Shown: positions 1-64,000 of the stretch, one piece after another
Layout of the letters: each line of letters opens with the position of its first letter
Numbering within the stretch: the first letter of the stretch is position 1
NCBI RefSeq assembly: GCF_001458315.1
Contig: NZ_CYRX01000025.1
Location: 248,001-312,000, forward strand
From: Thalassobacter stenotrophicus
Lineage (GTDB): Bacteria > Pseudomonadota > Alphaproteobacteria > Rhodobacterales > Rhodobacteraceae
Direction of reading: 5' to 3'
DNA: 64,000 bases
The notes under the pieces: generated by a model
Seen by the model: the letters and a program-made list of their open reading frames with translations, nothing else
Database searches by the model: none
What the model was told of the DNA's origin: nothing
Program-made: the position numbers and the translations under genes

Positions 1-2
1 GC

Positions 3-1163
3 TTCTCTACAACGGCGATGTCGATTGTGATGTCTGGCTACTTCTTGGGCTTTTTGCTCGGCTCCAAGGCCGTGCCCGAGATGATCCGCCGGGTGGGCCA
101 TGTGCGGGTCTTTGCGGCGCTGGGCTCTTTCATCTCGGCGTGTCTGATCCTGTTTCCGGTGTTCACCGATCCGATCAGTTGGACGATCTTGCGCATCGCG
201 GTGGGGTTCTGTTTTTGTGGTGTGTATATCACGGCCGAAAGCTGGCTGAACAATTCCACGACGAACGCGACACGGGGCCAAGCGCTGTCGCTTTACCTGA
301 TCGTGCAAATGTTGGGCATCGTTGCAGCGCAAGCCTTGTTTGCGCTGGGCGACGCGGGGGGCTGGATCCTGTTCATCTTGCCATCGGTCTTGGTGTCGAT
401 CGCGTTTGCGCCAATTTTGCTGACCATCTCTCCGGTGCCGCCGTTTGAGGCGACCAAGCCGATGTCTTTTCGAGAAATCTATGCAGTGTCGCCACTGGGC
501 TGCGTGGGCATTTTCCTGCTGGGGGGGATATTCTCGGCGCTGTTTGGGATGTCGGCGGTTTATGGGGCGTCGATCAAGCTGTCTTCGGGCGAAATCGCGA
601 CGTTCATTGCGGCGATCTACTTGGGCGGAATGCTGCTCCAGTTTCCGATTGGTTGGATTTCGGATCGGATGGATCGGCGGAGCCTGATCTTGATCCTCGC
701 TGTGATCGGGTTGTTGGCCTGCGCGCCGACGGCTTTTGGTTTGGGTGGCTTTACTGGCCTGCTGATTACATCGTTCTTTATCGGCGGCATGGCGAACCCG
801 CTCTATGCGCTGTTGCTGGCGTATACCAACGACTACCTTAACCCAGAGGACATGGCGGCCGCCTCCGGTCAGCTTTTGTTCATCAATGGCCTTGGGGCCA
901 TCACCGGCCCATTGATCACGGGCTATTTGATGGAAACGATCGGCCCCTCTGGTTTCTTTTTGTATCTGGCGATCCAGTTGGGCGCGCTTGCGACCTATGC
1001 GGCGTGGCGGATGACACAACGTGCTATGCCGGATGATGACGAAAACTACGAAATCGTTTCGATGACGCCGATGTCACCGGCTTCGACTGCTGTGACCATG
1101 GAAGCCGTTGTTGAAGGTTGGGAAGAACAGGCCGAAGAAAACGCCGAAGACACTGCTGCGTGA
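3..1163 (+). CDS. MFS transporter, 5' end outside window
   Basis: Major facilitator superfamily permease of the inner membrane; the substrate cannot be told from sequence. The reading frame is open from the first bases of the window, and the codons before the ATG at 18 continue a helix, so the true start lies upstream. Visible residues form about eleven hydrophobic helices. Gly-rich SGYFLGFLLGS sits in the first visible helix, and the basic SDRMDRRSL loop marks the MFS centre. The last 40 or so residues are a soluble, very acidic tail (many Asp and Glu) that is unlikely to enter the membrane. The layout resembles the YcaD-like branch. A DUF924 gene follows on the same strand after 75 bases. 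Confidence 0.8.
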   Translation, partial: FSTTAMSIVMSGYFLGFLLGSKAVPEMIRRVGHVRVFAALGSFISACLILFPVFTDPISWTILRIAVGFCFCGVYITAESWLNNSTTNATRGQALSLYLIVQMLGIVAAQALFALGDAGGWILFILPSVLVSIAFAPILLTISPVPPFEATKPMSFREIYAVSPLGCVGIFLLGGIFSALFGMSAVYGASIKLSSGEIATFIAAIYLGGMLLQFPIGWISDRMDRRSLILILAVIGLLACAPTAFGLGGFTGLLITSFFIGGMANPLYALLLAYTNDYLNPEDMAAASGQLLFINGLGAITGPLITGYLMETIGPSGFFLYLAIQLGALATYAAWRMTQRAMPDDDENYEIVSMTPMSPASTAVTMEAVVEGWEEQAEENAEDTAA

Positions 1164-1238
1164 ATTTCTTGCGCAATGCCAATGAATTGGGCAAGGTGAA
1201 GGGGCCTGGTGGGGGATAAGGCTAGGGGAGGACCGGTC

Positions 1239-1814
1239 ATGGACCGATTTGAAGAGGTGTTGGAATTCTGGCTGGAGACCTGCAGCGAGAAGGACTGGTA
1301 CCAAAGCACACCAGAGCTGGATGCAGATATATCCACGCGTTTTCAGGAGCTTTGGGAGGCAGCGCGTCGTGGTGAGTTAGAGGCTTGGGCCTTATCACCG
1401 CGTGGGGCGCTGGCATTCTTGATCCTGACGGATCAGTTTTCACGCAATATGTTCCGGGGTGAGGCGACAGCCTTTGCCACAGATGCCCAAGCGCGGGCCG
1501 TGGCCAAAAAATCGATTGAGCGTGGTTTTGATCTGCAAGTCGAAGGGCCGGCGCGTCAGTTCTTTTATCTGCCGCTCGAACACTCAGAGTGTCTGAGCGA
1601 TCAGGATCGCGCTGTGCGGTTGATTGCGACCCGCTTTGAAAGCGAACAGACCCTGCTACACGCTCGCGCGCACCGTGAGATTATTCGTCAATTTGGTCGG
1701 TTCCCGTTTCGAAACAAGGCCTTGGGCCGCACTGGAACCACGCAAGAGGATGCGTTTATGACGGCTGGTGGGTACGGCACGTTTGTCGAGACCCTCGCGG
1801 CAGATGCGGCATAG
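1239..1814 (+). CDS. DUF924 family protein
   Basis: A soluble protein of 191 residues belonging to the uncharacterised DUF924 family. Family hallmarks visible are VLEFWLE near the N-terminus, LTDQFSRNMFRG at about residues 63-75, the FYLPLEHSE motif, and HREIIRQFGRFPFRN towards the end. The family is all-helical and of unknown function. I chose the ATG at 1239 because AGGGGAGG lies just upstream; an earlier in-frame GTG-type start at 1209 would add ten residues without homology. The gene stands alone between a transporter and lpdA, so its context gives no functional hint. Confidence 0.85.
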   Translation: MDRFEEVLEFWLETCSEKDWYQSTPELDADISTRFQELWEAARRGELEAWALSPRGALAFLILTDQFSRNMFRGEATAFATDAQARAVAKKSIERGFDLQVEGPARQFFYLPLEHSECLSDQDRAVRLIATRFESEQTLLHARAHREIIRQFGRFPFRNKALGRTGTTQEDAFMTAGGYGTFVETLAADAA

Positions 1815-1861
1815 GCACATAACTGCTGTTGCGACCATTCGCGCGGGTGACGTTCGATTTC

Positions 1862-1887
1862 AATTTAGTTTAAGGGTAAACTAAATT
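1862..1887. repeat. AT-rich 11-bp perfect inverted repeat before lpdA
   Basis: The arms AATTTAGTTTA and TAAACTAAATT are perfect complements separated by AGGG, and end 18 bases before the lpdA ATG. The low GC contrasts with the surrounding DNA. It could be a repressor operator overlapping the lpdA promoter, or a hairpin in the 5' leader. It has no T-run, so it is not a classical terminator. Confidence 0.6.
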
Positions 1888-1904
1888 TCGAATTGGAGAA
1901 TCTG

Positions 1905-3302
1905 ATGGCGGCGAAAAGCTTTGATATGGTCGTAATTGGTGCGGGCCCCGGCGGCTATGTTGCTGCGATCCGGGGGGCGCAACTGGGGCTGAACGTGGCC
2001 GTGGTTGAGAGAGAGCACCTTGGCGGCATTTGCCTCAACTGGGGCTGTATCCCAACCAAAGCGATGCTGCGCTCCTCTGAGGTGTTTCACCTGATGCACC
2101 GCGCCAAGGAGTTCGGCCTCAAGGCGACGGGTATCGATTATGATCTCGACGCAGTGGTCAAACGCTCCCGCCAAGTGGCCGGGCAGCTGTCTGGTGGCAT
2201 CGGTCACCTGATGAAGAAAAACAAGATCACGGTCATCATGGGTGAGGCGCGGATTGCGGGCAAAGGTAAAGTCTCGGTCAAAACCGAAGGCGGCACTGAA
2301 GATCTGAGCGCGAAGGCGATCATTCTGGCAACCGGCGCGCGGGCGCGTGAACTGCCGGGCCTTGAGGCTGATGGTGATCTGGTTTGGACCTACAAAACTG
2401 CCCTTACGCCGCCCCGCATGCCCAAAAAGCTGCTTGTGATCGGTTCGGGCGCGATCGGCATCGAATTCGCGAGCTTCTACAATACTTTGGGTGCCGACAC
2501 GACCGTCGTCGAGGTGATGGACCGTGTCCTGCCAGTAGAAGATGCCGAGATCTCGGCCTTTGCAAAAAAGTCGTTCGTAAAGCAGGGTATGAAGATCATG
2601 GAAAAAGCCATGGTCAAAAAGCTCGACCGCGCCAAGGGCAAGGTCACCGCGCATATCGAAACGGGCGGCAAGGTCGAGACGCATGAGTTTGATACCGTCA
2701 TTTCTGCCGTTGGGATCGTTGGCAATGTTGAGGGTCTCGGCCTTGAGGAATTGGGCGTTAAGATTGACCGCAGCCATGTTGTGACTGACCCCTATTGCCG
2801 GACTGGCGTCGAGGGGCTGTATGCGATTGGCGACATCGCGGGCGCACCTTGGTTGGCGCACAAAGCCTCGCACGAGGGGGTTATGGTCGCTGAACTGGTC
2901 GCGGGCAAAGGCAATCCGCACCCGATCAAGCCCGAAGAGATTGCAGGCTGCACCTATTGCCACCCGCAGGTGGCATCGGTGGGCTATACCGAAGCGAAGG
3001 CCAAGGAGCTGGGTTTCGACATCAAGGTCGGGCGCTTCCCGTTTATTGGCAACGGCAAGGCCATTGCATTGGGTGAAACCGAAGGAATGGTCAAAACCAT
3101 TTTTGATGCAAAGACCGGCGAATTGCTGGGCGCGCATATGGTCGGGGCAGAAGTGACCGAAATGATCCAGGGCTACGTCGTGGGCCGCAAGCTGGAAACG
3201 ACCGAGGCTGATCTCATGGAAACCGTGTTCCCGCACCCGACACTGTCGGAAATGATGCACGAATCCGTTTTGGACGCCTACGATAAAGTCATCCACATGT
3301 AG
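1905..3302 (+). CDS. lpdA: Dihydrolipoyl dehydrogenase (E3)
   Basis: FAD flavoenzyme that reoxidises the dihydrolipoyl groups of 2-oxoacid dehydrogenase complexes with NAD+, in the cytoplasm. The 465-residue length is normal for E3. The FAD-binding motif GAGPGGY is at residues 12-18, the redox disulfide is C43/C48 in the CLNWGCIPTK motif, the NAD-binding GSGAIGIEF fold lies near residue 180, and the catalytic His-Glu pair sits in HPTLSE near the C-terminus. The ATG at 1905 is preceded by GGAG at a good distance; the longer frame from a TTG at 1893 is less likely. No E1 or E2 gene is adjacent; they may lie upstream of the window. A strong terminator follows. Confidence 0.95.
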   Translation: MAAKSFDMVVIGAGPGGYVAAIRGAQLGLNVAVVEREHLGGICLNWGCIPTKAMLRSSEVFHLMHRAKEFGLKATGIDYDLDAVVKRSRQVAGQLSGGIGHLMKKNKITVIMGEARIAGKGKVSVKTEGGTEDLSAKAIILATGARARELPGLEADGDLVWTYKTALTPPRMPKKLLVIGSGAIGIEFASFYNTLGADTTVVEVMDRVLPVEDAEISAFAKKSFVKQGMKIMEKAMVKKLDRAKGKVTAHIETGGKVETHEFDTVISAVGIVGNVEGLGLEELGVKIDRSHVVTDPYCRTGVEGLYAIGDIAGAPWLAHKASHEGVMVAELVAGKGNPHPIKPEEIAGCTYCHPQVASVGYTEAKAKELGFDIKVGRFPFIGNGKAIALGETEGMVKTIFDAKTGELLGAHMVGAEVTEMIQGYVVGRKLETTEADLMETVFPHPTLSEMMHESVLDAYDKVIHM

Positions 3303-3328
3303 GCCGCGTTACGCTCAACACTCCCATG

Positions 3329-3360
3329 CAGCGCCCCAACCGGGGCGCTGTTTGCGTTTT
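3329..3360 (+). terminator. Rho-independent terminator of lpdA
   Basis: The nine-base stem CAGCGCCCC / GGGGCGCTG has a four-base loop and a T-rich tail, TTTGCGTTTT, starting 27 bases after the lpdA stop. Confidence 0.8.
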
Positions 3361-3401
3361 GGGGCCTTGCGGTGGCTTGGGGCATCGGTCACTGAACAGA
3401 C

Positions 3402-4532
3402 ATGGAACGCACGCGTTGGGGCCTTGTCGCTCTTCTTTTTGTTATGGGTATGTTTGCGGCGGCGCAGTTTGGCAAAGTCTCGCTGACGCTGAACGAACAC
3501 GCGGCGGTGTTTGATCGCTCCCCCACGGGGGTGGCGTTGTTCGTGTCGTTGGTGGGTTTGGTTGGGTTGTTTTGCGGGGCGGCAGCTGGTGCGATTGTGG
3601 CGTGGCTTTCGCCCCGAACCAGTCTGCTGATCGGGCTTGTGTTGAGCGCGGCGGTCTCATTGGCGCAATCGTTTTTGCCCCCCGCAGAGGTCTATGCGGC
3701 TTTGCGCCTGCTGGAAGGGGTGCCGCATTTGACATTGGTGGTTGCAGCACCACCGATCATGGCGATGATAGCCACGGACCGAGACCGCCCCGTTGTGATG
3801 TCGATCTGGGCGATGTTCTTTGGTTTGTCCTTCGCGCTGTCGGCGCTGATTGTGCCGGCGCTGTTGGAATGGGGTGGCTTGTCGCTGGTGTTGCGGGCGC
3901 ATGGGGTTGGTTTTTTGATCTTGCTGGTTCTGTTGTGGGGACAATTGCCCCGCACAGGTCGCACAGGACTTTCGTTAAATATCATCCGCTTGCATCGCGA
4001 TATCTACACCTCACTTCCTATTGTGGCGCCGGGGGCTGGCTTCGTGTTCTACACGGTGACCTACATCGCTCTTCTGACTTACTTGCCCCTCGCTTTAGAA
4101 CGGCCTGAATTGTTCGTCAGGCTGCCGTTGGTGAGCTTATGCTCAACCCTTTTGGCGGGCTACGTGTGCCGCAGCGTGGCGCCTGATCGGGTGGCGGTTG
4201 TCGGCTTCTTGGGTGGGGCTGTGGCAAGCATCGGCATTGGGATTGGCCTTCCGCTTAGCCCTGATTTGGCGTTCTTCTTTCTGGGGCTGGTGCCTGGGGC
4301 ATCGTTTGCGGCGATCCCCTTTTTCAATGCAGGCCTAGCGGATCGAACCCGCTCAACGGGCGCAATCGCTCAGCTCGGAAATTTGGGCACCGTTTCGGGC
4401 ACCCCGATATTCGCCGGCCTTCTGGCTGGCTTTGGCTTGTCCGGCATTCTACTCGGACTTGCGGGCTTTTGCCTCGCGGGAGCGGGTGTTTTGCTGCTAA
4501 TTGGCCGCTCCTTAGGGGATCATAAAAGATAA
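3402..4532 (+). CDS. MFS transporter
   Basis: An inner-membrane permease of 376 residues with about twelve hydrophobic segments, of the major facilitator superfamily. A short basic N-terminus (MERTRWG) precedes the first helix. The cytoplasmic loop between helices 2 and 3 reads WLSPRTS, a weakened form of the usual MFS motif. The layout resembles cyanate/drug-type MFS members, but the substrate is not identifiable. It is isolated between the lpdA terminator and the LexA-controlled uvrA promoter, so it is probably a single-gene unit. No obvious terminator separates it from uvrA. Confidence 0.8.
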
Positions 4533-4541
4533 CTGGTAAAT

Positions 4542-4556
4542 GTTCCGCTAATGTTC
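4542..4556 (+). promoter_or_regulatory. LexA (SOS) box upstream of uvrA
   Basis: The sequence GTTCCGCTAATGTTC exactly matches the alphaproteobacterial SOS box GTTC-N7-GTTC. It lies 66 bases before the uvrA start, where a repressor would block its promoter. A second exact box precedes recA in this window. Confidence 0.85.
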
Positions 4557-4621
4557 CAAAATTAGGTTTGAGAGTAGCCGCAATCCACTTAGATAGTGTC
4601 CTGTGAACGGATGAGGGTATC

Positions 4622-7480
4622 ATGGCAGAGCTGAAAAACATCGAGGTGCGCGGCGCGCGCGAGCACAACCTCAAGAGCATCGACGTAGATATTCCCCGTG
4701 ACAAGCTGGTGGTGATTACAGGGTTGTCCGGCTCTGGCAAATCGTCATTGGCCTTTGATACGATCTACGCCGAAGGGCAGCGGCGCTATGTCGAGAGCCT
4801 GAGCGCCTATGCGCGTCAATTCCTTGATATGATGCAGAAACCTGACGTCGATCACATCTCAGGCCTTAGCCCTGCCATCTCAATTGAACAAAAGACAACC
4901 TCGAAAAACCCACGCTCCACCGTCGGGACCGTGACCGAGATTTATGATTATATGCGGCTGCTTTTCGCACGGGCAGGGACCCCGTTTAGCCCCGCCACCG
5001 GCGAGCCGATTGAGGCCCAGCAGGTCCAAGATATGGTTGACCGTGTCATGGCCATGGAGGAAGGCACGCGTGGCTATCTACTTGCGCCAATCATCCGGGA
5101 CCGGAAAGGGGAATACCGTAAGGAATTCCTCGAATTGCGTAAGCAAGGTTTCCAGCGGGTTAAGGTTGATGGGGTGTTCTACGATCTTGATGAGCCACCA
5201 ACGCTTGATAAAAAGTTCCGCCACGACATTGATGTCGTGGTTGACCGGATCGTGGTGCGCGAGGGTGTTGAAACCCGCCTAGCCGACAGTTTTCGCACGG
5301 CTTTGGATCTCGCGGATGGGATCGCCATCCTTGAAACCGCGCCGAAAGAGGGCGATCCCGACCGCATTACCTTCTCCGAGAAATTCGCCTGTCCGGTGTC
5401 CGGCTTTACGATCCCGGAGATTGAGCCGCGTTTATTTTCCTTTAACGCTCCTTTCGGGGCGTGTCCTAAATGCGATGGGCTTGGGCACGAGTTATTCTTT
5501 GACGAACGCCTTGTGGTTCCGGATGTGACACTGTCCCTTGCGAACGGTGCTCTGGCTCCGTGGAATAAGGGTAAAAGCCCGTATTTCCTGCAAACAATCG
5601 ACGCTATCGCTGCTCATTTCGGTTTTGACAAAAAGAAAGCCTGGAAGGATTTGCCGCAAGAAGTTCAGCAGGTTTTCCTGCGCGGTTCGGGCAAGCAAGA
5701 GATTAACTTCCGTTACGATGAAGGTGGCCGCATTTACCAAGTACAACGCGTGTTTGAAGGCGTCATTCCCAACATGGAACGCCGCTACCGCGAGACAGAC
5801 TCAGCGTGGATTAGGGAAGAATTCGAGCGTTATCAAAACAACCGTTCTTGTGGCGCGTGCGATGGCTATCGGCTGCGCCCCGAAGCGCTGGCTGTCAAGA
5901 TCGCGGACGTTCATGTCGGTCAAGTCGTACAGATGTCGATCCGCGAAGCCTTTGACTGGATATCGTCTGCGCCCGAGCATCTGAGCGTTCAGAAAAATGA
6001 GATCGCAAAAGCGATTTTGAAGGAGATTTCTGAGCGTCTTGGTTTTCTAAATAACGTGGGTTTAGAATATCTTACGCTTAGCCGTTCCAGTGGTACGTTG
6101 TCGGGTGGTGAAAGCCAGCGGATCAGATTGGCAAGTCAGATCGGCTCGGGGCTGACAGGTGTTCTTTATGTGCTGGATGAGCCGTCCATTGGCCTGCACC
6201 AACGGGACAATGATCGACTGCTCGGCACGCTAAAAAACCTACGAGACCAAGGCAACACAGTGATCGTTGTCGAGCACGACGAAGAAGCTGTGCGCGAGGC
6301 TGATTATGTTTTCGATATTGGCCCGGGCGCTGGTGTGCACGGGGGGCAAGTTGTGGCCCACGGAACGCCAAGCGAAATCGAGGCTCATGAAACCTCTATT
6401 ACCGGAGCGTATCTAAGCGGACGTCGCGAAATCGCCGTGCCTGCGACGCGGCGTAAGAAGGGCAAGAAAAAGTTGACGGTCGTTAAAGCGACGGGCAACA
6501 ACCTTCAAAACGTGACCGTCGACTTTCCGCTTGGCCAGTTTGTGTGCGTTACAGGTGTCTCGGGCGGTGGTAAATCAACTTTAACGATTGAGACTTTGTT
6601 TAAGACCGCTTCAATGAAGCTAAACGGTGCACGGCAAACGCCGGCACCGTGTGAGACGATCAAGGGCCTGGAACACCTTGATAAGGTGATCGACATTGAC
6701 CAGCGCCCCATTGGGCGAACGCCGCGGTCAAACCCAGCGACTTACACCGGCGCCTTTACACCCATCCGGGATTGGTTTTCGGGTCTGCCCGAGGCCAAAG
6801 CACGCGGATACAAACCCGGCCGTTTCTCGTTTAACGTCAAAGGCGGGCGTTGTGAGGCGTGCCAAGGTGATGGTGTCATCAAGATAGAAATGCATTTCCT
6901 GCCAGATGTTTACGTGGAGTGTGAGACGTGTAAGGGACAACGCTACAACCGTGAAACTCTTGAGATTAAGTTCAAGGGAAAATCCATTGCGGACGTGTTG
7001 GACATGACTGTGGAAGATGCCCAGAGTTTCTTCCAAGCTGTTCCATCTATTCGCGAAAAAATGGATGCTTTGATGCGTGTTGGCCTTGGCTACATCAAGG
7101 TCGGCCAACAGGCGACAACCTTGTCCGGAGGGGAGGCGCAGCGCGTTAAACTTTCGAAAGAGTTAAGTAAACGTTCGACGGGGCGTACCCTATACATTCT
7201 GGACGAACCGACCACGGGTTTGCATTTTGAAGATGTGCGTAAGTTGTTGGAAGTACTGCATGAACTTGTGGATCAGGGGAACTCGGTCGTGGTGATTGAG
7301 CATAATCTTGATGTGGTTAAGACGGCTGACCACATCATCGACATTGGACCGGAGGGTGGCGATGGCGGCGGGCGCATTGTTGCTGAAGGTACGCCTCAGA
7401 AAATCGCTGAAATCCCCGAAAGCCATACCGGTCACTATCTTAAGCCGTTGTTGCAAAAGCGCTCATTGGCTGCTGAATAG
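4622..7480 (+). CDS. uvrA: Excinuclease ABC subunit A
   Basis: Damage-recognition ATPase of nucleotide excision repair; it loads UvrB at lesions. The 952-residue length is typical. It has two ABC ATPase modules. The first has Walker [10 protein letters not shown] near residue 35 and signature LSGGESQR near 495. The second has GVSGGGKST near 645 and signature LSGGEAQR near 835. Zinc-binding cysteine sets are visible (CPKCDG near 281; CEACQGDG with CETCKGQ near 745-770). The start at 4622 gives the family-typical N-terminus. Transcription is probably LexA-repressed through the box at 4542. The gene ends 3 bases before the convergent P450 gene, with no visible terminator between them. Confidence 0.97.
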
Positions 7481-7482
7481 GC

Positions 7483-8643
7483 TTAGGTCGTGACACGCAG
7501 GCTCTCTAAGCCATGAAAATGGTAAATGTCTGCGTACTGCGGCGTGCCTAAAAGCTTTAAATTAGGTTTTCGCTCCCACAGGCGATTGAGCGAAATCTCA
7601 AGTTCTAGGCGAGCAAGCGGAGCCCCAATGCAAAAGTGAATGCCTGCGCCGAAGCTTAACGGTTGCGCGTCGCTTCTGTCAGGATGAAACGAATTGGGGT
7701 TCTTGAAAGCGTTGGCGTCGCGGTTGCCCGAAGCCAAAAGAAGCGCGACGCGATCACCGGGATTAAATGTATGGCCCGCGATCTCAACGGTTTCATATGC
7801 GATCCGCTCAAACAGATGCAGCGGAGGATCGAACCTAAGGATTTCATTGATGAACGTCTCACCGATTTGAGGTGAAACTCCTAAGTCTAAGAGCGTCTTA
7901 ACCGTATTTCCGAATGTATGAACGGTCGCTTCATGCCCTGCATTGAGCAACAGAATGCAGGTGCTGATGACCTCATGCTCGCTAAGCTTTTCTGCGGTGT
8001 GGGCTGTTAACAAGGTTGAGATCAGGCTGTCGTCGGGGGTCGCTCGTTTAGCCTCAATTTGGATCTTGATATACTCTGAGAAGCTTTGTGCCGCTGCCGC
8101 CGCGACATCCTCCTGCTCGCGTGTGCGATTAGATTGATACATCGCAACCATTCTTTTTGACCAGTCCACGAGGCGTTGCCAGTCCCCTTCGGGGACACCT
8201 AGGAAGCGCGCGATTATGCGCGCTGGTAGCGGACGTCCGTAGGTTTCGAGCAGGTCAAATGGCCCATTAGGAAAGGTATCGATGAGTTCGTCGCACAGTG
8301 CCTCGATTTCTGGGCGCAGGGCCTTTATGCGTCTGTTCGTAAATGCCCGCAAAACTGCGCCGCGCAGACGGGTATGATCCGGCGGCTCAAGTTCTAGCAT
8401 CGAGTGTGCCTCTACCGCATAGAATGGTTTGAGGTGCGGTGGGACCTGGATGGGGGCCATAGGCGCGCGGCCAAATCGGCGATCGCGCAAAATGGTGTCG
8501 ATCGTAGCGTAGTCCGTGGCGCATATGACATCGTAGTCTTGCCAGTGGACTAACGGCCCAGCCGAGCGCATTTTTTCATAGAATGGGTAGGGATTTTGAA
8601 CAAAGGCTGGATCGCGAGGCGATTGTGACAAGCTTTGCATCAC
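7483..8643 (-). CDS. Cytochrome P450
   Basis: A soluble bacterial class I-type P450 of 386 residues. The heme-binding loop [15 protein letters not shown] carries the thiolate ligand at Cys338. The I-helix oxygen-activation motif is AGHEAT near residue 233, and the K-helix ExxR is EILR near 267. No transmembrane anchor is present. The substrate is unknown, and no ferredoxin or reductase gene is nearby, so electrons must come from elsewhere. Its ATG overlaps the stop codon of tpiA by four bases (ATGA), which implies translational coupling to a glycolytic gene, an unexpected partner. Confidence 0.93.
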
Positions 8644-9371
8644 TGCGCGGCGAGGGCCTCAATGATTGGACAGAAATCTGCGGCCTTTAGGGACGCTCCG
8701 CCAACCAATGCGCCGTTCACGTTTGCGCAGCTGAAAATCTCACTGGCATTGGCCGCTTTGACGGAGCCGCCATAAAGCAGCGTAAAGTCTTTACCATCGT
8801 TAAACCTCACACACAGGTCGACGCGTAGGGCATCGTGGACCTCTGTTATCTGTTCGATCTCAGCTACGCGGCCTGTTCCTATGGCCCAAACGGGTTCGTA
8901 GGCTACGACTGTGTTGGCTGCAGTTGCGTCGTCCGGCACGCTGTTACGAAGTTGTTTCGCAAGAACGTCGAGGCAGTTACCAGCCTCGCGCTGAGCCAAG
9001 GTTTCGCCAATGCAAACAATGGCAATCAAGCCGGCGGACCAAGCGGCCTTTGCTTGTGCCTCAATGTCCTTATCAGTCTCGTTGTGATCGCTGCGTCGTT
9101 CAGAATGGCCAACGATAACATGCGAGGCGCCGGCATCGCACAGCATTTGGGCTGAGACATCGCCGGTATGTGCACCTTGGTTCGCAATGTGGCAATTCTG
9201 ACCGCCGATGTGCAGCCCGGGTGTTGCTGCCGCCGCAATCAGTGTGGCTGGTGGGCAGATCAGCGCCGGAATGCTCGTCGCCGTAGCTGTATCTGCGATA
9301 GCCGGAAGTTCGCTCAGGTCGGACTTAAGCCCGTGCATTTTCCAATTGCCAGCGGCGAGTTTAGAGGGCAT
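8640..9371 (-). CDS. tpiA: Triose-phosphate isomerase
   Basis: Interconverts dihydroxyacetone phosphate and glyceraldehyde 3-phosphate in glycolysis, gluconeogenesis and the Calvin cycle. The 243 residues form one TIM barrel. The catalytic residues are present: N9 and K11 in AGNWKMH, H89 in GHSERR, and E159 in [10 protein letters not shown], followed by the phosphate-gripping loop GTG and the GGSV motif. CAGGAG before the ATG is a fair ribosome-binding site. It is upstream of and overlaps the P450 gene. A second tpi copy elsewhere in the genome cannot be excluded from this window. Confidence 0.95.
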
Positions 9372-9406
9372 GCGCGGATCTCCTGAGCCAATGTGTTCAG
9401 GAGAGG

Positions 9407-9775
9407 TTAAGGCTTATCAACGGCCAATGCATCATCAAATTTGATCGACTCACCGCATCCGCACGCGTCGACGACATTGGGATTACGGAACTTAAAGCCT
9501 GCCTCAAGTAGGCTGACTTCGTAGTCAATTTCTGTTCCGAACAGGAACATCTGTGCCATAGGCGCGATCATCACACGCGCACCCTCGACTTCCACGACTT
9601 CGTCATTTTTGTCTATCTCAGAGACGTATTCCATCGTGTATTCCATCCCTGCGCAGCCACCTTTTTTGATGCCGATGCGCAAGCCCATGGAGTTATCTTT
9701 CTCCATTAGCTTTGAAATCTGGCCCGCAGCGGCGGGTGTTAGGGATACAGGTGGGTTGCCGGGAATGCCGAACAT
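9407..9775 (-). CDS. HesB/IscA/SufA-type iron-sulfur carrier
   Basis: A-type Fe-S carrier that accepts nascent clusters from the SUF scaffold and delivers them to apo-enzymes in the cytoplasm. The 122 residues contain the three invariant cysteines, C41 (GGCAGM) and C105/C107 (CGCGES), in the expected spacing. I chose the ATG at 9775 because AAAGGAG lies eight bases upstream; the longer frame from 9814 would cover that site and adds unrelated residues. The gene follows a SufT-like gene on the same strand after a 199-base gap, which fits the tail of a SUF cluster whose other genes are not in this window. Confidence 0.92.
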
Positions 9776-9974
9776 GAGCGATCTCCTTTGGGAGCAAGAT
9801 AAGCCTGAGTGCATTTAGGCTCAAGAGGCAAGGCAGTGGTAAGTGAAGCGTTCAACCAGTTCAGCTATGTACAGCGTTCCAATGAGCGAGCCATTAACAT
9901 GACCCTCAAGATCTTAACGCTGCGGTCCCGCTTTGAAAAAGCACACTCAGGGCTTTAGCACATCTGAACGGTTT

Positions 9975-10328
9975 CTACATGAAGCCCAATTCAAGCCGCG
10001 CTTCGTCGGACATCATCTCCATGCCCCATTGCGGCTCCCACGTTAGGTCTACGTCTACCTGCTTTACGCCTGGCAGGGGTGCTACAGCGTCAGCAACCCA
10101 GCCGGGCATTTCGCCAGCAACGGGGCAACCTGGCGCTGTAAGCGACATGATGATCCGCACTTCGCTTTCCGCATTGATATCAATGGTGTAGATCAGGCCA
10201 AGGTCATAAATATTGACGGGGATCTCTGGGTCGAACACCGACCGGCAGGCGTTAACGATGCCTTCATAAAGAGGGTGATCCGTGGAGGAGGGCGCGATCA
10301 GCGGCGTGCCTTCAAGAGCGTCTGACAT
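9975..10328 (-). CDS. SufT-like MIP18/DUF59 iron-sulfur maturation protein
   Basis: A small cytoplasmic protein (117 residues) of the MIP18 family (DUF59), which helps mature Fe-S proteins. The family core DPEIPVNIYDLGLIY is at residues 33-47. The loop TAPGCPVAGEMP carries the conserved cysteine C68, and the C-terminal part has the WEPQW motif typical of the SUF-associated (SufT/PaaD-like) branch. Its neighbour is an A-type Fe-S carrier on the same strand. PaaD of phenylacetate degradation is a paralogue, but the context favours the SUF role. Confidence 0.9.
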   Translation of the reverse strand: MSDALEGTPLIAPSSTDHPLYEGIVNACRSVFDPEIPVNIYDLGLIYTIDINAESEVRIIMSLTAPGCPVAGEMPGWVADAVAPLPGVKQVDVDLTWEPQWGMEMMSDEARLELGFM

Positions 10329-10498
10329 GGAGAGATGAGCCTTCGACTTGTTTCCTTACCGAAAATATAGGGAATAGGATTGACGGCGTCCAGCCGTGAG
10401 GCGCGCATTAACCAATGCTGCGTAGTATTTTGGTTAACGGGCAGCGTTAAATAAAGAGTATAGTCGATAAACACCGGCAGCTTGAAACGTAAAACTGA

Positions 10499-11683
<1,185 letters not shown>

Positions 11684-12038
11684 GGGTGGGCAACCGTGGT
11701 CTATAGTGATGGGCGGGTGAATTTGGTGAAAGCCCGTCTAAAAGCCGAGGGCCCGGGCGGTATACTTTGCCCAAGCCAACACCAGAAAAATCTGCGTATG
11801 CACGGCTCAACCCTTGGCGTCACGTCAGCACGGTTTACTTGCGGAGGAGTTGTCTAAAACTGTCTCGATCGCTTGCGGCGGCGGGGCGGTGCATGGCACA
11901 GTATGACAAAGACGTAACGGGACTGAGTCCTTGAAGCGTTAACGGTTGGACCCCAAGTATTGGGGCACAAGACCGGAAGAGCACCACTGCTGCCGCCGAG
12001 CGGGGCCGGGGCTCTTTGCGAAACATAAAGGAACCAAG
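11684..12038. other. Intergenic region between tgt and lon
   Basis: This 355-base stretch has no convincing gene. Its right third contains the sigma-32-like promoter described separately. A GGTATACTTT near 11759-11768 resembles a -10 element, but no good -35 goes with it. I see no terminator with a T-run for tgt here. Confidence 0.6.
11930..11960 (+). promoter_or_regulatory. Sigma-32 (RpoH) type promoter of lon
   Basis: The elements CTTGAAG and CCCCAAGTAT, separated by 14 bases, closely match the heat-shock consensus CTTGAAA and CCCCATNT with 13-17 base spacing. It points to lon, 78 bases downstream, a standard heat-shock target. Confidence 0.75.
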
Positions 12039-14435
12039 ATGGATCATACCTCTTACCCTGTCCTGCCGCTGCGCGATGTTGTGGTTTTCCCCCATATGAT
12101 CGTGCCACTGTTCGTGGGGCGCGAAAAATCGGTACGCGCGTTGGAAGAAGTGATGCGCGACGACAAGCAAATCTTGTTGTCCAGCCAGATCGATCCTGCG
12201 GTCGATGACCCGACCAGTGATGGCATCTATCGCACAGGTGTGCTGGCTAACGTGCTGCAATTGCTCAAGCTTCCCGACGGCACTGTAAAAGTGCTGGTCG
12301 AGGGCCGTGGCCGCGTGCAGATCACCGAATTCATCGAAAACGAGAACTTCTTTGAAGCCGAGGCTGCGCCGCTTGAGGAAACCTTGGGAGATGAGGCCAT
12401 CGTTGAGGCGATGATGCGCTCCGTGGCTGAGGAATTTGAGCGTTATGCCAAGGTTAAGAAGAATGTCCCCGAAGAAGCGCTGACAGCCGTTTCGGAAACA
12501 CAGGAGCCCGCCAAGCTGGTGGATCTTGTCGCAGGCCACTTGGGTATCGAAGTCGCGGACAAGCAGGAACTGCTGGAATTGCTCGTCGTGGCAGAACGGT
12601 TGGAGCGTGTCTACGGCATGATGCAGGGCGAGATGTCGGTCCTCTCGGTTGAGAAAAAGATCAAATCCCGCGTCAAAAACCAGATGGAGCGTACGCAGCG
12701 CGAATACTATCTGAATGAGCAAATGAAGGCTATTCAGAAGGAGCTGGGCGACGGTGAAGAAGGCGGCGGCGAAGTGGCCGAGCTGGAAGCGCGGATCGCG
12801 GAAACAAAGCTCTCCAAGGAGGCCAAAGAAAAGGCCGATGCGGAGCTGAAAAAGCTCAAGAATATGTCGCCTATGAGCGCTGAGGCGACCGTGGTGCGCA
12901 ACTATCTTGACTGGATGCTGTCCATTCCGTGGGGCACGAAATCTCGTGTTAAGAAAGACCTTAACCGCGCGCAGAACGTCCTCGACAACGATCACTATGG
13001 CTTGGAAAAGGTTAAGGAACGCATCGTTGAATACCTTGCGGTCCAGCAACGCTCGGCCAAACTGCGCGGTCCGATCTTGTGTCTGGTCGGACCTCCCGGC
13101 GTGGGTAAAACCTCGCTCGGAAAGTCCGTGGCAAAGGCCACTGGGCGTGAGTTCATCCGTATTTCCCTTGGCGGTGTGCGGGATGAAAGCGAAATTCGCG
13201 GCCATCGGCGCACATATATCGGCTCAATGCCTGGTAAAATTATCCAAGCCCTGAAAAAGGCGAAAACCACGAACCCACTGATCTTGCTCGATGAAATCGA
13301 CAAGATGGGTCAGGATTTCCGTGGTGACCCGGCCTCAGCCATGCTTGAGGTGCTTGACCCTGAGCAGAACGGCACGTTTGTCGATCACTACCTTGAGGTC
13401 GAATATGACCTTTCGAACGTGATGTTCCTCACGACGGCGAACTCCTACAACATGCCCGGGCCGCTGCTGGACCGGATGGAGATCATCAGCCTCGCAGGGT
13501 ACACCGAGGAAGAAAAAGCCGAGATTGCCAAGCAGCACCTCATCTCAAAACAGGTTAAGAACCACGGCCTGCGCAAAGATGAATTCGCGCTGTCGGACGA
13601 AGCGCTGCAAGAGATGATCCGCACCTACACCCGTGAGGCGGGCGTGCGGAATCTGGAGCGTGAGATTGGCAAACTGGCCCGGAAAGCCGTCACCAAAATC
13701 GTTCGCAAAGAAGCCGACAAGGTTGAGGTGACGCCGGACAATTTGGATGATTTCCTTGGCGTGAAAAAGTACCGCTACGGTCTGGCCGAAAGCAAAGATC
13801 AGATCGGTGTTGTGACGGGCTTGGCCTATACTTCCGTTGGTGGTGATTTGCTGCATATTGAGGCGCTGAAGCTGCCCGGTAAGGGGCGGATGAAGACCAC
13901 GGGTAAACTGGGCGATGTGATGAAGGAGTCGATTGATGCGGCGTCTTCCTACGTTCGCTCGATTGCGCCAAAAATTGGTGTGAAGCCGCCGATGTTCGAC
14001 ACGTTCGATATCCACGTACACGTTCCCGACGGTGCCACGCCCAAGGACGGTCCCTCCGCTGGTTTGGCGATGGTGACGTCCATTGTGTCGGTCCTGACCG
14101 GTATCCCCGTGCGCAAAGATATTGCGATGACGGGTGAGGTTAGCTTGCGCGGCAATGCGATGCCCATCGGTGGTCTTAAGGAAAAGCTCCTTGCGGCTTT
14201 GCGTGGTGGGATCACGACCGTGCTAATCCCTGAGGAGAATGAAAAAGACCTCGCGGATATTCCGGATAGTGTCAAAAATGGTCTTAAGATCATTCCAGTC
14301 ACGCATGTGTCCGAGGTGATTGAACGTGCATTGGTCTCTGCACCAGAGGCGGTGGAATGGGACCAAGCCGCAGAAGAAGCCGCGGCCTTGGCGCGGATCA
14401 CCTCCGACAAGGTGACTACAGCTACGACGCACTAG
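12039..14435 (+). CDS. lon: ATP-dependent protease Lon
   Basis: Cytoplasmic AAA+ serine protease that degrades misfolded and regulatory proteins. The 798 residues show the N-terminal LON substrate domain (starting YPVLPLRDVVVFPHM), a coiled-coil stretch around residues 190-280, Walker A GPPGVGKTS near 350, Walker B LILLDEIDK near 413, and a C-terminal protease domain. The catalytic Ser lies in DGPSAGLAM near 671 and the Lys in GGLKEKLLAA near 713. The ATG at 12039 is preceded by AAAGGA; the frame is open to 11946, but that part overlaps the heat-shock promoter. A terminator follows. Confidence 0.97.
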   Translation: MDHTSYPVLPLRDVVVFPHMIVPLFVGREKSVRALEEVMRDDKQILLSSQIDPAVDDPTSDGIYRTGVLANVLQLLKLPDGTVKVLVEGRGRVQITEFIENENFFEAEAAPLEETLGDEAIVEAMMRSVAEEFERYAKVKKNVPEEALTAVSETQEPAKLVDLVAGHLGIEVADKQELLELLVVAERLERVYGMMQGEMSVLSVEKKIKSRVKNQMERTQREYYLNEQMKAIQKELGDGEEGGGEVAELEARIAETKLSKEAKEKADAELKKLKNMSPMSAEATVVRNYLDWMLSIPWGTKSRVKKDLNRAQNVLDNDHYGLEKVKERIVEYLAVQQRSAKLRGPILCLVGPPGVGKTSLGKSVAKATGREFIRISLGGVRDESEIRGHRRTYIGSMPGKIIQALKKAKTTNPLILLDEIDKMGQDFRGDPASAMLEVLDPEQNGTFVDHYLEVEYDLSNVMFLTTANSYNMPGPLLDRMEIISLAGYTEEEKAEIAKQHLISKQVKNHGLRKDEFALSDEALQEMIRTYTREAGVRNLEREIGKLARKAVTKIVRKEADKVEVTPDNLDDFLGVKKYRYGLAESKDQIGVVTGLAYTSVGGDLLHIEALKLPGKGRMKTTGKLGDVMKESIDAASSYVRSIAPKIGVKPPMFDTFDIHVHVPDGATPKDGPSAGLAMVTSIVSVLTGIPVRKDIAMTGEVSLRGNAMPIGGLKEKLLAALRGGITTVLIPEENEKDLADIPDSVKNGLKIIPVTHVSEVIERALVSAPEAVEWDQAAEEAAALARITSDKVTTATTH

Positions 14436-14463
14436 GCGCCTATCTGCTACAGACAGAATATCA

Positions 14464-14500
14464 GCCGTCCGCGCCCGTCGCGGGCGGCTTTCATTTTTGT
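14464..14500 (+). terminator. Terminator after lon
   Basis: The ten-base stem GCCGTCCGCG / CGCGGGCGGC includes one G-T pair, has a short loop, and is followed by TTTCATTTTTGT. Confidence 0.75.
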
Positions 14501-14642
14501 AACTCAGGTTTCGGGTCCTTTGACACCGGATCGGCGCTTCAAGCGCGCCTCAGGAGGCGTAAAATTCCGCCTATACTCGGTTCAGTTTTTGCCTGAACAG
14601 CCTCTTGCATCCGACCCACAGCCTCGCTAGACCACCGTCCAA

Positions 14643-14717
14643 GGGTGATTAGCTCAGTGGTAGAGCGCTTCGTTCACATCGAAGATGTCAGGAGTTCAAA
14701 TCTCTTATCACCCACCA
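14643..14717 (+). tRNA. tRNA-Val(CAC)
   Basis: A complete cloverleaf: acceptor GGGTGAT / ATCACCC with an encoded CCA end, D-stem GCTC/GAGC, anticodon stem CTTCG/CGAAG around loop TTCACAT (anticodon CAC, reading GUG), and a T-arm with TTCAAAT. The length is 75 bases. A second valine tRNA lies about 670 bases downstream. Confidence 0.95.
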
Positions 14718-14764
14718 TTCTTTCTCGAATATGCGCGGCAAACCACCTGCAAGAGAGGGCCTTC

Positions 14765-15346
14765 ATGACAGTCGAACTCTTCGTTTTGCGCCATGGGGAA
14801 ACAACCTGGAATCGCGAAGGCCGCATGCAGGGCCATCTTAATGCGCCTTTGACCGAATTGGGTGTGGAGCAGGCGGTTACACAGCGCAATATCATGGCTG
14901 AACAGGATCTTAGCGGCTTTTGTGTGCTATCCAGCCCGTCTGGCCGTGCGGTGGAAACAGCCGCTATCGCGCTGGGGCCCCTCGTCACCGAAATCACCAC
15001 AGATACCGATCTGCGTGAGGTGGGCGTTGGCGAATGGACTGGCCGTTTGCGTGCCGAATTGATCGATCCGACAGAGTGGCAGGTGACGGCCGACGGTGTG
15101 CTGGAGTTGTATGATATGGCGCCGGGTGGCGAAGGTCTTGCGGGCCTAGAGGCGCGTTGCGCCCGGTTTTTGGCGCGCCTTGAGGGGCCGCATGTGCTGG
15201 TCACGCACGGGATCACCAGCCGCATGATCCGGGCTCTCGCACTCGGTCACGGGCCGAATGTGACGCTTGCGACGTTGAGTGAAATGCCAGGCGGGCAGGG
15301 CGTTGTTTACCATGTGAAAGATGGTCAACAAAAACGTCTCTCTTAG
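14765..15346 (+). CDS. Histidine phosphatase family protein
   Basis: A cytoplasmic phosphatase of the phosphoglycerate-mutase-like (histidine phosphatase) superfamily, 193 residues. The phosphohistidine motif RHGET is at residues 9-13. The second catalytic His is in VTHGITSRM near residue 143, and the GVGEWTGR segment fits the cobC/GpmB-like branch. The physiological substrate is unknown. The ATG at 14765 follows GAGAGGG; the frame is open further upstream, but that part runs through tRNA-Val and cannot be coding. It sits between two valine tRNA genes. Confidence 0.88.
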   Translation: MTVELFVLRHGETTWNREGRMQGHLNAPLTELGVEQAVTQRNIMAEQDLSGFCVLSSPSGRAVETAAIALGPLVTEITTDTDLREVGVGEWTGRLRAELIDPTEWQVTADGVLELYDMAPGGEGLAGLEARCARFLARLEGPHVLVTHGITSRMIRALALGHGPNVTLATLSEMPGGQGVVYHVKDGQQKRLS

Positions 15347-15388
15347 GGCTTGCTCCTCCCTAATCTTTGACGTATTGCCTCGCGTAAC

Positions 15389-15464
<76 letters not shown>

Positions 15465-15487
15465 TTACCCCAGACCAAAGCTCTGCC

Positions 15488-15679
15488 TCAGTCCTTGAGA
15501 TTAGACCGCGTGCGAGCCACCCACACTCCACCTAAAATCATATAGACCATCCCCCCAAGGACGTATCCCAGGATTACAGCCCACACTGGCCCGCCAACCA
15601 GCCATACGGCTAATGCGGTTAATAGGGCACCAAGAATGCCAATGCCTATGAGGGCGCCAAGGGTCGTGATCGATTTCAT
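15488..15679 (-). CDS. Small membrane protein, unknown function
   Basis: A 63-residue protein with two predicted membrane helices (roughly residues 6-27 and 31-53) separated by a GGPVW turn, and a basic, polar tail ending RSNLKD. I recognise no family. The frame extends upstream to 15796, but the residues before MKSITT are Cys/Arg-rich and look non-coding, so I placed the start at 15679. The ribosome-binding site is weak. It faces tRNA-Val(TAC) convergently. It may be a regulatory or anchoring micro-membrane protein, but nothing in the context specifies a role. Confidence 0.6.
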   Translation of the reverse strand: MKSITTLGALIGIGILGALLTALAVWLVGGPVWAVILGYVLGGMVYMILGGVWVARTRSNLKD

Positions 15680-15864
15680 ACCCAATCGTCGCAAGCAAAG
15701 CTTAATACACCCTTTACAAGCGACATGCCGAGTTAAGCTTTTACGGCGAATTTTAGGAAATTCGCAGGGCAGTTCGGTCGAAAAAAGGCGTCGCAACGGA
15801 CTTTATGGCCCCTCGCGCGGGCGGTCACGGCGATTCTGTGTGTGTCAGCCCGGAACAACCACCA

Positions 15865-15892
15865 AAACCGGGCCGTAACATGACGGCCCAGT
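15865..15892 (-). terminator. Possible terminator of the SDR gene
   Basis: A seven-base stem GGGCCGT / ACGGCCC with a six-base loop lies just past the SDR stop. Read on the minus strand it is followed by CGGTTTTGG, a weak T-run. Confidence 0.45.
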
Positions 15893-15920
15893 TCACTTCA
15901 TTCATCTTCAAATTTGCGCG

Positions 15921-16676
15921 CTAGCCTCGCAACGCAGGCAGGCCAATGCCCGTGCTCTCAAATCCGCCGTCCACGGCCAGGGTTTGCCCGTTTACATAGC
16001 TCGCTTTGTCCGAGCAGAGCCAACAAATTGCTTCTGCCAATTCTTCTTCCTGCCCATAGCGGTTTAGGGGAATCGCATCGTGGTAGGCGGCGATGATTTC
16101 GGGGGTGTGGACCGCCATCGCCAGCTTGGTGCGCACGGGGCCGGGGGCCACGCAGTTGGCACGCACGCCAAACTCACCCAGCTCGGCCGCTTGTTGTTCG
16201 GTCAAATGCGCAACGGCTGCCTTTGACGTGCCATAGGCCACTCGCAGTGTTGAAGCCCGTAGCGCCGAGATGGAGGCGATGTTCACAATCGCGCCCCTGC
16301 GCGCTTTGAGCAGTGGAATGAACCCTTGGGACATCAGGAACGTTCCATCAAGGTTGATCGACATAATTCGACGCCACCGCGCGAAATCGGTGTCCTCCAT
16401 CGGGCCAAAATCCGCGATGCCGGCATTGTTCACCAAGGCGTTGATACCACCACCTGTCAGCTCGGTGACATTGGCCACAAGCGCGTCTACGTCAGCCTCA
16501 AGGCTGATGTCGGCCACGATGTCATGCACGTCGCCCAACCCTTCGGCTGAGGCCTCCAGGGCGGGGGCATCCCAGTCCACCCGGACGACTTTCCACCCAT
16601 CTTCCAAGAACTTGGCAGTGGTCGCCAAGCCGATGCCCCGTGCTGATCCCGTCACGAGCGCTACTTTTTGTGTCAT
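15921..16676 (-). CDS. Short-chain dehydrogenase/reductase (SDR)
   Basis: A classical NAD(P)-dependent SDR oxidoreductase of 251 residues. The cofactor motif TGSARGIG is near residue 10, NNAG follows near 85, the catalytic Ser is in NIASISAL, and the YxxxK pair is in YGTSK. An acidic residue (VDWD) at the end of the second strand suggests NAD preference. The substrate is unknown. GGGAGG sits just before the ATG at 16676; the upstream extension to 16847 is not supported. It is divergent from an EamA transporter gene, with 151 bases between the starts. Confidence 0.88.
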   Translation of the reverse strand: MTQKVALVTGSARGIGLATTAKFLEDGWKVVRVDWDAPALEASAEGLGDVHDIVADISLEADVDALVANVTELTGGGINALVNNAGIADFGPMEDTDFARWRRIMSINLDGTFLMSQGFIPLLKARRGAIVNIASISALRASTLRVAYGTSKAAVAHLTEQQAAELGEFGVRANCVAPGPVRTKLAMAVHTPEIIAAYHDAIPLNRYGQEEELAEAICWLCSDKASYVNGQTLAVDGGFESTGIGLPALRG

Positions 16677-16827
16677 GTTTTCCTCCCGTTTTGCGGCAGC
16701 CTGCCATGCGTTGCAGGGGCTTACAATTGGGGATCGTTTGGGGTGGCCAAAGCATCGCCGCGTGCTCGGAAGGGCGATAAGACTTGTTTCCGTCCCTACG
16801 GCCCCTAGGGTGACGCAGGAGGCGCGC

Positions 16828-17775
16828 ATGGGACATCTCACTCGCAATCAAATCGGTATTTTGATGATCTGCTTGGGTACCGGGCTGATCACGCTGAATG
16901 ACATGATGTTCAAGGCGCTGTCGGGGGACTACGCGCTCTATCAGATCGTCTTTGCGCGCTCACTTGGTGGGCTGATGTTCTCGCTTATTATTCTACAGAT
17001 CGAAGGGGGCTGGCGGCTTCTGCGGACCGCAACGCCGTGGCAGCACGCCGCGCGCGCGATGATGGTGGTTGTGGCGAATATGTCCTTCTTTCTGGCCATC
17101 GCGGCGATGCCACTGGGATTGGTGTCGGCGCTGTTCTTCGTAGCCCCGTTGTTGATTACGATTCTTTCGATCCCGGTGTTGGGCGAACAGGTTGGCATCC
17201 ATCGCTGGGCCGCGGTTGGGGTGGGGTTTGCAGGCGTTGCGGTGATGTTCGTGCCTGAACTGCTTGGCCAAGGTCTTGGCGTCCCGGGGTGGAGCTATGC
17301 CTTACCGCTGGTCGCCGCGCTCAGCTACGCTGGCAATCAGGTGATGACCCGCAAATTGGGGGTAACTAGCCGGGCCAGCGCACTCGCCATCTATATCCAA
17401 GTTATGTTTCTGGTGGTGAGCATCGCTTCCTGCGGGGTGCTGGGGCAGGGGCAGTATGCGCAAGGAATCACGAACGAAAGTTTGGTGTTTTTGCTCCGCG
17501 CATGGGTCTGGCCGGCGCCCGGTGACATCTGGGTGTTCCTTGCGCTCGGACTTAACGTAGCGGCAATTGCCTATTGCCTGTCGCAAGCCTACCGGATGGC
17601 GGAAGCAGGTGTTGTGGCCCCGTTCGAATATGTGGCCCTTCCGCTCGCGGTTTTCTGGGGTTGGAGCGTTTTTGGAGAGATTCCGGGGCCATTTACATGG
17701 GCCGGAATGGTGCTAATCGCGGGGGCGGGACTTTATATTGTCTGGAGAGAAAGAAAGTCGCGAAAAAGGGATTGA
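16828..17775 (+). CDS. EamA/DMT family transporter
   Basis: An inner-membrane permease of 315 residues with ten hydrophobic segments and two EamA repeats, of the drug/metabolite transporter superfamily (RhaT/YdcZ-like). The substrate is not identifiable. The ATG at 16828 follows CAGGAGG. The frame runs open to 16270 but overlaps the SDR gene antisense, so that part is rejected. The tail is very basic (RERKSRKRD), consistent with a cytoplasmic C-terminus. It is divergent from the SDR gene and followed by tRNA-Asp. Confidence 0.88.
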   Translation: MGHLTRNQIGILMICLGTGLITLNDMMFKALSGDYALYQIVFARSLGGLMFSLIILQIEGGWRLLRTATPWQHAARAMMVVVANMSFFLAIAAMPLGLVSALFFVAPLLITILSIPVLGEQVGIHRWAAVGVGFAGVAVMFVPELLGQGLGVPGWSYALPLVAALSYAGNQVMTRKLGVTSRASALAIYIQVMFLVVSIASCGVLGQGQYAQGITNESLVFLLRAWVWPAPGDIWVFLALGLNVAAIAYCLSQAYRMAEAGVVAPFEYVALPLAVFWGWSVFGEIPGPFTWAGMVLIAGAGLYIVWRERKSRKRD

Positions 17776-17816
17776 CCCCCCCGTGCGGTAGCATTATCCC
17801 CCTCCACACGCAGTAC

Positions 17817-17893
17817 GCGGTTGTAGCTCAGTTGGTTAGAGTACCGGCCTGTCACGCCGGGGGTCGCGGGTTCGAGCCCCGTCAACCGCGCCA
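17817..17893 (+). tRNA. tRNA-Asp(GTC)
   Basis: Acceptor GCGGTTG / CAACCGC with a G discriminator and encoded CCA. The anticodon stem CCGGC/GCCGG encloses CTGTCAC (anticodon GTC), and the T-arm GTTCGAG is intact. The length is 77 bases. Confidence 0.96.
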
Positions 17894-17923
17894 CTGCTGT
17901 ATGACCTTTAGGTCACGTAAGAA

Positions 17924-17950
17924 AGCCGCCCCTCGGGGCCGCTTTTTCGT
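17924..17950 (+). terminator. Terminator after tRNA-Asp
   Basis: A GC-rich hairpin AGCCGCCCC / GGGGCCGCT with one internal mismatch and overlapping centre is followed by TTTTTCGTTT, 30 bases after the tRNA end. Confidence 0.55.
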
Positions 17951-17986
17951 TTCATACTAAATGGTTAGGTTAGGTTAGCCCTAGGG

Positions 17987-18859
17987 CTAACCACGTGATT
18001 TCCGCTCAAACCTTGGCAGCATAGCTGAGAAATCCTGCCCTGCGCCGCCTTCCGATTCCACAAAGGTTTCGTATAGCGCAGTGGTGGCTTGGCCCAAGGG
18101 CGTGTCCGCATCTACGGCCTCTGCCGCTTGCTGGCTCAACCGCAGATCTTTGAGCATCAGCTCGGCCGCGAATCCCGGTTTGTAGTCGTTGTCCGCCGGA
18201 GAATCGGGGCCAACACCGGGGGCCGGGCAATAGGCGTTCATTGACCACGAATATCCGGACGAAGTTGACACAACGTCAAACATCGCCTGCCGGTCGAGCC
18301 CCAGTTTGTCGGCCAAGGCAAACGCTTCACAGGTGGCTGTCATGGTCACGCCAAGAATCATGTTGTTGCAGATTTTCGCCGCTTGGCCGTTGCCCGCGCC
18401 ACCGCAATGTACGGCCTTTTGCCCCATGATCTCAAACAGAGGTTGCGCGGTGGCGAATGCGTTCTGTGGGCCGCCGACCATAAAGGTCAAAGTGCCTGCA
18501 TCCGCGCCACCCGTGCCGCCAGAGACAGGTGCGTCTAGCGCGGCAAGGCTTGCGGCCTCAGCCTGTTCGGCAACCGCCCGCGCGCTGTCCACATCCACGG
18601 TTGAGCAATCGAGCAGCACGGCCCCCGGCTTCATCGCCGCAATGACCTCGGCTGCGACCGCGCGCAGGATCGCGCCGTTGGGCAGCATCGTGATCACAAC
18701 ATCCGCACCCTGTGCGGCTTCGGCCCCAGAGGCCGCCGCCGTCACGCCCGCAGGGCAGGGCGCGTGCAGGTCAAACCCCACAACTGTGTGGCTCGCAGAC
18801 GCCAAGTTGCGCGCCATATGGTGCCCCATATTCCCCAGCCCGATAAATCCAATCTGCAT
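17987..18859 (-). CDS. mmsB: 3-hydroxyisobutyrate dehydrogenase
   Basis: Oxidises 3-hydroxyisobutyrate to methylmalonate semialdehyde with NAD+ in valine catabolism. The 290 residues contain the N-terminal GLGNMG nucleotide motif (residues 7-12), the substrate-binding DAPVSGGTGGA segment near 118, and the catalytic Lys in GNGQAAKICNN near 170. AGGAGG precedes the ATG. It is the last gene of the mmsA - hydrolase - mmsB operon, starting 13 bases after the hydrolase stop. Beta-hydroxyacid dehydrogenases with other substrates look similar, but the operon makes this identity strong. Confidence 0.94.
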   Translation of the reverse strand: MQIGFIGLGNMGHHMARNLASASHTVVGFDLHAPCPAGVTAAASGAEAAQGADVVITMLPNGAILRAVAAEVIAAMKPGAVLLDCSTVDVDSARAVAEQAEAASLAALDAPVSGGTGGADAGTLTFMVGGPQNAFATAQPLFEIMGQKAVHCGGAGNGQAAKICNNMILGVTMTATCEAFALADKLGLDRQAMFDVVSTSSGYSWSMNAYCPAPGVGPDSPADNDYKPGFAAELMLKDLRLSQQAAEAVDADTPLGQATTALYETFVESEGGAGQDFSAMLPRFERKSRG

Positions 18860-18872
18860 AGTGTCCCTCCTT

Positions 18873-19904
18873 CTAAATTTTCAAAGCATCCGGCCCTAAT
18901 GGCATCAGCATGCGGGCGACGTCCGTGGCCGGAACAGCCTCGGGGCCCGAGTGGCGCCATTTGGGGGATTTATCCTTGTCGATAATCTGTGCGCGAATCC
19001 CCTCGACGAAATCGCTGTGCTCAAGCGCGCGGTGGGTAAAGCGGTACTCAAGCCCCAGCGCGTCTGCCATCGTGGTGGCATCATTCATCCGGTGCAGCAT
19101 TTCAACGGCGCAGGCCATGCCCAGCGGCGCATTGCGCGAAAGCGCCTTGGCAGCGCGTTCGGCCAGCGGCCCGTCTGCGGCTGCAACACTTCGTACGATG
19201 TCGCCTAGCGTCTCGCCGCTAAACAGGGCGTCAATTTCGGCCTGTGCCGCAGCCAGCGGCGCGTCGGGCGGTGGCGCAGCTGCCGCGGCAATGACAGTAA
19301 CATCTCCTGTCGTACACAAGGCGGCCTTTAGGTCATCCCAGCCGTTAGGCACGTAGTTATCCGCAAATCCGGCATAGATGGCATCCGCGGCTCCCATTCG
19401 CGCCCCGGTGGTGCCCAAGTATTCGCCCAAACGTCCCGGCGCGAGGTGCAATAACAACGATCCCCCCACATCCGGAACAAGGCCGATCGCGCATTCCGGC
19501 ATCGCAATCTGACTGGTGTCATCCACAATGCGGTGCGAGCCATGGCACCCAACGCCAACGCCGCCGCCCATGGTAAACCCCTGCAAAAACGCGACGACAG
19601 GCTTGGCATAGTGAAAAATTTTAGCGTTCATGCGGTATTCATCCGCCCAGAACCGCTGCCCGTAACCGTACTCGCCTTTAATTCCTGCGGCATACATCTC
19701 TGCGATGTCACCACCGGCGCAAAAGGCGCGTGAACCCTCGGCATCAATCAGTACAAGGTCAACGGCATTGTCTTCGGCCCAAGCATCAAGGGCGGCCTCA
19801 ATGGCGAGACACATTTCCCACGTCAACGCGTTCAACGCGTCCGGGCGCCGCAACGTAATCCGACCAGCGCGGCCCTCAATTCGGCACCAGATATCCTCTT
19901 GCAA
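18873..19904 (-). CDS. 3-hydroxyisobutyryl-CoA hydrolase (enoyl-CoA hydratase/isomerase family)
   Basis: Releases CoA from 3-hydroxyisobutyryl-CoA in valine breakdown, supplying the substrate of MmsB. The crotonase fold is seen in AFCAGGDI near residue 68 and GFTMGGGVG near 112. The hydrolase-type residues Glu and Asp are present in MPECAIGLVPDVGGS, as in the human HIBCH family. The start is probably TTG at 19904, preceded by AAGGAAGGGA; no ATG fits, and the open frame up to 19979 runs into a GC hairpin. The resulting length is 343 residues. It lies between mmsA and mmsB. Confidence 0.88.
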   Translation of the reverse strand: MQEDIWCRIEGRAGRITLRRPDALNALTWEMCLAIEAALDAWAEDNAVDLVLIDAEGSRAFCAGGDIAEMYAAGIKGEYGYGQRFWADEYRMNAKIFHYAKPVVAFLQGFTMGGGVGVGCHGSHRIVDDTSQIAMPECAIGLVPDVGGSLLLHLAPGRLGEYLGTTGARMGAADAIYAGFADNYVPNGWDDLKAALCTTGDVTVIAAAAAPPPDAPLAAAQAEIDALFSGETLGDIVRSVAAADGPLAERAAKALSRNAPLGMACAVEMLHRMNDATTMADALGLEYRFTHRALEHSDFVEGIRAQIIDKDKSPKWRHSGPEAVPATDVARMLMPLGPDALKI

Positions 19905-19944
19905 GGCTGTCCCTTCCTTTGTTCCCAAAATACTCAAAAGGGGT

Positions 19945-19965
19945 GCGGGGGGCATCGCCCCCCGC
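19945..19965. repeat. GC-rich hairpin between mmsA and the hydrolase gene
   Basis: The nine-base perfect arms GCGGGGGGC and GCCCCCCGC are separated by ATC. It has no T-run. It sits in the 94-base gap inside the valine operon and may stabilise the mmsA end of the transcript or reduce downstream expression. Confidence 0.6.
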
Positions 19966-19998
19966 GGGTCGTCGCGCAAAGCGCGGCGAAATCCCTTA

Positions 19999-21498
19999 TT
20001 ATTCCATCACAGGAATAGAGAAGGCAGCCCCGTCTTTAATGCCCGAGGGCCAGCGTGCCGTCACCGTTTTGGTCCGGGTGTAAAACTTGAACGCATCCGG
20101 ACCGTGTTGGTTCAAGTCGCCAAACACGGATTTCTTCCAGCCGCCAAACGTGTGGTACGCCAAAGGCACTGGGATCGGGACGTTAATACCGACCATGCCG
20201 ACGTTAATGCGCGCGGCAAAGTCACGTGCGGCATCACCATCACGAGTGTAAATCGCGGTGCCGTTGCCGTACTCGTGATCCATTGCAAGGCCGATGGCCT
20301 CTTCATAGTTTTGGGCACGCACGACCGACAGAACCGGGCCAAAGATCTCTTTTTGGTAGATCTCCATGTCCTTGGTCACGCGGTCAAACAGGTGCGGGCC
20401 TACAAAGAACCCGTCCTCATAGCCCTGCAACGAGAACCCACGGCCGTCCACGACCAGCTCCGCCCCGGCTTCAACGCCCGACTGGACCAAGCGCTCGATG
20501 TTGGCCTTTGCGGCGGCCGTTACAACGGGGCCGTAGTCCACATCCGCGCCAGAAGTGTAGGGACCCACCTTCAACGCTTCAATCCGCGGCACGAGTTTCT
20601 CGATCAGTTTGTCGGCGGTTTCTTCACCCACGGGAACTGCGACAGAAATCGCCATGCAGCGTTCGCCAGCCGCGCCGTAACCCGCGCCAATCAACGCATC
20701 CGCTGCTTGATCCATGTCCGCGTCAGGCAGGATGATCATGTGATTCTTGGCGCCACCAAAACACTGCACGCGCTTGCCGTTCGCACAGCCACGCTCATAG
20801 ATGTAGGCGGCAATCGGGGTTGAGCCGACAAAGCCCACAGATTGGATGATTTCATTGTCCAGAATCGCGTCAACGGCCGTTTTGTCACCGTTCACGACCT
20901 GGATCACACCCTTCGGCAGACCCGCTTCTTCTAGCAGCTCTGCCAGCATGATCGGCACGGATGGATCGCGCTCGGAGGGCTTGAGGATAAAGCTGTTACC
21001 GCACGCGATGGCGGGGGCAAACATCCACATCGGGATCATCGCGGGGAAGTTAAACGGCGTGATGCCGGCGGTCACACCCAAGGGCTGACGCATCGAATAC
21101 ATGTCGATGCCGGGGCCTGCATCGGTGGTGTAATCCCCCTTCAGCAATTCGGGTGCGCCGATGCAGTATTCGACGACCTCAAGGCCGCGCTGCACATCGC
21201 CTTTGGCGTCGGGCAGGGTCTTACCGTGCTCGCGGCTCAGCGCTTCGGCCAATTTGTCCATGTCGCGGTGCAAAAGTCCGACAAAAGCCATCAAGACCCG
21301 CGCGCGACGCTGAGGGTTCACTGCAGCCCATTTGGGTTGTGCGGCCTGCGCGACGGCGACTGCATGTGCCATTTCTTCACCATTGGCGAGCGGAACGCGT
21401 GCCTGAACCTCACCGGTGGCCGGATTGTAGACATCGGCAAAGCGCCCAGATGAGCCCGCAACGCGCGCGCCATTGATATAGTGACACAGGTCTTCCAT
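19999..21498 (-). CDS. mmsA: Methylmalonate-semialdehyde dehydrogenase (CoA-acylating)
   Basis: Converts methylmalonate semialdehyde to propionyl-CoA with NAD+ and CoA, the last step of the valine pathway. The 499 residues match the family. The active-site Cys is in GERCMA near residue 285, the cofactor-binding FVGSTP motif lies near 230, and QCFGGAKNHM near 250 is typical of MmsA rather than of general aldehyde dehydrogenases. GGGAGGA precedes the ATG at 21498; the frame is open much further upstream, into the divergent CBS gene, but this is spurious. First gene of the operon. Confidence 0.95.
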   Translation of the reverse strand: MEDLCHYINGARVAGSSGRFADVYNPATGEVQARVPLANGEEMAHAVAVAQAAQPKWAAVNPQRRARVLMAFVGLLHRDMDKLAEALSREHGKTLPDAKGDVQRGLEVVEYCIGAPELLKGDYTTDAGPGIDMYSMRQPLGVTAGITPFNFPAMIPMWMFAPAIACGNSFILKPSERDPSVPIMLAELLEEAGLPKGVIQVVNGDKTAVDAILDNEIIQSVGFVGSTPIAAYIYERGCANGKRVQCFGGAKNHMIILPDADMDQAADALIGAGYGAAGERCMAISVAVPVGEETADKLIEKLVPRIEALKVGPYTSGADVDYGPVVTAAAKANIERLVQSGVEAGAELVVDGRGFSLQGYEDGFFVGPHLFDRVTKDMEIYQKEIFGPVLSVVRAQNYEEAIGLAMDHEYGNGTAIYTRDGDAARDFAARINVGMVGINVPIPVPLAYHTFGGWKKSVFGDLNQHGPDAFKFYTRTKTVTARWPSGIKDGAAFSIPVME

Positions 21499-21585
21499 GA
21501 CCGTTCCTCCCAAGTGAATTAAATCCCTGACCTTGAGTGGCAAATTCGGCGGGCGGGTGCAAAGGGGTTTTGACAACAAATGTGT

Positions 21586-21599
21586 CGCATTCGAATGCG
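21586..21599. promoter_or_regulatory. 14-bp perfect palindrome between mmsA and the CBS gene
   Basis: CGCATTCGAATGCG is a perfect palindrome centred 94 bases before the mmsA start and 118 bases before the divergent CBS gene. The position suits an operator controlling the valine operon, but the regulator is unknown and no regulator gene is adjacent. Confidence 0.4.
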
Positions 21600-21710
21600 C
21601 TCTGCTTTTTGCGCGCATAGGTTGTGTTTTCGCGCAGCTACACACCTTGACAGAAGCCCTTCTCGCGCGCACGCTTTCCCTAAAGAAAGTTACGACAGGG
21701 AGGTTTAGGG

Positions 21711-22145
21711 ATGCTTGTTCATCAAATTCTGAAATCAAAGGCCACGACTGATGTTTTGACAATTGCGCCCGATGCACTTGTGTCGGATGCTGCAGCCGAA
21801 CTGTCGTCACGCAAAATCGGCTCCTTGGTGGTCTCCAGCGGTGATGGAACGGCAGCTGGCATCCTGTCAGAGCGGGACATTGTGCGCGAAATCGGCCGTC
21901 GCGGCACCATCTGCCTGAGCGAAAAGGTCTCGGATATGATGACCAAAACGCTCGTGACCTGCGCTCCAAACGACGACGCGCAAAGCGTGCTTGAAAAAAT
22001 GACCAACGGCCGGTTCCGCCACATGCCTGTGCTGGACAACGGCAAAATGGTCGGCCTCGTGACGCTGGGCGACATCGTCAAAGCGCGTTTGTCTGAGGTT
22101 TCTATGGAAAAAGAAGCCCTTGAGGGGATGATTATGGGGCACTAG
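21711..22145 (+). CDS. CBS-domain protein
   Basis: A soluble protein of 144 residues consisting only of two CBS repeats (about 8-62 and 76-130). Each shows the SERDIV / LGDIVK type ending typical of a Bateman module. Such modules bind adenosyl nucleotides and act as energy or ligand sensors. No partner domain is fused. GGGAGG lies upstream of the ATG. It is divergent from the mmsA operon and followed by coaD on the same strand, 114 bases apart. The precise target is unknown. Confidence 0.88.
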   Translation: MLVHQILKSKATTDVLTIAPDALVSDAAAELSSRKIGSLVVSSGDGTAAGILSERDIVREIGRRGTICLSEKVSDMMTKTLVTCAPNDDAQSVLEKMTNGRFRHMPVLDNGKMVGLVTLGDIVKARLSEVSMEKEALEGMIMGH

Positions 22146-22259
22146 CCCCTGCGCCTCGCACGATAATATCGCGGGACAGATGGACGCGGGTCTCTTGCTT
22201 TTTGCCCGCGCATCAGGTCTGCCTAGAGGACTTGATAGCACAAACCCCCGGAGGTGCCG

Positions 22260-22781
22260 ATGCGCACTGGACTTTATCCCGGCACCTTTGACCCGATCAC
22301 GTTGGGTCATATCGATATCATCAAACGGGCCTGTTCCCTGGTGGATCGCCTTGTCATTGGCGTGGCGATCAACCGCGATAAGGGGCCTTTGTTCTCGCTC
22401 GAACAGCGCGTTGCGATGGTTGAAGAAGAATGCGCCTTTTGGGCGAAAAAGACCGGTGTTGAAATTGTCGCGCATCCCTTTGAGAACCTGCTGATCGATT
22501 GCGCCCGCGATGTGGGCGCGCAGGTGATTGTGCGGGGGCTGCGGGCTGTTGCGGACTTTGAGTATGAGTTCCAGATGGTTGGCATGAACCGCCAACTCGA
22601 CAACAGCATCGAGACCGTTTTCCTAATGGCTGAGGCAGAGCATCAGGCGATTGCCTCCAAGCTGGTTAAGGAAATCGCGCGGCTCGGCGGGGATGTGTCA
22701 AAGTTTGTCACGCCGCCTGTCAAAGAAGCGCTGCATCAGATGTACCCAAGCGACCGCGCGGTCCTGCGCCGAGAGGCCTGA
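22260..22781 (+). CDS. coaD: Phosphopantetheine adenylyltransferase
   Basis: Transfers AMP to 4'-phosphopantetheine in CoA synthesis (penultimate step). The 173 residues are slightly above the usual 160. The nucleotidyltransferase motif GTFDPITLGH is at residues 6-15. RGLRAVADFEYE near 90 is the substrate-binding segment, and the distal VKEIARLGGDVS helix is conserved. GGAGG lies six bases before the ATG. It precedes two cyclophilin genes on the same strand. Confidence 0.96.
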   Translation: MRTGLYPGTFDPITLGHIDIIKRACSLVDRLVIGVAINRDKGPLFSLEQRVAMVEEECAFWAKKTGVEIVAHPFENLLIDCARDVGAQVIVRGLRAVADFEYEFQMVGMNRQLDNSIETVFLMAEAEHQAIASKLVKEIARLGGDVSKFVTPPVKEALHQMYPSDRAVLRREA

Positions 22782-22848
22782 AGCCCCCTTTCCCTTTCCG
22801 TCCAAGGCCCCTAGGGTGCCCGCCAAACGGACACGGAAAGGGAGCCAC

Positions 22849-23361
22849 ATGGCCGATATCAAAGATCCAGAAAACACGATTCTGATGGAACTCAAGGGCG
22901 GCACAGTCGTTATTGAGCTGCTGCCGGACGTTGCCCCCGGGCATTGCGACCGCATGAAAGAACTGGCCCGCGAAGGTGCCTATGACAACGTGGTGTTCCA
23001 CCGCGTGATCGAAGGTTTCATGGCGCAAACCGGTGACGTACAGCACGGCAACCTCGATGCGGGCGGCAACATTCGTTCCGCAGGTACTGGCGGGTCCGAC
23101 AAACCGAACCTGAAGGCTGAATTCTCTGGCGTACCACACGATCGTGGCACACTGGGCGCTGCCCGCTCGTCCAGCCCGGACAGTGCAAACTCGCAGTTCT
23201 TCATCAACTTCAACGACAACCACTTCCTTAACCGCCAGTACACGGTCTACGGCCGGGTCATCAGCGGTATGGATCATGTCGATGCGATCACCCGTGGCGA
23301 GCCACCTGCGAACCCCGATGTGATGATTTCGGTCAAGGTCGCAAGCGATGCCGATGCGTAG
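22849..23361 (+). CDS. Peptidyl-prolyl cis-trans isomerase, cyclophilin type, cytoplasmic
   Basis: Catalyses proline isomerisation during protein folding. The 170-residue single cyclophilin domain has the catalytic FHRVIEGFMAQTGD segment (with the essential Arg) at about residues 48-62, SANSQFFI near 115 and the NRQYTVYGRV segment near 132. It lacks a signal peptide, so it acts in the cytoplasm. AAAGGGAG precedes the ATG. Its last 14 bases overlap the start of a second, secreted cyclophilin gene in another frame. Confidence 0.94.
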   Translation: MADIKDPENTILMELKGGTVVIELLPDVAPGHCDRMKELAREGAYDNVVFHRVIEGFMAQTGDVQHGNLDAGGNIRSAGTGGSDKPNLKAEFSGVPHDRGTLGAARSSSPDSANSQFFINFNDNHFLNRQYTVYGRVISGMDHVDAITRGEPPANPDVMISVKVASDADA

Positions 23362-23902
23362 TCTTGCCTTGGCACTGGGGTTGGCGGTCGCCACGCCAGC
23401 GCTTGCAGTCGAGATGACCATCACGGTTGAGGGGGAGGCCAACGGCGCGATCACAATCGATCTGCTGGAAGAGGTCGCCCCCAACCACGTGGCGCAAATC
23501 AGAACACTGGCTGAACAAGGTGCCTACGACAACGTGGTGTTCCACCGCGTAATCGATGGTTTCATGGCGCAAACCGGGGATGTCGAATTCGGCAAACTCG
23601 GTGCAGATATGCGTATGGCTGGGCGCGGCGGATCGGATTTACCCAATATTTCGGCTGAGTTCTCGGATATCCCGTATGAGCGTGGCACGGTCGGTATGGC
23701 GCGGGCGCAAAACCCCGACAGCGCGAATTCTCAGTTCTTTATCATGTTTGAGCCAGGTCCGTTCTTGAACGGTCAGTACACAGTGATTGGCCAAGTGACA
23801 GAGGGTCTTGACGTATTGGACGCGATCAAACGTGGGACTGGATCGAACGGTGCGGTTGTTGGTCGTCCGGATGTGATGACGACGGTCACGATCTCTCGCT
23901 AA
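23348..23902 (+). CDS. Peptidyl-prolyl cis-trans isomerase, cyclophilin type, exported
   Basis: A periplasmic folding catalyst. The 184 residues begin with a signal peptide (MPMRSLALALGLAVATPALA), followed by a cyclophilin domain that shares long identical stretches with the upstream gene, such as GAYDNVVFHRVI and GFMAQTGDV. The pair therefore looks like a tandem duplication, with one copy retargeted to the periplasm. Its start overlaps the upstream stop by 14 bases; ATGs at 23348 and 23354 are both possible. A strong terminator follows. Confidence 0.92.
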   Translation: MPMRSLALALGLAVATPALAVEMTITVEGEANGAITIDLLEEVAPNHVAQIRTLAEQGAYDNVVFHRVIDGFMAQTGDVEFGKLGADMRMAGRGGSDLPNISAEFSDIPYERGTVGMARAQNPDSANSQFFIMFEPGPFLNGQYTVIGQVTEGLDVLDAIKRGTGSNGAVVGRPDVMTTVTISR

Positions 23903-23924
23903 GACTTGAATATTGTAAACGAAG

Positions 23925-23960
23925 ACGGGCGGCCTTTGCGGGCCGCCCGTTTTGCATTTA
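23925..23960 (+). terminator. Terminator after the cyclophilin pair
   Basis: The ten-base perfect stem ACGGGCGGCC / GGCCGCCCGT has a six-base loop followed by TTTGCATTTA. Confidence 0.8.
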
Positions 23961-23970
23961 GTCTTAAGTC

Positions 23971-24681
23971 TTAGCTGGGTTTGCGCCGTCGCTTGCGGCC
24001 AATAGCCATCAAGCCTGCCAAACCCGTCATCGCCAGCACCGCGCCTGCGGGCAATGGCACCGCCGCGGCGGTTGCGGCGTCGATTGTAAAGCCGTCGTTC
24101 AGCCCGCTGTGGCGCATCTCGACGGATGCGGAGGTCACAAAGCCGCTGAAATCGACCACCACCAGTTTTTCGTTTCCGTTTCCGGCACCGGGCCCGAAGG
24201 TCGCGGTTTCGCCGCCCGCTGATACGGTCAGGCTCTGAAACTCACCGCCGTCACGTAGGCCAAAAATCAAGCGGTTAAATGAGGCACTGCCCACCCGGCT
24301 GACGTCCCACTTGATCCCAAGCGTATCGTTGGAGTTGAGCGATTTGCTCCCCGCGATTGGTACGAGGTTGCCCTGGCCGTTGATGCCATCGTCCTGAATG
24401 GCCAGATCCGCAGAGCACGTCCCGCCGCCGTTCGACCGACATGTGGAGCCACTCCCAACGCCGCCAAGGCTCGAAAAAGTCCCAACGCTTGTCCCGGTGA
24501 GGGGGCCGTTTAGCGCGCCGCCAGAATATGTTTCAAAGTCTTCGAGTGAGAAGTTTCCGCCCATCGATGACGCGAAAGCTGTCAGGTCAAAGGTTGCAAC
24601 CGATATCGATGAAGCCTGCGCTGATGCCCCAAATGAAAGGGTGATGGCGCAAAGTGCCGCTAAGAACCGTTTTGTTTTCAT
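23971..24681 (-). CDS. VPLPA-CTERM sorting-domain exported protein
   Basis: A secreted or envelope protein of 236 residues with unknown function. It has an N-terminal signal peptide ending near ASAQA. The C-terminal sorting signal consists of VPLPAG, a hydrophobic helix and a basic tail (GRKRRRKPS), the VPLPA-CTERM type that exosortase-like enzymes process in Rhodobacteraceae. The middle is Gly/Ser-rich with two cysteines (TCRSNGGGTC region), and beta-rich. No exosortase gene is in the window. A second protein with a related tail is encoded at 56865-57452. The upstream DNA is unusually AT-rich. Confidence 0.82.
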   Translation of the reverse strand: MKTKRFLAALCAITLSFGASAQASSISVATFDLTAFASSMGGNFSLEDFETYSGGALNGPLTGTSVGTFSSLGGVGSGSTCRSNGGGTCSADLAIQDDGINGQGNLVPIAGSKSLNSNDTLGIKWDVSRVGSASFNRLIFGLRDGGEFQSLTVSAGGETATFGPGAGNGNEKLVVVDFSGFVTSASVEMRHSGLNDGFTIDAATAAAVPLPAGAVLAMTGLAGLMAIGRKRRRKPS

Positions 24682-24778
24682 GTCAAAATTCCGAAAGATA
24701 TACTTTAGATATAAATCTGATACTAACGGTGATGTTTTGGCCTGAAAAGATACAATATGGCAAAAATTAGGTAAGTTA

Positions 24779-24808
24779 CCCTACGTCACTTGGGCTTATG
24801 ACGTAGGG
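24779..24808. repeat. Ten-bp inverted repeat downstream of tyrS
   Basis: The perfect arms CCCTACGTCA and TGACGTAGGG are separated by ten bases. It lies between the tyrS stop and the VPLPA-CTERM gene start. It lacks a T-run directly after the stem, so it may be a terminator of tyrS or an operator for the VPLPA gene. Confidence 0.5.
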
Positions 24809-24826
24809 CTAAGTCTCAGCAGGACG

Positions 24827-26080
24827 TTAGGATTGGAGCTGCACAAGCGCGTGGCGCTTCTTGCCAGCGCTTAGCTTTATAGGCGTCGCTAGGTCATCGG
24901 ATGTCACCATTACGCCCGGATCGGTCAGTGCGGCGTCATTCATCTGCGCCCCACCGCCCGAGATCAGGCGCTTTGCCTCTTTGCCGGAGCCCGCAAGCCC
25001 GGACCGAGTGATCAGTTGCACGATGGAAATGCCATCGCCGACCTCATCGGCGGAAAGGGTTAAGGTCGGCAGATCGTCGCCCGCACCGCCTTTTTCAAAC
25101 ACTTCGCGTGCAGTTGCTTCGGCGGTTTTCGCGGCCTCGGCGCCGTGCAGGAGGGTTGTGACCTCATTGGCGAGAATAATTTTCGCCGCGTTGATCTCTG
25201 ACCCCTCAAGCGCGCCAAGACGATCACACTCGTCAACGGGCAGTTCGGTATACAGCTTCAGGAATCGCCCAACGTCTGCGTCAGTCGTATTGCGCCAGAA
25301 CTGCCAAAACTCATAGGGAGACAGCATCTCACCGTTCAGCCAGATCGCGCCGCCTTGGCTTTTGCCCATCTTTTTGCCGTCGCTCGTCGTCAACAGGGGG
25401 GTCGTCAGGCCGTAGACTTCTGAATCGATCACGCGGCGGGTCAGGTCGATCCCGTTAATGATGTTGCCCCACTGATCCGAGCCACCCATCTGCAACAAAC
25501 AGCCGTAGCGGCGGTTAAGCTCCATGAAGTCATAGGCTTGCAGGATCATGTAGTTGAATTCGAGAAAGCTGAGCGATTGTTCGCGGTCCAGGCGGGACTT
25601 AACGCTTTCAAAGCTGAGCATCCGGTTCACGCTAAAATGCCGCCCGATGTCGCGCAAAAAATCGAGGTAGTTGAGCCCGTCCAGCCATTCGGCGTTGTTG
25701 CGCATGATCGCCTGACCGGGCGCGTCGCCGTAGTCTAGGTATTGCGCAAAGACTTTCTGCATTCCGGCGATGTTGGCATCAATCTGTTCGGGTCCGAGCA
25801 GGGGCCGCTCGTCCGAGCGGAACGACGGGTCGCCCACCTTGGTCGTGCCGCCGCCCATGAGGGTGATCGGCTTATGGCCCGTTTTCTGGAACCACCGCAG
25901 CAGCATGATGTTCAACAGGTGCCCCACATGAAGCGAGGCGGCCGTGGCATCATACCCGATATAGGCCGGGACAACCCCGGCGATCAGGGCGTCATCCAAC
26001 GCTTGCAGGTCGGTGCAGTCGGCCAGAAAGCCGCGCTCGATGATCACGCGGAGAAACTCGGATTTGGGCTGGTAGGTCAT
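24827..26080 (-). CDS. tyrS: Tyrosine--tRNA ligase
   Basis: Class I aminoacyl-tRNA synthetase charging tRNA-Tyr. The 417 residues include the HIGH-type motif HVGH near residue 50, the KMSKS-type loop KKMGKS near 235, the tyrosine-pocket segment [10 protein letters not shown] near 195, and a C-terminal S4 RNA-binding domain (from about 350). MTYQPKSEF at 26080 matches the usual family start; an ATG five codons upstream (26095) is also possible, and the ribosome-binding site is weak for both. It is divergent from anmK, 64 bases apart. Confidence 0.96.
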
Positions 26081-26144
26081 CGGAATTGGGTCCATCTTTG
26101 GGGTGAGGTGTGCATAAGCAAAAGCGCGCGCAAGGGAAAGAGCC

Positions 26145-27239
26145 ATGGAACGGATTTGGGCGGTTGGTGCCATGTCGGGCACGTCGATGGACGGTGTGGA
26201 CACGGCTGAGCTGTTGACCGACGGGTCTGATATCTTTGCATTCGGCGAAACGGGGTACCGCCCGTATACCGAGCCTGAGCGCGCCGTTCTGCGTGCCGCC
26301 ATGGGTAAATGGCAGGGTGATCCCGGCGTGGCTGAGGCCGCAAATGTCGTGGAAACGGCACATATTGAGGCGCTGCGCCTCTATGGCAAAAAGCTGATCG
26401 GTTTTCATGGGCAGACGCTGGCCCATGCGCCCGGCGGGCAAGGCACGCACCAAGCGGGCAGTGGCGATGTCTTGGCCGAGGCTCTCGGCGCGCCCGTTGT
26501 CTGGGATTTTCGCACCGCCGACGTGGGGCTAGGCGGGCAGGGTGCGCCGCTGGCGCCTGCGTTCCACTTTGCCTGTGCGCGTTGGATCGGGGCAGAGGCG
26601 CCGGTGGTGTTCCTTAACCTTGGCGGTGTTGCGAACATCACATGGGTCGATCCGCGTGTCGATCAAATGGACGCGCCGGGTGCGATGCTCGCGTTCGACA
26701 CCGGCCCTGCGAATGCTCCGCTTGATGATCTGGTGCGCGCGGCCACGGGCGCAGACTATGATGCGGCTGGGCAATTGGCCGCTGGCGGGCGGTGTTATGC
26801 CGCCCTGTCCGAAGCCGTGCTGGAGCATCGCTTCTTTGGTGAATTGCCGCCAAAATCATTGGACCGAAATGAGTTGTCTCACGTCCTAGAGCCAATAACC
26901 ACATTGCCCCTCGCGGATGCGCTGACCACGCTTGCCGATGTTGTCGGACGTTCAGTCGCGCGCGCACTGGCCTTTTGCCCCGAGATGCCAGCGCAGGTGT
27001 TGGTGGCGGGTGGCGGGCGGCAGAACCCGACGTTGATGGCGGCCCTTCACGCGCACATTTCATGCCCCGTAAACCCCGTCGAAACCGTGGGCCTAGATGG
27101 TGATATGCTTGAGGCGCAGGCCTTTGCCTACCTCGCTGTGCGGGTCCAAGCGGGCTTGCCGACATCCTTCCCGAGTACAACGGGTGTGGGGGCCTCAGTC
27201 GGGGGTGGGCGGATATCGCGCCCAACCTCTGAGGTCTAA
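26145..27239 (+). CDS. anmK: Anhydro-N-acetylmuramic acid kinase
   Basis: Phosphorylates and opens 1,6-anhydro-MurNAc, recycling cell-wall sugar to MurNAc-6-phosphate. The 364 residues contain the N-terminal phosphate motif [12 protein letters not shown] (residues 5-16), FHGQT near 87, [11 protein letters not shown] near 160, and the C-terminal [12 protein letters not shown] near 288, all typical of AnmK within the ASKHA fold. GGGAAAGAG lies upstream. No murQ is adjacent. Divergent from tyrS. Confidence 0.94.
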
Positions 27240-27316
27240 ATCTAGGTTTGAACCCGGATCACGGGCTGTTACACAAGCCGTATAGACAAATTGATTTTGC
27301 GTGTTAAAACGGCGTC

Positions 27317-27328
27317 GTTAGCGCTAAC
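27317..27328. promoter_or_regulatory. LacI-type operator upstream of zwf
   Basis: GTTAGCGCTAAC is a perfect 12-bp palindrome with the central CG typical of LacI-family operators. It lies 45 bases before the zwf start, where it would block transcription of the zwf-pgl-pgi operon. No LacI-family gene is present in the window. Confidence 0.6.
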
Positions 27329-27372
27329 ATATCGCGAGCGCGTTCCATTTTCTGCCTGCGGAGACCTAAACT

Positions 27373-28824
27373 ATGGTTTCAAGAGTTATCCCCGTCGATG
27401 CCTTCGATCTCGTGATCTTTGGGGGGACCGGCGATCTGGCCCGCCGCAAAATCCTGCCTGGGTTGTACCGTCGCTTTTGGGCCGGTCAGATGCCCGATGA
27501 GGCGCGCATCATTGGTGCCGCCCGGACCGACCAAGACGTTGCAGCGTTCCGCACGATGGTCGCTGAGGCGATTGCCGAGTTTGTGTCTGAGCGCAAACGC
27601 GATGCGGATTGCATCAAACGGTTCCTCGACTGCATCGACTACGTCACCCTTGACGCGCGCGGTGAGGCGGGTTGGAAGGAACTGAAATCCAAGTGCCGGG
27701 CGAACACCGTACAGGCGTTCTACTTCTCAGTGGGTCCGGGTCTCTTTGGTGACATTGCAGAGCGGTTGCGCAGCTTTAAGATCGCACGGCAAGATGCTCG
27801 TATCGTTGTGGAAAAACCGTTTGGTCGTGACCTTGCGACAGCCAAGGAATTGAATCGCGAACTGAGCGCGAATTTCGACGAATCGCAGATTTACCGCATC
27901 GATCATTACCTTGGCAAAGAGACGGTGCAAAACCTGATGGCTGTCCGTTTTGGTAACGTTCTGTTTGAGCCGCTGTGGAACGCGCAATATGTGGATCACG
28001 TCCAGATCACCGTGGCCGAGACCGTTGGCGTTGGCGGGCGCGGGGCCTATTACGACAAATCCGGGGCGATGCGGGACATGGTGCAAAACCACCTGATGCA
28101 GTTGTTGTGCCTCACGGCGATGGAACCACCCGCCAAGTTTGATCCCGACGCCGTGCGCGATGAAAAGCTCAAAGTGATCCGCGCGCTGGATCCGGTAGAG
28201 GCTGACGATATCGTGCGTGGCCAGTACCGTGAGGGCGCAGAGCCGGGGTATCTACAGGATGTCGAAAATCCCGACAGCCGCACCGAAAGCTTCATCGCAC
28301 TCAAATGCCACATCTCTAACTGGCGCTGGAAAGGCACACCTTTCTACCTGCGCACGGGCAAACGTATGGCCGCGCGGATGTCGGAAATCGTGGTGCATTT
28401 CAAACCCACCCCGCACAGCATTTTCGGTGAAGAGGCTGGGACCAAGGCTAATGTTCTCAGCATCCGGTTGCAGCCTGATGAGGGGATCGACCTGTCCGTG
28501 ACGATCAAGGAACCCGGGCCCGGGGGGATGCGCTTGATGGACGTGCCGCTGGATATGTCCTTTGCCGAAGCCTTGGGCGAAGAGGCTGCCGACATGCCCG
28601 ACGCCTATGAGCGGCTGATCATGGATGTGATGCGCGGCAACCAAACCCTGTTTATGCGGGGTGACGAGGTTGAGGCGGCTTGGGCGTGGACCGACCCCTT
28701 GATTGAGGCGTGGACCCGGCGCGGCAGCAAACCATGCAGCTACGCCCAAGGGAGCACAGGCCCAGAAGAAGCAATGATGTTAATGCACAAGGACAGACGC
28801 CGCTGGCGCGAGTTGGAGCAATGA
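27373..28824 (+). CDS. zwf: Glucose-6-phosphate 1-dehydrogenase
   Basis: Oxidises glucose 6-phosphate to 6-phosphogluconolactone with NADP+, feeding the Entner-Doudoroff and pentose-phosphate routes. The 483 residues contain the nucleotide motif GGTGDLARRKI near residue 16 and the substrate-binding active-site motif RIDHYLGKE near 176, with the catalytic His in its usual place. It is the first gene of an operon: its TGA overlaps the pgl ATG (ATGA). A LacI-type palindrome sits upstream. The edd and eda genes often found next to it are absent here. Confidence 0.97.
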   Translation: MVSRVIPVDAFDLVIFGGTGDLARRKILPGLYRRFWAGQMPDEARIIGAARTDQDVAAFRTMVAEAIAEFVSERKRDADCIKRFLDCIDYVTLDARGEAGWKELKSKCRANTVQAFYFSVGPGLFGDIAERLRSFKIARQDARIVVEKPFGRDLATAKELNRELSANFDESQIYRIDHYLGKETVQNLMAVRFGNVLFEPLWNAQYVDHVQITVAETVGVGGRGAYYDKSGAMRDMVQNHLMQLLCLTAMEPPAKFDPDAVRDEKLKVIRALDPVEADDIVRGQYREGAEPGYLQDVENPDSRTESFIALKCHISNWRWKGTPFYLRTGKRMAARMSEIVVHFKPTPHSIFGEEAGTKANVLSIRLQPDEGIDLSVTIKEPGPGGMRLMDVPLDMSFAEALGEEAADMPDAYERLIMDVMRGNQTLFMRGDEVEAAWAWTDPLIEAWTRRGSKPCSYAQGSTGPEEAMMLMHKDRRRWRELEQ

Positions 28825-29495
28825 AAGACCTAATCGAATACCCCGACGCCGACATGATGATGTTGGATCTGGCCAACACGATTGCCGGATCCCTCGAAAT
28901 GAACCTGCAAACCCATGAAACGGCCTCGCTGTGTGTGCCCGGTGGAACAACGCCGGGTCCGATTTTCGATAGCCTATGCGCCGCGGATCTGGATTGGGCG
29001 CGGGTTACGATCATGCTGAGCGATGAGCGGTGGGTCCCCGAAAGCTCGCCTCGGTCGAACACCGCGCTGTTGATGCACCGGTTGTGCGTCGGGCGCGCGG
29101 CGGCGGCCAAGATCGCGCCGCTCTATATGCAGACCGACACCCCCGAGGATGCCTTGGACGAACTGATTGAGGGTCTGAAACCCGCGCTGCCGATCTCGGT
29201 TCTTTTGCTGGGTATGGGCGCGGATATGCACACGGCCTCGCTGTTTCCGGGCGCGGATCAACTGGATGCTGCGTTGCGTGACGACGCGCCCGCTTTGATG
29301 GCCATGCGGGCCCCAGGCGCGCCTGAGCCGCGCATCACCCTGACGGCCCCGGTTCTTGCCGGCGCGATGGAGACGCATATCGTGATCATCGGTGATGAAA
29401 AGCGCGAGGCGCTGGAACGCGCCAAACACCTCAGCCCACAGGCCGCGCCCGTTTCGGTCGTTTTGCCAAAAGCCACGGTTCATTGGGCACCATGA
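28821..29495 (+). CDS. pgl: 6-phosphogluconolactonase
   Basis: Hydrolyses 6-phosphogluconolactone made by Zwf. The 224-residue length is typical. The SugR/NagB-like fold is visible in [14 protein letters not shown] near residue 38, the MLSDERWVP motif near 65 (with the catalytic loop) and [17 protein letters not shown] near 133, all characteristic of bacterial Pgl (DevB type). It overlaps zwf by four bases at the start and pgi by four bases at the end, so the three genes are translationally coupled. The frame is open upstream to 28710 inside zwf, but this is not coding. Confidence 0.95.
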
Positions 29496-31090
29496 ATACG
29501 TTTTGGAAGGCCGTTGCGCAGGCCAAGCAAGAAACAGGCGCAGACATCCAAACACTGCTGAGCGATCCGGCGCGGGACTTTACCGTGTCGCAAGGCGATG
29601 TGATCTTTGACTACCGCAAGACGGCGATGACACAGGCTGCGCGCACGACTCTTTTGGCTGCGGCCGAAGCCGTCGTGCCTGCCGCGCGTGCCGCGATGTT
29701 TAACGGTCAGCCGATCAACGATACCGAAGGCCGCGCCGTGTTGCACACCGCGTTGCGTGCCGGTCCCGACGCCGAAATCCACGTAGACGGCGCCGATATC
29801 ATGCCCGGTATTCGCGCGACATTGGACCGTATGGGCGCATTCGCGGACCAAGTCCGCAGCGGCGCGTTCACTGGCGCTGGTGGCAAAATCACGGATGTTT
29901 TGAACATCGGGATTGGGGGCTCGGACCTTGGGCCTGCGATGGCAACTCTCGCGCTGGCACCCTTTGCGGATGGCCCGCGCGTGCACTTTGTCTCGAACGT
30001 GGATGGCGCCGATTTTGCGGACAAAACGCGCGGGTTGAACCCTGCGACGACGCTCGTGATCGTGGCGTCCAAGACATTTACAACGATCGAGACGATGACC
30101 AACGCGGCCACGGCAAAGGCGTGGATGGCGGATGTGCCGAACCTTGATGCGCAGTTCGTCGCGCTCAGCACGGCGGATGACAAGGTCGCGGCCTTTGGCA
30201 TTCCGCCCGAACGGATGTTCGGGTTTGAGGATTGGGTCGGTGGACGCTATTCGATGTGGGGGCCGATTGGCCTGTCGCTGATGCTGGCCATCGGGCCAGA
30301 GCGGTTTGAGGCGATGCTGGCGGGTGCGCGCGCTATGGATGACCATTTCCGCACGGCCCCCTTGGCACAGAACATGCCGGTGATACTGGCGCTGGTTGGC
30401 ATCTGGCATCACCAAGTGTGTGGGTTTCCGACGCGTGCGGTGCTGCCCTACGACAACCGCCTTGCGCGGCTGCCTGCCTATCTCCAACAGCTTGAGATGG
30501 AGAGTAACGGCAAGCGCGTCACCATGGATGGCCAAAACAGCGAAGGCGTGACAGGCCCCGTCGTCTGGGGCGAGCCGGGCACAAACGGCCAGCACGCGTT
30601 TTACCAGCTGATCCACCAAGGCACGACGCCGGTTCCGTGCGAATTCATGATCGCCGCGCGCGGTCATGAGCCTGATCTGGATCACCACCATCGACTTTTG
30701 ATCGCCAACTGCCTTGCCCAGTCCGAGGCGTTGATGCGCGGGCGGTCCTTGGAGGAAGCGCGGGCGATTATGGCCGCAAAGGGTTTTGAAGACCCCGAGC
30801 AAGATCGCCAAGCGCGCCACCGGGTATTCCCGGGCAACCGTCCGTCTACGACGTTGATCTATCCGCAGCTAACCCCCGAGGTTTTGGGCCAGATCGTGGC
30901 GCTTTATGAGCACCGTGTGTTTGTCGAAGGTGTGATGCTGGGCATTAACTCTTTCGATCAATGGGGCGTTGAGTTGGGCAAAGAGTTGGCTACAGCTTTG
31001 GGGCCGTTGGTCGATGGCGCGGACGCGAGCACTAAGGATGCCTCAACCCAAGCGCTGCTTTTGCAATTGCGCGCTTGGCGGGGGGACTAA
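29492..31090 (+). CDS. pgi: Glucose-6-phosphate isomerase
   Basis: Interconverts glucose 6-phosphate and fructose 6-phosphate. The 532 residues have the signature segments [11 protein letters not shown] near residue 135 and VASKTFTT near 190, with GYSMW-like GGRYSMWGP near 250, and the C-terminal signature [10 protein letters not shown] near 490 with the catalytic Lys. The ATG at 29492 overlaps the pgl stop; three codons earlier a GTG-type start is possible but less likely. With zwf and pgl it lets hexose enter or recycle through the oxidative branch. No terminator was recognised downstream. Confidence 0.97.
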
Positions 31091-31193
31091 TCTGTCCCGC
31101 TACAGGCCAAAATCAGCGCGCAGAGCGGTTGCAGTAGCAATTGCTCTGAGCAAAATATCAGGCCAAGGATGTTAACTTATATGGCCCTGACAG

Positions 31194-31811
31194 ATGATTG
31201 ATTGGCTGCTCTTCATTCCCGCTTGTTTCGCGCTGAACCTCGCGTTTGGACCGAACAACTTGTTGGCGTTAACCCATGGGGCAAGGCGGGGCGTTGGTTT
31301 TGCTGCGCTGGCGTCGCTTGGGCGATTGCTCGCCTTCGCCCCCATGATCGCGCTCAGCGCGCTGGGGTTGGGTGTGATCCTAACGGCGTCATCCGTGGTG
31401 TTTGGCATCGTCAAGATTATCGGTGCGGCCTATCTGATCTGGCTTGGTATCTCGCTTTTGCGCAGCGCGTCATCCATAGATGCACGATCCCTGTCCGGGG
31501 GCGATATCACCTTGCCGCGCGCTCTTCGGTCCGAGGCTTTGGTCGCCCTAAGCAACCCCAAAGCCATCCTCATCTTTGCCGCCTTTTTCCCGCAGTTCAT
31601 CAGCCTTGAGGCCTATTGGTCGGGCTATGCGATGTTGGGCGCGGCTTTCTTGATGTTGGAGGTCATGGCGATCCTCGTCTACGCACTGCTTGGCAAGGTC
31701 GCGTCACGCTTTGCCGCTGGCGGCTTGCCGATTTTTCAGCGCCTATCAGGGGCCATGATGTGTGTGTTTGGGGCTGTTTTGCTGTTTAGCCCGCAGCCAA
31801 GCCCGCGCTAG
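31194..31811 (+). CDS. LysE family translocator
   Basis: An inner-membrane exporter of the LysE/RhtB family, 205 residues with six hydrophobic segments. Family marks are the N-terminal FGPNNLLALTHGARRG loop (residues 19-34), the YLIWLGISLLR segment near 80, and the NPKAILIFAAFFPQF motif near 124. Such proteins export amino acids or their derivatives; the substrate here is unknown. It is 103 bases after pgi, so it may be a separate unit. It converges with a thioesterase gene, leaving only three bases between the stops. Confidence 0.9.
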   Translation: MIDWLLFIPACFALNLAFGPNNLLALTHGARRGVGFAALASLGRLLAFAPMIALSALGLGVILTASSVVFGIVKIIGAAYLIWLGISLLRSASSIDARSLSGGDITLPRALRSEALVALSNPKAILIFAAFFPQFISLEAYWSGYAMLGAAFLMLEVMAILVYALLGKVASRFAAGGLPIFQRLSGAMMCVFGAVLLFSPQPSPR

Positions 31812-31814
31812 GGG

Positions 31815-32309
31815 CTAGCTCTCAAACACCGCGCCATCCTTTTCGGTGATCACGTCGATGAACGCTTGGGGCAATGCTTTGCGGGTCACGGCGTCCTCTT
31901 CCATCAGCACGATCACCGCATGCCCCACCGCGCAGACTTGGCCACGGGCGACAACGGCGTATTGCATCTTCCACGACGTGCGCCTGTAGCTGAGGGACCG
32001 GCCGACGACGATGTATTCCTCATCGAGGTGCAGGGGGGCTTTGTATTCTACATCGACGTTGCGCAGAACCAGAACTGGACGCTCGCCTGACGCGACAAAA
32101 TTGGCGATGCCGTAGTCGCGCATATAGGCCACGCGAAAGCTTTCGAACCAGCTGAGATAGACGGCGTTGTTGACGTGGTTGAGCACGTCCAATTCATGGA
32201 ACCGCACCCGGTCTGCTTGGCCGATGTTGAACACATCCGGCACCCCGCGCGCGCGCAAGGTTGGGATATCAAGCGGGGTTAGTAGGGGCAGGGACATCAG
32301 AGGGCTCAT
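31815..32309 (-). CDS. Acyl-CoA thioesterase, hotdog fold
   Basis: A 4-hydroxybenzoyl-CoA thioesterase-type hotdog protein of about 164 residues. The catalytic segment HELDVLNHVNNAVYLSWFE near residue 36 shows the Asp (D of DVLNHV) used by this family, and the second half has the strand pattern VDVEYKAPLHLDEE. The acyl substrate is unknown. The start is uncertain: ATGs at 32309 and 32297 lie close together and neither has a clear ribosome-binding site. It converges with the LysE gene and is followed upstream by a tRNA-Gly on the same strand. Confidence 0.82.
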   Translation of the reverse strand: MSPLMSLPLLTPLDIPTLRARGVPDVFNIGQADRVRFHELDVLNHVNNAVYLSWFESFRVAYMRDYGIANFVASGERPVLVLRNVDVEYKAPLHLDEEYIVVGRSLSYRRTSWKMQYAVVARGQVCAVGHAVIVLMEEDAVTRKALPQAFIDVITEKDGAVFES

Positions 32310-32381
32310 GGCTAGAACAGTTGGCGGCCAAACTGCACCATCTGCTGCTGGGGTCAACCAGTTCGCGATGTTTGGAGGGAC

Positions 32382-32455
32382 TGGAGCGGGTAACGAGAAT
32401 CGAACTCGTAACTTAAGCTTGGGAAGCTCGCGTGATACCTTTTCACCATACCCGC
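32382..32455 (-). tRNA. tRNA-Gly(CCC)
   Basis: Read on the minus strand: acceptor GCGGGTA / TACCCGC with a T discriminator and CCA encoded; D-stem GTGA/TCAC; anticodon loop TTCCCAA (anticodon CCC); T-arm ACGAG TTCGATT CTCGT. The anticodon stem CGAGC / GCTTA has a G-T pair and a C-A mismatch at its top, slightly weaker than usual. The length is 74 bases. Confidence 0.93.
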
Positions 32456-32543
32456 GTCCGTGGGATTACTTAGGCCGGGTCGCGGGGGGATACAAGCGGT
32501 GTTGATACGATTGGGGATCGTTCTTTGTGGAATGTTTCGCATG

Positions 32544-32567
32544 GCCAGAGCCTCTCGTGGCTCTGGC
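32544..32567 (-). terminator. Possible terminator hairpin after the RACE gene
   Basis: The nine-base perfect stem GCCAGAGCC / GGCTCTGGC has a six-base loop and lies 17 bases past the stop of the reactivator gene. It lacks a clear T-run. Confidence 0.45.
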
Positions 32568-32583
32568 TATTGGTCTGTTGGCA

Positions 32584-34620
32584 CTAGGCGCGGCGGCGGC
32601 GTCGCCCTGAGCTGTTCTTTTCTCCTCCCTGCCCAAAATGCGTCGCAGGAAGCGGCGCAATCGCGGCAAGATGCGGAAAGGGGTCCGTGGCGTGCGGGAT
32701 CGCGTTCGCGTTGACGAAATGCTCTTGGAACTTCGGTTCAATCGCGGTTTCGATCTTTTCGATCCGGCTGACCAGCCCTTCGATGTGGGCGCGGGCGCCT
32801 GCGTTGCATAGCGCCATGCGCGCGCCATGGCCCGCGGCGTTGCCCGCACTGGTGACATTTTCAAGCTGTGCATCGGGGATCATCCCCAAAACCATCGCGT
32901 GCTTGGGCGAGATATGCGCCCCAAACGCCCCGGCGAGCGTGACGCGGTCAACCGTGTCGACGCCCAGCTCATCCATCAACAAACGCGCCCCGGCATAGAG
33001 CGCAGATTTAGCAAGCTGGATCGCGCGGATATCGCCTTGAGTGACAGTGATGCGGGGACCGCCCGCCTCGGTGCCGTCCCACAGGAGGTATTCATTGGTG
33101 CGCCCGGTGGCGACTGCACGCGGCGTGCCGGTTTGCGCCTCTGACCCGATCAGGCCTGACGGATCTAAAAGGCCAGCCATCCGCATTTCAGCGACGGCCT
33201 CAATGATGCCCGAGCCGCAAATCCCGGTGATCCCGGTCTCGGCGGTGGCTTCTGCGAATTCGGGCGCGTCGGACCAAACGTCTGAGCCGATCACGCGGAA
33301 ACGTGGTTCTTTGGTGACGGGGTCAATCTCAACCCGCTCAATCGCGCCGGGGGCCGCCCGTTGGCCCGCGCTGATCTGGGCGCCCTCAAACGCGGGGCCT
33401 GTTGGGGAGGAACACGCCAAGACCTTGGAACGATTGCCCAAAAGGATCTCCGCATTGGTCCCCACATCAACGATCAGGACCAAGTCATCCGAGGTTTCGG
33501 GAGATTCCGACAAAGCCACCGCAGCGGCGTCGGCACCCACGTGTCCGGCGATACAGGGCAGCAGATAAGTCTGAGCGTTGGGGTTGAGGTTACTCAGCTC
33601 CAGCTCGCGCGCGTGCAGCGAAAGACTGCCCGAAGTCGCTAGCGCAAAGGGCGCTTGGCCCAACTCAACAGGGTCAATCCCCAAGAGAAGGTGGTGCATG
33701 ACCGGGTTGCACACGAACACGGTTTCAACGACTTGGCGCAGTTCAACATCTGCTTCACGGGCGAGTTCCGCAAAAAGGGTGTTGATGCCTTCGCGCACGG
33801 CGCGCGTCATCTCAACATCGCCACCAGGGTTCATCATCGCATAAGATACGCGTGACATGAGGTCTTCGCCAAAGCGAATTTGAGGGTTCATCAAGCCAGA
33901 TGACGCGAGGACGGATCCATCCGAAAGGTCGCAGAGGTGTGCCGCGATCGTGGTTGAGCCAAGGTCAACAGCAAGACCATAGAGCGGGCCCTCAAAGAAA
34001 CCCGGCCACACATCAAGGATTTCGGCGCGCCCATGAGGCGGCTGGAACACCGCGAGCGTGACGGTCCATTGCCCCTTGCGCAGAGCGGGTTGAAGCGCGC
34101 GCAAAACACCGAGTGACGCAGTAACACCGGTGATGTTCCACTGCGCCTCAAGCGCTTGTCCGACGCGCTCAAGATCCCCGGTCGGTTCATCCATGTCGGG
34201 CTGCGCGACCTCGACATAATAGAGGCGTGTTGCCGGATCCATCGTGATAGGCCGCTGGCTCGCGGATTTGCGGATAACCTGTTTATGCACTTGGCTTTCT
34301 GGCGGGACGTCCACGACCACATCGCCTTGCACTTTGGCCTGACAGCCCAAGCGCCGGCCGTCAATCAAGCCACGCTTGTCTTTGTAGCGCTGCTCAACGG
34401 CGTTCCAGTCCGATAGCGCATCGGACGCGACCGTGACCCCATGCTTTGGAAAATCTCCCAAACCCGGCTGAATTTGACACTTAGAGCAGATACCTCGGCC
34501 ACCGCAGACGCTATCAAGATCGACGCCAAGCTGCCGTGCAGCCGTCAGGATCGGCGTGCCAACCGCAAAACGGCCGCGTTTGCCAGAAGGGGTGAACACA
34601 ACAAGGGGGTCTTGGGCCAT
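32584..34620 (-). CDS. RamA-like corrinoid reactivator (2Fe-2S + DUF4445 ASKHA)
   Basis: An ATP-dependent reductive activator that returns oxidised cob(II)alamin of a corrinoid methyltransferase to the active state. The 678 residues start with a ferredoxin-like 2Fe-2S domain whose ligands are C39, C45, C48 and C93 (CGGRGICSKC and GRRLGC). A linker follows, then the ASKHA fold of DUF4445 (GLAVDLGSTTIAAHL near 215, IVDVGTNAEILLG near 390, LAGAFGAHI near 565). A similar protein has been reported to support split MetH in Phaeobacter inhibens. The tail ends SSGRRRRRA, like that of the methyltransferase upstream. The start is ATG 34620 with a weak ribosome-binding site. Confidence 0.88.
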   Translation of the reverse strand: MAQDPLVVFTPSGKRGRFAVGTPILTAARQLGVDLDSVCGGRGICSKCQIQPGLGDFPKHGVTVASDALSDWNAVEQRYKDKRGLIDGRRLGCQAKVQGDVVVDVPPESQVHKQVIRKSASQRPITMDPATRLYYVEVAQPDMDEPTGDLERVGQALEAQWNITGVTASLGVLRALQPALRKGQWTVTLAVFQPPHGRAEILDVWPGFFEGPLYGLAVDLGSTTIAAHLCDLSDGSVLASSGLMNPQIRFGEDLMSRVSYAMMNPGGDVEMTRAVREGINTLFAELAREADVELRQVVETVFVCNPVMHHLLLGIDPVELGQAPFALATSGSLSLHARELELSNLNPNAQTYLLPCIAGHVGADAAAVALSESPETSDDLVLIVDVGTNAEILLGNRSKVLACSSPTGPAFEGAQISAGQRAAPGAIERVEIDPVTKEPRFRVIGSDVWSDAPEFAEATAETGITGICGSGIIEAVAEMRMAGLLDPSGLIGSEAQTGTPRAVATGRTNEYLLWDGTEAGGPRITVTQGDIRAIQLAKSALYAGARLLMDELGVDTVDRVTLAGAFGAHISPKHAMVLGMIPDAQLENVTSAGNAAGHGARMALCNAGARAHIEGLVSRIEKIETAIEPKFQEHFVNANAIPHATDPFPHLAAIAPLPATHFGQGGEKNSSGRRRRRA

Positions 34621-34640
34621 ATGCAATTCGGTGTGCCGCG

Positions 34641-34695
34641 AGAAGACTTTTCAAAAAAGTCTTCGTGGCCGAAAAATCTTGGAAGATTTTTTCGA
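34641..34695. repeat. Two successive AT-rich hairpins before the RACE gene
   Basis: The first has ten-base perfect arms GAAGACTTTT / AAAAGTCTTC with a CAA loop. The second is a CGAAAAATCTT / AAGATTTTTTCG hairpin. They fill the 77-base gap between the stop of the 76-residue gene and the reactivator start. They may be attenuating terminators or processing sites that adjust the amount of reactivator. Confidence 0.65.
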
Positions 34696-34697
34696 TG

Positions 34698-34928
34698 TCA
34701 CACGATGAGGTGGAGGGGGTCGCGTGTGCAGATAATGATGAACTGTCCGCCTGCTTCGATGAGATGGAACCCGCGTCTTCGGACTTCCAGTTCAAAGGTT
34801 TTTCGCCCCACTTTTCGCTCTACGTCTGCCACTTTACGGCGCACAACTCCTCCATTTTGCGCAGATTTTGCCAGAAAAATCTGGTGCATCCACTGGTCAT
34901 CTTGGAAAGTGAGGGGCAAATCAGGCAT
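34698..34928 (-). CDS. Small conserved protein of the split methionine-synthase operon
   Basis: A 76-residue basic protein of unknown function, easily missed because longer spurious frames cover it. It begins MPDLPLTFQDDQWM and contains GGVVRRKVADVERKVG near residue 26, EVRRRGFHLIEAGGQF near 48, and ends RDPLHLIV. I recall similar small proteins in Roseobacter genomes with a misleading anthranilate-isomerase label, but could not check. It starts 34 bases after the methyltransferase stop and precedes the reactivator, so it probably belongs to the operon. The Arg/Lys-rich centre could bind nucleic acid or a partner protein; this is inference. The ATG at 34928 has only a weak ribosome-binding site. 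Confidence 0.7.
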   Translation of the reverse strand: MPDLPLTFQDDQWMHQIFLAKSAQNGGVVRRKVADVERKVGRKTFELEVRRRGFHLIEAGGQFIIICTRDPLHLIV

Positions 34929-34951
34929 AGGCCCAGTTTGCCGCCTCAGGG

Positions 34952-34966
34952 TTAATAGTCGCTTAA
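34952..34966 (-). promoter_or_regulatory. CtrA-type box (TTAA-N7-TTAA) before the 76-residue gene
   Basis: Read on the minus strand it is TTAAGCGACTATTAACC, matching the CtrA pattern TTAA-N7-TTAAC. It overlaps the methyltransferase stop codon and lies about 25 bases before the small gene. The position is odd for a promoter, so it may be chance. Confidence 0.35.
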
Positions 34967-36042
34967 GCGCGGCGGCGACGACCGCCACCGGCCCGGCCCG
35001 CACGACCGCCTTGCGGGGCGGCGTCTGGGTCTTTGTTAAAGTTGATCCAGGCCGCACCGGACGGATCCTTGTCGCTTAGGAAGTTAGCGGCGCGAATGGC
35101 CTCCATTTCCTTGCCCGCACGAGGTTTGGTCGACCCCATCCCGAACAGCTTTACAAAGGTCTCGTCGTCCATGCCCTCGGGCAGAATAATACCCGCAGCC
35201 TCGATCAGAGCCTTGCGTTCGGCGATCTTTTTGGGGCCAACGGGCAAGGCAACAGGGTTCATGATTGCAGAAGTCATGCCCGCCTGCATCGCCATAGGCA
35301 GGAATGCGTTGTTGATCCCGTGACGGTTGGGCAAACCAAAGCTGATGTTGGAGGCACCGCAGGTTGTGTTCACGCCCAACTCATCGCGCAGACGGCGCAC
35401 AAGTGTGAATACCTGCAGGCCAGCGGTGCCCATGGCGCCTACGGGCATCACAAGCGGATCCACAACGATATCATGTGCGGGGATGCCAAAGTCAGCGGCG
35501 CGTTCCACGATTTTCTTCGCCACGGCAAAGCGGACTTCGGGGTCCTCTGAGATGCCGGTGTCGTCGTTCGAAATCGCCACAACTGGCACGTTGTATTTCT
35601 TGACCAGAGGCAGGACCAATTCCAGCCGCTCCTCTTCTCCGGTGACGGAGTTCAGAAGGGGGCGGCCCTCGGCGGCCGCGAGACCATTTTCCAACGCGCC
35701 GGGGACGGAACTGTCGATGCAAAGGGGCACATCCACGACGGCCTGCACGCGCTCAACCAATTCCTTCATCAATGTTGGTTCGACAAAGTTGTTGTCTGCG
35801 TAGCGGGGGTCTTCGGCCATTTTGTTGGAGAAGACCGCGCCGGAGTTCACATCCAGCACGCCCGCGCCCGCGGCGACCTGTGCAATCGCGTCGGCTTCCA
35901 CGCGGCTGAAATCGCCGCGCTCTAGTTCTTCGTTCAGGATTTTGCGGCCCGTCGGATTGATCCGCTCACCGATCACGCAGAACGGCTCGTCAAAGCCCAT
36001 GACGACTGTTTTTGTTTTTGATTCCAGAACCGTACGGGTCAT
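34963..36042 (-). CDS. Methyl-THF:corrinoid methyltransferase (MetH pterin-domain protein)
   Basis: Transfers the methyl group of 5-methyltetrahydrofolate to a corrinoid protein. The 359 residues correspond to the single pterin-binding (DHPS-like TIM barrel) domain of MetH. The VIGERINPTGRK motif is at residues 23-34, DVNSGAVFSN near 65, and LCIDSSVPGA near 108. It lacks the homocysteine, B12 and activation domains found in one-piece MetH. The C-terminal 30 residues are Gly/Arg-rich and end GGGRRRRA. It lies three bases after metF, so methyl-THF producer and user are co-expressed. In P. inhibens, an equivalent stand-alone protein has been assigned to a split methionine synthase. Confidence 0.87.
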   Translation of the reverse strand: MTRTVLESKTKTVVMGFDEPFCVIGERINPTGRKILNEELERGDFSRVEADAIAQVAAGAGVLDVNSGAVFSNKMAEDPRYADNNFVEPTLMKELVERVQAVVDVPLCIDSSVPGALENGLAAAEGRPLLNSVTGEEERLELVLPLVKKYNVPVVAISNDDTGISEDPEVRFAVAKKIVERAADFGIPAHDIVVDPLVMPVGAMGTAGLQVFTLVRRLRDELGVNTTCGASNISFGLPNRHGINNAFLPMAMQAGMTSAIMNPVALPVGPKKIAERKALIEAAGIILPEGMDDETFVKLFGMGSTKPRAGKEMEAIRAANFLSDKDPSGAAWINFNKDPDAAPQGGRAGRAGGGRRRRA

Positions 36043-36045
36043 TGT

Positions 36046-36972
36046 TTATCCTATGTTTGCGGCTGGAACGCCCGAGGCGCCACCGTTGTCTTTGGCCCAA
36101 TTTGCATTTGTCTTGATCCCGCCCAGCGGGAAGAAATGCACGTTGGTGATGTTGAAGTCTGGGTTGGCGGCCTTGTGCACAGCCAAATCCGACAGGAACT
36201 CTGTAGGCTCGTAGGGCAGCAGCAGTTTCGTGACGTCCATCGCCCGCTTTTGCAGAACCTTGAGCGATGCGCCGACACCACAGGCGATCGAGAACTTAAT
36301 CAGCGTTTGCAGCTTTGCAGGACCCGCGACACCGATGTGGATCGGTAGGTCCATGCCCGCGGCTTTGAGGTCATCAGCCCATTTGATCACGGGACCGGCC
36401 TCAAAGCAGAACTGTGTTGCGATGGCCATCTCGGCATCGGTGCGTTCGCGGGCGAAATCTGCTTTCCACATGATCGCCTCGTTCACGGCTTTCATGCCGC
36501 CATCGGGGTCGATGTCTTTGTTGCCCTCGGGGTGACCCGCAACATGTAACCGCTTGAACCCGGCTTTGTCGAACAGCCCCGTTTCCAGCAATTGCATTGA
36601 GCTGTCGAAGTCGCCGTGGGGTGTGGTCACACCACCGGCCAGCAGCAGCGCTTGGTCCACGCCTGCTTCGCCTTGGTAGCGCGCGATCCAATCGGCCAAT
36701 GTGTCCGCGTCCTTGATGATGCGGGCGGGAAAGTGCGGCATCACCGGATAGCCAGCCTCGGACAGGCGGCGCGCCGTGGCGACCATGTCATCAATCGGCG
36801 TGCCTTCGATGTGGGCAATGTACACGCGGGTGCCTTTGGGCAGAAGCGCGGTGAAATCCTCAATCTTTTCGGCGGTGCGTGGCATCACCTCGATGGAGTA
36901 ATCCGCCAAAATAGCCTCAAGGTCGGCGCCTTGAGTTGCATCAGACTTGCGTTTGAAATTCAGCAGGGCCAT
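36046..36972 (-). CDS. metF: Methylenetetrahydrofolate reductase
   Basis: Reduces 5,10-methylene-THF to 5-methyl-THF, the methyl donor for methionine synthesis. The 308 residues form a MetF-type FAD TIM barrel: SIEVMPRTAEKIEDF near residue 26 corresponds to the E-x-x-P-x segment that carries the catalytic Glu, LLLAGGVTTPHGDFDSS near 107 binds folate, and TQFCFEAG near 175 is conserved. It is a divergent branch compared with enteric MetF. GGAGGGAG precedes the ATG at 36972; an upstream extension to 36993 is not needed. It sits 30 bases after the Virulence_fact gene. Confidence 0.88.
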   Translation of the reverse strand: MALLNFKRKSDATQGADLEAILADYSIEVMPRTAEKIEDFTALLPKGTRVYIAHIEGTPIDDMVATARRLSEAGYPVMPHFPARIIKDADTLADWIARYQGEAGVDQALLLAGGVTTPHGDFDSSMQLLETGLFDKAGFKRLHVAGHPEGNKDIDPDGGMKAVNEAIMWKADFARERTDAEMAIATQFCFEAGPVIKWADDLKAAGMDLPIHIGVAGPAKLQTLIKFSIACGVGASLKVLQKRAMDVTKLLLPYEPTEFLSDLAVHKAANPDFNITNVHFFPLGGIKTNANWAKDNGGASGVPAANIG

Positions 36973-37002
36973 CAGGCTCTCCCTCCAGGTCATTGCCGGC
37001 GC

Positions 37003-37299
37003 TCAGGCGCGGCCATCATTGGCGATCAGCGTTTTGATACGCTCTTGATCATACTCGGCGTCCAACCGTGCGGCCTCTTGGGTCGCGATATCGGCGGGGT
37101 CGCCCTCTACGGGGTAGGGCGCAGCTTTGCGCCATTCGGCCAAGTAGTCATCTGTCTCGGCGGCGCCTGATTTCATCGCCGCCCGGTCAATCGCTTGCTC
37201 GAACCGTTCGGGCAGTTGCGCTTTTGCGCCCCGACGGCCTTTGCCCACAATCACCTGTGCGGGGATATCGCGCCAAAATACTACTGTTACGTCTGGCAT
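37003..37299 (-). CDS. Virulence_fact family protein, unknown function
   Basis: A 98-residue soluble protein. The N-terminal MPDVTVVFWRDIPAQVIVG and the middle FEQAIDRAAMKSGAAETDDYLAEW resemble the Pfam Virulence_fact family, a name that does not establish any role in virulence. The charged C-terminal half is helical. It is the first gene of the metF - methyltransferase - reactivator block, 30 bases before metF, so a part in folate or methyl transfer is a reasonable inference. No motif gives an enzymatic activity. Confidence 0.75.
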   Translation of the reverse strand: MPDVTVVFWRDIPAQVIVGKGRRGAKAQLPERFEQAIDRAAMKSGAAETDDYLAEWRKAAPYPVEGDPADIATQEAARLDAEYDQERIKTLIANDGRA

Positions 37300-37368
37300 G
37301 GATGAATCCTCCCTTGCCCCCTGATAGGGCCTTGCGCACCGCGCGCTGTGCTTGATTTCGACACGTCC

Positions 37369-37400
37369 TGTCGCACCTGCGACAACAATGCGTCGCAGGT
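37369..37400. promoter_or_regulatory. TGCGACA inverted-repeat cluster, candidate operator
   Basis: TGTCGCA-CC-TGCGACA forms a 16-base palindrome, and the arms ACCTGCGAC / GTCGCAGGT (37375-37383 and 37392-37400) form an overlapping second one. They lie 70-100 bases before the Virulence_fact gene. The regulator is unknown. Confidence 0.45.
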
Positions 37401-37493
37401 CGGTTTTAGGCGTTTTTTATATGCGGCGCGAGGGGCGGGTGCTCTCGTAATTCTCATCATGTTCATGAGCCGCTGTGGATAGGGGCGCAAACA

Positions 37494-37508
37494 TTAACGG
37501 ATGCTTAA
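37494..37508 (+). promoter_or_regulatory. CtrA-type box upstream of ppx
   Basis: TTAACGGATGCTTAA is an exact TTAA-N7-TTAA match, 127 bases before the ppx start. It lies in an intergenic position, consistent with control by the CckA-ChpT-CtrA relay. Confidence 0.5.
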
Positions 37509-37634
37509 GCGGGCAGGGGGTATGCTGAGGGCAATCCGTGCAATGATCCAAGGCGATACAACCTAGACGTATACCTTGTGCGCGCCTGCTCGCGGGCGTA
37601 AGTATTGGGTAACCAGTTATGAAAGGCGCGTTTC

Positions 37635-38789
37635 ATGTCGCCGAAACACCCCCGGCCGGGCGCGGGGCACTTGAACCCCGGTGCGCAGGCCCCAAAGGGC
37701 CCTCGCAGGCGGCCCGCTGCCGTCCCGCGCAAAGACAAACCCGATCCCGCGGATCTGTATGCCGCGCTGGATCTTGGCACCAACTCGTGCCGGATGCTCG
37801 TGGCGCAGCCCAAGGGCAACCAATTGCATGTCGTCGATAGCTTTTCCAAATCGGTTCAGCTGGGCAATGGGCTCGAAAGCTCGGGTCGGCTGAGCCGTGC
37901 GTCCATGGCGCGCACGGTTGGCGCGCTTAAGATTTGCAAACGAAAGCTGCAAAAGCACGATGTGCGCCAGATGCGTCTTGTTGCGACCGAGGCCTGTCGC
38001 CGCGCGACCAATGCGGCCGACTTTATCAACGTTGTTGAGCGGGAAACCGGCCTGCGGCTTGAGATCATCAAACCAGAGGAGGAGGCGCGGCTTGCCGTTG
38101 TCTCCTGTGCGCCGCTGGTTTCGACCAAGACGGAGCAGCTTTTGGTCGTGGACATCGGCGGCGGCTCGACCGAGCTGGTCTGGATTGACCTAAGCGGTGT
38201 GCCCCGGATTGAACGTCCCCGGGCTATCATGCGGCTGCACGCGGGGTTCTTGCCCGCCAATGACTTGTTCCCCGCGGCCAAAGTGGTGGACTGGATTTCG
38301 ATCCCCTTGGGGGTCGCGACGCTCAAGGACCAATTCAACGATGTCAGCGACGATGCCGCGCGCTTTGCGCTGATGTCGTGGTTCTTTGAGGAAAAGCTGG
38401 CCGAGTTTTCACCCTATGAGGACGCAGCCGATCAGGCCCGTGAGGGGTTTCAGATTATTGGCACATCAGGGACGGTCACAACTGTGGCGGCGACACACCT
38501 TGGGCTGAAACGTTACGACCGTAACAAAGTTGATGGGTTGCGTATGACCTCGGATCAAATAGATCGGGTCATTCAGGAATACTTGGCGATGGGTCCCACG
38601 GGTCGGAGGAATGATCCGCGCATCGGGCGGGATCGGCAGGCGCTGATCATGTCGGGGGCCGCGATCTTGCAAGCGCTCTTGCGGGCATGGCCCACAGATC
38701 GGCTTAGCGTGGCGGACCGTGGTCTGCGCGAGGGGCTTCTATATGCACAAATGTCGGCAGACGGCGTTTTGGAGGACGGCCCTTTTTAG
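37635..38789 (+). CDS. Ppx/GppA family phosphatase
   Basis: Exopolyphosphatase/guanosine pentaphosphate phosphatase family, acting on polyphosphate or pppGpp. The 384 residues begin with a Pro/Arg-rich, probably disordered stretch of about 40. The ASKHA motifs follow: LDLGTNSCRM near 49, ATEACRRA near 117 and VDIGGGSTELVW near 172, with GTSGTVTTVA near 275. The truncated two-domain form, lacking the C-terminal HD domain, is usual in alphaproteobacteria. It is 15 bases ahead of rlmE, probably in an operon, and preceded by a CtrA-type box. Confidence 0.9.
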   Translation: MSPKHPRPGAGHLNPGAQAPKGPRRRPAAVPRKDKPDPADLYAALDLGTNSCRMLVAQPKGNQLHVVDSFSKSVQLGNGLESSGRLSRASMARTVGALKICKRKLQKHDVRQMRLVATEACRRATNAADFINVVERETGLRLEIIKPEEEARLAVVSCAPLVSTKTEQLLVVDIGGGSTELVWIDLSGVPRIERPRAIMRLHAGFLPANDLFPAAKVVDWISIPLGVATLKDQFNDVSDDAARFALMSWFFEEKLAEFSPYEDAADQAREGFQIIGTSGTVTTVAATHLGLKRYDRNKVDGLRMTSDQIDRVIQEYLAMGPTGRRNDPRIGRDRQALIMSGAAILQALLRAWPTDRLSVADRGLREGLLYAQMSADGVLEDGPF

Positions 38790-38804
38790 GGGCTGCACGG
38801 AATT

Positions 38805-39560
38805 ATGGTAAAAAAGACAAGCGGTGCTGGCGGCAGCGGTAGCGGTAGTGGCAAAAACAACAGTGGACGCGGGCAACGTGATCTGCGCGTGCGGGTCAAG
38901 ACGGCGCGGGGGCGCAAGCTTTCCTCAACGCTCTGGCTCGAGCGGCAGTTGAACGACCCTTACGTCCAACGCGCTAAGGCCGAAGGGTACCGGGGGCGCG
39001 CGGCGTTCAAGATATCCGAGATCGATGACAAATTCCGCTTTCTCGTGCCGGGTGCGCGGGTGGTGGACCTTGGCTGTGCGCCGGGGGGCTGGTGTCAGAT
39101 CGCGGCGCGGCGTGTGAATGCCCTGGGCGAGAAGCAGGGCAAAAAAGTTGGCTCTATTCTGGGCGTGGACCTGCAAGAGGTTGAGCCGATTGCCGGGTGT
39201 GAGCTGCACGTTCTCGACTTCCTTGAGGATGACGCCGATCAAAAAGTCAAAAACTGGCTTGGCGGGCAGGCCGATGTGGTGATGTCTGACATGGCGGCCT
39301 CTGCGTCGGGTCACAAGCAAACCGATCACATTCGCATCATGGCGCTGTGTGAGGCTGCGGCCTATTTCGCATTTGATGTGCTATCGCCGGGCGGTACCTT
39401 TGTGGCCAAGGTGCTTGCAGGTGGGGCGGAGGCTGACTTGCAAAAGGTGCTCAAGCAGAACTTCACCAAGGTGCAGCACTTCAAACCCGGCGCAAGCCGC
39501 GCGGACAGCTCTGAAAAGTTTGTCGTGGCGACTGGTTTCCGCGGGCTTGAGGCCGAGTGA
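38805..39560 (+). CDS. rlmE: 23S rRNA 2'-O-methyltransferase RlmE (FtsJ)
   Basis: Methylates U2552 of 23S rRNA in the 50S subunit. The 251 residues have a Gly/Ser-rich N-terminus (about 25 residues), then the RrmJ domain. The catalytic K-D-K-E set is seen in [23 protein letters not shown] and SEKFV, and the SAM motif [11 protein letters not shown] is near residue 88. The gene follows ppx closely on the same strand. FtsJ homologues are often heat-induced, but no sigma-32 promoter was seen here. Confidence 0.94.
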
Positions 39561-39715
39561 GCAAATCTTAACGCCGCGCGCCAAGTCTTAACGCAGGTAG
39601 GGGCAGGGTCCCTGCCTGTGCGGTGCCGTCGCCTTTATGTCCCAAAGGTCGTATCGATGCGGAATAGGGGCGCAAACACCGCAGATTGTGCCTTTCCCTC
39701 CTCGGTCTTCCGTGA

Positions 39716-41209
<1,494 letters not shown>

Positions 41210-41212
41210 TCG

Positions 41213-42379
41213 ATGACCCCTGCCGCGCGCTACGGGGCCGCGATTGAAATCCTCGACGCCATCAACACTGGCACCCCGGCGGAGCAGCAGCTGACGCGCT
41301 GGGCGCGGGGTGCGCGGTATGCGGGGTCCAAGGACCGTGCTGCTGTGCGTGATATCGTGTTTGATGTGCTGCGCAGGCGGGCGTCGAGCGCGTTTTTGGG
41401 TGGTGGTGACACGGGCCGCGCATTGGTGCTGGGCCTGTTGCGCGGGCAGGGCGCGGATCTAGATGCGGTTTTCACCGGACAGGGCCACGGGCCCAGCCCG
41501 TTGGACCCGTCTGAGGATGTCTCATCCGCTTTGGCGGACGCTCCGCGTGATGTGCAACTGGATCTGCCCGAGTGGGTTTTGAGCGCGTTGGATGCCGATC
41601 ACGGGGATGATGCCACCGGCATCGCTCAGGCCCTGCGGGACCGCGCCCCGGTCGGGTTGCGCGCCAACCTGCGCCACGGGACCCAAGAAGATTTGACCAC
41701 AACGCTCAAGGCGCTCGGGCACAATTCGATCCCGCACGATGCCGCCCCCGGTGCACTGGTTTTGCCGAGTGGAACCAGAGGGTTGCACCTGACCGAAGCC
41801 TATCTGTCTGGCCTGTTTGAACTGCAAGACCCCGGGTCCCAAGGGCTTGTCGCGCGGTGCCCCGCGCAGCCAAACACGCGCATTTTGGACTATTGCGCAG
41901 GCGGCGGCGGCAAAGCGCTTGCGCTGGCGGATGCATATGATCTGGACATCACCGCACATGACGCCGATCCCAAACGCATGAAAGACCTGCCAGAGCGCGC
42001 GCGCCGCGCGGGTGTCTCGGTTCAGATCGCAGAGCAGGTGCCATCCGATGCCCAGTTTGACGGGATTATTTGCGATGTTCCCTGTAGCGGGTCGGGCGCC
42101 TGGCGACGTGCGCCAGAGGCGCGTTGGCGGTCCACACCCGAACAGCTTGAAACGCTGTGTGCGACGCAGGCTCAAATCGTGGATGATTGCGTGCCGATGC
42201 TCGCGCCCGGCGGATGGTTGGCCTATATGACCTGCTCGCTTTTTGCCGCCGAAAACGCGGATCAAGCGGCTGCAATCTTGGCTCGCCACCCCCACCTGAG
42301 CACCGAGGCGACGTGGTCCACGACGCCCTTGAACGGCACGGATGGCTTTTATCTCCACGTGTTTCGCGCAGCATCCTGA
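41213..42379 (+). CDS. RsmB-type RNA m5C methyltransferase
   Basis: A cytosine-5 RNA methyltransferase of the RsmB/NOP2/Sun family, 388 residues. The N-terminal NusB-like helical region is degenerate. The SAM motif is DYCAGGGGKALALAD near residue 224. The two family cysteines lie in DVPCSGSGAWRR near 287 and MTCSLFAAEN near 340. RsmB (16S C967) is the likely function, but paralogues with other targets are possible. It starts three bases after the guaB stop, so the two share a transcript. Confidence 0.88.
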   Translation: MTPAARYGAAIEILDAINTGTPAEQQLTRWARGARYAGSKDRAAVRDIVFDVLRRRASSAFLGGGDTGRALVLGLLRGQGADLDAVFTGQGHGPSPLDPSEDVSSALADAPRDVQLDLPEWVLSALDADHGDDATGIAQALRDRAPVGLRANLRHGTQEDLTTTLKALGHNSIPHDAAPGALVLPSGTRGLHLTEAYLSGLFELQDPGSQGLVARCPAQPNTRILDYCAGGGGKALALADAYDLDITAHDADPKRMKDLPERARRAGVSVQIAEQVPSDAQFDGIICDVPCSGSGAWRRAPEARWRSTPEQLETLCATQAQIVDDCVPMLAPGGWLAYMTCSLFAAENADQAAAILARHPHLSTEATWSTTPLNGTDGFYLHVFRAAS

Positions 42380-42415
42380 AAATTGTGATATAAAGTTAAG
42401 TGGACGTGTCACGCC

Positions 42416-42432
42416 TTAAGGTGCCGTTAACC
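42416..42432 (+). promoter_or_regulatory. CtrA-type box upstream of cckA
   Basis: TTAAGGTGCCGTTAACC matches the full CtrA pattern TTAA-N7-TTAAC, 47 bases before the cckA start. CckA feeds phosphate to CtrA, so this site could close a feedback loop. Confidence 0.65.
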
Positions 42433-42478
42433 ATTTCGATGGCCTAATGTGGCGTGCGAACTTGATTTGGAGAAACGC

Positions 42479-44899
42479 GTGAGCGTTGGTTTTGACAGCA
42501 CGGCACGCAGGCAAGCGTTGGACCGTGTTAATAATTACATCTGGGTGCTGGGCTTGGCTGCGTTGGGCGCACTTGCACTGGCGTTTTTGGCGTCCTCTGC
42601 GTTGGAGCAGACGGCGCTTTTGGCCGTGGCGTCGGCACTTGGGCTTCAGATCGTTTTGGTGCGTGGCATGGTTATCGTGCGCAACGTGGCTGCCCGCCGC
42701 GACATGCGTGCCGTGATGCGGTTTCTTGAACATGACGTTGCACCCAGTTTTTTAACCAACGCGCAGGGTGAAATTCTGTTTCAAAACAAGGCCTCAATTG
42801 ATCGGTTCGGCGGATGCCGTGGCAAGACGGTTAACCGTTCTGTGGCATCTCTGTTCGCAAACCCCGATGCGGTAGTTTTGCGCCTGCGATCCGTCGCGGC
42901 AGAGGCGGGTGCCGCGCGCGAAGATATCGTCACGTGGCGCGGTCACATTCGCCTAACGGTGCAGCACGTGCAGCCTGGATTTTTGTGGCGGCTAGAAGAC
43001 ATCGCGGAGCGGCCAGATCGCGCGGGCGATGGCATCGCGATCCCGATGATGACGGTCAGTCGATCCGGCGCGATTTTGCACATGAACGAACCCCTTCGCC
43101 TTGCGCTGGGGCGCCGGGTGAAACGCCTACAGGATATTTTTGAGGAATTGCCTCTGCGCGATGGATTTGTGCACAATTTGGTTCTGGACGGCAAAACCTT
43201 GCCGATGCGGGTGTTCCAGACGGAGGGTAATGTCGGCCGGTCCGAGGTGTATTTGTTCCCTTCAGAGGCCCCGAGTACGGATGATGTCGTGGGCTTTCTG
43301 CCGGTGTTGGACGATTTGCCGGTGCCGTTGCTGCACCTTAACCCTGATGGGTCGATTATTGGTGCGAACCGTTTGGCGCATAACCTGTTGCCACAACTGT
43401 CCGAGGGCACCGCGACGGTGCAATCACTGGTCGAAGGGCTTGGTCGCTCAGTGGGGGAGTGGATTGGCGACGCCGCGCGTGGGCGGGGGCTGAGCCGATC
43501 AGAGGTTGTGCGCGTAGCCCGGTCCGTGCCGGAGCGGTTCTTGCAGATCGCACTTGGCCGGGTTCAGATTGATGGGCACGCGTCATTGGTCGCGGTGTTA
43601 ACAGACGCGACTGAGCTGAAAACACTTGAGGCGCAGTTCGTTCAAAGCCAAAAAATGCAAGCGATTGGGCAGCTTGCGGGCGGCGTGGCGCATGACTTTA
43701 ACAACCTGCTTACCGCGATTTCGGGGCATTGTGATCTGCTGCTATTGCACCACGATAAAGGTGATGGTGACTACGCGGATCTGGTCCAGATCAGCCAAAA
43801 CGCCAACCGCGCCGCGGCTTTGGTTGGTCAGCTTTTGGCATTTTCACGGAAACAAACCCTCCAGCTCGAACGTCTTGATCTGCGCGATACACTCGGCGAC
43901 CTGACCCATCTCTTGAACCGTCTCGTGGGGGAGCGTGTGCAGCTGACGCTCTCTCATGACCCGGGATTGATCCCTGTGCGCGCGGATCGACGGCAGATGG
44001 AACAAGTCATGATGAACCTCGTCGTGAACGCACGCGATGCGATGGCCGATGGCGGTGAAATCCGGATCGAGACGCGCTGCGAATACCTCGAAGACGACCT
44101 GTCCCGTGATCGGGTCACCGTGCCGGGCGGCCAATACGTTGTGGTGAGCGTGTCGGACGTGGGCAAGGGCATTCCTAAGGACCAATTGAACCGCATTTTT
44201 GAGCCGTTCTTTACGACAAAGCGCACCGGTGAAGGGACGGGGCTTGGTCTATCGATGGTCTATGGGATCGTTAAACAGACGGGTGGATTTATCTTTGCCG
44301 ACAGCGTCGTCGGTGAGGGGGCGACATTTTCACTGTATTTCCCCGCAGATGACGGAGACGACGAGCTTGATGATGCATCGGTCACAGCGCTCCCGCCACG
44401 GCCGTCAAATGCGTCGCAGGTGCCCGCTGATCCTCGGATGCTTATCCCGCTTTCGGCTAAGTCGGCGGAAGGGGATGCTCAGGATGTGCATGCGCCGATG
44501 AAGGCGGAAAACCCCACAAGCGCCCCTCGTCATAAAGAACAAGTTGTGTTGTTGGTTGAGGATGAGGCGCCTGTTCGTGCCTTTGCATCGCGCGCGTTGC
44601 GCCTGCGTGGCTATACCGTCCTAGAAGCCGCCAGCGCGGAGGACGCGCTCGAACAGCTCTCGGACAAGGAATTGAACGTCGATTTGTTTGTCACGGATGT
44701 GATGATGCCGGGAATGGATGGCCCCTCGTGGGTCAAGCTTGCGCTCAAGGACCGGCCAGCGGTCAAGACTGTGTTTGTGTCGGGCTATGCGCAGGAAACG
44801 TTCGATGATGATCGCGCGGGCGTTCCAAATTCGGTCTTTTTGCCTAAACCGTTCTCTCTCGCGGAGTTGACGCAAACGGTTCAAAAGCAACTGCACTGA
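42479..44899 (+). CDS. cckA: Hybrid histidine kinase CckA
   Basis: A membrane sensor kinase/phosphatase that starts the CckA-ChpT-CtrA phosphorelay. The 806 residues have two N-terminal membrane helices (about 20-65), PAS-like regions (85-370), a dimerisation/phosphoacceptor domain with His in LAGGVAHDFNNLL near 402, an ATPase domain (N-box MMNLVVNARDAM near 513, DVGKGIP near 560, GEGTGLGLS near 585), and a C-terminal receiver with Asp in FVTDVMMPGMDG near 739. I chose the GTG at 42479 with TTGGAG upstream; the frame extends to a GTG at 42449. In Rhodobacterales this relay controls motility and gene-transfer agents. Confidence 0.94.
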   Translation: MSVGFDSTARRQALDRVNNYIWVLGLAALGALALAFLASSALEQTALLAVASALGLQIVLVRGMVIVRNVAARRDMRAVMRFLEHDVAPSFLTNAQGEILFQNKASIDRFGGCRGKTVNRSVASLFANPDAVVLRLRSVAAEAGAAREDIVTWRGHIRLTVQHVQPGFLWRLEDIAERPDRAGDGIAIPMMTVSRSGAILHMNEPLRLALGRRVKRLQDIFEELPLRDGFVHNLVLDGKTLPMRVFQTEGNVGRSEVYLFPSEAPSTDDVVGFLPVLDDLPVPLLHLNPDGSIIGANRLAHNLLPQLSEGTATVQSLVEGLGRSVGEWIGDAARGRGLSRSEVVRVARSVPERFLQIALGRVQIDGHASLVAVLTDATELKTLEAQFVQSQKMQAIGQLAGGVAHDFNNLLTAISGHCDLLLLHHDKGDGDYADLVQISQNANRAAALVGQLLAFSRKQTLQLERLDLRDTLGDLTHLLNRLVGERVQLTLSHDPGLIPVRADRRQMEQVMMNLVVNARDAMADGGEIRIETRCEYLEDDLSRDRVTVPGGQYVVVSVSDVGKGIPKDQLNRIFEPFFTTKRTGEGTGLGLSMVYGIVKQTGGFIFADSVVGEGATFSLYFPADDGDDELDDASVTALPPRPSNASQVPADPRMLIPLSAKSAEGDAQDVHAPMKAENPTSAPRHKEQVVLLVEDEAPVRAFASRALRLRGYTVLEAASAEDALEQLSDKELNVDLFVTDVMMPGMDGPSWVKLALKDRPAVKTVFVSGYAQETFDDDRAGVPNSVFLPKPFSLAELTQTVQKQLH

Positions 44900-45103
44900 G
44901 GCGGTAGCGGGAGTGTGCCCAAGAGAGCTGACCTTGAACGCTTGCTGACAAGGGATGAATTAACATTACTTAACAGTAGCTTGGCTGCAGCTGGGGTATT
45001 TTTCAACAATCCACATGCGCGGTAACTATTCATTAACTGTGCATACGCAAAAATGAATAATACAGATTTATCTTGAATTGTTCTTGTTTTGATCTCATTA
45101 ATT

Positions 45104-45118
45104 GAACAATACCAGAAC
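45104..45118 (+). promoter_or_regulatory. LexA (SOS) box upstream of recA
   Basis: GAACAATACCAGAAC exactly matches the alphaproteobacterial SOS box in inverse orientation (GAAC-N7-GAAC), 50 bases before the recA start. An imperfect second copy, GTTC-N7-GATC, begins at 45080. The 268-base gap holds no gene. Confidence 0.88.
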
Positions 45119-45167
45119 AAATGCTTCATTGCTGGCCGCATGGGGCTATGGAATAAGGGGCTAACTC

Positions 45168-46238
45168 ATGGCAACAGGCAACCTTCTCGACATGGCAGAT
45201 AAACGTTCAGGCGATAAACAAAAGGCGCTCGACAGCGCATTGGCTCAGATTGAGCGGCAATTCGGCAAGGGCTCGATTATGAAGCTCGGGGCTGAGGGCG
45301 CCATCCAAGAGATTGAAGCGACATCAACGGGGTCTCTGGGCCTTGATATTGCGCTTGGCATTGGCGGTATCCCTAAAGGTCGGATTGTTGAGATTTACGG
45401 TCCAGAAAGCTCGGGTAAAACGACGCTCACGCTGCATTGCATTGCGGAAGAGCAGAAAAAGGGCGGCGTTTGCGCCTTTGTCGACGCGGAACATGCGCTT
45501 GATCCGCAGTATGCGAAGCGTCTTGGCGTGGATCTGGATGAGCTGCTAATTTCCCAGCCCGATACTGGTGAACAGGCTCTCGAAATCGTTGATACGTTGG
45601 TGCGTTCCGGCGCGGTCAGCATGGTTGTTGTCGATTCGGTTGCGGCTTTGACGCCCAAATCGGAACTCGAAGGCGACATGGGCGACAGCTCGGTCGGCGT
45701 GCACGCCCGCCTGATGAGCCAAGCTATGCGCAAGCTGACCGGTTCCATTAATCGTTCCGGCTGTACCGTGATTTTCATTAACCAAATTCGGATGAAAATT
45801 GGCGTGATGTTCGGCTCGCCCGAAACCACGACGGGTGGTAATGCGCTCAAGTTCTACTCTTCGGTTCGGCTTGATATTCGTCGCATCGGCGCTCTCAAGG
45901 ATCGTGACGAAATCGTGGGCAACGCGACCCGTGTGAAAGTCGTCAAAAACAAAGTTGCGCCACCCTTCAAACAGGTGGAATTCGACATCATGTACGGTGA
46001 AGGCATCTCCAAAATGGGTGAGCTGCTTGATCTGGGTGTCAAAGCAGGCGTGGTCGACAAGTCCGGTGCGTGGTTCAGCTACGGTGATGAGCGGATCGGC
46101 CAAGGTCGCGAAAACGCCAAGAATTTCCTCAAGGAAAACAGCCATATCTCGATGGATATCGAGGATAAAATCCGCGCCGCCCACGGGTTAGATTTTCAGA
46201 TGGATGATAAAGATAAAGATGAAATCCTCGACGAGTGA
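45168..46238 (+). CDS. recA: Recombinase RecA
   Basis: ATP-dependent DNA strand-exchange protein and LexA co-protease. The 356 residues include Walker [11 protein letters not shown] near residue 76, the L1/L2 DNA-binding loops (around 165 and 205), and the polymerisation motif near the N-terminus ([12 protein letters not shown]). The acidic C-terminus ([11 protein letters not shown]) is normal. LexA represses it through the upstream box. A strong terminator follows the stop. Confidence 0.98.
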
Positions 46239-46263
46239 TCTGACCCAGTGATTAACAGTGTTA

Positions 46264-46288
46264 AGGGCGCCGCAGGGCGCCCTTTTTC
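46264..46288 (+). terminator. Rho-independent terminator of recA
   Basis: The eight-base perfect stem AGGGCGCC / GGCGCCCT has a four-base loop and is followed by TTTTC. Confidence 0.85.
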
Positions 46289-46370
46289 GTGGCCCTACGC
46301 CTTCGCCTTATGGACAGCCCCGCGCCGCGCAGCTACATCTGCGTGACGCTAGACACCCGTAGGATCCACC

Positions 46371-49028
46371 ATGGCCAGCCTGAACGATATTCGCTCCACT
46401 TTTCTTAACTATTTCGAAAGAAATGGGCACCAAGTGGTGGACAGCTCCCCCCTTGTGCCGCGCAATGACCCGACCCTCATGTTTACCAATTCGGGCATGG
46501 TGCAGTTCAAAAACGTGTTCACTGGGTTGGAGCATCGTGATTACAAACGCGCCACGACCTCGCAGAAATGCGTACGCGCCGGGGGCAAACACAACGACCT
46601 CGACAATGTGGGCTACACCGCCCGCCACCACACGTTCTTCGAGATGCTGGGCAACTTTAGCTTTGGGGATTACTTCAAAGAGGACGCCATCCGTTTCGCG
46701 TGGGAATTGATCACCAAAGACTTCGGGATCGACAAAAACCGTCTTTATACGACTGTTTACCACACCGACGACGAAGCCTTTGAAATCTGGAAAAAGGTCG
46801 GTGTCCCCGAAGAGCGGATCATTCGGATCGCGACGTCTGATAACTTTTGGCAGATGGGGCCCACCGGTCCCTGCGGCCCCTGCACCGAGATTTTCTACGA
46901 TCACGGTGAGCATATTTGGGGCGGTCCTCCCGGCTCTGCGGACGAAGATGGCGACCGTTTTATCGAGATTTGGAACATCGTTTTCATGCAAAACGAGCAG
47001 TTTGCTGACGGCTCGATGACGCCACTGGAAATGCAATCCATCGATACTGGCATGGGGCTGGAACGGATTGGCGCGCTGCTTCAGGGCAAGCACGACAACT
47101 ACGAAACCGACCTGATGCGCGACCTGATTGAGGCCTCGGCAAACGCCACGAGCGTGGATCCCGATGGGCCGAAAAACGTGCACCACCGGGTAATCGCAGA
47201 TCACCTGCGTTCGACCTCATTCCTGATTGCCGACGGCGTGATGCCCTCGAACGAAGGTCGTGGGTACGTACTGCGACGGATCATGCGCCGCGCGATGCGT
47301 CATGCCCACCTTTTGGGCGCGCAGGATCCGCTGATGCACCGTTTGGTCCCCGCTTTGGTGCGCCAGATGGGGCAGGCGTTCCCTGAGTTGGTGCAGGCCC
47401 AGTCGATGATTTCCGAGACTTTGTTGCTTGAAGAAGAACGCTTCCGCACCACACTGGATCGCGGTCTAAAGCTATTGGACGAAGAGCTAGCAGGCCTTGG
47501 CGCGGATGACGCGCTGCCTGGTGCATCCGCGTTCAAACTGTACGACACCTACGGTTTCCCGCTCGATCTGACCCAAGACGCTCTGCGTGAAAAGGGTCGC
47601 TCGGTCGATACTGAAGGTTTCGATGCCGCGATGGAGGCCCAGAAGGCCAAGGCCCGCGCGGCGTGGTCCGGTACTGGCGAGACTGCCGACGCCGCCGTTT
47701 GGTTTGAGATTGCCGACACCCACGGCGCGACTGAGTTCCTGGGCTACGATACCGAAAAAGCCGAAGGTCAGCTGCTCAGCATCGTTAAGGATGGTGCAGA
47801 AATCGCAAACGCGGCGGCAGGCGATAGCGTCGCATTCGTCCTGAACCAGACCCCGTTCTACGCCGAAAGCGGCGGCCAGGTGGGGGATACGGGTACCCTC
47901 AAAACCGACACGGGTGTTGCGTGCATCACCGACACGCGCAAAGCGCACGGTGTGTTCATGCACATCGCAGAGGTCACAGAGGGCACGATTTCCACCAGCC
48001 AAGCGGCTGAGTTGGAGGTGGATCATTCCCGCCGGACTGCGATCCGTGCTAACCACTCTGCCACGCACCTTTTGCATGAGGCGTTGCGCGAAGCCTTGGG
48101 TGATCACGTTGCACAGCGTGGCTCGCTCAACGCTGAGGACCGTCTGCGGTTCGACTTCAGCCATGGCAAGGCTCTGACCCCAGAACAGCTTAAGACAGTT
48201 GAGCAAGAGGTTAACGCCTATATTCGCCAGAACACCGCCGTTGAGACACGCGTGATGGCGCCGGATGATGCGCGTGCGCTTGGGGCGCAGGCGCTGTTTG
48301 GTGAGAAATATGGTGACGAAGTGCGTGTGGTGTCGATGGGCACACAGGCGGGTTCGGGCAAGGGGACGTCAGGTGCGACCTACTCACTGGAACTGTGCGG
48401 CGGGACCCATGTGCGCCAAACCGGCGACATCGGGTTGTTCGTCACGCTTGGCGATAGTGCCTCTAGCGCGGGAGTACGCCGGATCGAAGCTCTGACAGGG
48501 GCCGCCGCTTTCGAATACCTTGTGGCGCAGGATCAGCGTTTGGCCGACGCCGCGTTGGTCATGAAGGCGCCCGCCGCCGAAGTGCCAGAGCGTGTTAAGG
48601 CCCTCATGGAGGAGCGTAAGGCGCTGCAAAATGAAGTGGCAACCTTGCGTCGTGAGTTGGCCATGTCTGGTGGTGCTGGCGCACCCAAGGCCGAGGCGCG
48701 TGAGGTCGCGGGCATGCCCTTTATGGCGCAGGTCCTGTCCGGCGTGTCGGGCAAAGATTTGCCAAGCCTTGTCGATGGTTACAAAGAACAGCTTGGCTCC
48801 GGTGTGGTCCTGTTAATCGCGGATGCGGACGGCAAAGCCGCTGTTGCCGCGGGTGTCACCAAGGACCTTACGGCGAATGTATCGGCCGTTGATCTGGTCC
48901 GCGCCGCAGTCGCAGAATTGGGTGGTAAGGGCGGCGGTGGGCGCCCCGACATGGCCCAAGGCGGCGGCAAGGATGCCGCAAACGCCGAGGCCGCAATCAA
49001 GGCCGCCGAAGCGGTTTTGGGCAGCTAA
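46371..49028 (+). CDS. alaS: Alanine--tRNA ligase
   Basis: Charges tRNA-Ala and clears mischarged Ser/Gly. The 885 residues show the class II catalytic core ([13 protein letters not shown] at the N-terminus; [10 protein letters not shown] near 102), the editing domain with the zinc/active-site motif [11 protein letters not shown] near 563 and CGGTH near 662, and a C-terminal DHHA1 domain rich in Gly/Ala. The ribosome-binding site before the ATG is weak. It lies 83 bases after the recA terminator. The recA-alaS order is common in alphaproteobacteria. It is convergent with icd. Confidence 0.97.
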
Positions 49029-49040
49029 CACTCTAATCAA

Positions 49041-49077
49041 AAAAAGCGCCCCGTCTGGATCAGACGGGGCGCTTTTT
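49041..49077. terminator. Bidirectional terminator between alaS and icd
   Basis: A perfect 17-base stem (49041-49057 with 49061-49077) has a three-base loop and A/T runs at both ends, so it works for convergent alaS (+) and icd (-). Confidence 0.9.
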
Positions 49078-49087
49078 ATTTCATCGC

Positions 49088-50296
49088 TCAAAGGGCGGCT
49101 TGCAGGTTTTCGTCGATCTTTTCGAGAAACCCCATCGTCGTGAGCCACCCCTGATCCGGCCCCACCAATAGCGCCAGATCCTTGGTCATAAAGCCGCTTT
49201 CGACCGTATCGACAATCACCTTTTCAAGTGTTTCGGCAAAGCGCATCAGCTCTGCGTTGTGGTCCAGCTTGGCGCGGTGCTTTAGGCCCCCAGTCCATGC
49301 GTAGATCGACGCGATGGAGTTGGTTGACGTCTGCTCACCGGCTTGGTGCTGGCGGTAGTGGCGGGTGACGGTGCCGTGTGCGGCCTCGGCCTCTACGATC
49401 GCGCCGTCGGGGGTCATGAGCTGCGATGCCATCATTCCGAGGCTGCCAAAACCCTGCGCTACGGTGTCGGATTGCACGTCGCCATCGTAGTTTTTGGTGG
49501 CCCAAACAACCCCGCCGTTCCATTTCATCGCGCAGGCGACCATGTCGTCGATCAGGCGGTGTTCATACCAGATGCCGGCGTTTTTGAATTGGTCCGCGAA
49601 TTCGGCATCGAAGACCTCCTGAAACAACTCAAGAAACCGTCCATCATATTGTTTTAGAATGGTATTTTTTGTGGAAAGATACACGGGCCATCCGATGTTG
49701 AGCCCGTAGTTGAACGATGCGCGCGCAAAATCACGGATGCTATCGTCAAGGTTGTACATCCCCATGAACACTCCGGCGGAGGGGGCGTTAAACACCTCGC
49801 GCTCATCCACAGTGCCGTCTTCGCCCACGAATTTCATCGTCAGTTTACCCGGCCCGGGGAACTTCATATCCGTGGCTTTGTATTGGTCGCCAAAGGCGTG
49901 ACGGCCGATCACGATCGGCTTGGTCCAGCCGGGCACAAGCCGCGGCACATTACGGCAAATGATCGGTTGGCGGAACACGACGCCGCCCAGAATGTTGCGG
50001 ATCGTCCCATTCGGTGATCGCCACATCTGCTTGAGTCCAAATTCCTCAACACGCGCTTCGTCCGGTGTGATGGTCGCACATTTGACGGCGACCCCAACTT
50101 CTTTGGTCTTTTCAGCGGCGTCGATGGTGATTTGGTCGTTCGTTGCGTCGCGGCTCTCGATCCCAAGATCGTAGTACAGCAGATCAATATCGAGATAGGG
50201 CAGGATCAGTTTGGTCTTGATGAAATCCCACATGATGCGGGTCATCTCATCGCCGTCCATCTCAACGATGGGGTTGTCTACCTTGATTTTGGTCAT
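49088..50296 (-). CDS. icd: Isocitrate dehydrogenase (NADP)
   Basis: Decarboxylates isocitrate to 2-oxoglutarate with NADP+ in the TCA cycle. The 402 residues match the eukaryote-like homodimeric type II family: [13 protein letters not shown] near residue 10, isocitrate-binding [12 protein letters not shown] near 95 with downstream arginines, the catalytic [13 protein letters not shown] region near 215, and [14 protein letters not shown] near 308. The start at 50296 follows AAAGGCG and gives the usual N-terminus; an extension to 50338 is unlikely. The promoter region carries GTATAC repeats. Confidence 0.95.
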
Positions 50297-50358
50297 GCAA
50301 TGCGCCTTTGGGTTATGCGCACACATGTTTGCGCGCATCAGAACGAGTGATGCGCGTA

Positions 50359-50387
50359 TCTGTATGTATACGACGGTATACAGTCAA
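50359..50387 (-). promoter_or_regulatory. Candidate icd promoter with GTATAC repeats
   Basis: On the minus strand TTGACT and TACAGA are separated by 17 bases. Two GTATAC motifs lie in the spacer, one of them the centre of GACGGTATACAGTC. This resembles GntR-type control of icd. Confidence 0.4.
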
Positions 50388-50409
50388 GTGTTTTGGGGAG
50401 GGCGCAGTG

Positions 50410-51006
50410 TCAGTCCCGCAAAACACCCAAATAGGCAACGCGGGATGGGGTGGGGGCAGCGGCGGGTGAAATCGCGCGACCACCGCCCATTGCTGCCACA
50501 AGACTGCGGAATTCGTCATCCGTCAGTTCGGCAGGGGACCGATCAAATGCCACCTCCGAAGCCTTAAAGAACCCGATGATCCACGTCCCGTCAGGCGCGT
50601 GGCCCATATCAACGCGATCAAGAAACAACGCAAGTTGCGCCGTTTTTGGCAAGCGCTCATCAAGAGCGAGGGTGTAGGTCAGGCGGCTGACTTTCCCAAC
50701 GCCGGGCACCATACTGGCAATTGAGACAGGGCGGGCGAGGGTTTGTGTCACGGTGCCATCGGTCGCGGGACCGCGGGTTTTGAGGTCGACACCATTATGG
50801 CGAAAGAAATTGGGGTCTTGGGTCGCAAGCACCTGTTCGACCCGGCCGGGGCCCAGATCATGCGCGCCGCGGCCCTGAGCGATCAAGGAAGCGGCCTCAA
50901 CAATGAGGTCAGGTGCATCTGTGCGGGCCTGATGCCAGCCGGTATAGGCTTTCGCCACAACCAAAATCGCCAACACACTCAGACAGCCGGTAAACCAACG
51001 TCCCAT
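50410..51006 (-). CDS. Membrane-anchored GT51-like transglycosylase pseudoenzyme
   Basis: A 198-residue protein with an N-terminal membrane anchor (about residues 5-21) and a periplasmic domain resembling the GT51 peptidoglycan glycosyltransferase core of MtgA/PBP1. The GT51 signature EDxxFxxH appears as QDPNFFRH (63-70), so the catalytic Glu is Gln. The GSTITQQL block appears as GTVTQTLAR (84-92), and the KxxE helix that carries the second Glu reads KVSRLTYT. The end of the fold is recognisable (LPKTAQLALFLDRVDMG near 119-135). It is far shorter than a PBP and lacks a transpeptidase. GGAGGAG precedes the ATG at 51006. A catalytically dead regulator or scaffold is possible; remote homology is inferred. 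Confidence 0.65.
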   Translation of the reverse strand: MGRWFTGCLSVLAILVVAKAYTGWHQARTDAPDLIVEAASLIAQGRGAHDLGPGRVEQVLATQDPNFFRHNGVDLKTRGPATDGTVTQTLARPVSIASMVPGVGKVSRLTYTLALDERLPKTAQLALFLDRVDMGHAPDGTWIIGFFKASEVAFDRSPAELTDDEFRSLVAAMGGGRAISPAAAPTPSRVAYLGVLRD

Positions 51007-51057
51007 GTACAACTCCTCCTATGCGGTGCCAATTTCGGCTCTCACACTGTATGCGGT

Positions 51058-51084
51058 AGTATACGGGTTTGGGTTGAAAATCAA
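51058..51084 (-). promoter_or_regulatory. Possible promoter of the GT51-like gene
   Basis: On the minus strand TTGATT and TATACT are separated by only 15 bases, a short spacing, about 50 bases before the ATG. A GTATAC overlaps the -10 element. Confidence 0.3.
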
Positions 51085-51202
51085 TAATAGGATGCGACAA
51101 TCTGCCATGTGCATATCTGCCATGCCTAAAAGACATGGCACGATGCCCATGTTTTCAAATGTTTGCGCTAAAGGGGGGGGCTAACTGCCCGCCACCTCGC
51201 CG

Positions 51203-53947
51203 CTATTCTGCGGCGGGTTCGTCTTCGGTTTGCTCTGCAATCCACGCAACAGAGACGACTTCCTCGTCTTTGCTGGTGTTGAACACCTTCACGCCACCCG
51301 CACTGCGCGAGCGGAACGAAATGCCTTCAACAGGGCAGCGGATGGACTGACCCTTGGATGTCGCGAGCATGATCTGATCTTCGATCTCAACCGGGAAGGA
51401 GGCAACGACCGCCCCACCGCGCATGCCTTTGTCGATGGCTTGCACGCCCATGCCGCCACGCCCGCGGACGGGATAATCGTGCGAGGACGACAGTTTGCCC
51501 GTGCCCTGCGCCGTAATCGTCAGGATCAAATCCTCAGCGGCGGACATCTGGGCATAGCGTTCTGGATCGATCGTGGCATTGGCGCTGACGTCTTCGTCGT
51601 CGGTGCCAACCTCGGCGTCGTCCGCAAGGCCCGCAACCGCGCGGCGCATCTTGAGGTAGGCGGAACGTTCGTCTGGCGTGGCCTCAAAGTGGCGGATCAC
51701 GGCCATGGACACGACGGTGTCATCGCCCGTCAGGCGAACGCCGCGCACCCCGGTTGATTTGCGCGATTGGAAGACCCGCACATCCGTTGAGCGGAACCGG
51801 ATCGCGCGACCCGACGAGGTCATCAGCATGACGTCGTCATCCTCGGTGCAGATGCGCGCGTTCACCATGGTGACGCCCTCGGGCAGTTCCATCGCGATCT
51901 TGCCGTTGCGCATGACTTTGGCAAAATCGGACAGGCTGTTGCGGCGCACATCCCCGGCAGAGGTCGCGAAGACGATTTGCAGGTCCGACCAGTCCTCTTC
52001 GGGGCGGTCCACGGGCATCACGGCGGCGATTGAGACGCCCGCGCCAATCGGCAGGATGTTGACCAGCGCCTTACCTTTGGAGGTGCGGCCGCCTTGGGGC
52101 AGGAGCCATGTTTTCAACTTATAGACCATGCCGTCCGTTGTGAAAAACAGAAGCGGTGTGTGTGTGTTGGCGACGAACAACGTGGTGACCACGTCTTCTT
52201 CCTTGGTGGCCATGCCAGCCGTACCCTTGCCGCCGCGCTTTTGCGCGCGGAAATCCGCAAGCGGCGTGCGTTTGATGTAGCCGGCCGAGGTGATGGTCAC
52301 GACCATATCCTCACGCTCAATCAAATCCTCATCGTCCATGTCGCCGGACCAATCGACGATCTCGGTGCGACGGTCGACGGCAAAGGCTTCGCGCACTTCG
52401 CGCAACTCGTCCGAGATGATCGACAGGATCCGCGTGCGGGAGCTGAGGATATCGAGGTAGTCTTTGATGGCCGCCGCGAGGCTTTCCAGCTCATCCGTGA
52501 CTTCCTTAACGCCAATTTGTGTGAGGCGTTGCAGGCGCAGTTCAAGGATCGCACGGGCCTGCGTTTCGGACAGGTTGTAGGTGCCGTCCTCATTCATCTT
52601 GTGGGTCGGGTCGTCGATCAGCGTGATGTAGGCGGCGATTTCGCCTGCGGGCCAGCGGCGTTCCATCAGGGCGGCGCGCGCCTCAGCTGCATCGGCTGAG
52701 CGGCGGATCGTGGCGACCACTTCGTCGACGTTCGACACGGCCACGGCGAGACCGCACAAAATGTGCGACCGCTCGCGCGCCTTGCGCAGATCATAGGCCG
52801 TACGACGCGCGACCACGTCTTCGCGGAAATCGATGAACGACGTCAGGAACCGGCGCAGGGTCAGCTGCTCAGGGCGGCCACCGTTAAGGGCCAACATGTT
52901 GCACCCAAACGAGGTTTGCATGGGCGTGAACCGGAACAACTGGTTCAGAACGACCTCTGCTGTGGCATCACGCTTAAGCTCAACCACGACGCGCACACCA
53001 ATCCGGTCGCTTTCGTCCTGCACGTGGGCGATGCCCTCGATGCGTTTTTCCTTGGCCATTTCGGCGATCTTTTCGATCATCGTGGCCTTGTTCACCTGAT
53101 AGGGGATCTCATCGATGATGATGGCGTAGCGGTCCTTGCGGATCTCTTCGACGCGAGTTTTCGCCCGGATCACAACCGAGCCGCGCCCTTCAAGGTAGGC
53201 TTTGCGCGCGCCGGACCGACCCAGCATAATCCCGCCCGTGGGGAAGTCGGGGCCGGGGATGTAGTCCATCAATTCCATGGAATCGAGATCGGGCTTTTCG
53301 ATCAGAGCGAGGGTCGCATCAATCACTTCGCCAAGGTTGTGCGGCGGAATGTTTGTGGCCATACCAACGGCGATACCACCCGCGCCATTGACCAGCATGT
53401 TGGGGAACCGCGCAGGCAGAACCGTAGGCTCGCGGTCTTTGCCGTCGTAGTTGTCCTGAAAATCGACCGTATCCTTGTCGATATCCGCCAAAAGCGAAGC
53501 GGCGGGTTTGTCCATCCGCACCTCGGTATAGCGCATGGCCGCAGGGTTATCCCCGTCCATGGAACCAAAGTTGCCCTGACCATCGAGCAAGGGCAGTGAC
53601 ATGGAGAAATCCTGCGCCATCCGCACAAGCGCGTCGTAAATCGCGCTGTCGCCGTGGGGGTGGTATTTCCCCATCACGTCCCCAACCGGCCGCGCCGATT
53701 TGCGGTAGGATTTTTCATGCGTGTTGTTGGTTTCGTGCATCGCATAAAGGATGCGACGGTGAACAGGCTTGAGGCCGTCGCGCAGGTCCGGAATGGCCCG
53801 CGAAATGATCACCGACATGGCATACTCGATGAACGAGTTCTTCATTTCATCGGTGATATTGATCTGTGGTCCGGCATGGGTGCTGATTGGCCCGCCGCCC
53901 TCTGAATTTTCATCATTGTTTTCAGGGGTTTGTGGGGTATCGGTCAC
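51203..53947 (-). CDS. gyrA: DNA gyrase subunit A
   Basis: DNA-cleaving subunit of gyrase. The 914 residues carry the active-site Tyr in AAMRYTEVR near residue 135, the quinolone-region segment [17 protein letters not shown] with the sensitive Ser and Asp present (no resistance change at these positions), and a C-terminal beta-pinwheel of six-bladed type containing the GyrA box QKRGGKG near 560. The tail is acidic and divergent. It starts near a good promoter at 53993-54022, and the N-terminal extension of about 25 residues is typical of Rhodobacteraceae. Confidence 0.97.
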
Positions 53948-53992
53948 GCGGCCTCCGTGGACCTGTCGGTCCCGCTAGATTTGGTTCCCCGC

Positions 53993-54022
53993 ACTATAGC
54001 AGCCCCTTTATATGGGGTGCAA
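53993..54022 (-). promoter_or_regulatory. Promoter of gyrA
   Basis: On the minus strand TTGCAC and TATAGT are separated by 18 bases, 46 bases before the gyrA ATG. Confidence 0.55.
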
Positions 54023-54139
54023 TGCCCAAGAACACCGCCCTTGGCACCGGTCTGAGCGGAGTGCTAACACTTTGTGTTTATTGACTATTCACCAATTTGT
54101 GGCAGGCTGGTGGGATAAGGCAACACATTGGAGTGTCTG

Positions 54140-54400
54140 ATGGAAACTGAATTGATGCTGAAGGGGTATGGATTAACCACCGCGCAGATGTATTATCACA
54201 TGCCGGATTATGCCCATGTTCTCAATACCTTCACCTGGCAGGAATATGATATTGGGCCGGATTATCCCAAGCTATTTAAGTTCATTGAATTTTGGCAGCG
54301 AGAGATTGAAGGCCCGCTTCATTCTGTCGAATTCACCCACCGGAAAATGATCGCACCGGGGGAATGGCGCAACGTAACGGGCGAATTTACGCTTCATTAA
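54140..54400 (+). CDS. Usg family protein
   Basis: An 86-residue soluble protein of the Usg family, small conserved proteins of unknown function first noted near trp genes. The motifs are LTTAQMYYHMPDYAHVLNTF near residues 12-31, YDIGPDYPKL near 36, and a Trp/Phe-rich middle (FIEFWQREIEGPLHSV). The ATG at 54140 follows TTGGAG; an earlier TTG at 54128 is in frame but unlikely. It converges with the MobA-like gene and overlaps it by 14 bases. No tryptophan gene is adjacent. Confidence 0.85.
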   Translation: METELMLKGYGLTTAQMYYHMPDYAHVLNTFTWQEYDIGPDYPKLFKFIEFWQREIEGPLHSVEFTHRKMIAPGEWRNVTGEFTLH

Positions 54401-54971
54401 CGCGGGCGCGCCAGGTCGCCCAATCCTCAGGCGTATCAAGGTCGGTGATCGCGTGCTCGTCGGGGAGGGCGATGCGTCGGGCGCCGTTGGCCTGCACGAT
54501 AGGTTTTGCGCCCGCGTCACCCGTCAATCGCGCAATGTCTGCGTAGTATTTCGCGGGAAAGATCACGGGTTGGCCGGGGCGGCCATCGGCGGTGGTGGCT
54601 TGGATGATATCCTGCGGGTGGGCGCGATGTGCGGCCAACAAGGTCTCCATGTCTTGGGTCGTGATGTCGGGCATATCTGCCAGAACAACCATGGCCGCAG
54701 GGGCCGTACAGCCCGCAATCCCGGCCCGAAGGGAGGCCGACATGGCCCGCTCTGGCGTTGTGATAATCCGCGCGGGGCTATCGGTGATCCAAGCGCGCCG
54801 CTTTGCGTCCCGCGCATGCAGGACCACGGTGACGTTCCCACTGGCCGCACAACACCGCCGTAGCTGCCGCAGGATTAGGGGTGTTCCGTCAATGAATTCA
54901 AGAAGTTTGTCGGCGGGCTTCATCCGGTTTGAAGCGCCCGCCGCCAAGAGGATAATGGCCACGTCTGTCAT
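54387..54971 (-). CDS. MobA-like nucleotidyltransferase
   Basis: A nucleotidyltransferase of the MobA/MocA type, 194 residues, that may add a nucleotide to molybdopterin or a related acceptor. The nucleotide-binding motif LLAAGASNRM is near residue 8, with the Lys of DKLL downstream, the VVLADMPDITTQDM motif near 92 carries the metal-binding Asp, and GRPGQPVIFP near 127 is typical of MocA/MobA-like enzymes. It overlaps the upstream EamA gene (ATGA). Molybdenum-hydroxylase genes, common partners of MocA, are absent. The specific cofactor is unresolved. Confidence 0.8.
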   Translation of the reverse strand: MTDVAIILLAAGASNRMKPADKLLEFIDGTPLILRQLRRCCAASGNVTVVLHARDAKRRAWITDSPARIITTPERAMSASLRAGIAGCTAPAAMVVLADMPDITTQDMETLLAAHRAHPQDIIQATTADGRPGQPVIFPAKYYADIARLTGDAGAKPIVQANGARRIALPDEHAITDLDTPEDWATWRARVNEA

Positions 54972-55894
54972 GTTGTCACCCGTGTGCGTAGGTCGCGCAA
55001 TGTGGCCCACTGGCTGATCGCGAGCCCTGTTAGGATAAGCATAAGGGCCGCGAAAAACCGCCCCGGTAGCGCCTCGGATAGGATCAGCGCGCCGAGGATC
55101 ATAGACCAAACGGGCACCTGATAGTTGACCAGCGTCATAAAGCTGGGCCCTGCTGTGCGGATCACCGCGACCCGTAAAAGAGCGGCAAACGCGGTGGGCA
55201 GTAGGCCAAGAAGGATGATCGCCAGCGTTGGGATTGTGGCCGTTGGGGTGGGCACACCCTCGGTCAGCAGCATCAGCGGGATCAGGACAACCGCCCCCAG
55301 CACGAGACCCACCGCAGACAACACGATGGCATCAATTGCAGGGGTCAAGCGTGTCGCGATGGATGAGATCGCATAGCACATCGCGGCCGCAAGGCACGCA
55401 AGCCGTCCCAAGGCCACCAAATCTCCGCTGCCAGCGGCAAAGATGCCGGGTCCAAGCAACACCAATGCCCCTGCAAACCCCATCAAGAAACCAACCGTTT
55501 TGCGCAGGCTCAGCTCATCGCCCGGCACCATGAAGTGGGCAAACGGCAGAACGAACAAAGGCACCGCCGCCATCGAAAGCCCAGCAAAAGCTGAAGGCAC
55601 ATGTTGCTGTCCCCACGCGAGCAACACAAACGGGATCGCCGTAGAAAACAAAGCGCCGACAACCACATAGACGAACAACCGCCATGACCAACGCGGCCAA
55701 GGCCGCCGCAATGCCACGCACAGCGCCAGCAGGGTCAACGCGCCCAATGTGGTGCGCGCACAGGCGACTGTGATCGGGCCGTATCCGCGCAAGGCGACTG
55801 AAATCACCATGAATGTGCCGCCCCAAATCAGGCCAAGGACCGCGATAGAGAGCCAGTTTGTCGGGGTGGGTGCAGAGACGGGAGTGCTATTCAT
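54968..55894 (-). CDS. EamA/DMT family transporter
   Basis: An inner-membrane permease of the drug/metabolite transporter superfamily, 308 residues with ten hydrophobic segments in two EamA repeats. GLIWGGTFMVISVAL near residues 18-32 is the first helix, and an EALP turn lies near the last. The substrate is unknown. Its stop overlaps the ATG of the MobA-like gene by four bases, so the two are translated together, as if the exporter and the cofactor enzyme were functionally linked. The ribosome-binding site is weak. Confidence 0.87.
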   Translation of the reverse strand: MNSTPVSAPTPTNWLSIAVLGLIWGGTFMVISVALRGYGPITVACARTTLGALTLLALCVALRRPWPRWSWRLFVYVVVGALFSTAIPFVLLAWGQQHVPSAFAGLSMAAVPLFVLPFAHFMVPGDELSLRKTVGFLMGFAGALVLLGPGIFAAGSGDLVALGRLACLAAAMCYAISSIATRLTPAIDAIVLSAVGLVLGAVVLIPLMLLTEGVPTPTATIPTLAIILLGLLPTAFAALLRVAVIRTAGPSFMTLVNYQVPVWSMILGALILSEALPGRFFAALMLILTGLAISQWATLRDLRTRVTT

Positions 55895-56070
55895 AAATGC
55901 GATGTACCCTGCGCGCGACGCCTGCGCCAGTGCCGCATTTTCGGGCTCAGACTTGCCTCACGCTAACGTAAGGTCAATTGTTTGGCGGCACGCCGCGCTT
56001 TCGGGTTATTATCTTGGGCAGGGCCCCGCAGAAGCGCCCACCTTTATTCATATTTTTGGGAGGATCCCTC

Positions 56071-56664
56071 ATGACTTTATTCAACATCACGGCGTCAGCC
56101 ATGGCGCTGGCCCTCATGGCCCCCATGGCTGTGGCAGAGACATGGACCCTGAACGGCGACATGTCGAACATCGCGTTTGGCTCGGTCAAGAACGAGTACA
56201 ATGGCGAGGTGCACCACTTTAGCACCCTGTCGGGCAGCGTCGATGCGCAGGGGCAGGTGGTGGTGTCCGTGCCGCTCGCCTCGGTCGAGACAATGATCGA
56301 CATCCGCAACGAACGCATGCGCGAGTTGGTGTTCAAAAATAGCCCCACGGCGACTGTTTCGGCCACCGTTGATATGGTGGCTCTGGACAAGCTGGGCGTG
56401 GGCGAGAGCATGGTCGCTGAGACCGAGGGCACCCTGTCTCTCTTGGGGCAGGAGGTTGCGCTGTATAGTGACCTCTTCGTGATCCGCGTGGGTGAGGACA
56501 AAGTGATGGTGACGACCGATGGGATGCTGATGCTCGCCACCGATGAGTTGGGCGTCGACGCGGCGATCGATCAGCTTCAGGACATCGCGGTCCTAGACAG
56601 CATTACGCGTGTGTCACCTGTCACCGTGCGGCTGGTTTTCGATTCTGACACGCCCGATAGCTAA
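56071..56664 (+). CDS. YceI family periplasmic protein
   Basis: A lipocalin-like YceI protein of 197 residues that probably binds a polyisoprenoid or amphiphilic ligand in the periplasm. A signal peptide ends at AVAE about residue 25. The body has the YceI strand pattern (WTLNGDMSNIAFGSVKN, then the NERMRELVF helix segment near 86). The ATG at 56071 follows GGGAGG; the frame is open to 55978, but this is non-coding. A 12-base perfect inverted repeat lies 40 bases after the stop. Confidence 0.88.
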   Translation: MTLFNITASAMALALMAPMAVAETWTLNGDMSNIAFGSVKNEYNGEVHHFSTLSGSVDAQGQVVVSVPLASVETMIDIRNERMRELVFKNSPTATVSATVDMVALDKLGVGESMVAETEGTLSLLGQEVALYSDLFVIRVGEDKVMVTTDGMLMLATDELGVDAAIDQLQDIAVLDSITRVSPVTVRLVFDSDTPDS

Positions 56665-56703
56665 GCATATAGGCGGCGTATTTTGCCCGCCACGTGCACA
56701 ATC

Positions 56704-56733
56704 CCGCTGGGATCATGGCTTTGATCCCAGCGG
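56704..56733 (+). repeat. 12-bp inverted repeat after the YceI gene
   Basis: The perfect arms CCGCTGGGATCA and TGATCCCAGCGG are separated by six bases. It resembles a terminator stem but lacks a T-run. Confidence 0.5.
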
Positions 56734-56864
56734 CTGACCAAACCTCCACAGTTTTGCCGCAAAGGGTCTTGAAACTTATTGTTTTCAAAGAATTATCTTT
56801 GTTGTGCCACATTTGCTCTCTACTCGTTCAAACCAATTAACCACGTTTGAAGAAAGAGAATTCA

Positions 56865-57452
56865 ATGATCGTGATAAAGCCAATTTTGGCATCCGCATGT
56901 CTCGCGGCGTTCATGGCTTTGGCCAGCTCAGCGTCCGCTGCAACCGTCGTGTCCGGCACCGTGTGTGAGGGCGGCGTCGCGCCCGCGATTTCCGCCTCTG
57001 CGTGCGATATGACGCTGGGCGATTTTGGGAACACGCCGTCTAGGTTTATCCTAACGCCGGGCGGGGCTTTTGGCCTTTATGGCGGTGTGGCGAATGGCAG
57101 TCGCGCGGACCAGTACCTTGATACTTGGATGATCGATTTCGGTGCGGACCGCTATAATCTGTCGTTCAACTGGGCGCCCAAACGCAACAGTAATTTTGAC
57201 GGGTTCTTGTTTGTAAACAATGCGTCTTACGCGTTTGATACGGCGATTAATCCCACGGGTGCGAGCATTTCGCTCGGCGCGCTTAGCGGTTCGGTCGCGT
57301 TCATTGTGAACCCGATCTTGGGCTCATTCGTGCCGCAGGAGCGCGGCACATGGGATCTGCAGGTATCACCGGTGTCATTGCCCGCAAGCTTGCCGCTTCT
57401 TGCGCTGGGTCTGGGTGGTTTGGCCTTTGCGCGCAGGCGGACTGCGGCTTAG
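56865..57452 (+). CDS. Exported protein with VPLPA/PEP-type C-terminal sorting signal
   Basis: A 195-residue secreted protein of unknown function. The signal peptide (MIVIKPILASACLAAFMALA) ends near ASAA. The C-terminus ends SLPASLPLLALGLGGLAFARRRTAA-like in design: a Pro-Ala anchor, a hydrophobic helix and a basic tail, which matches the VPLPA-CTERM sorting pattern, although the first residues are SLPAS rather than VPLPA. The body contains two early cysteines and an aromatic-rich middle. A related sorting signal occurs in the protein at 23971-24681. No processing enzyme is encoded nearby. Confidence 0.78.
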   Translation: MIVIKPILASACLAAFMALASSASAATVVSGTVCEGGVAPAISASACDMTLGDFGNTPSRFILTPGGAFGLYGGVANGSRADQYLDTWMIDFGADRYNLSFNWAPKRNSNFDGFLFVNNASYAFDTAINPTGASISLGALSGSVAFIVNPILGSFVPQERGTWDLQVSPVSLPASLPLLALGLGGLAFARRRTAA

Positions 57453-57473
57453 TCCCAAAGCCTGTCCATCAAA

Positions 57474-57502
57474 CAAAAAGGGCGCCCCAATCGGGACGCC
57501 CT
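57474..57502 (-). terminator. Terminator of ilvC
   Basis: The stem AGGGCG-C-CCC / GGG-A-CGCCCT has one internal mismatch and a four-base loop. On the minus strand it is followed by TTTTTG. Confidence 0.65.
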
Positions 57503-57524
57503 CTCGCATGTCTCAAGCGCGGTC

Positions 57525-58628
<1,104 letters not shown>

Positions 58629-58681
58629 TTACGCATTATGCGCGACTTTTATTCATCCATATTATACTATATGCAGGTTTC

Positions 58682-59137
58682 ATGCTTGATGATGCCGACC
58701 GTCGCCTCTTGCGCTATTTGCAATCCGATCCCGAAGCACCGGTATCGGACATTGCGGATCGCGCGGGCCTGCAACCCACCACCGCCGCCCGTCGCTTGGA
58801 CCGGTTGCGCGCCCAAGGCGTGCTGCGGGGCAGTCACGCGGTGATCGATTGGGCCGCCCTTGGCTACGCAGTTGAGGTGTCTCTCCGCTTTACCCTCGAA
58901 AAAACCCAAGCCCGCGCATTTGACGAATTTCAGGCCGCGGCTCGCAACATCCCCGAAGTGATCGCGATCCAGACATTCCTGGGCCGCGTCGACGTGCGCC
59001 TGTCCGTGATCGCACGCGACATGGCGGATTACCAACGGCTTTACCGTGATAGCATTCTCACGCTGCCGCATATCGCAGACATTGAGGCGCTGATGCATGT
59101 GGCGACCCTCAAAACCTCGGAAACCTTGCCGATATGA
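58682..59137 (+). CDS. Lrp/AsnC family transcriptional regulator (first of pair)
   Basis: A 151-residue Lrp-family regulator. It has an N-terminal winged helix (LDDADRRLLRYLQSD, helix-turn-helix near 20-45) and a C-terminal AsnC/RAM ligand-binding domain (DIEALMHVATLKT near the end). Such proteins bind amino acids and act as small oligomers. The ribosome-binding site (GCAGG) is weak, and the frame extends to 58592 without support. Its last four bases overlap the start of a second Lrp gene. It is divergent from ilvC, a plausible target. Confidence 0.85.
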   Translation: MLDDADRRLLRYLQSDPEAPVSDIADRAGLQPTTAARRLDRLRAQGVLRGSHAVIDWAALGYAVEVSLRFTLEKTQARAFDEFQAAARNIPEVIAIQTFLGRVDVRLSVIARDMADYQRLYRDSILTLPHIADIEALMHVATLKTSETLPI

Positions 59138-59586
59138 GTTGGGACGAAACCGATATGGCGATTTTGCGCGTGGTCCAACAGGACGCGACGCTGGGGGCAG
59201 GCGCCGTTGGCCGCGCCGTTGGGCTAAGCCAACCTGCGGTTTGGCGGCGGTTGCAACGGTTGCGCGAAGCGGGGGTGATTGCCGGACGCCGCGTTGATCT
59301 GGACGTCGAAAAACTGGGTTTCGGTGTGACAGTATTTTTGGGGGTTAAGCTGGCCACCAAGGGCCGGGTCAGCCTTGAGGATTTTGAGCGCGCTTGCATG
59401 TCCATCCCCGAGGTGCAGACGGTGCAGCACGTCCTTGGCCTATATGATTACCGCTTGCGCGTCGTGGCCCGCGACCTGAGCGATTTTGAACGGGTGCTGC
59501 GTCGGCGGATCATGACATTGCCCGGTGTGGGCAACGTTGAGGCGAATGTGCTGCTGAGCGAAGAACGCCGCCCCGGCCCGATCTGA
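59134..59586 (+). CDS. Lrp/AsnC family transcriptional regulator (second of pair)
   Basis: A 150-residue Lrp-family regulator with a winged helix (DMAILRVVQQDATLGA, HTH near 22-48) and a C-terminal RAM domain (IMTLPGVGNVEANVLLSEE near the end). Its ATG overlaps the stop of the first Lrp gene (ATGA), so both chains are translated together and could form a mixed oligomer. It differs clearly from its neighbour outside the core, so the pair is an old duplication. Downstream is a class V aminotransferase gene. Confidence 0.85.
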   Translation: MSWDETDMAILRVVQQDATLGAGAVGRAVGLSQPAVWRRLQRLREAGVIAGRRVDLDVEKLGFGVTVFLGVKLATKGRVSLEDFERACMSIPEVQTVQHVLGLYDYRLRVVARDLSDFERVLRRRIMTLPGVGNVEANVLLSEERRPGPI

Positions 59587-59736
59587 GCAAATCGCAAGCC
59601 GCCACAATCCGCACGCCGTGTAGCGGATCGGAAACCATCGCAGCGCAATTCCCGCCAGAAACGCGAATGTATACCCAAATAGACTTTGCGCGACGCGACC
59701 TCCGCGCGTATCGCTGAAAAAAATGGAGGAACTTTC

Positions 59737-60876
59737 ATGGCTGCCTTGCTGGACACAGTGGACCCCGATGGTCTCGAAGAATTTTCGGTCGTGTTTACGG
59801 ACCGTTCGCTCAATTCAATGTCGACCGCGTTTCAGGGTGTCATGACTGACATCTCGGGGATGCTCAAAGACGTCTATAATGCTGACCACGTCGCGTTGAT
59901 CCCCGGTGGCGGCACCTTCGGGATGGAGGCCGTTGCCCGCCAACTTGGCACTGACGCCCATGCAATCGTCGTGCGTAACGGGTGGTTCTCATACCGCTGG
60001 AGCCAGATTTTTGAGACCGGGCATTTCACGAGATCCTGCACCGTGATCAAGGCGCGCCAACAGGGCAACACGGTCACAGCACCCTTCGCGCCCGCGCCGA
60101 TTGAGGAAGTTGTGGCCAAGATCCACGAAGAAAAACCCCAAGTGGTTTTCGCCCCTCACGTTGAGACATCCGCCGGTGTGATCCTGCCCGATGACTACAT
60201 TACGCAATTGGCGCAGGCGGCCCACGCCGTCGGCGGCTTGATGGTGCTCGATTGTATCGCCAGCGGCTGCGCATGGGTCGATATGAAGGCCACTGGCGTC
60301 GATGTCCTGATCTCTGCCCCGCAAAAAGGCTGGTCCGCGTCGCCATGTGCTGGGCTCGTGATGATGTCCGACCGGGCCCGCGAAGTTGTGATGGCCACCC
60401 AGTCCAACAGCTTTGCGATTGATCTCAAAAAGTGGCTCCAAATCATGGAGACATATGAGAACGGCGGCCACGCTTATCACGCAACGATGCCCACCGACGC
60501 CCTGCGGGTGTTCCGCGATACGATGATCGAAACCCGCGACTACGGCTTTGCAAAGCTTAAAGACCAGCAATGGGCTTTGGGCGATGGTGTGCGCGCTATT
60601 TTGGCGGCACGCGGGGTCAAATCCGTTGCGGCCGAGGGTTTTGGCGCGCCGGGCGTTGTTGTGAGCTACACCGACAACCCTGAGGTTCAATCGGGCCGGG
60701 CGTTCCTTGCGCAGGGCACGCAGATTGCGGCAGGCGTCCCGCTGGAATGTGATGAGCCTGAGGGCTTTGCGACCTTCCGCATCGGGCTGTTCGGTCTTGA
60801 TAAACTATACGATGTCGAGGCGACCTTAACTCGGCTGACCCGCTCGTTGGATGCGGTCATTCCGGCCAACACCTAA
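59737..60876 (+). CDS. Class V aminotransferase (alanine-/serine-glyoxylate type)
   Basis: A PLP-dependent aminotransferase of fold type I class V, 379 residues. The PLP Lys is in SAPQKGWSASP near residue 198. ALIPGGGTFGMEAV near 52 and HVETSAGVILP near 141 are typical of the AGAT/serine-pyruvate subfamily. The amino donor and acceptor cannot be told from sequence; alanine, serine, glyoxylate or aminoethylphosphonate are options. ATGGAGGAAC supplies the ribosome-binding site. The adjoining Lrp pair, 150 bases upstream, suggests amino-acid-responsive control. It converges with the UbiH-type gene, six bases apart. Confidence 0.88.
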   Translation: MAALLDTVDPDGLEEFSVVFTDRSLNSMSTAFQGVMTDISGMLKDVYNADHVALIPGGGTFGMEAVARQLGTDAHAIVVRNGWFSYRWSQIFETGHFTRSCTVIKARQQGNTVTAPFAPAPIEEVVAKIHEEKPQVVFAPHVETSAGVILPDDYITQLAQAAHAVGGLMVLDCIASGCAWVDMKATGVDVLISAPQKGWSASPCAGLVMMSDRAREVVMATQSNSFAIDLKKWLQIMETYENGGHAYHATMPTDALRVFRDTMIETRDYGFAKLKDQQWALGDGVRAILAARGVKSVAAEGFGAPGVVVSYTDNPEVQSGRAFLAQGTQIAAGVPLECDEPEGFATFRIGLFGLDKLYDVEATLTRLTRSLDAVIPANT

Positions 60877-60882
60877 GGGCAT

Positions 60883-62073
60883 TTACCCCCGCGCGCCGAG
60901 GCCAAGTTCCATCATGGCCCGGCGCACCGGCGTCACGTCGTGCAACATCTGCATGCCGCGTGCGCGCAATGCTTGGACCATCGGTTGACCGGCCTGCGAG
61001 GTGCGGTTCAGGGTCGTAATCCCCGCCACCCGCGTCGCGACATCCTTATACCGGGCGCGGTGATAAGCCTCTAGCATCCCAGCGCTGCCCATTTCGTGGG
61101 TCGTGCTCAGATCCAGAAGGGCGCGAATATCTGCAAGGCTCATGTTCAAACCCTGCGCGCCGATGGGGGGCACGACATGCGCGGCCTCGGCCATCAAGGC
61201 TGTTCGTTCCGCATCAAACCGTTCAGCGATTTGGCTGATGATCGGCCAGATCGTCAGACGTGAGGCCAGCTTGAGCCGCCCCATCACACCGGCGGATCGG
61301 TCGTTCAGCTCAGCCTCGAACGCATCAGGCGCAAGGTTCATCCGGCGCAGGCTTTCGGGGCCATCATCCATCCACACAATCGCAGAGCGCGGCTGCCCAT
61401 CACGGTCGGGCAGGGGCACAAGCGTGAACGGCCCGCCGGATCGGTGCACCTCGGTTGAGACATTGTCGTGGGGCATCGGGTGCGTGACCGCAAACGCCAA
61501 TGCCTTTTGGCCATAACGCGTGGTGCGCACCGAAATGCCCGCCTGTTCGCGCACGGGACTGTTGCGGCCGTCGGCGGCGATCACAAAGGGGGTCGTGATC
61601 CTGGTGCCGTCCGATAGGGTCACGCGCGCCTCATGGGTGCGGGTCTGAACGCGGGCCGTGGCGGTGCCGGGGCGGAAATCGACGTTTGGCAAATCGGCCA
61701 AGCGGGCCACCATTTCGCGGCGCAGTAACCAGTTGGGCAGGTTCCAACCAAAGGGCGCGTCGCCTAGATCACTGCTTTCAAAATCGCGCACAACAGGCTC
61801 ACGCGCGGGGTTTGAGGCATCGACGATCCGCATCGTGTGCAGCGCGCTGGCAAAGGGGGCAAGCCGATCCCATAGCCCGGCTTCCTCTAGCAAGGCGCGG
61901 GCCGGTTGCAGAAACGCGGTACTGCGCAGGTCCGCGCCAACCGCGTCGCCGTCGGTGATCGGCGGTGTCGGGTCCACAAGCGTGACGCGGTGCCCGCAGG
62001 CGCCAAATGCGGCCGCTGCGGTCAAACCGGCCACACCGCCGCCCGAGATCAGAATGTCGGTGGTATCATGCAT
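60883..62073 (-). CDS. UbiH/UbiF/Coq6-type FAD monooxygenase
   Basis: An aromatic hydroxylase of ubiquinone-biosynthesis type, 396 residues. The FAD motif is GGGVAGLTAA at residues 12-21. The DG motif (VIADGRNSPVRE) is near 160. The second FAD segment reads AEAAHVVPPIGAQGLN near 292, in which the common GD is replaced by AE. It is likely to hydroxylate a ubiquinone ring position, but which one cannot be told. GGGAGG precedes the ATG at 62073; an extension to 62097 is unlikely. Confidence 0.88.
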   Translation of the reverse strand: MHDTTDILISGGGVAGLTAAAAFGACGHRVTLVDPTPPITDGDAVGADLRSTAFLQPARALLEEAGLWDRLAPFASALHTMRIVDASNPAREPVVRDFESSDLGDAPFGWNLPNWLLRREMVARLADLPNVDFRPGTATARVQTRTHEARVTLSDGTRITTPFVIAADGRNSPVREQAGISVRTTRYGQKALAFAVTHPMPHDNVSTEVHRSGGPFTLVPLPDRDGQPRSAIVWMDDGPESLRRMNLAPDAFEAELNDRSAGVMGRLKLASRLTIWPIISQIAERFDAERTALMAEAAHVVPPIGAQGLNMSLADIRALLDLSTTHEMGSAGMLEAYHRARYKDVATRVAGITTLNRTSQAGQPMVQALRARGMQMLHDVTPVRRAMMELGLGARG

Positions 62074-62137
62074 GGATACTGCCTCCCTTCCGCACACCTA
62101 GGCCGCGGGCGTTGAGACGGCCAGTGCGCAGGCCGCC

Positions 62138-62800
62138 TCAATCAACAATCTGCGCCAGAAAGTCGCTCAGATCGTGGGTGTGATGGTGGATGTGCTCGCC
62201 GCGCGGGCGGGTTTCGGCAACCAGTACCGTGGCCATGCCCAGTTCGTGCGGGACCTGTAGGTTGCGCGGTTCATCCTCAAACATCGCGGCACGGCGCGGG
62301 ACGAGGTTGTCCTTGGTAAAGACGGTGTCAAAGGCGGCGGCATCAGGCTTGGGCTGATAGCCCGCGTGTTCCACCCCATAAAGCGCGTCAAACAGATGGC
62401 TCAGGCCGCGTGCCTCAAGGACGCGCGCGGCGTAGGGCGCAGTCCCGTTGGTGTAGACGATGCGTCGCCCCGGCAGGCGCGCGATCCGGTCTGCCAAAGT
62501 CGCGTCACGGGGCAGGACAGAAAAATCAATGTCGTGCACATGGTCCAGAAATGGGTCCGGATCGATCGCGTGTTCGCGCATCAATCCCGCAAGGGTGGTG
62601 CCATGGGTGCGCCAGTAATGCGCGCGCAATCGGTCCGCCTCGGCGAGATCGACACGCAGGGTACGGGCCACGTAGTCCCGCATTCGGACCTCGATTTGAT
62701 CGAACAGGCGCACGTGGCTGGGGTAAAGCGTGTTGTCCAGATCGAACACCCACGTGGTGACATGTTCAAACGGCAGCGGCAGGGTGGTGGATATCGTCAT
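62138..62800 (-). CDS. HAD-family pyrimidine 5'-nucleotidase-like protein
   Basis: A haloacid-dehalogenase hydrolase of the SDT1/PynA type, 220 residues. The nucleophile Asp is D20 in VFDLDNTLYP, the second motif (Thr/Ser-like TNG) is YTNGTAPYA near 117, and the last acidic pair is FEDEPRNL near 173. Such enzymes release nucleosides from pyrimidine monophosphates, but other phosphate substrates are possible. It is divergent from the GntR gene, about 100 bases apart. Confidence 0.85.
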   Translation of the reverse strand: MTISTTLPLPFEHVTTWVFDLDNTLYPSHVRLFDQIEVRMRDYVARTLRVDLAEADRLRAHYWRTHGTTLAGLMREHAIDPDPFLDHVHDIDFSVLPRDATLADRIARLPGRRIVYTNGTAPYAARVLEARGLSHLFDALYGVEHAGYQPKPDAAAFDTVFTKDNLVPRRAAMFEDEPRNLQVPHELGMATVLVAETRPRGEHIHHHTHDLSDFLAQIVD

Positions 62801-62862
62801 AGCGCTGCACCTTAGGCGCTAGGATGCGGGGGGCAACCCGTCCTTTGGGTCTTGTTCTGCGC

Positions 62863-62892
62863 TTGATCCCGCGCGGGCAGTCTGCATATCAT
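62863..62892 (+). promoter_or_regulatory. Candidate promoter of the GntR gene
   Basis: TTGATC and TATCAT are separated by 18 bases. The predicted transcript would start near 62900, immediately at the ATG used in the longer call, which favours the downstream GTG. Confidence 0.4.
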
Positions 62893-62905
62893 GGTATACG
62901 ATTAT
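62888..62905. promoter_or_regulatory. GntR/FCD-type operator overlapping the GntR start
   Basis: ATCATGGTATACGATTAT fits the palindrome ATnATnGTATACnATnAT, the shape of FCD-type GntR operators. It overlaps the -10 region and the ATG at 62904, indicating autoregulation. Confidence 0.65.
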
Positions 62906-63578
62906 GGCAGGCGGGGTTCACGTGGAAAAAACATCGCAAAAAGACGCCTATGGGCTGATCCTAGAGGCGATCGATGTGGGCACGTATCGCCCCGGCGACC
63001 GCTTGGTCGAGAGCGAACTTGCGGAGCGGTTTGGCGTCTCCCGCACCCCCATTCGTGAGGCATTGCAACGGCTTGAGACCCAATCGTTACTGACGCGCGA
63101 TGGGCGGTCCTTGATCGTGGCGTCGTTGGACCACGACCAGATTGCTGAACTGTATATCGTGCGTACCGAGCTGGAGGCGCTGGCCGCCAAGCTGGCCGCA
63201 AAACACGCAGCCCCCGAAGAGATCAAGGTCCTCTTCGACATGGTCGAAGATGACCGCGCGCTGATTGATGACCCCAAGGCGCTGAGCCGGGCCAATCGTC
63301 GGTTCCACACGCAGATCCATCTGGCCAGCCACAACCGGTATCTGGTGCAACAATTGGACTTGGTGCATCGCTCCATGGCGTTGATGGCCACGACGTCGCT
63401 GGCCGCAGAGGGCCGGGGAGAGTTGGCATTAGAAGAGCACAGCCGCGTCGTGCAGGCCATTGCCGATGGCGACGGAGAGCGCGCGGCAGAAGAGCTGCGC
63501 GCGCATCTGAGCGTGGCGTTTGAGGTTCGGCTTAAGGAAGAATCCGAGCGGATCATGGCCTCGGGCGGGCGACGGTAG
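62904..63578 (+). CDS. GntR family regulator, FCD type
   Basis: A 224-residue regulator with an N-terminal winged helix (LVESELAERFGVSRTPIREALQ, about 33-54) and a C-terminal FCD ligand domain (metal-binding Asp/His seen in FHTQIHLASHNRYL near 134 and EEHSRVVQAI near 178). FCD regulators respond to organic acids or sugars. The ATG at 62904 has no ribosome-binding site and lies within the apparent operator; the in-frame GTG at 62922, preceded by GGCGGGG, is a good alternative start. The target beyond itself is unknown. Confidence 0.86.
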   Translation: MAGGVHVEKTSQKDAYGLILEAIDVGTYRPGDRLVESELAERFGVSRTPIREALQRLETQSLLTRDGRSLIVASLDHDQIAELYIVRTELEALAAKLAAKHAAPEEIKVLFDMVEDDRALIDDPKALSRANRRFHTQIHLASHNRYLVQQLDLVHRSMALMATTSLAAEGRGELALEEHSRVVQAIADGDGERAAEELRAHLSVAFEVRLKEESERIMASGGRR

Positions 63579-63592
63579 AACTGCCCGCGGGT

Positions 63593-64000
63593 TCACGAAA
63601 TTCGCCGGATCGTCCCATCGGTGCCAACCTTGATCACGGGCACCTTGGTCAACTGATCGGGCAGGGCTTGGATGTTGGGGCCTCGGTCCTTGATGGGCGT
63701 GCCAAAGATCACCGGTTTACGTTCAATCCCCGCAGCTTCGGGCGTCTGAACGTCGTGATCGGCCCCGCCAAATGCGCCATGCTCGGTCTTGTCCCAATAG
63801 AACGGTTTGCGCACAGTTTCGAAGAGCGCCTTGTAGGTCGATAGCGTCGTGAGCTGAAAATATGGCAGCGTCAGGGGCACCCATGGCCGCAAAAATCTAA
63901 GGTGGCTGGCGCGGCACGCGACGAGGGCAAGCGTGATCGTCAGAACCGTGGCCATCGTAAAGACCAGCGCCATCGGCCACACGGCCCACTCCGGCAACAA
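63593..64000 (-). CDS. Glycosyltransferase-like membrane protein, 5' end outside window
   Basis: The C-terminal 135 residues of a larger membrane protein; the frame continues past the window end. Two hydrophobic segments come first (about residues 7-28 and 36-50), then ALFETVRKPFYWDKTEHG, a segment characteristic of the membrane end of family 2 glycosyltransferases in Rhodobacteraceae, followed by a polar tail. This suggests polysaccharide or envelope glycan synthesis, but the catalytic domain is not visible. It converges with the GntR gene, 14 bases apart. Confidence 0.7.
   Translation of the reverse strand: MLPEWAVWPMALVFTMATVLTITLALVACRASHLRFLRPWVPLTLPYFQLTTLSTYKALFETVRKPFYWDKTEHGAFGGADHDVQTPEAAGIERKPVIFGTPIKDRGPNIQALPDQLTKVPVIKVGTDGTIRRIS

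Follow-up and report, generated by a model that had tools for sequence, protein, structure and literature searches.

The main finding of this analysis is a family of GT51-derived proteins in which the flap is lacking and the catalytic glutamate, otherwise invariant in GT51 enzymes, is optional. Judged from sequence, this is a stronger result than the single-gene pseudoenzyme candidate put forward by the first-pass annotation of the window (that is, the whole 64,000-nt stretch of DNA that was analysed): variation of the catalytic position between E, Q and A, combined with a fixed deletion of the flap, is a stronger argument for a pseudoenzyme than the pair of substitutions seen in the window copy. 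The window gene is itself a real GT51 pseudoenzyme candidate.

The gene in the window and its predicted fold

The reading frame given by the first-pass annotation was confirmed at 50410..51006 and lies on the minus strand (ATG at 51006-51004, stop codon at 50412-50410), encoding a membrane-anchored, GT51-like protein of 198 amino acids. It had been described as complete, with a good ribosome-binding site; the frame is indeed open, and an AGGAGG motif read directly from the DNA is placed 8 nt 5' of the ATG (51015..51020, minus strand), but the C-terminal CxPx4DVWLEGC tail of its orthologues is missing. A hydrophobic, putatively transmembrane helix occupies residues 2-25 (50932..51003, minus strand), as judged from the residues themselves and from AlphaFold secondary structure, and the predicted helix runs unbroken from this N-terminal segment to residue 43.

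The neighbouring genes at this locus are icd and gyrA. Two GTATAC sites, 10 bp apart, were observed 5' of icd within CTGTATGTATACGACGGTATACAG (window 50366-50381), and another was observed 5' of the GT51-like gene (TGTATGCGGTAGTATACGG, 51059-51064); the window contains 11 such sites, where 2.6 were expected from shuffles. As a guess, the sites near icd and the GT51-like gene could be operators of one regulator, for example of the GntR type.

The presence of a GT51 pattern behind the membrane anchor was borne out by both profile and structural comparison. The Pfam model Transgly (PF00912) matched residues 56-184 (129 aa; 50455..50841, minus strand) with E = 2.5e-10 and 40.5 bits, which is above its curated (gathering) cut-off of 27 bits. 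Matches to NCBIfam were weak, and nearly all of them were to PBP1A, PBP1B, PBP1C and MtgA models, while the closest relative in the PDB was E. coli PBP1b. AlphaFold produced a model of the window protein with a pLDDT of 87.8 and a pTM of 0.84, and a model of one orthologue (G063) with values of 93.7 and 0.90 respectively; the flap helix is absent from both. When the two models were compared with the PDB using Foldseek, the credible matches were exclusively to GT51 structures (A. aeolicus PBP1A GT, SaMGT, PBP1b and SaPBP2), and the check by structure prediction that had been suggested was thereby answered in favour of GT51, with PBP1b among the matches. Homology and predicted fold place the window protein in the GT51 superfamily, by a match well beyond chance.

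Two more specific identities were considered and rejected. The gene is not an MtgA orthologue; it scored 14 bits against TIGR02070 (MtgA), for which the equivalog cut-off is 182.65, and a true MtgA is encoded elsewhere in the same genome (189.5 bits). Nor is it a decayed fragment of an ordinary PBP, since the equally short orthologues constitute one clade with a common deletion and tail. At 198 aa and lacking a transpeptidase domain, the protein also falls outside the definition of PBP1C.

The flapless family and its catalytic positions

The flapless GT51-like family has at least 25 proteins; 25 distinct members, including the window copy, were aligned, and PF00912 was matched in all 21 of the members scanned. 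Members have one N-terminal transmembrane helix and a motif I of the form [EQA]DPxFxxHxGxD. The flap of approximately 13 residues, which in ordinary GT51s belongs to the jaw subdomain and separates motif I from motif II, is missing in 25 of 25 members and its site is a loop that usually reads TPGAG; in the window protein, alignment puts this short loop at residues 75-84 (50755..50784, minus strand). The spacing between the catalytic position and Thr133 is 21 in 24 members and 22 in the window copy, as against 34 in E. coli PBP1b. Motif III reads KxRQ instead of RKxxE, and a C-terminal CxPx4DVxLxxC tail is a further mark of the family, missing among full-length members solely in the window copy, which otherwise displays DPxFxxHxGxD, a spacing within the range of 21-22, the T..Q of motif II and a single transmembrane helix.

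Punekar et al. 2018 (PMC6053601) described, at the jaw base of SaMGT, a pocket formed by Asp101, His107, Gly109 and Asp111 of motif I, by Gln129-Thr133 and Gln136 of motif II, and by Lys153 of motif III, and proposed it as the docking site for lipid II pyrophosphate. The same work reported that D101N and Q136E abolished polymerisation, that the flap double mutant L119N/F120S abrogated the interaction with lipid II, and that motif I stabilises the GT51 domain (PMC6053601). Using SaMGT numbering, D101, H107, G109, D111 and Q136 were present in 25 of 25 members of the flapless family, T133 in 24 and K153 in 21. In the window protein, motif I (QDPNFFRHNGVD, residues 63-74; 50785..50820, minus strand) retains the pyrophosphate-pocket residues D64, H70, G72 and D74, while motif III (KVSR, residues 105-108; 50683..50694, minus strand) retains Lys105, the equivalent of SaMGT Lys153.

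The catalytic positions were numbered with reference to E. coli MrcB (PBP1b), where E233 and E290 were both confirmed as Glu in the translated mrcB. Direct counting showed that Gln63 of the window protein, the first residue of QDPNFFRHNGVD, corresponds to E233, and that Arg108, which ends KVSR where ordinary GT51s have RKxxE, corresponds to E290. The reported loss of the first catalytic glutamate from the window protein was thereby upheld. Across the family this position was occupied by E in 15 members, Q in 9 and A in 1 (n = 25), compared with E in 98 of 98 ordinary GT51s. The first-pass annotation had asked whether Gln63 was conserved and had named orthologues with the catalytic Glu as evidence against its reading; Gln63 proved to be shared by a minority, and such orthologues exist in part, that is, the 15 members retaining Glu. 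On the family tree, the E/Q state changed at least four times (21 rows, with both Glu columns left out; 4-6 changes in bootstrap trees), including one change inside a single genus (Q in G688; E in G357, G685, G686 and G687). PBP1A and PBP1B lose their GTase activity when the motif I glutamate is mutated (PMC4632607).

At the second position, Gln was found in 22 of 25 members. It was also found in 34 of 98 ordinary GT51s, essentially those of the PBP1C type and including the PBP1C of the window's own genome (L147); E. coli PbpC (L152), which was read separately, likewise has Gln at this site (GGKIRQ). Loss of the second glutamate therefore says little about activity, because the PBP1C type also has Gln there; the first-pass annotation was right that this residue had changed, but not in taking the change as a sign of lost activity. 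Glycosyltransferase activity of E. coli PBP1C in vitro was reportedly described by Schiffer and Hoeltje in 1999. If PBP1C is active, this comparison indicates that the second glutamate is not required throughout GT51. The first is the informative position. Three marks of an active GT51 are lacking in the window protein, namely the first glutamate (Gln63), the second (Arg108, which is not decisive) and the flap, which is deleted. The residue pattern and the flap deletion agree with the original view of a catalytically compromised GT51, and it is quite probable that the window protein does not polymerise lipid II.

Distribution, selection and the state of the window copy

In a tree of 20 members and 81 other GT51 domains, the flapless family formed a single clade, separate from MtgA and the PBPs (SH-aLRT = 100). 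It joined between PBP1C and all other GT51s, a position beside PBP1C that is suggestive only, the tree being unrooted and based on 135 columns, with a family branch of 1.2 changes per column. Approximately 10 of 395 genera of the window's own (Rhodobacteraceae-like) taxonomic family carry a flapless GT51 gene; nine further genera were found by the search of these ~395 genera, with 36-44% identity to the window protein. A profile search added Tistrella mobilis and one more alphaproteobacterial genome, while a sample of the phylum contributed two carrier genomes in a further alphaproteobacterial family and one in another proteobacterial class, such that the known range extends over a number of alphaproteobacterial families and into a second proteobacterial class. 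Within three genera, carriers amounted to 6 of 6, 2 of 4 and 1 of 2 species. The gene is usually single in a genome and either chromosomal or plasmid-borne, with plasmid records from Azospirillum, Agrobacterium and Tistrella, where it is annotated as 'glycosyl transferase' or 'transglycosylase domain-containing protein'.

No conserved operon was found among the loci compared, only one group of related genera sharing the arrangement dctBD-gene-rne. Elsewhere, the neighbours (named by eye from sequence where unannotated) were an aminotransferase, cysE, an AHL synthase gene or a class D beta-lactamase, while dctD and rne were adjacent in the one genus group; in most carriers of the window's taxonomic family the setting was chromosome-like, between housekeeping genes. 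A phage collection produced weak, partial GT51-type matches only. Ordinary GT51s were present in all 21 genomes checked, which comprised carriers and some sister species, and MtgA exceeded its cut-off in 20 of these, the exception being a genome that is 81% complete (G505). The flapless protein is therefore an extra and not a replacement, and the idea that it substitutes for MtgA was rejected.

Broken copies were identified in G016, G112, Agrobacterium F2 (copy 1) and Tistrella (copy 2). On Tistrella mobilis pTM1 (L115, about 8500-10130), the second copy is cut after motif I by a putative IS256-type transposase gene. On Agrobacterium F2 plasmid p2, an intact member (L151, 5049-6672) and a divergent class D beta-lactamase gene are separated by 133 bp, and a second member on the same plasmid (L128, 7938-8594) is frameshifted and annotated as two CDS. 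The G175 orthologue (L113, 119-577) ends prematurely in a different reading near a contig end, through either a real break or an error of assembly. The plasmid locations, the scattered occurrence and the damaged copies indicate an accessory gene, subject to gain and loss; the family is patchily inherited and horizontally spread.

Close orthologue pairs within the family had dN/dS values of 0.10-0.22, and the value was 0.14 for the pair G063/G682, both of which have Gln at the first catalytic position. The family is maintained under purifying selection. The first-pass description of a maintained gene, not a decaying one, is correct at the level of the family but uncertain for the window copy, on account of its missing tail, the loss of near-invariant residues and its long branch. 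At the second catalytic site the window copy has Arg where nearly all orthologues have Gln (Q108R), near-invariant residues are also altered by R107S, A112T and E116D, and its terminal branch of 1.94 is among the longest in the family tree. Going by these features, it is among the most degenerate family members.

Such features would be expected of a relic on its way out, that is, an open frame under relaxed constraint whose tail has gone while that of all other full-length members persists, in a family where broken copies are common. This explanation is nonetheless considered unlikely. The frame comprises 198 codons with neither stop nor frameshift at about 60% amino-acid divergence, and in a simulation of neutral drift over 200 substitutions the frame stayed stop-free in 3% of runs; constraint has therefore probably acted on the window copy through much of its past, with recent relaxation possible. 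Its good ribosome-binding site, its still confident fold prediction and its retention of D64, H70, G72, D74, T85, Q88 and K105 also argue against a relic. With R108 and no tail, the window copy may retain only part of the family function.

Proposed function and significance

The best explanation, which in its full form we consider evenly balanced between right and wrong, is a non-polymerising GT51 family protein that docks on lipid II and acts in trans. This would be a single-pass inner-membrane protein with a periplasmic GT51 domain unable to polymerise lipid II, polymerisation having been lost as the catalytic base ceased to be essential (E, Q or A), the second glutamate was replaced and the flap, which aids lipid II capture and chain movement, was deleted. 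The protein would dock on a pyrophosphate group, belonging either to lipid II or to a nascent lipid-linked glycan, and leave it unprocessed; so bound, it would influence the cell's own class A PBPs and MtgA in trans, or else occupy or shield the precursor. We infer the lost polymerase activity, the binding of lipid II and the regulatory or shielding role alike from sequences and predicted structures. Retention of the pocket in the absence of a fixed catalytic base or a flap suggests binding without processive polymerisation; however, the pocket residues of motif I could be conserved for folding only, and loss of the flap might likewise have put an end to lipid II binding, by analogy with the flap mutation of SaMGT. 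The lack of a shared operon or partner gene pointing to a pathway also counts against this explanation.

Comparison with known systems bears on how far the domain has departed from an enzyme. The family resembles MtgA and the GT domains of class A PBPs (PF00912) in fold, motif order and single N-terminal membrane anchor, and has in common with them the motif I and motif II residues of the pyrophosphate pocket and, in most members, the Lys of motif III. It differs from them in its variable first glutamate (Q in the window copy), its replaced second glutamate (R in the window copy), the absence of the ~13-residue flap and the extra C-terminal Cys...Cys tail (lost in the window copy). Gln at the second catalytic site is shared with PBP1C/PbpC (KIRQ in both), but the family has neither transpeptidase domain nor flap, its first glutamate is not fixed and it has Q, not M, at the Q136 position. 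Among the laboratory mutants SaMGT E100Q and PBP1b E233, the former has Gln at the catalytic base in common with the Q members of the family, although the change in the family is natural, recurrent and coupled to flap loss. The structure of SaMGT E100Q holds bound moenomycin (3HZS/6FTB), so a Gln-bearing GT51 domain can still hold a ligand.

Some members could instead be active but unusual enzymes, in which the first glutamate and a second-site Gln, as in PBP1C, support a non-processive reaction on a glycan or lipid-linked substrate (short-chain transfer or cleavage), and from which the Gln and Ala members, including the window copy, arose by secondary loss. Retention of Glu in 15 of 25 members, the same E and Q pair in PBP1C including E. 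coli PbpC, the annotation of PbpC as a peptidoglycan glycosyltransferase and the lysozyme-like description of the GT51 head (PMC6053601) are consistent with this. However, the E/Q changes number at least four and Gln members show no sign of faster decay (dN/dS of 0.14 for G063/G682), while the flap is lost in every member, and activity of this kind is regarded as decidedly unlikely. The 15 Glu-bearing members, with their PBP1C-like Gln at the second site, may have residual activity.

A defence or resistance protein, serving as a decoy or shield of lipid II or GT51 domains against toxins or antimicrobials (lantibiotics, or moenomycin, of which GT51 is the target), would account for the presence on plasmids and the patchy distribution, and would accord with the Azospirillum, Agrobacterium and Tistrella plasmids, the scattered presence, the absence of an operon and the copy beside a class D beta-lactamase gene, but that neighbour is a single case, most carriers of the window's taxonomic family have the gene in housekeeping contexts, no anti-phage defence model was matched, and the proposal is highly improbable. 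An anti-phage role in particular was rejected, as no PADLOC model matched.

Pseudoenzymes regulate active relatives in many enzyme families. The preferred reading of a non-polymerising, lipid II-docking protein extends, in its most ambitious and rather doubtful form, to a mobile natural family of flapless GT51 pseudoenzymes that would bind the pyrophosphate of lipid II without catalysis, exert control over peptidoglycan synthesis, or shield it, in trans, and have exchanged Glu for the isosteric, dead Gln several times independently. Within the library searched, which lay mostly outside the subscription journals, no paper describing a GT51 pseudoenzyme or a flapless GT51 family was found. Recognition of the family would correct the automatic annotations 'glycosyl transferase' and 'transglycosylase domain-containing protein'. 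A natural flapless domain with E, Q or A at the base would allow the parts of GT51 concerned with lipid II binding to be separated by test from those concerned with polymerisation, and would permit a test of whether cell-wall synthases have pseudoenzyme partners. If no ligand were bound, the family would still represent a dead GT51 domain retained under selection.
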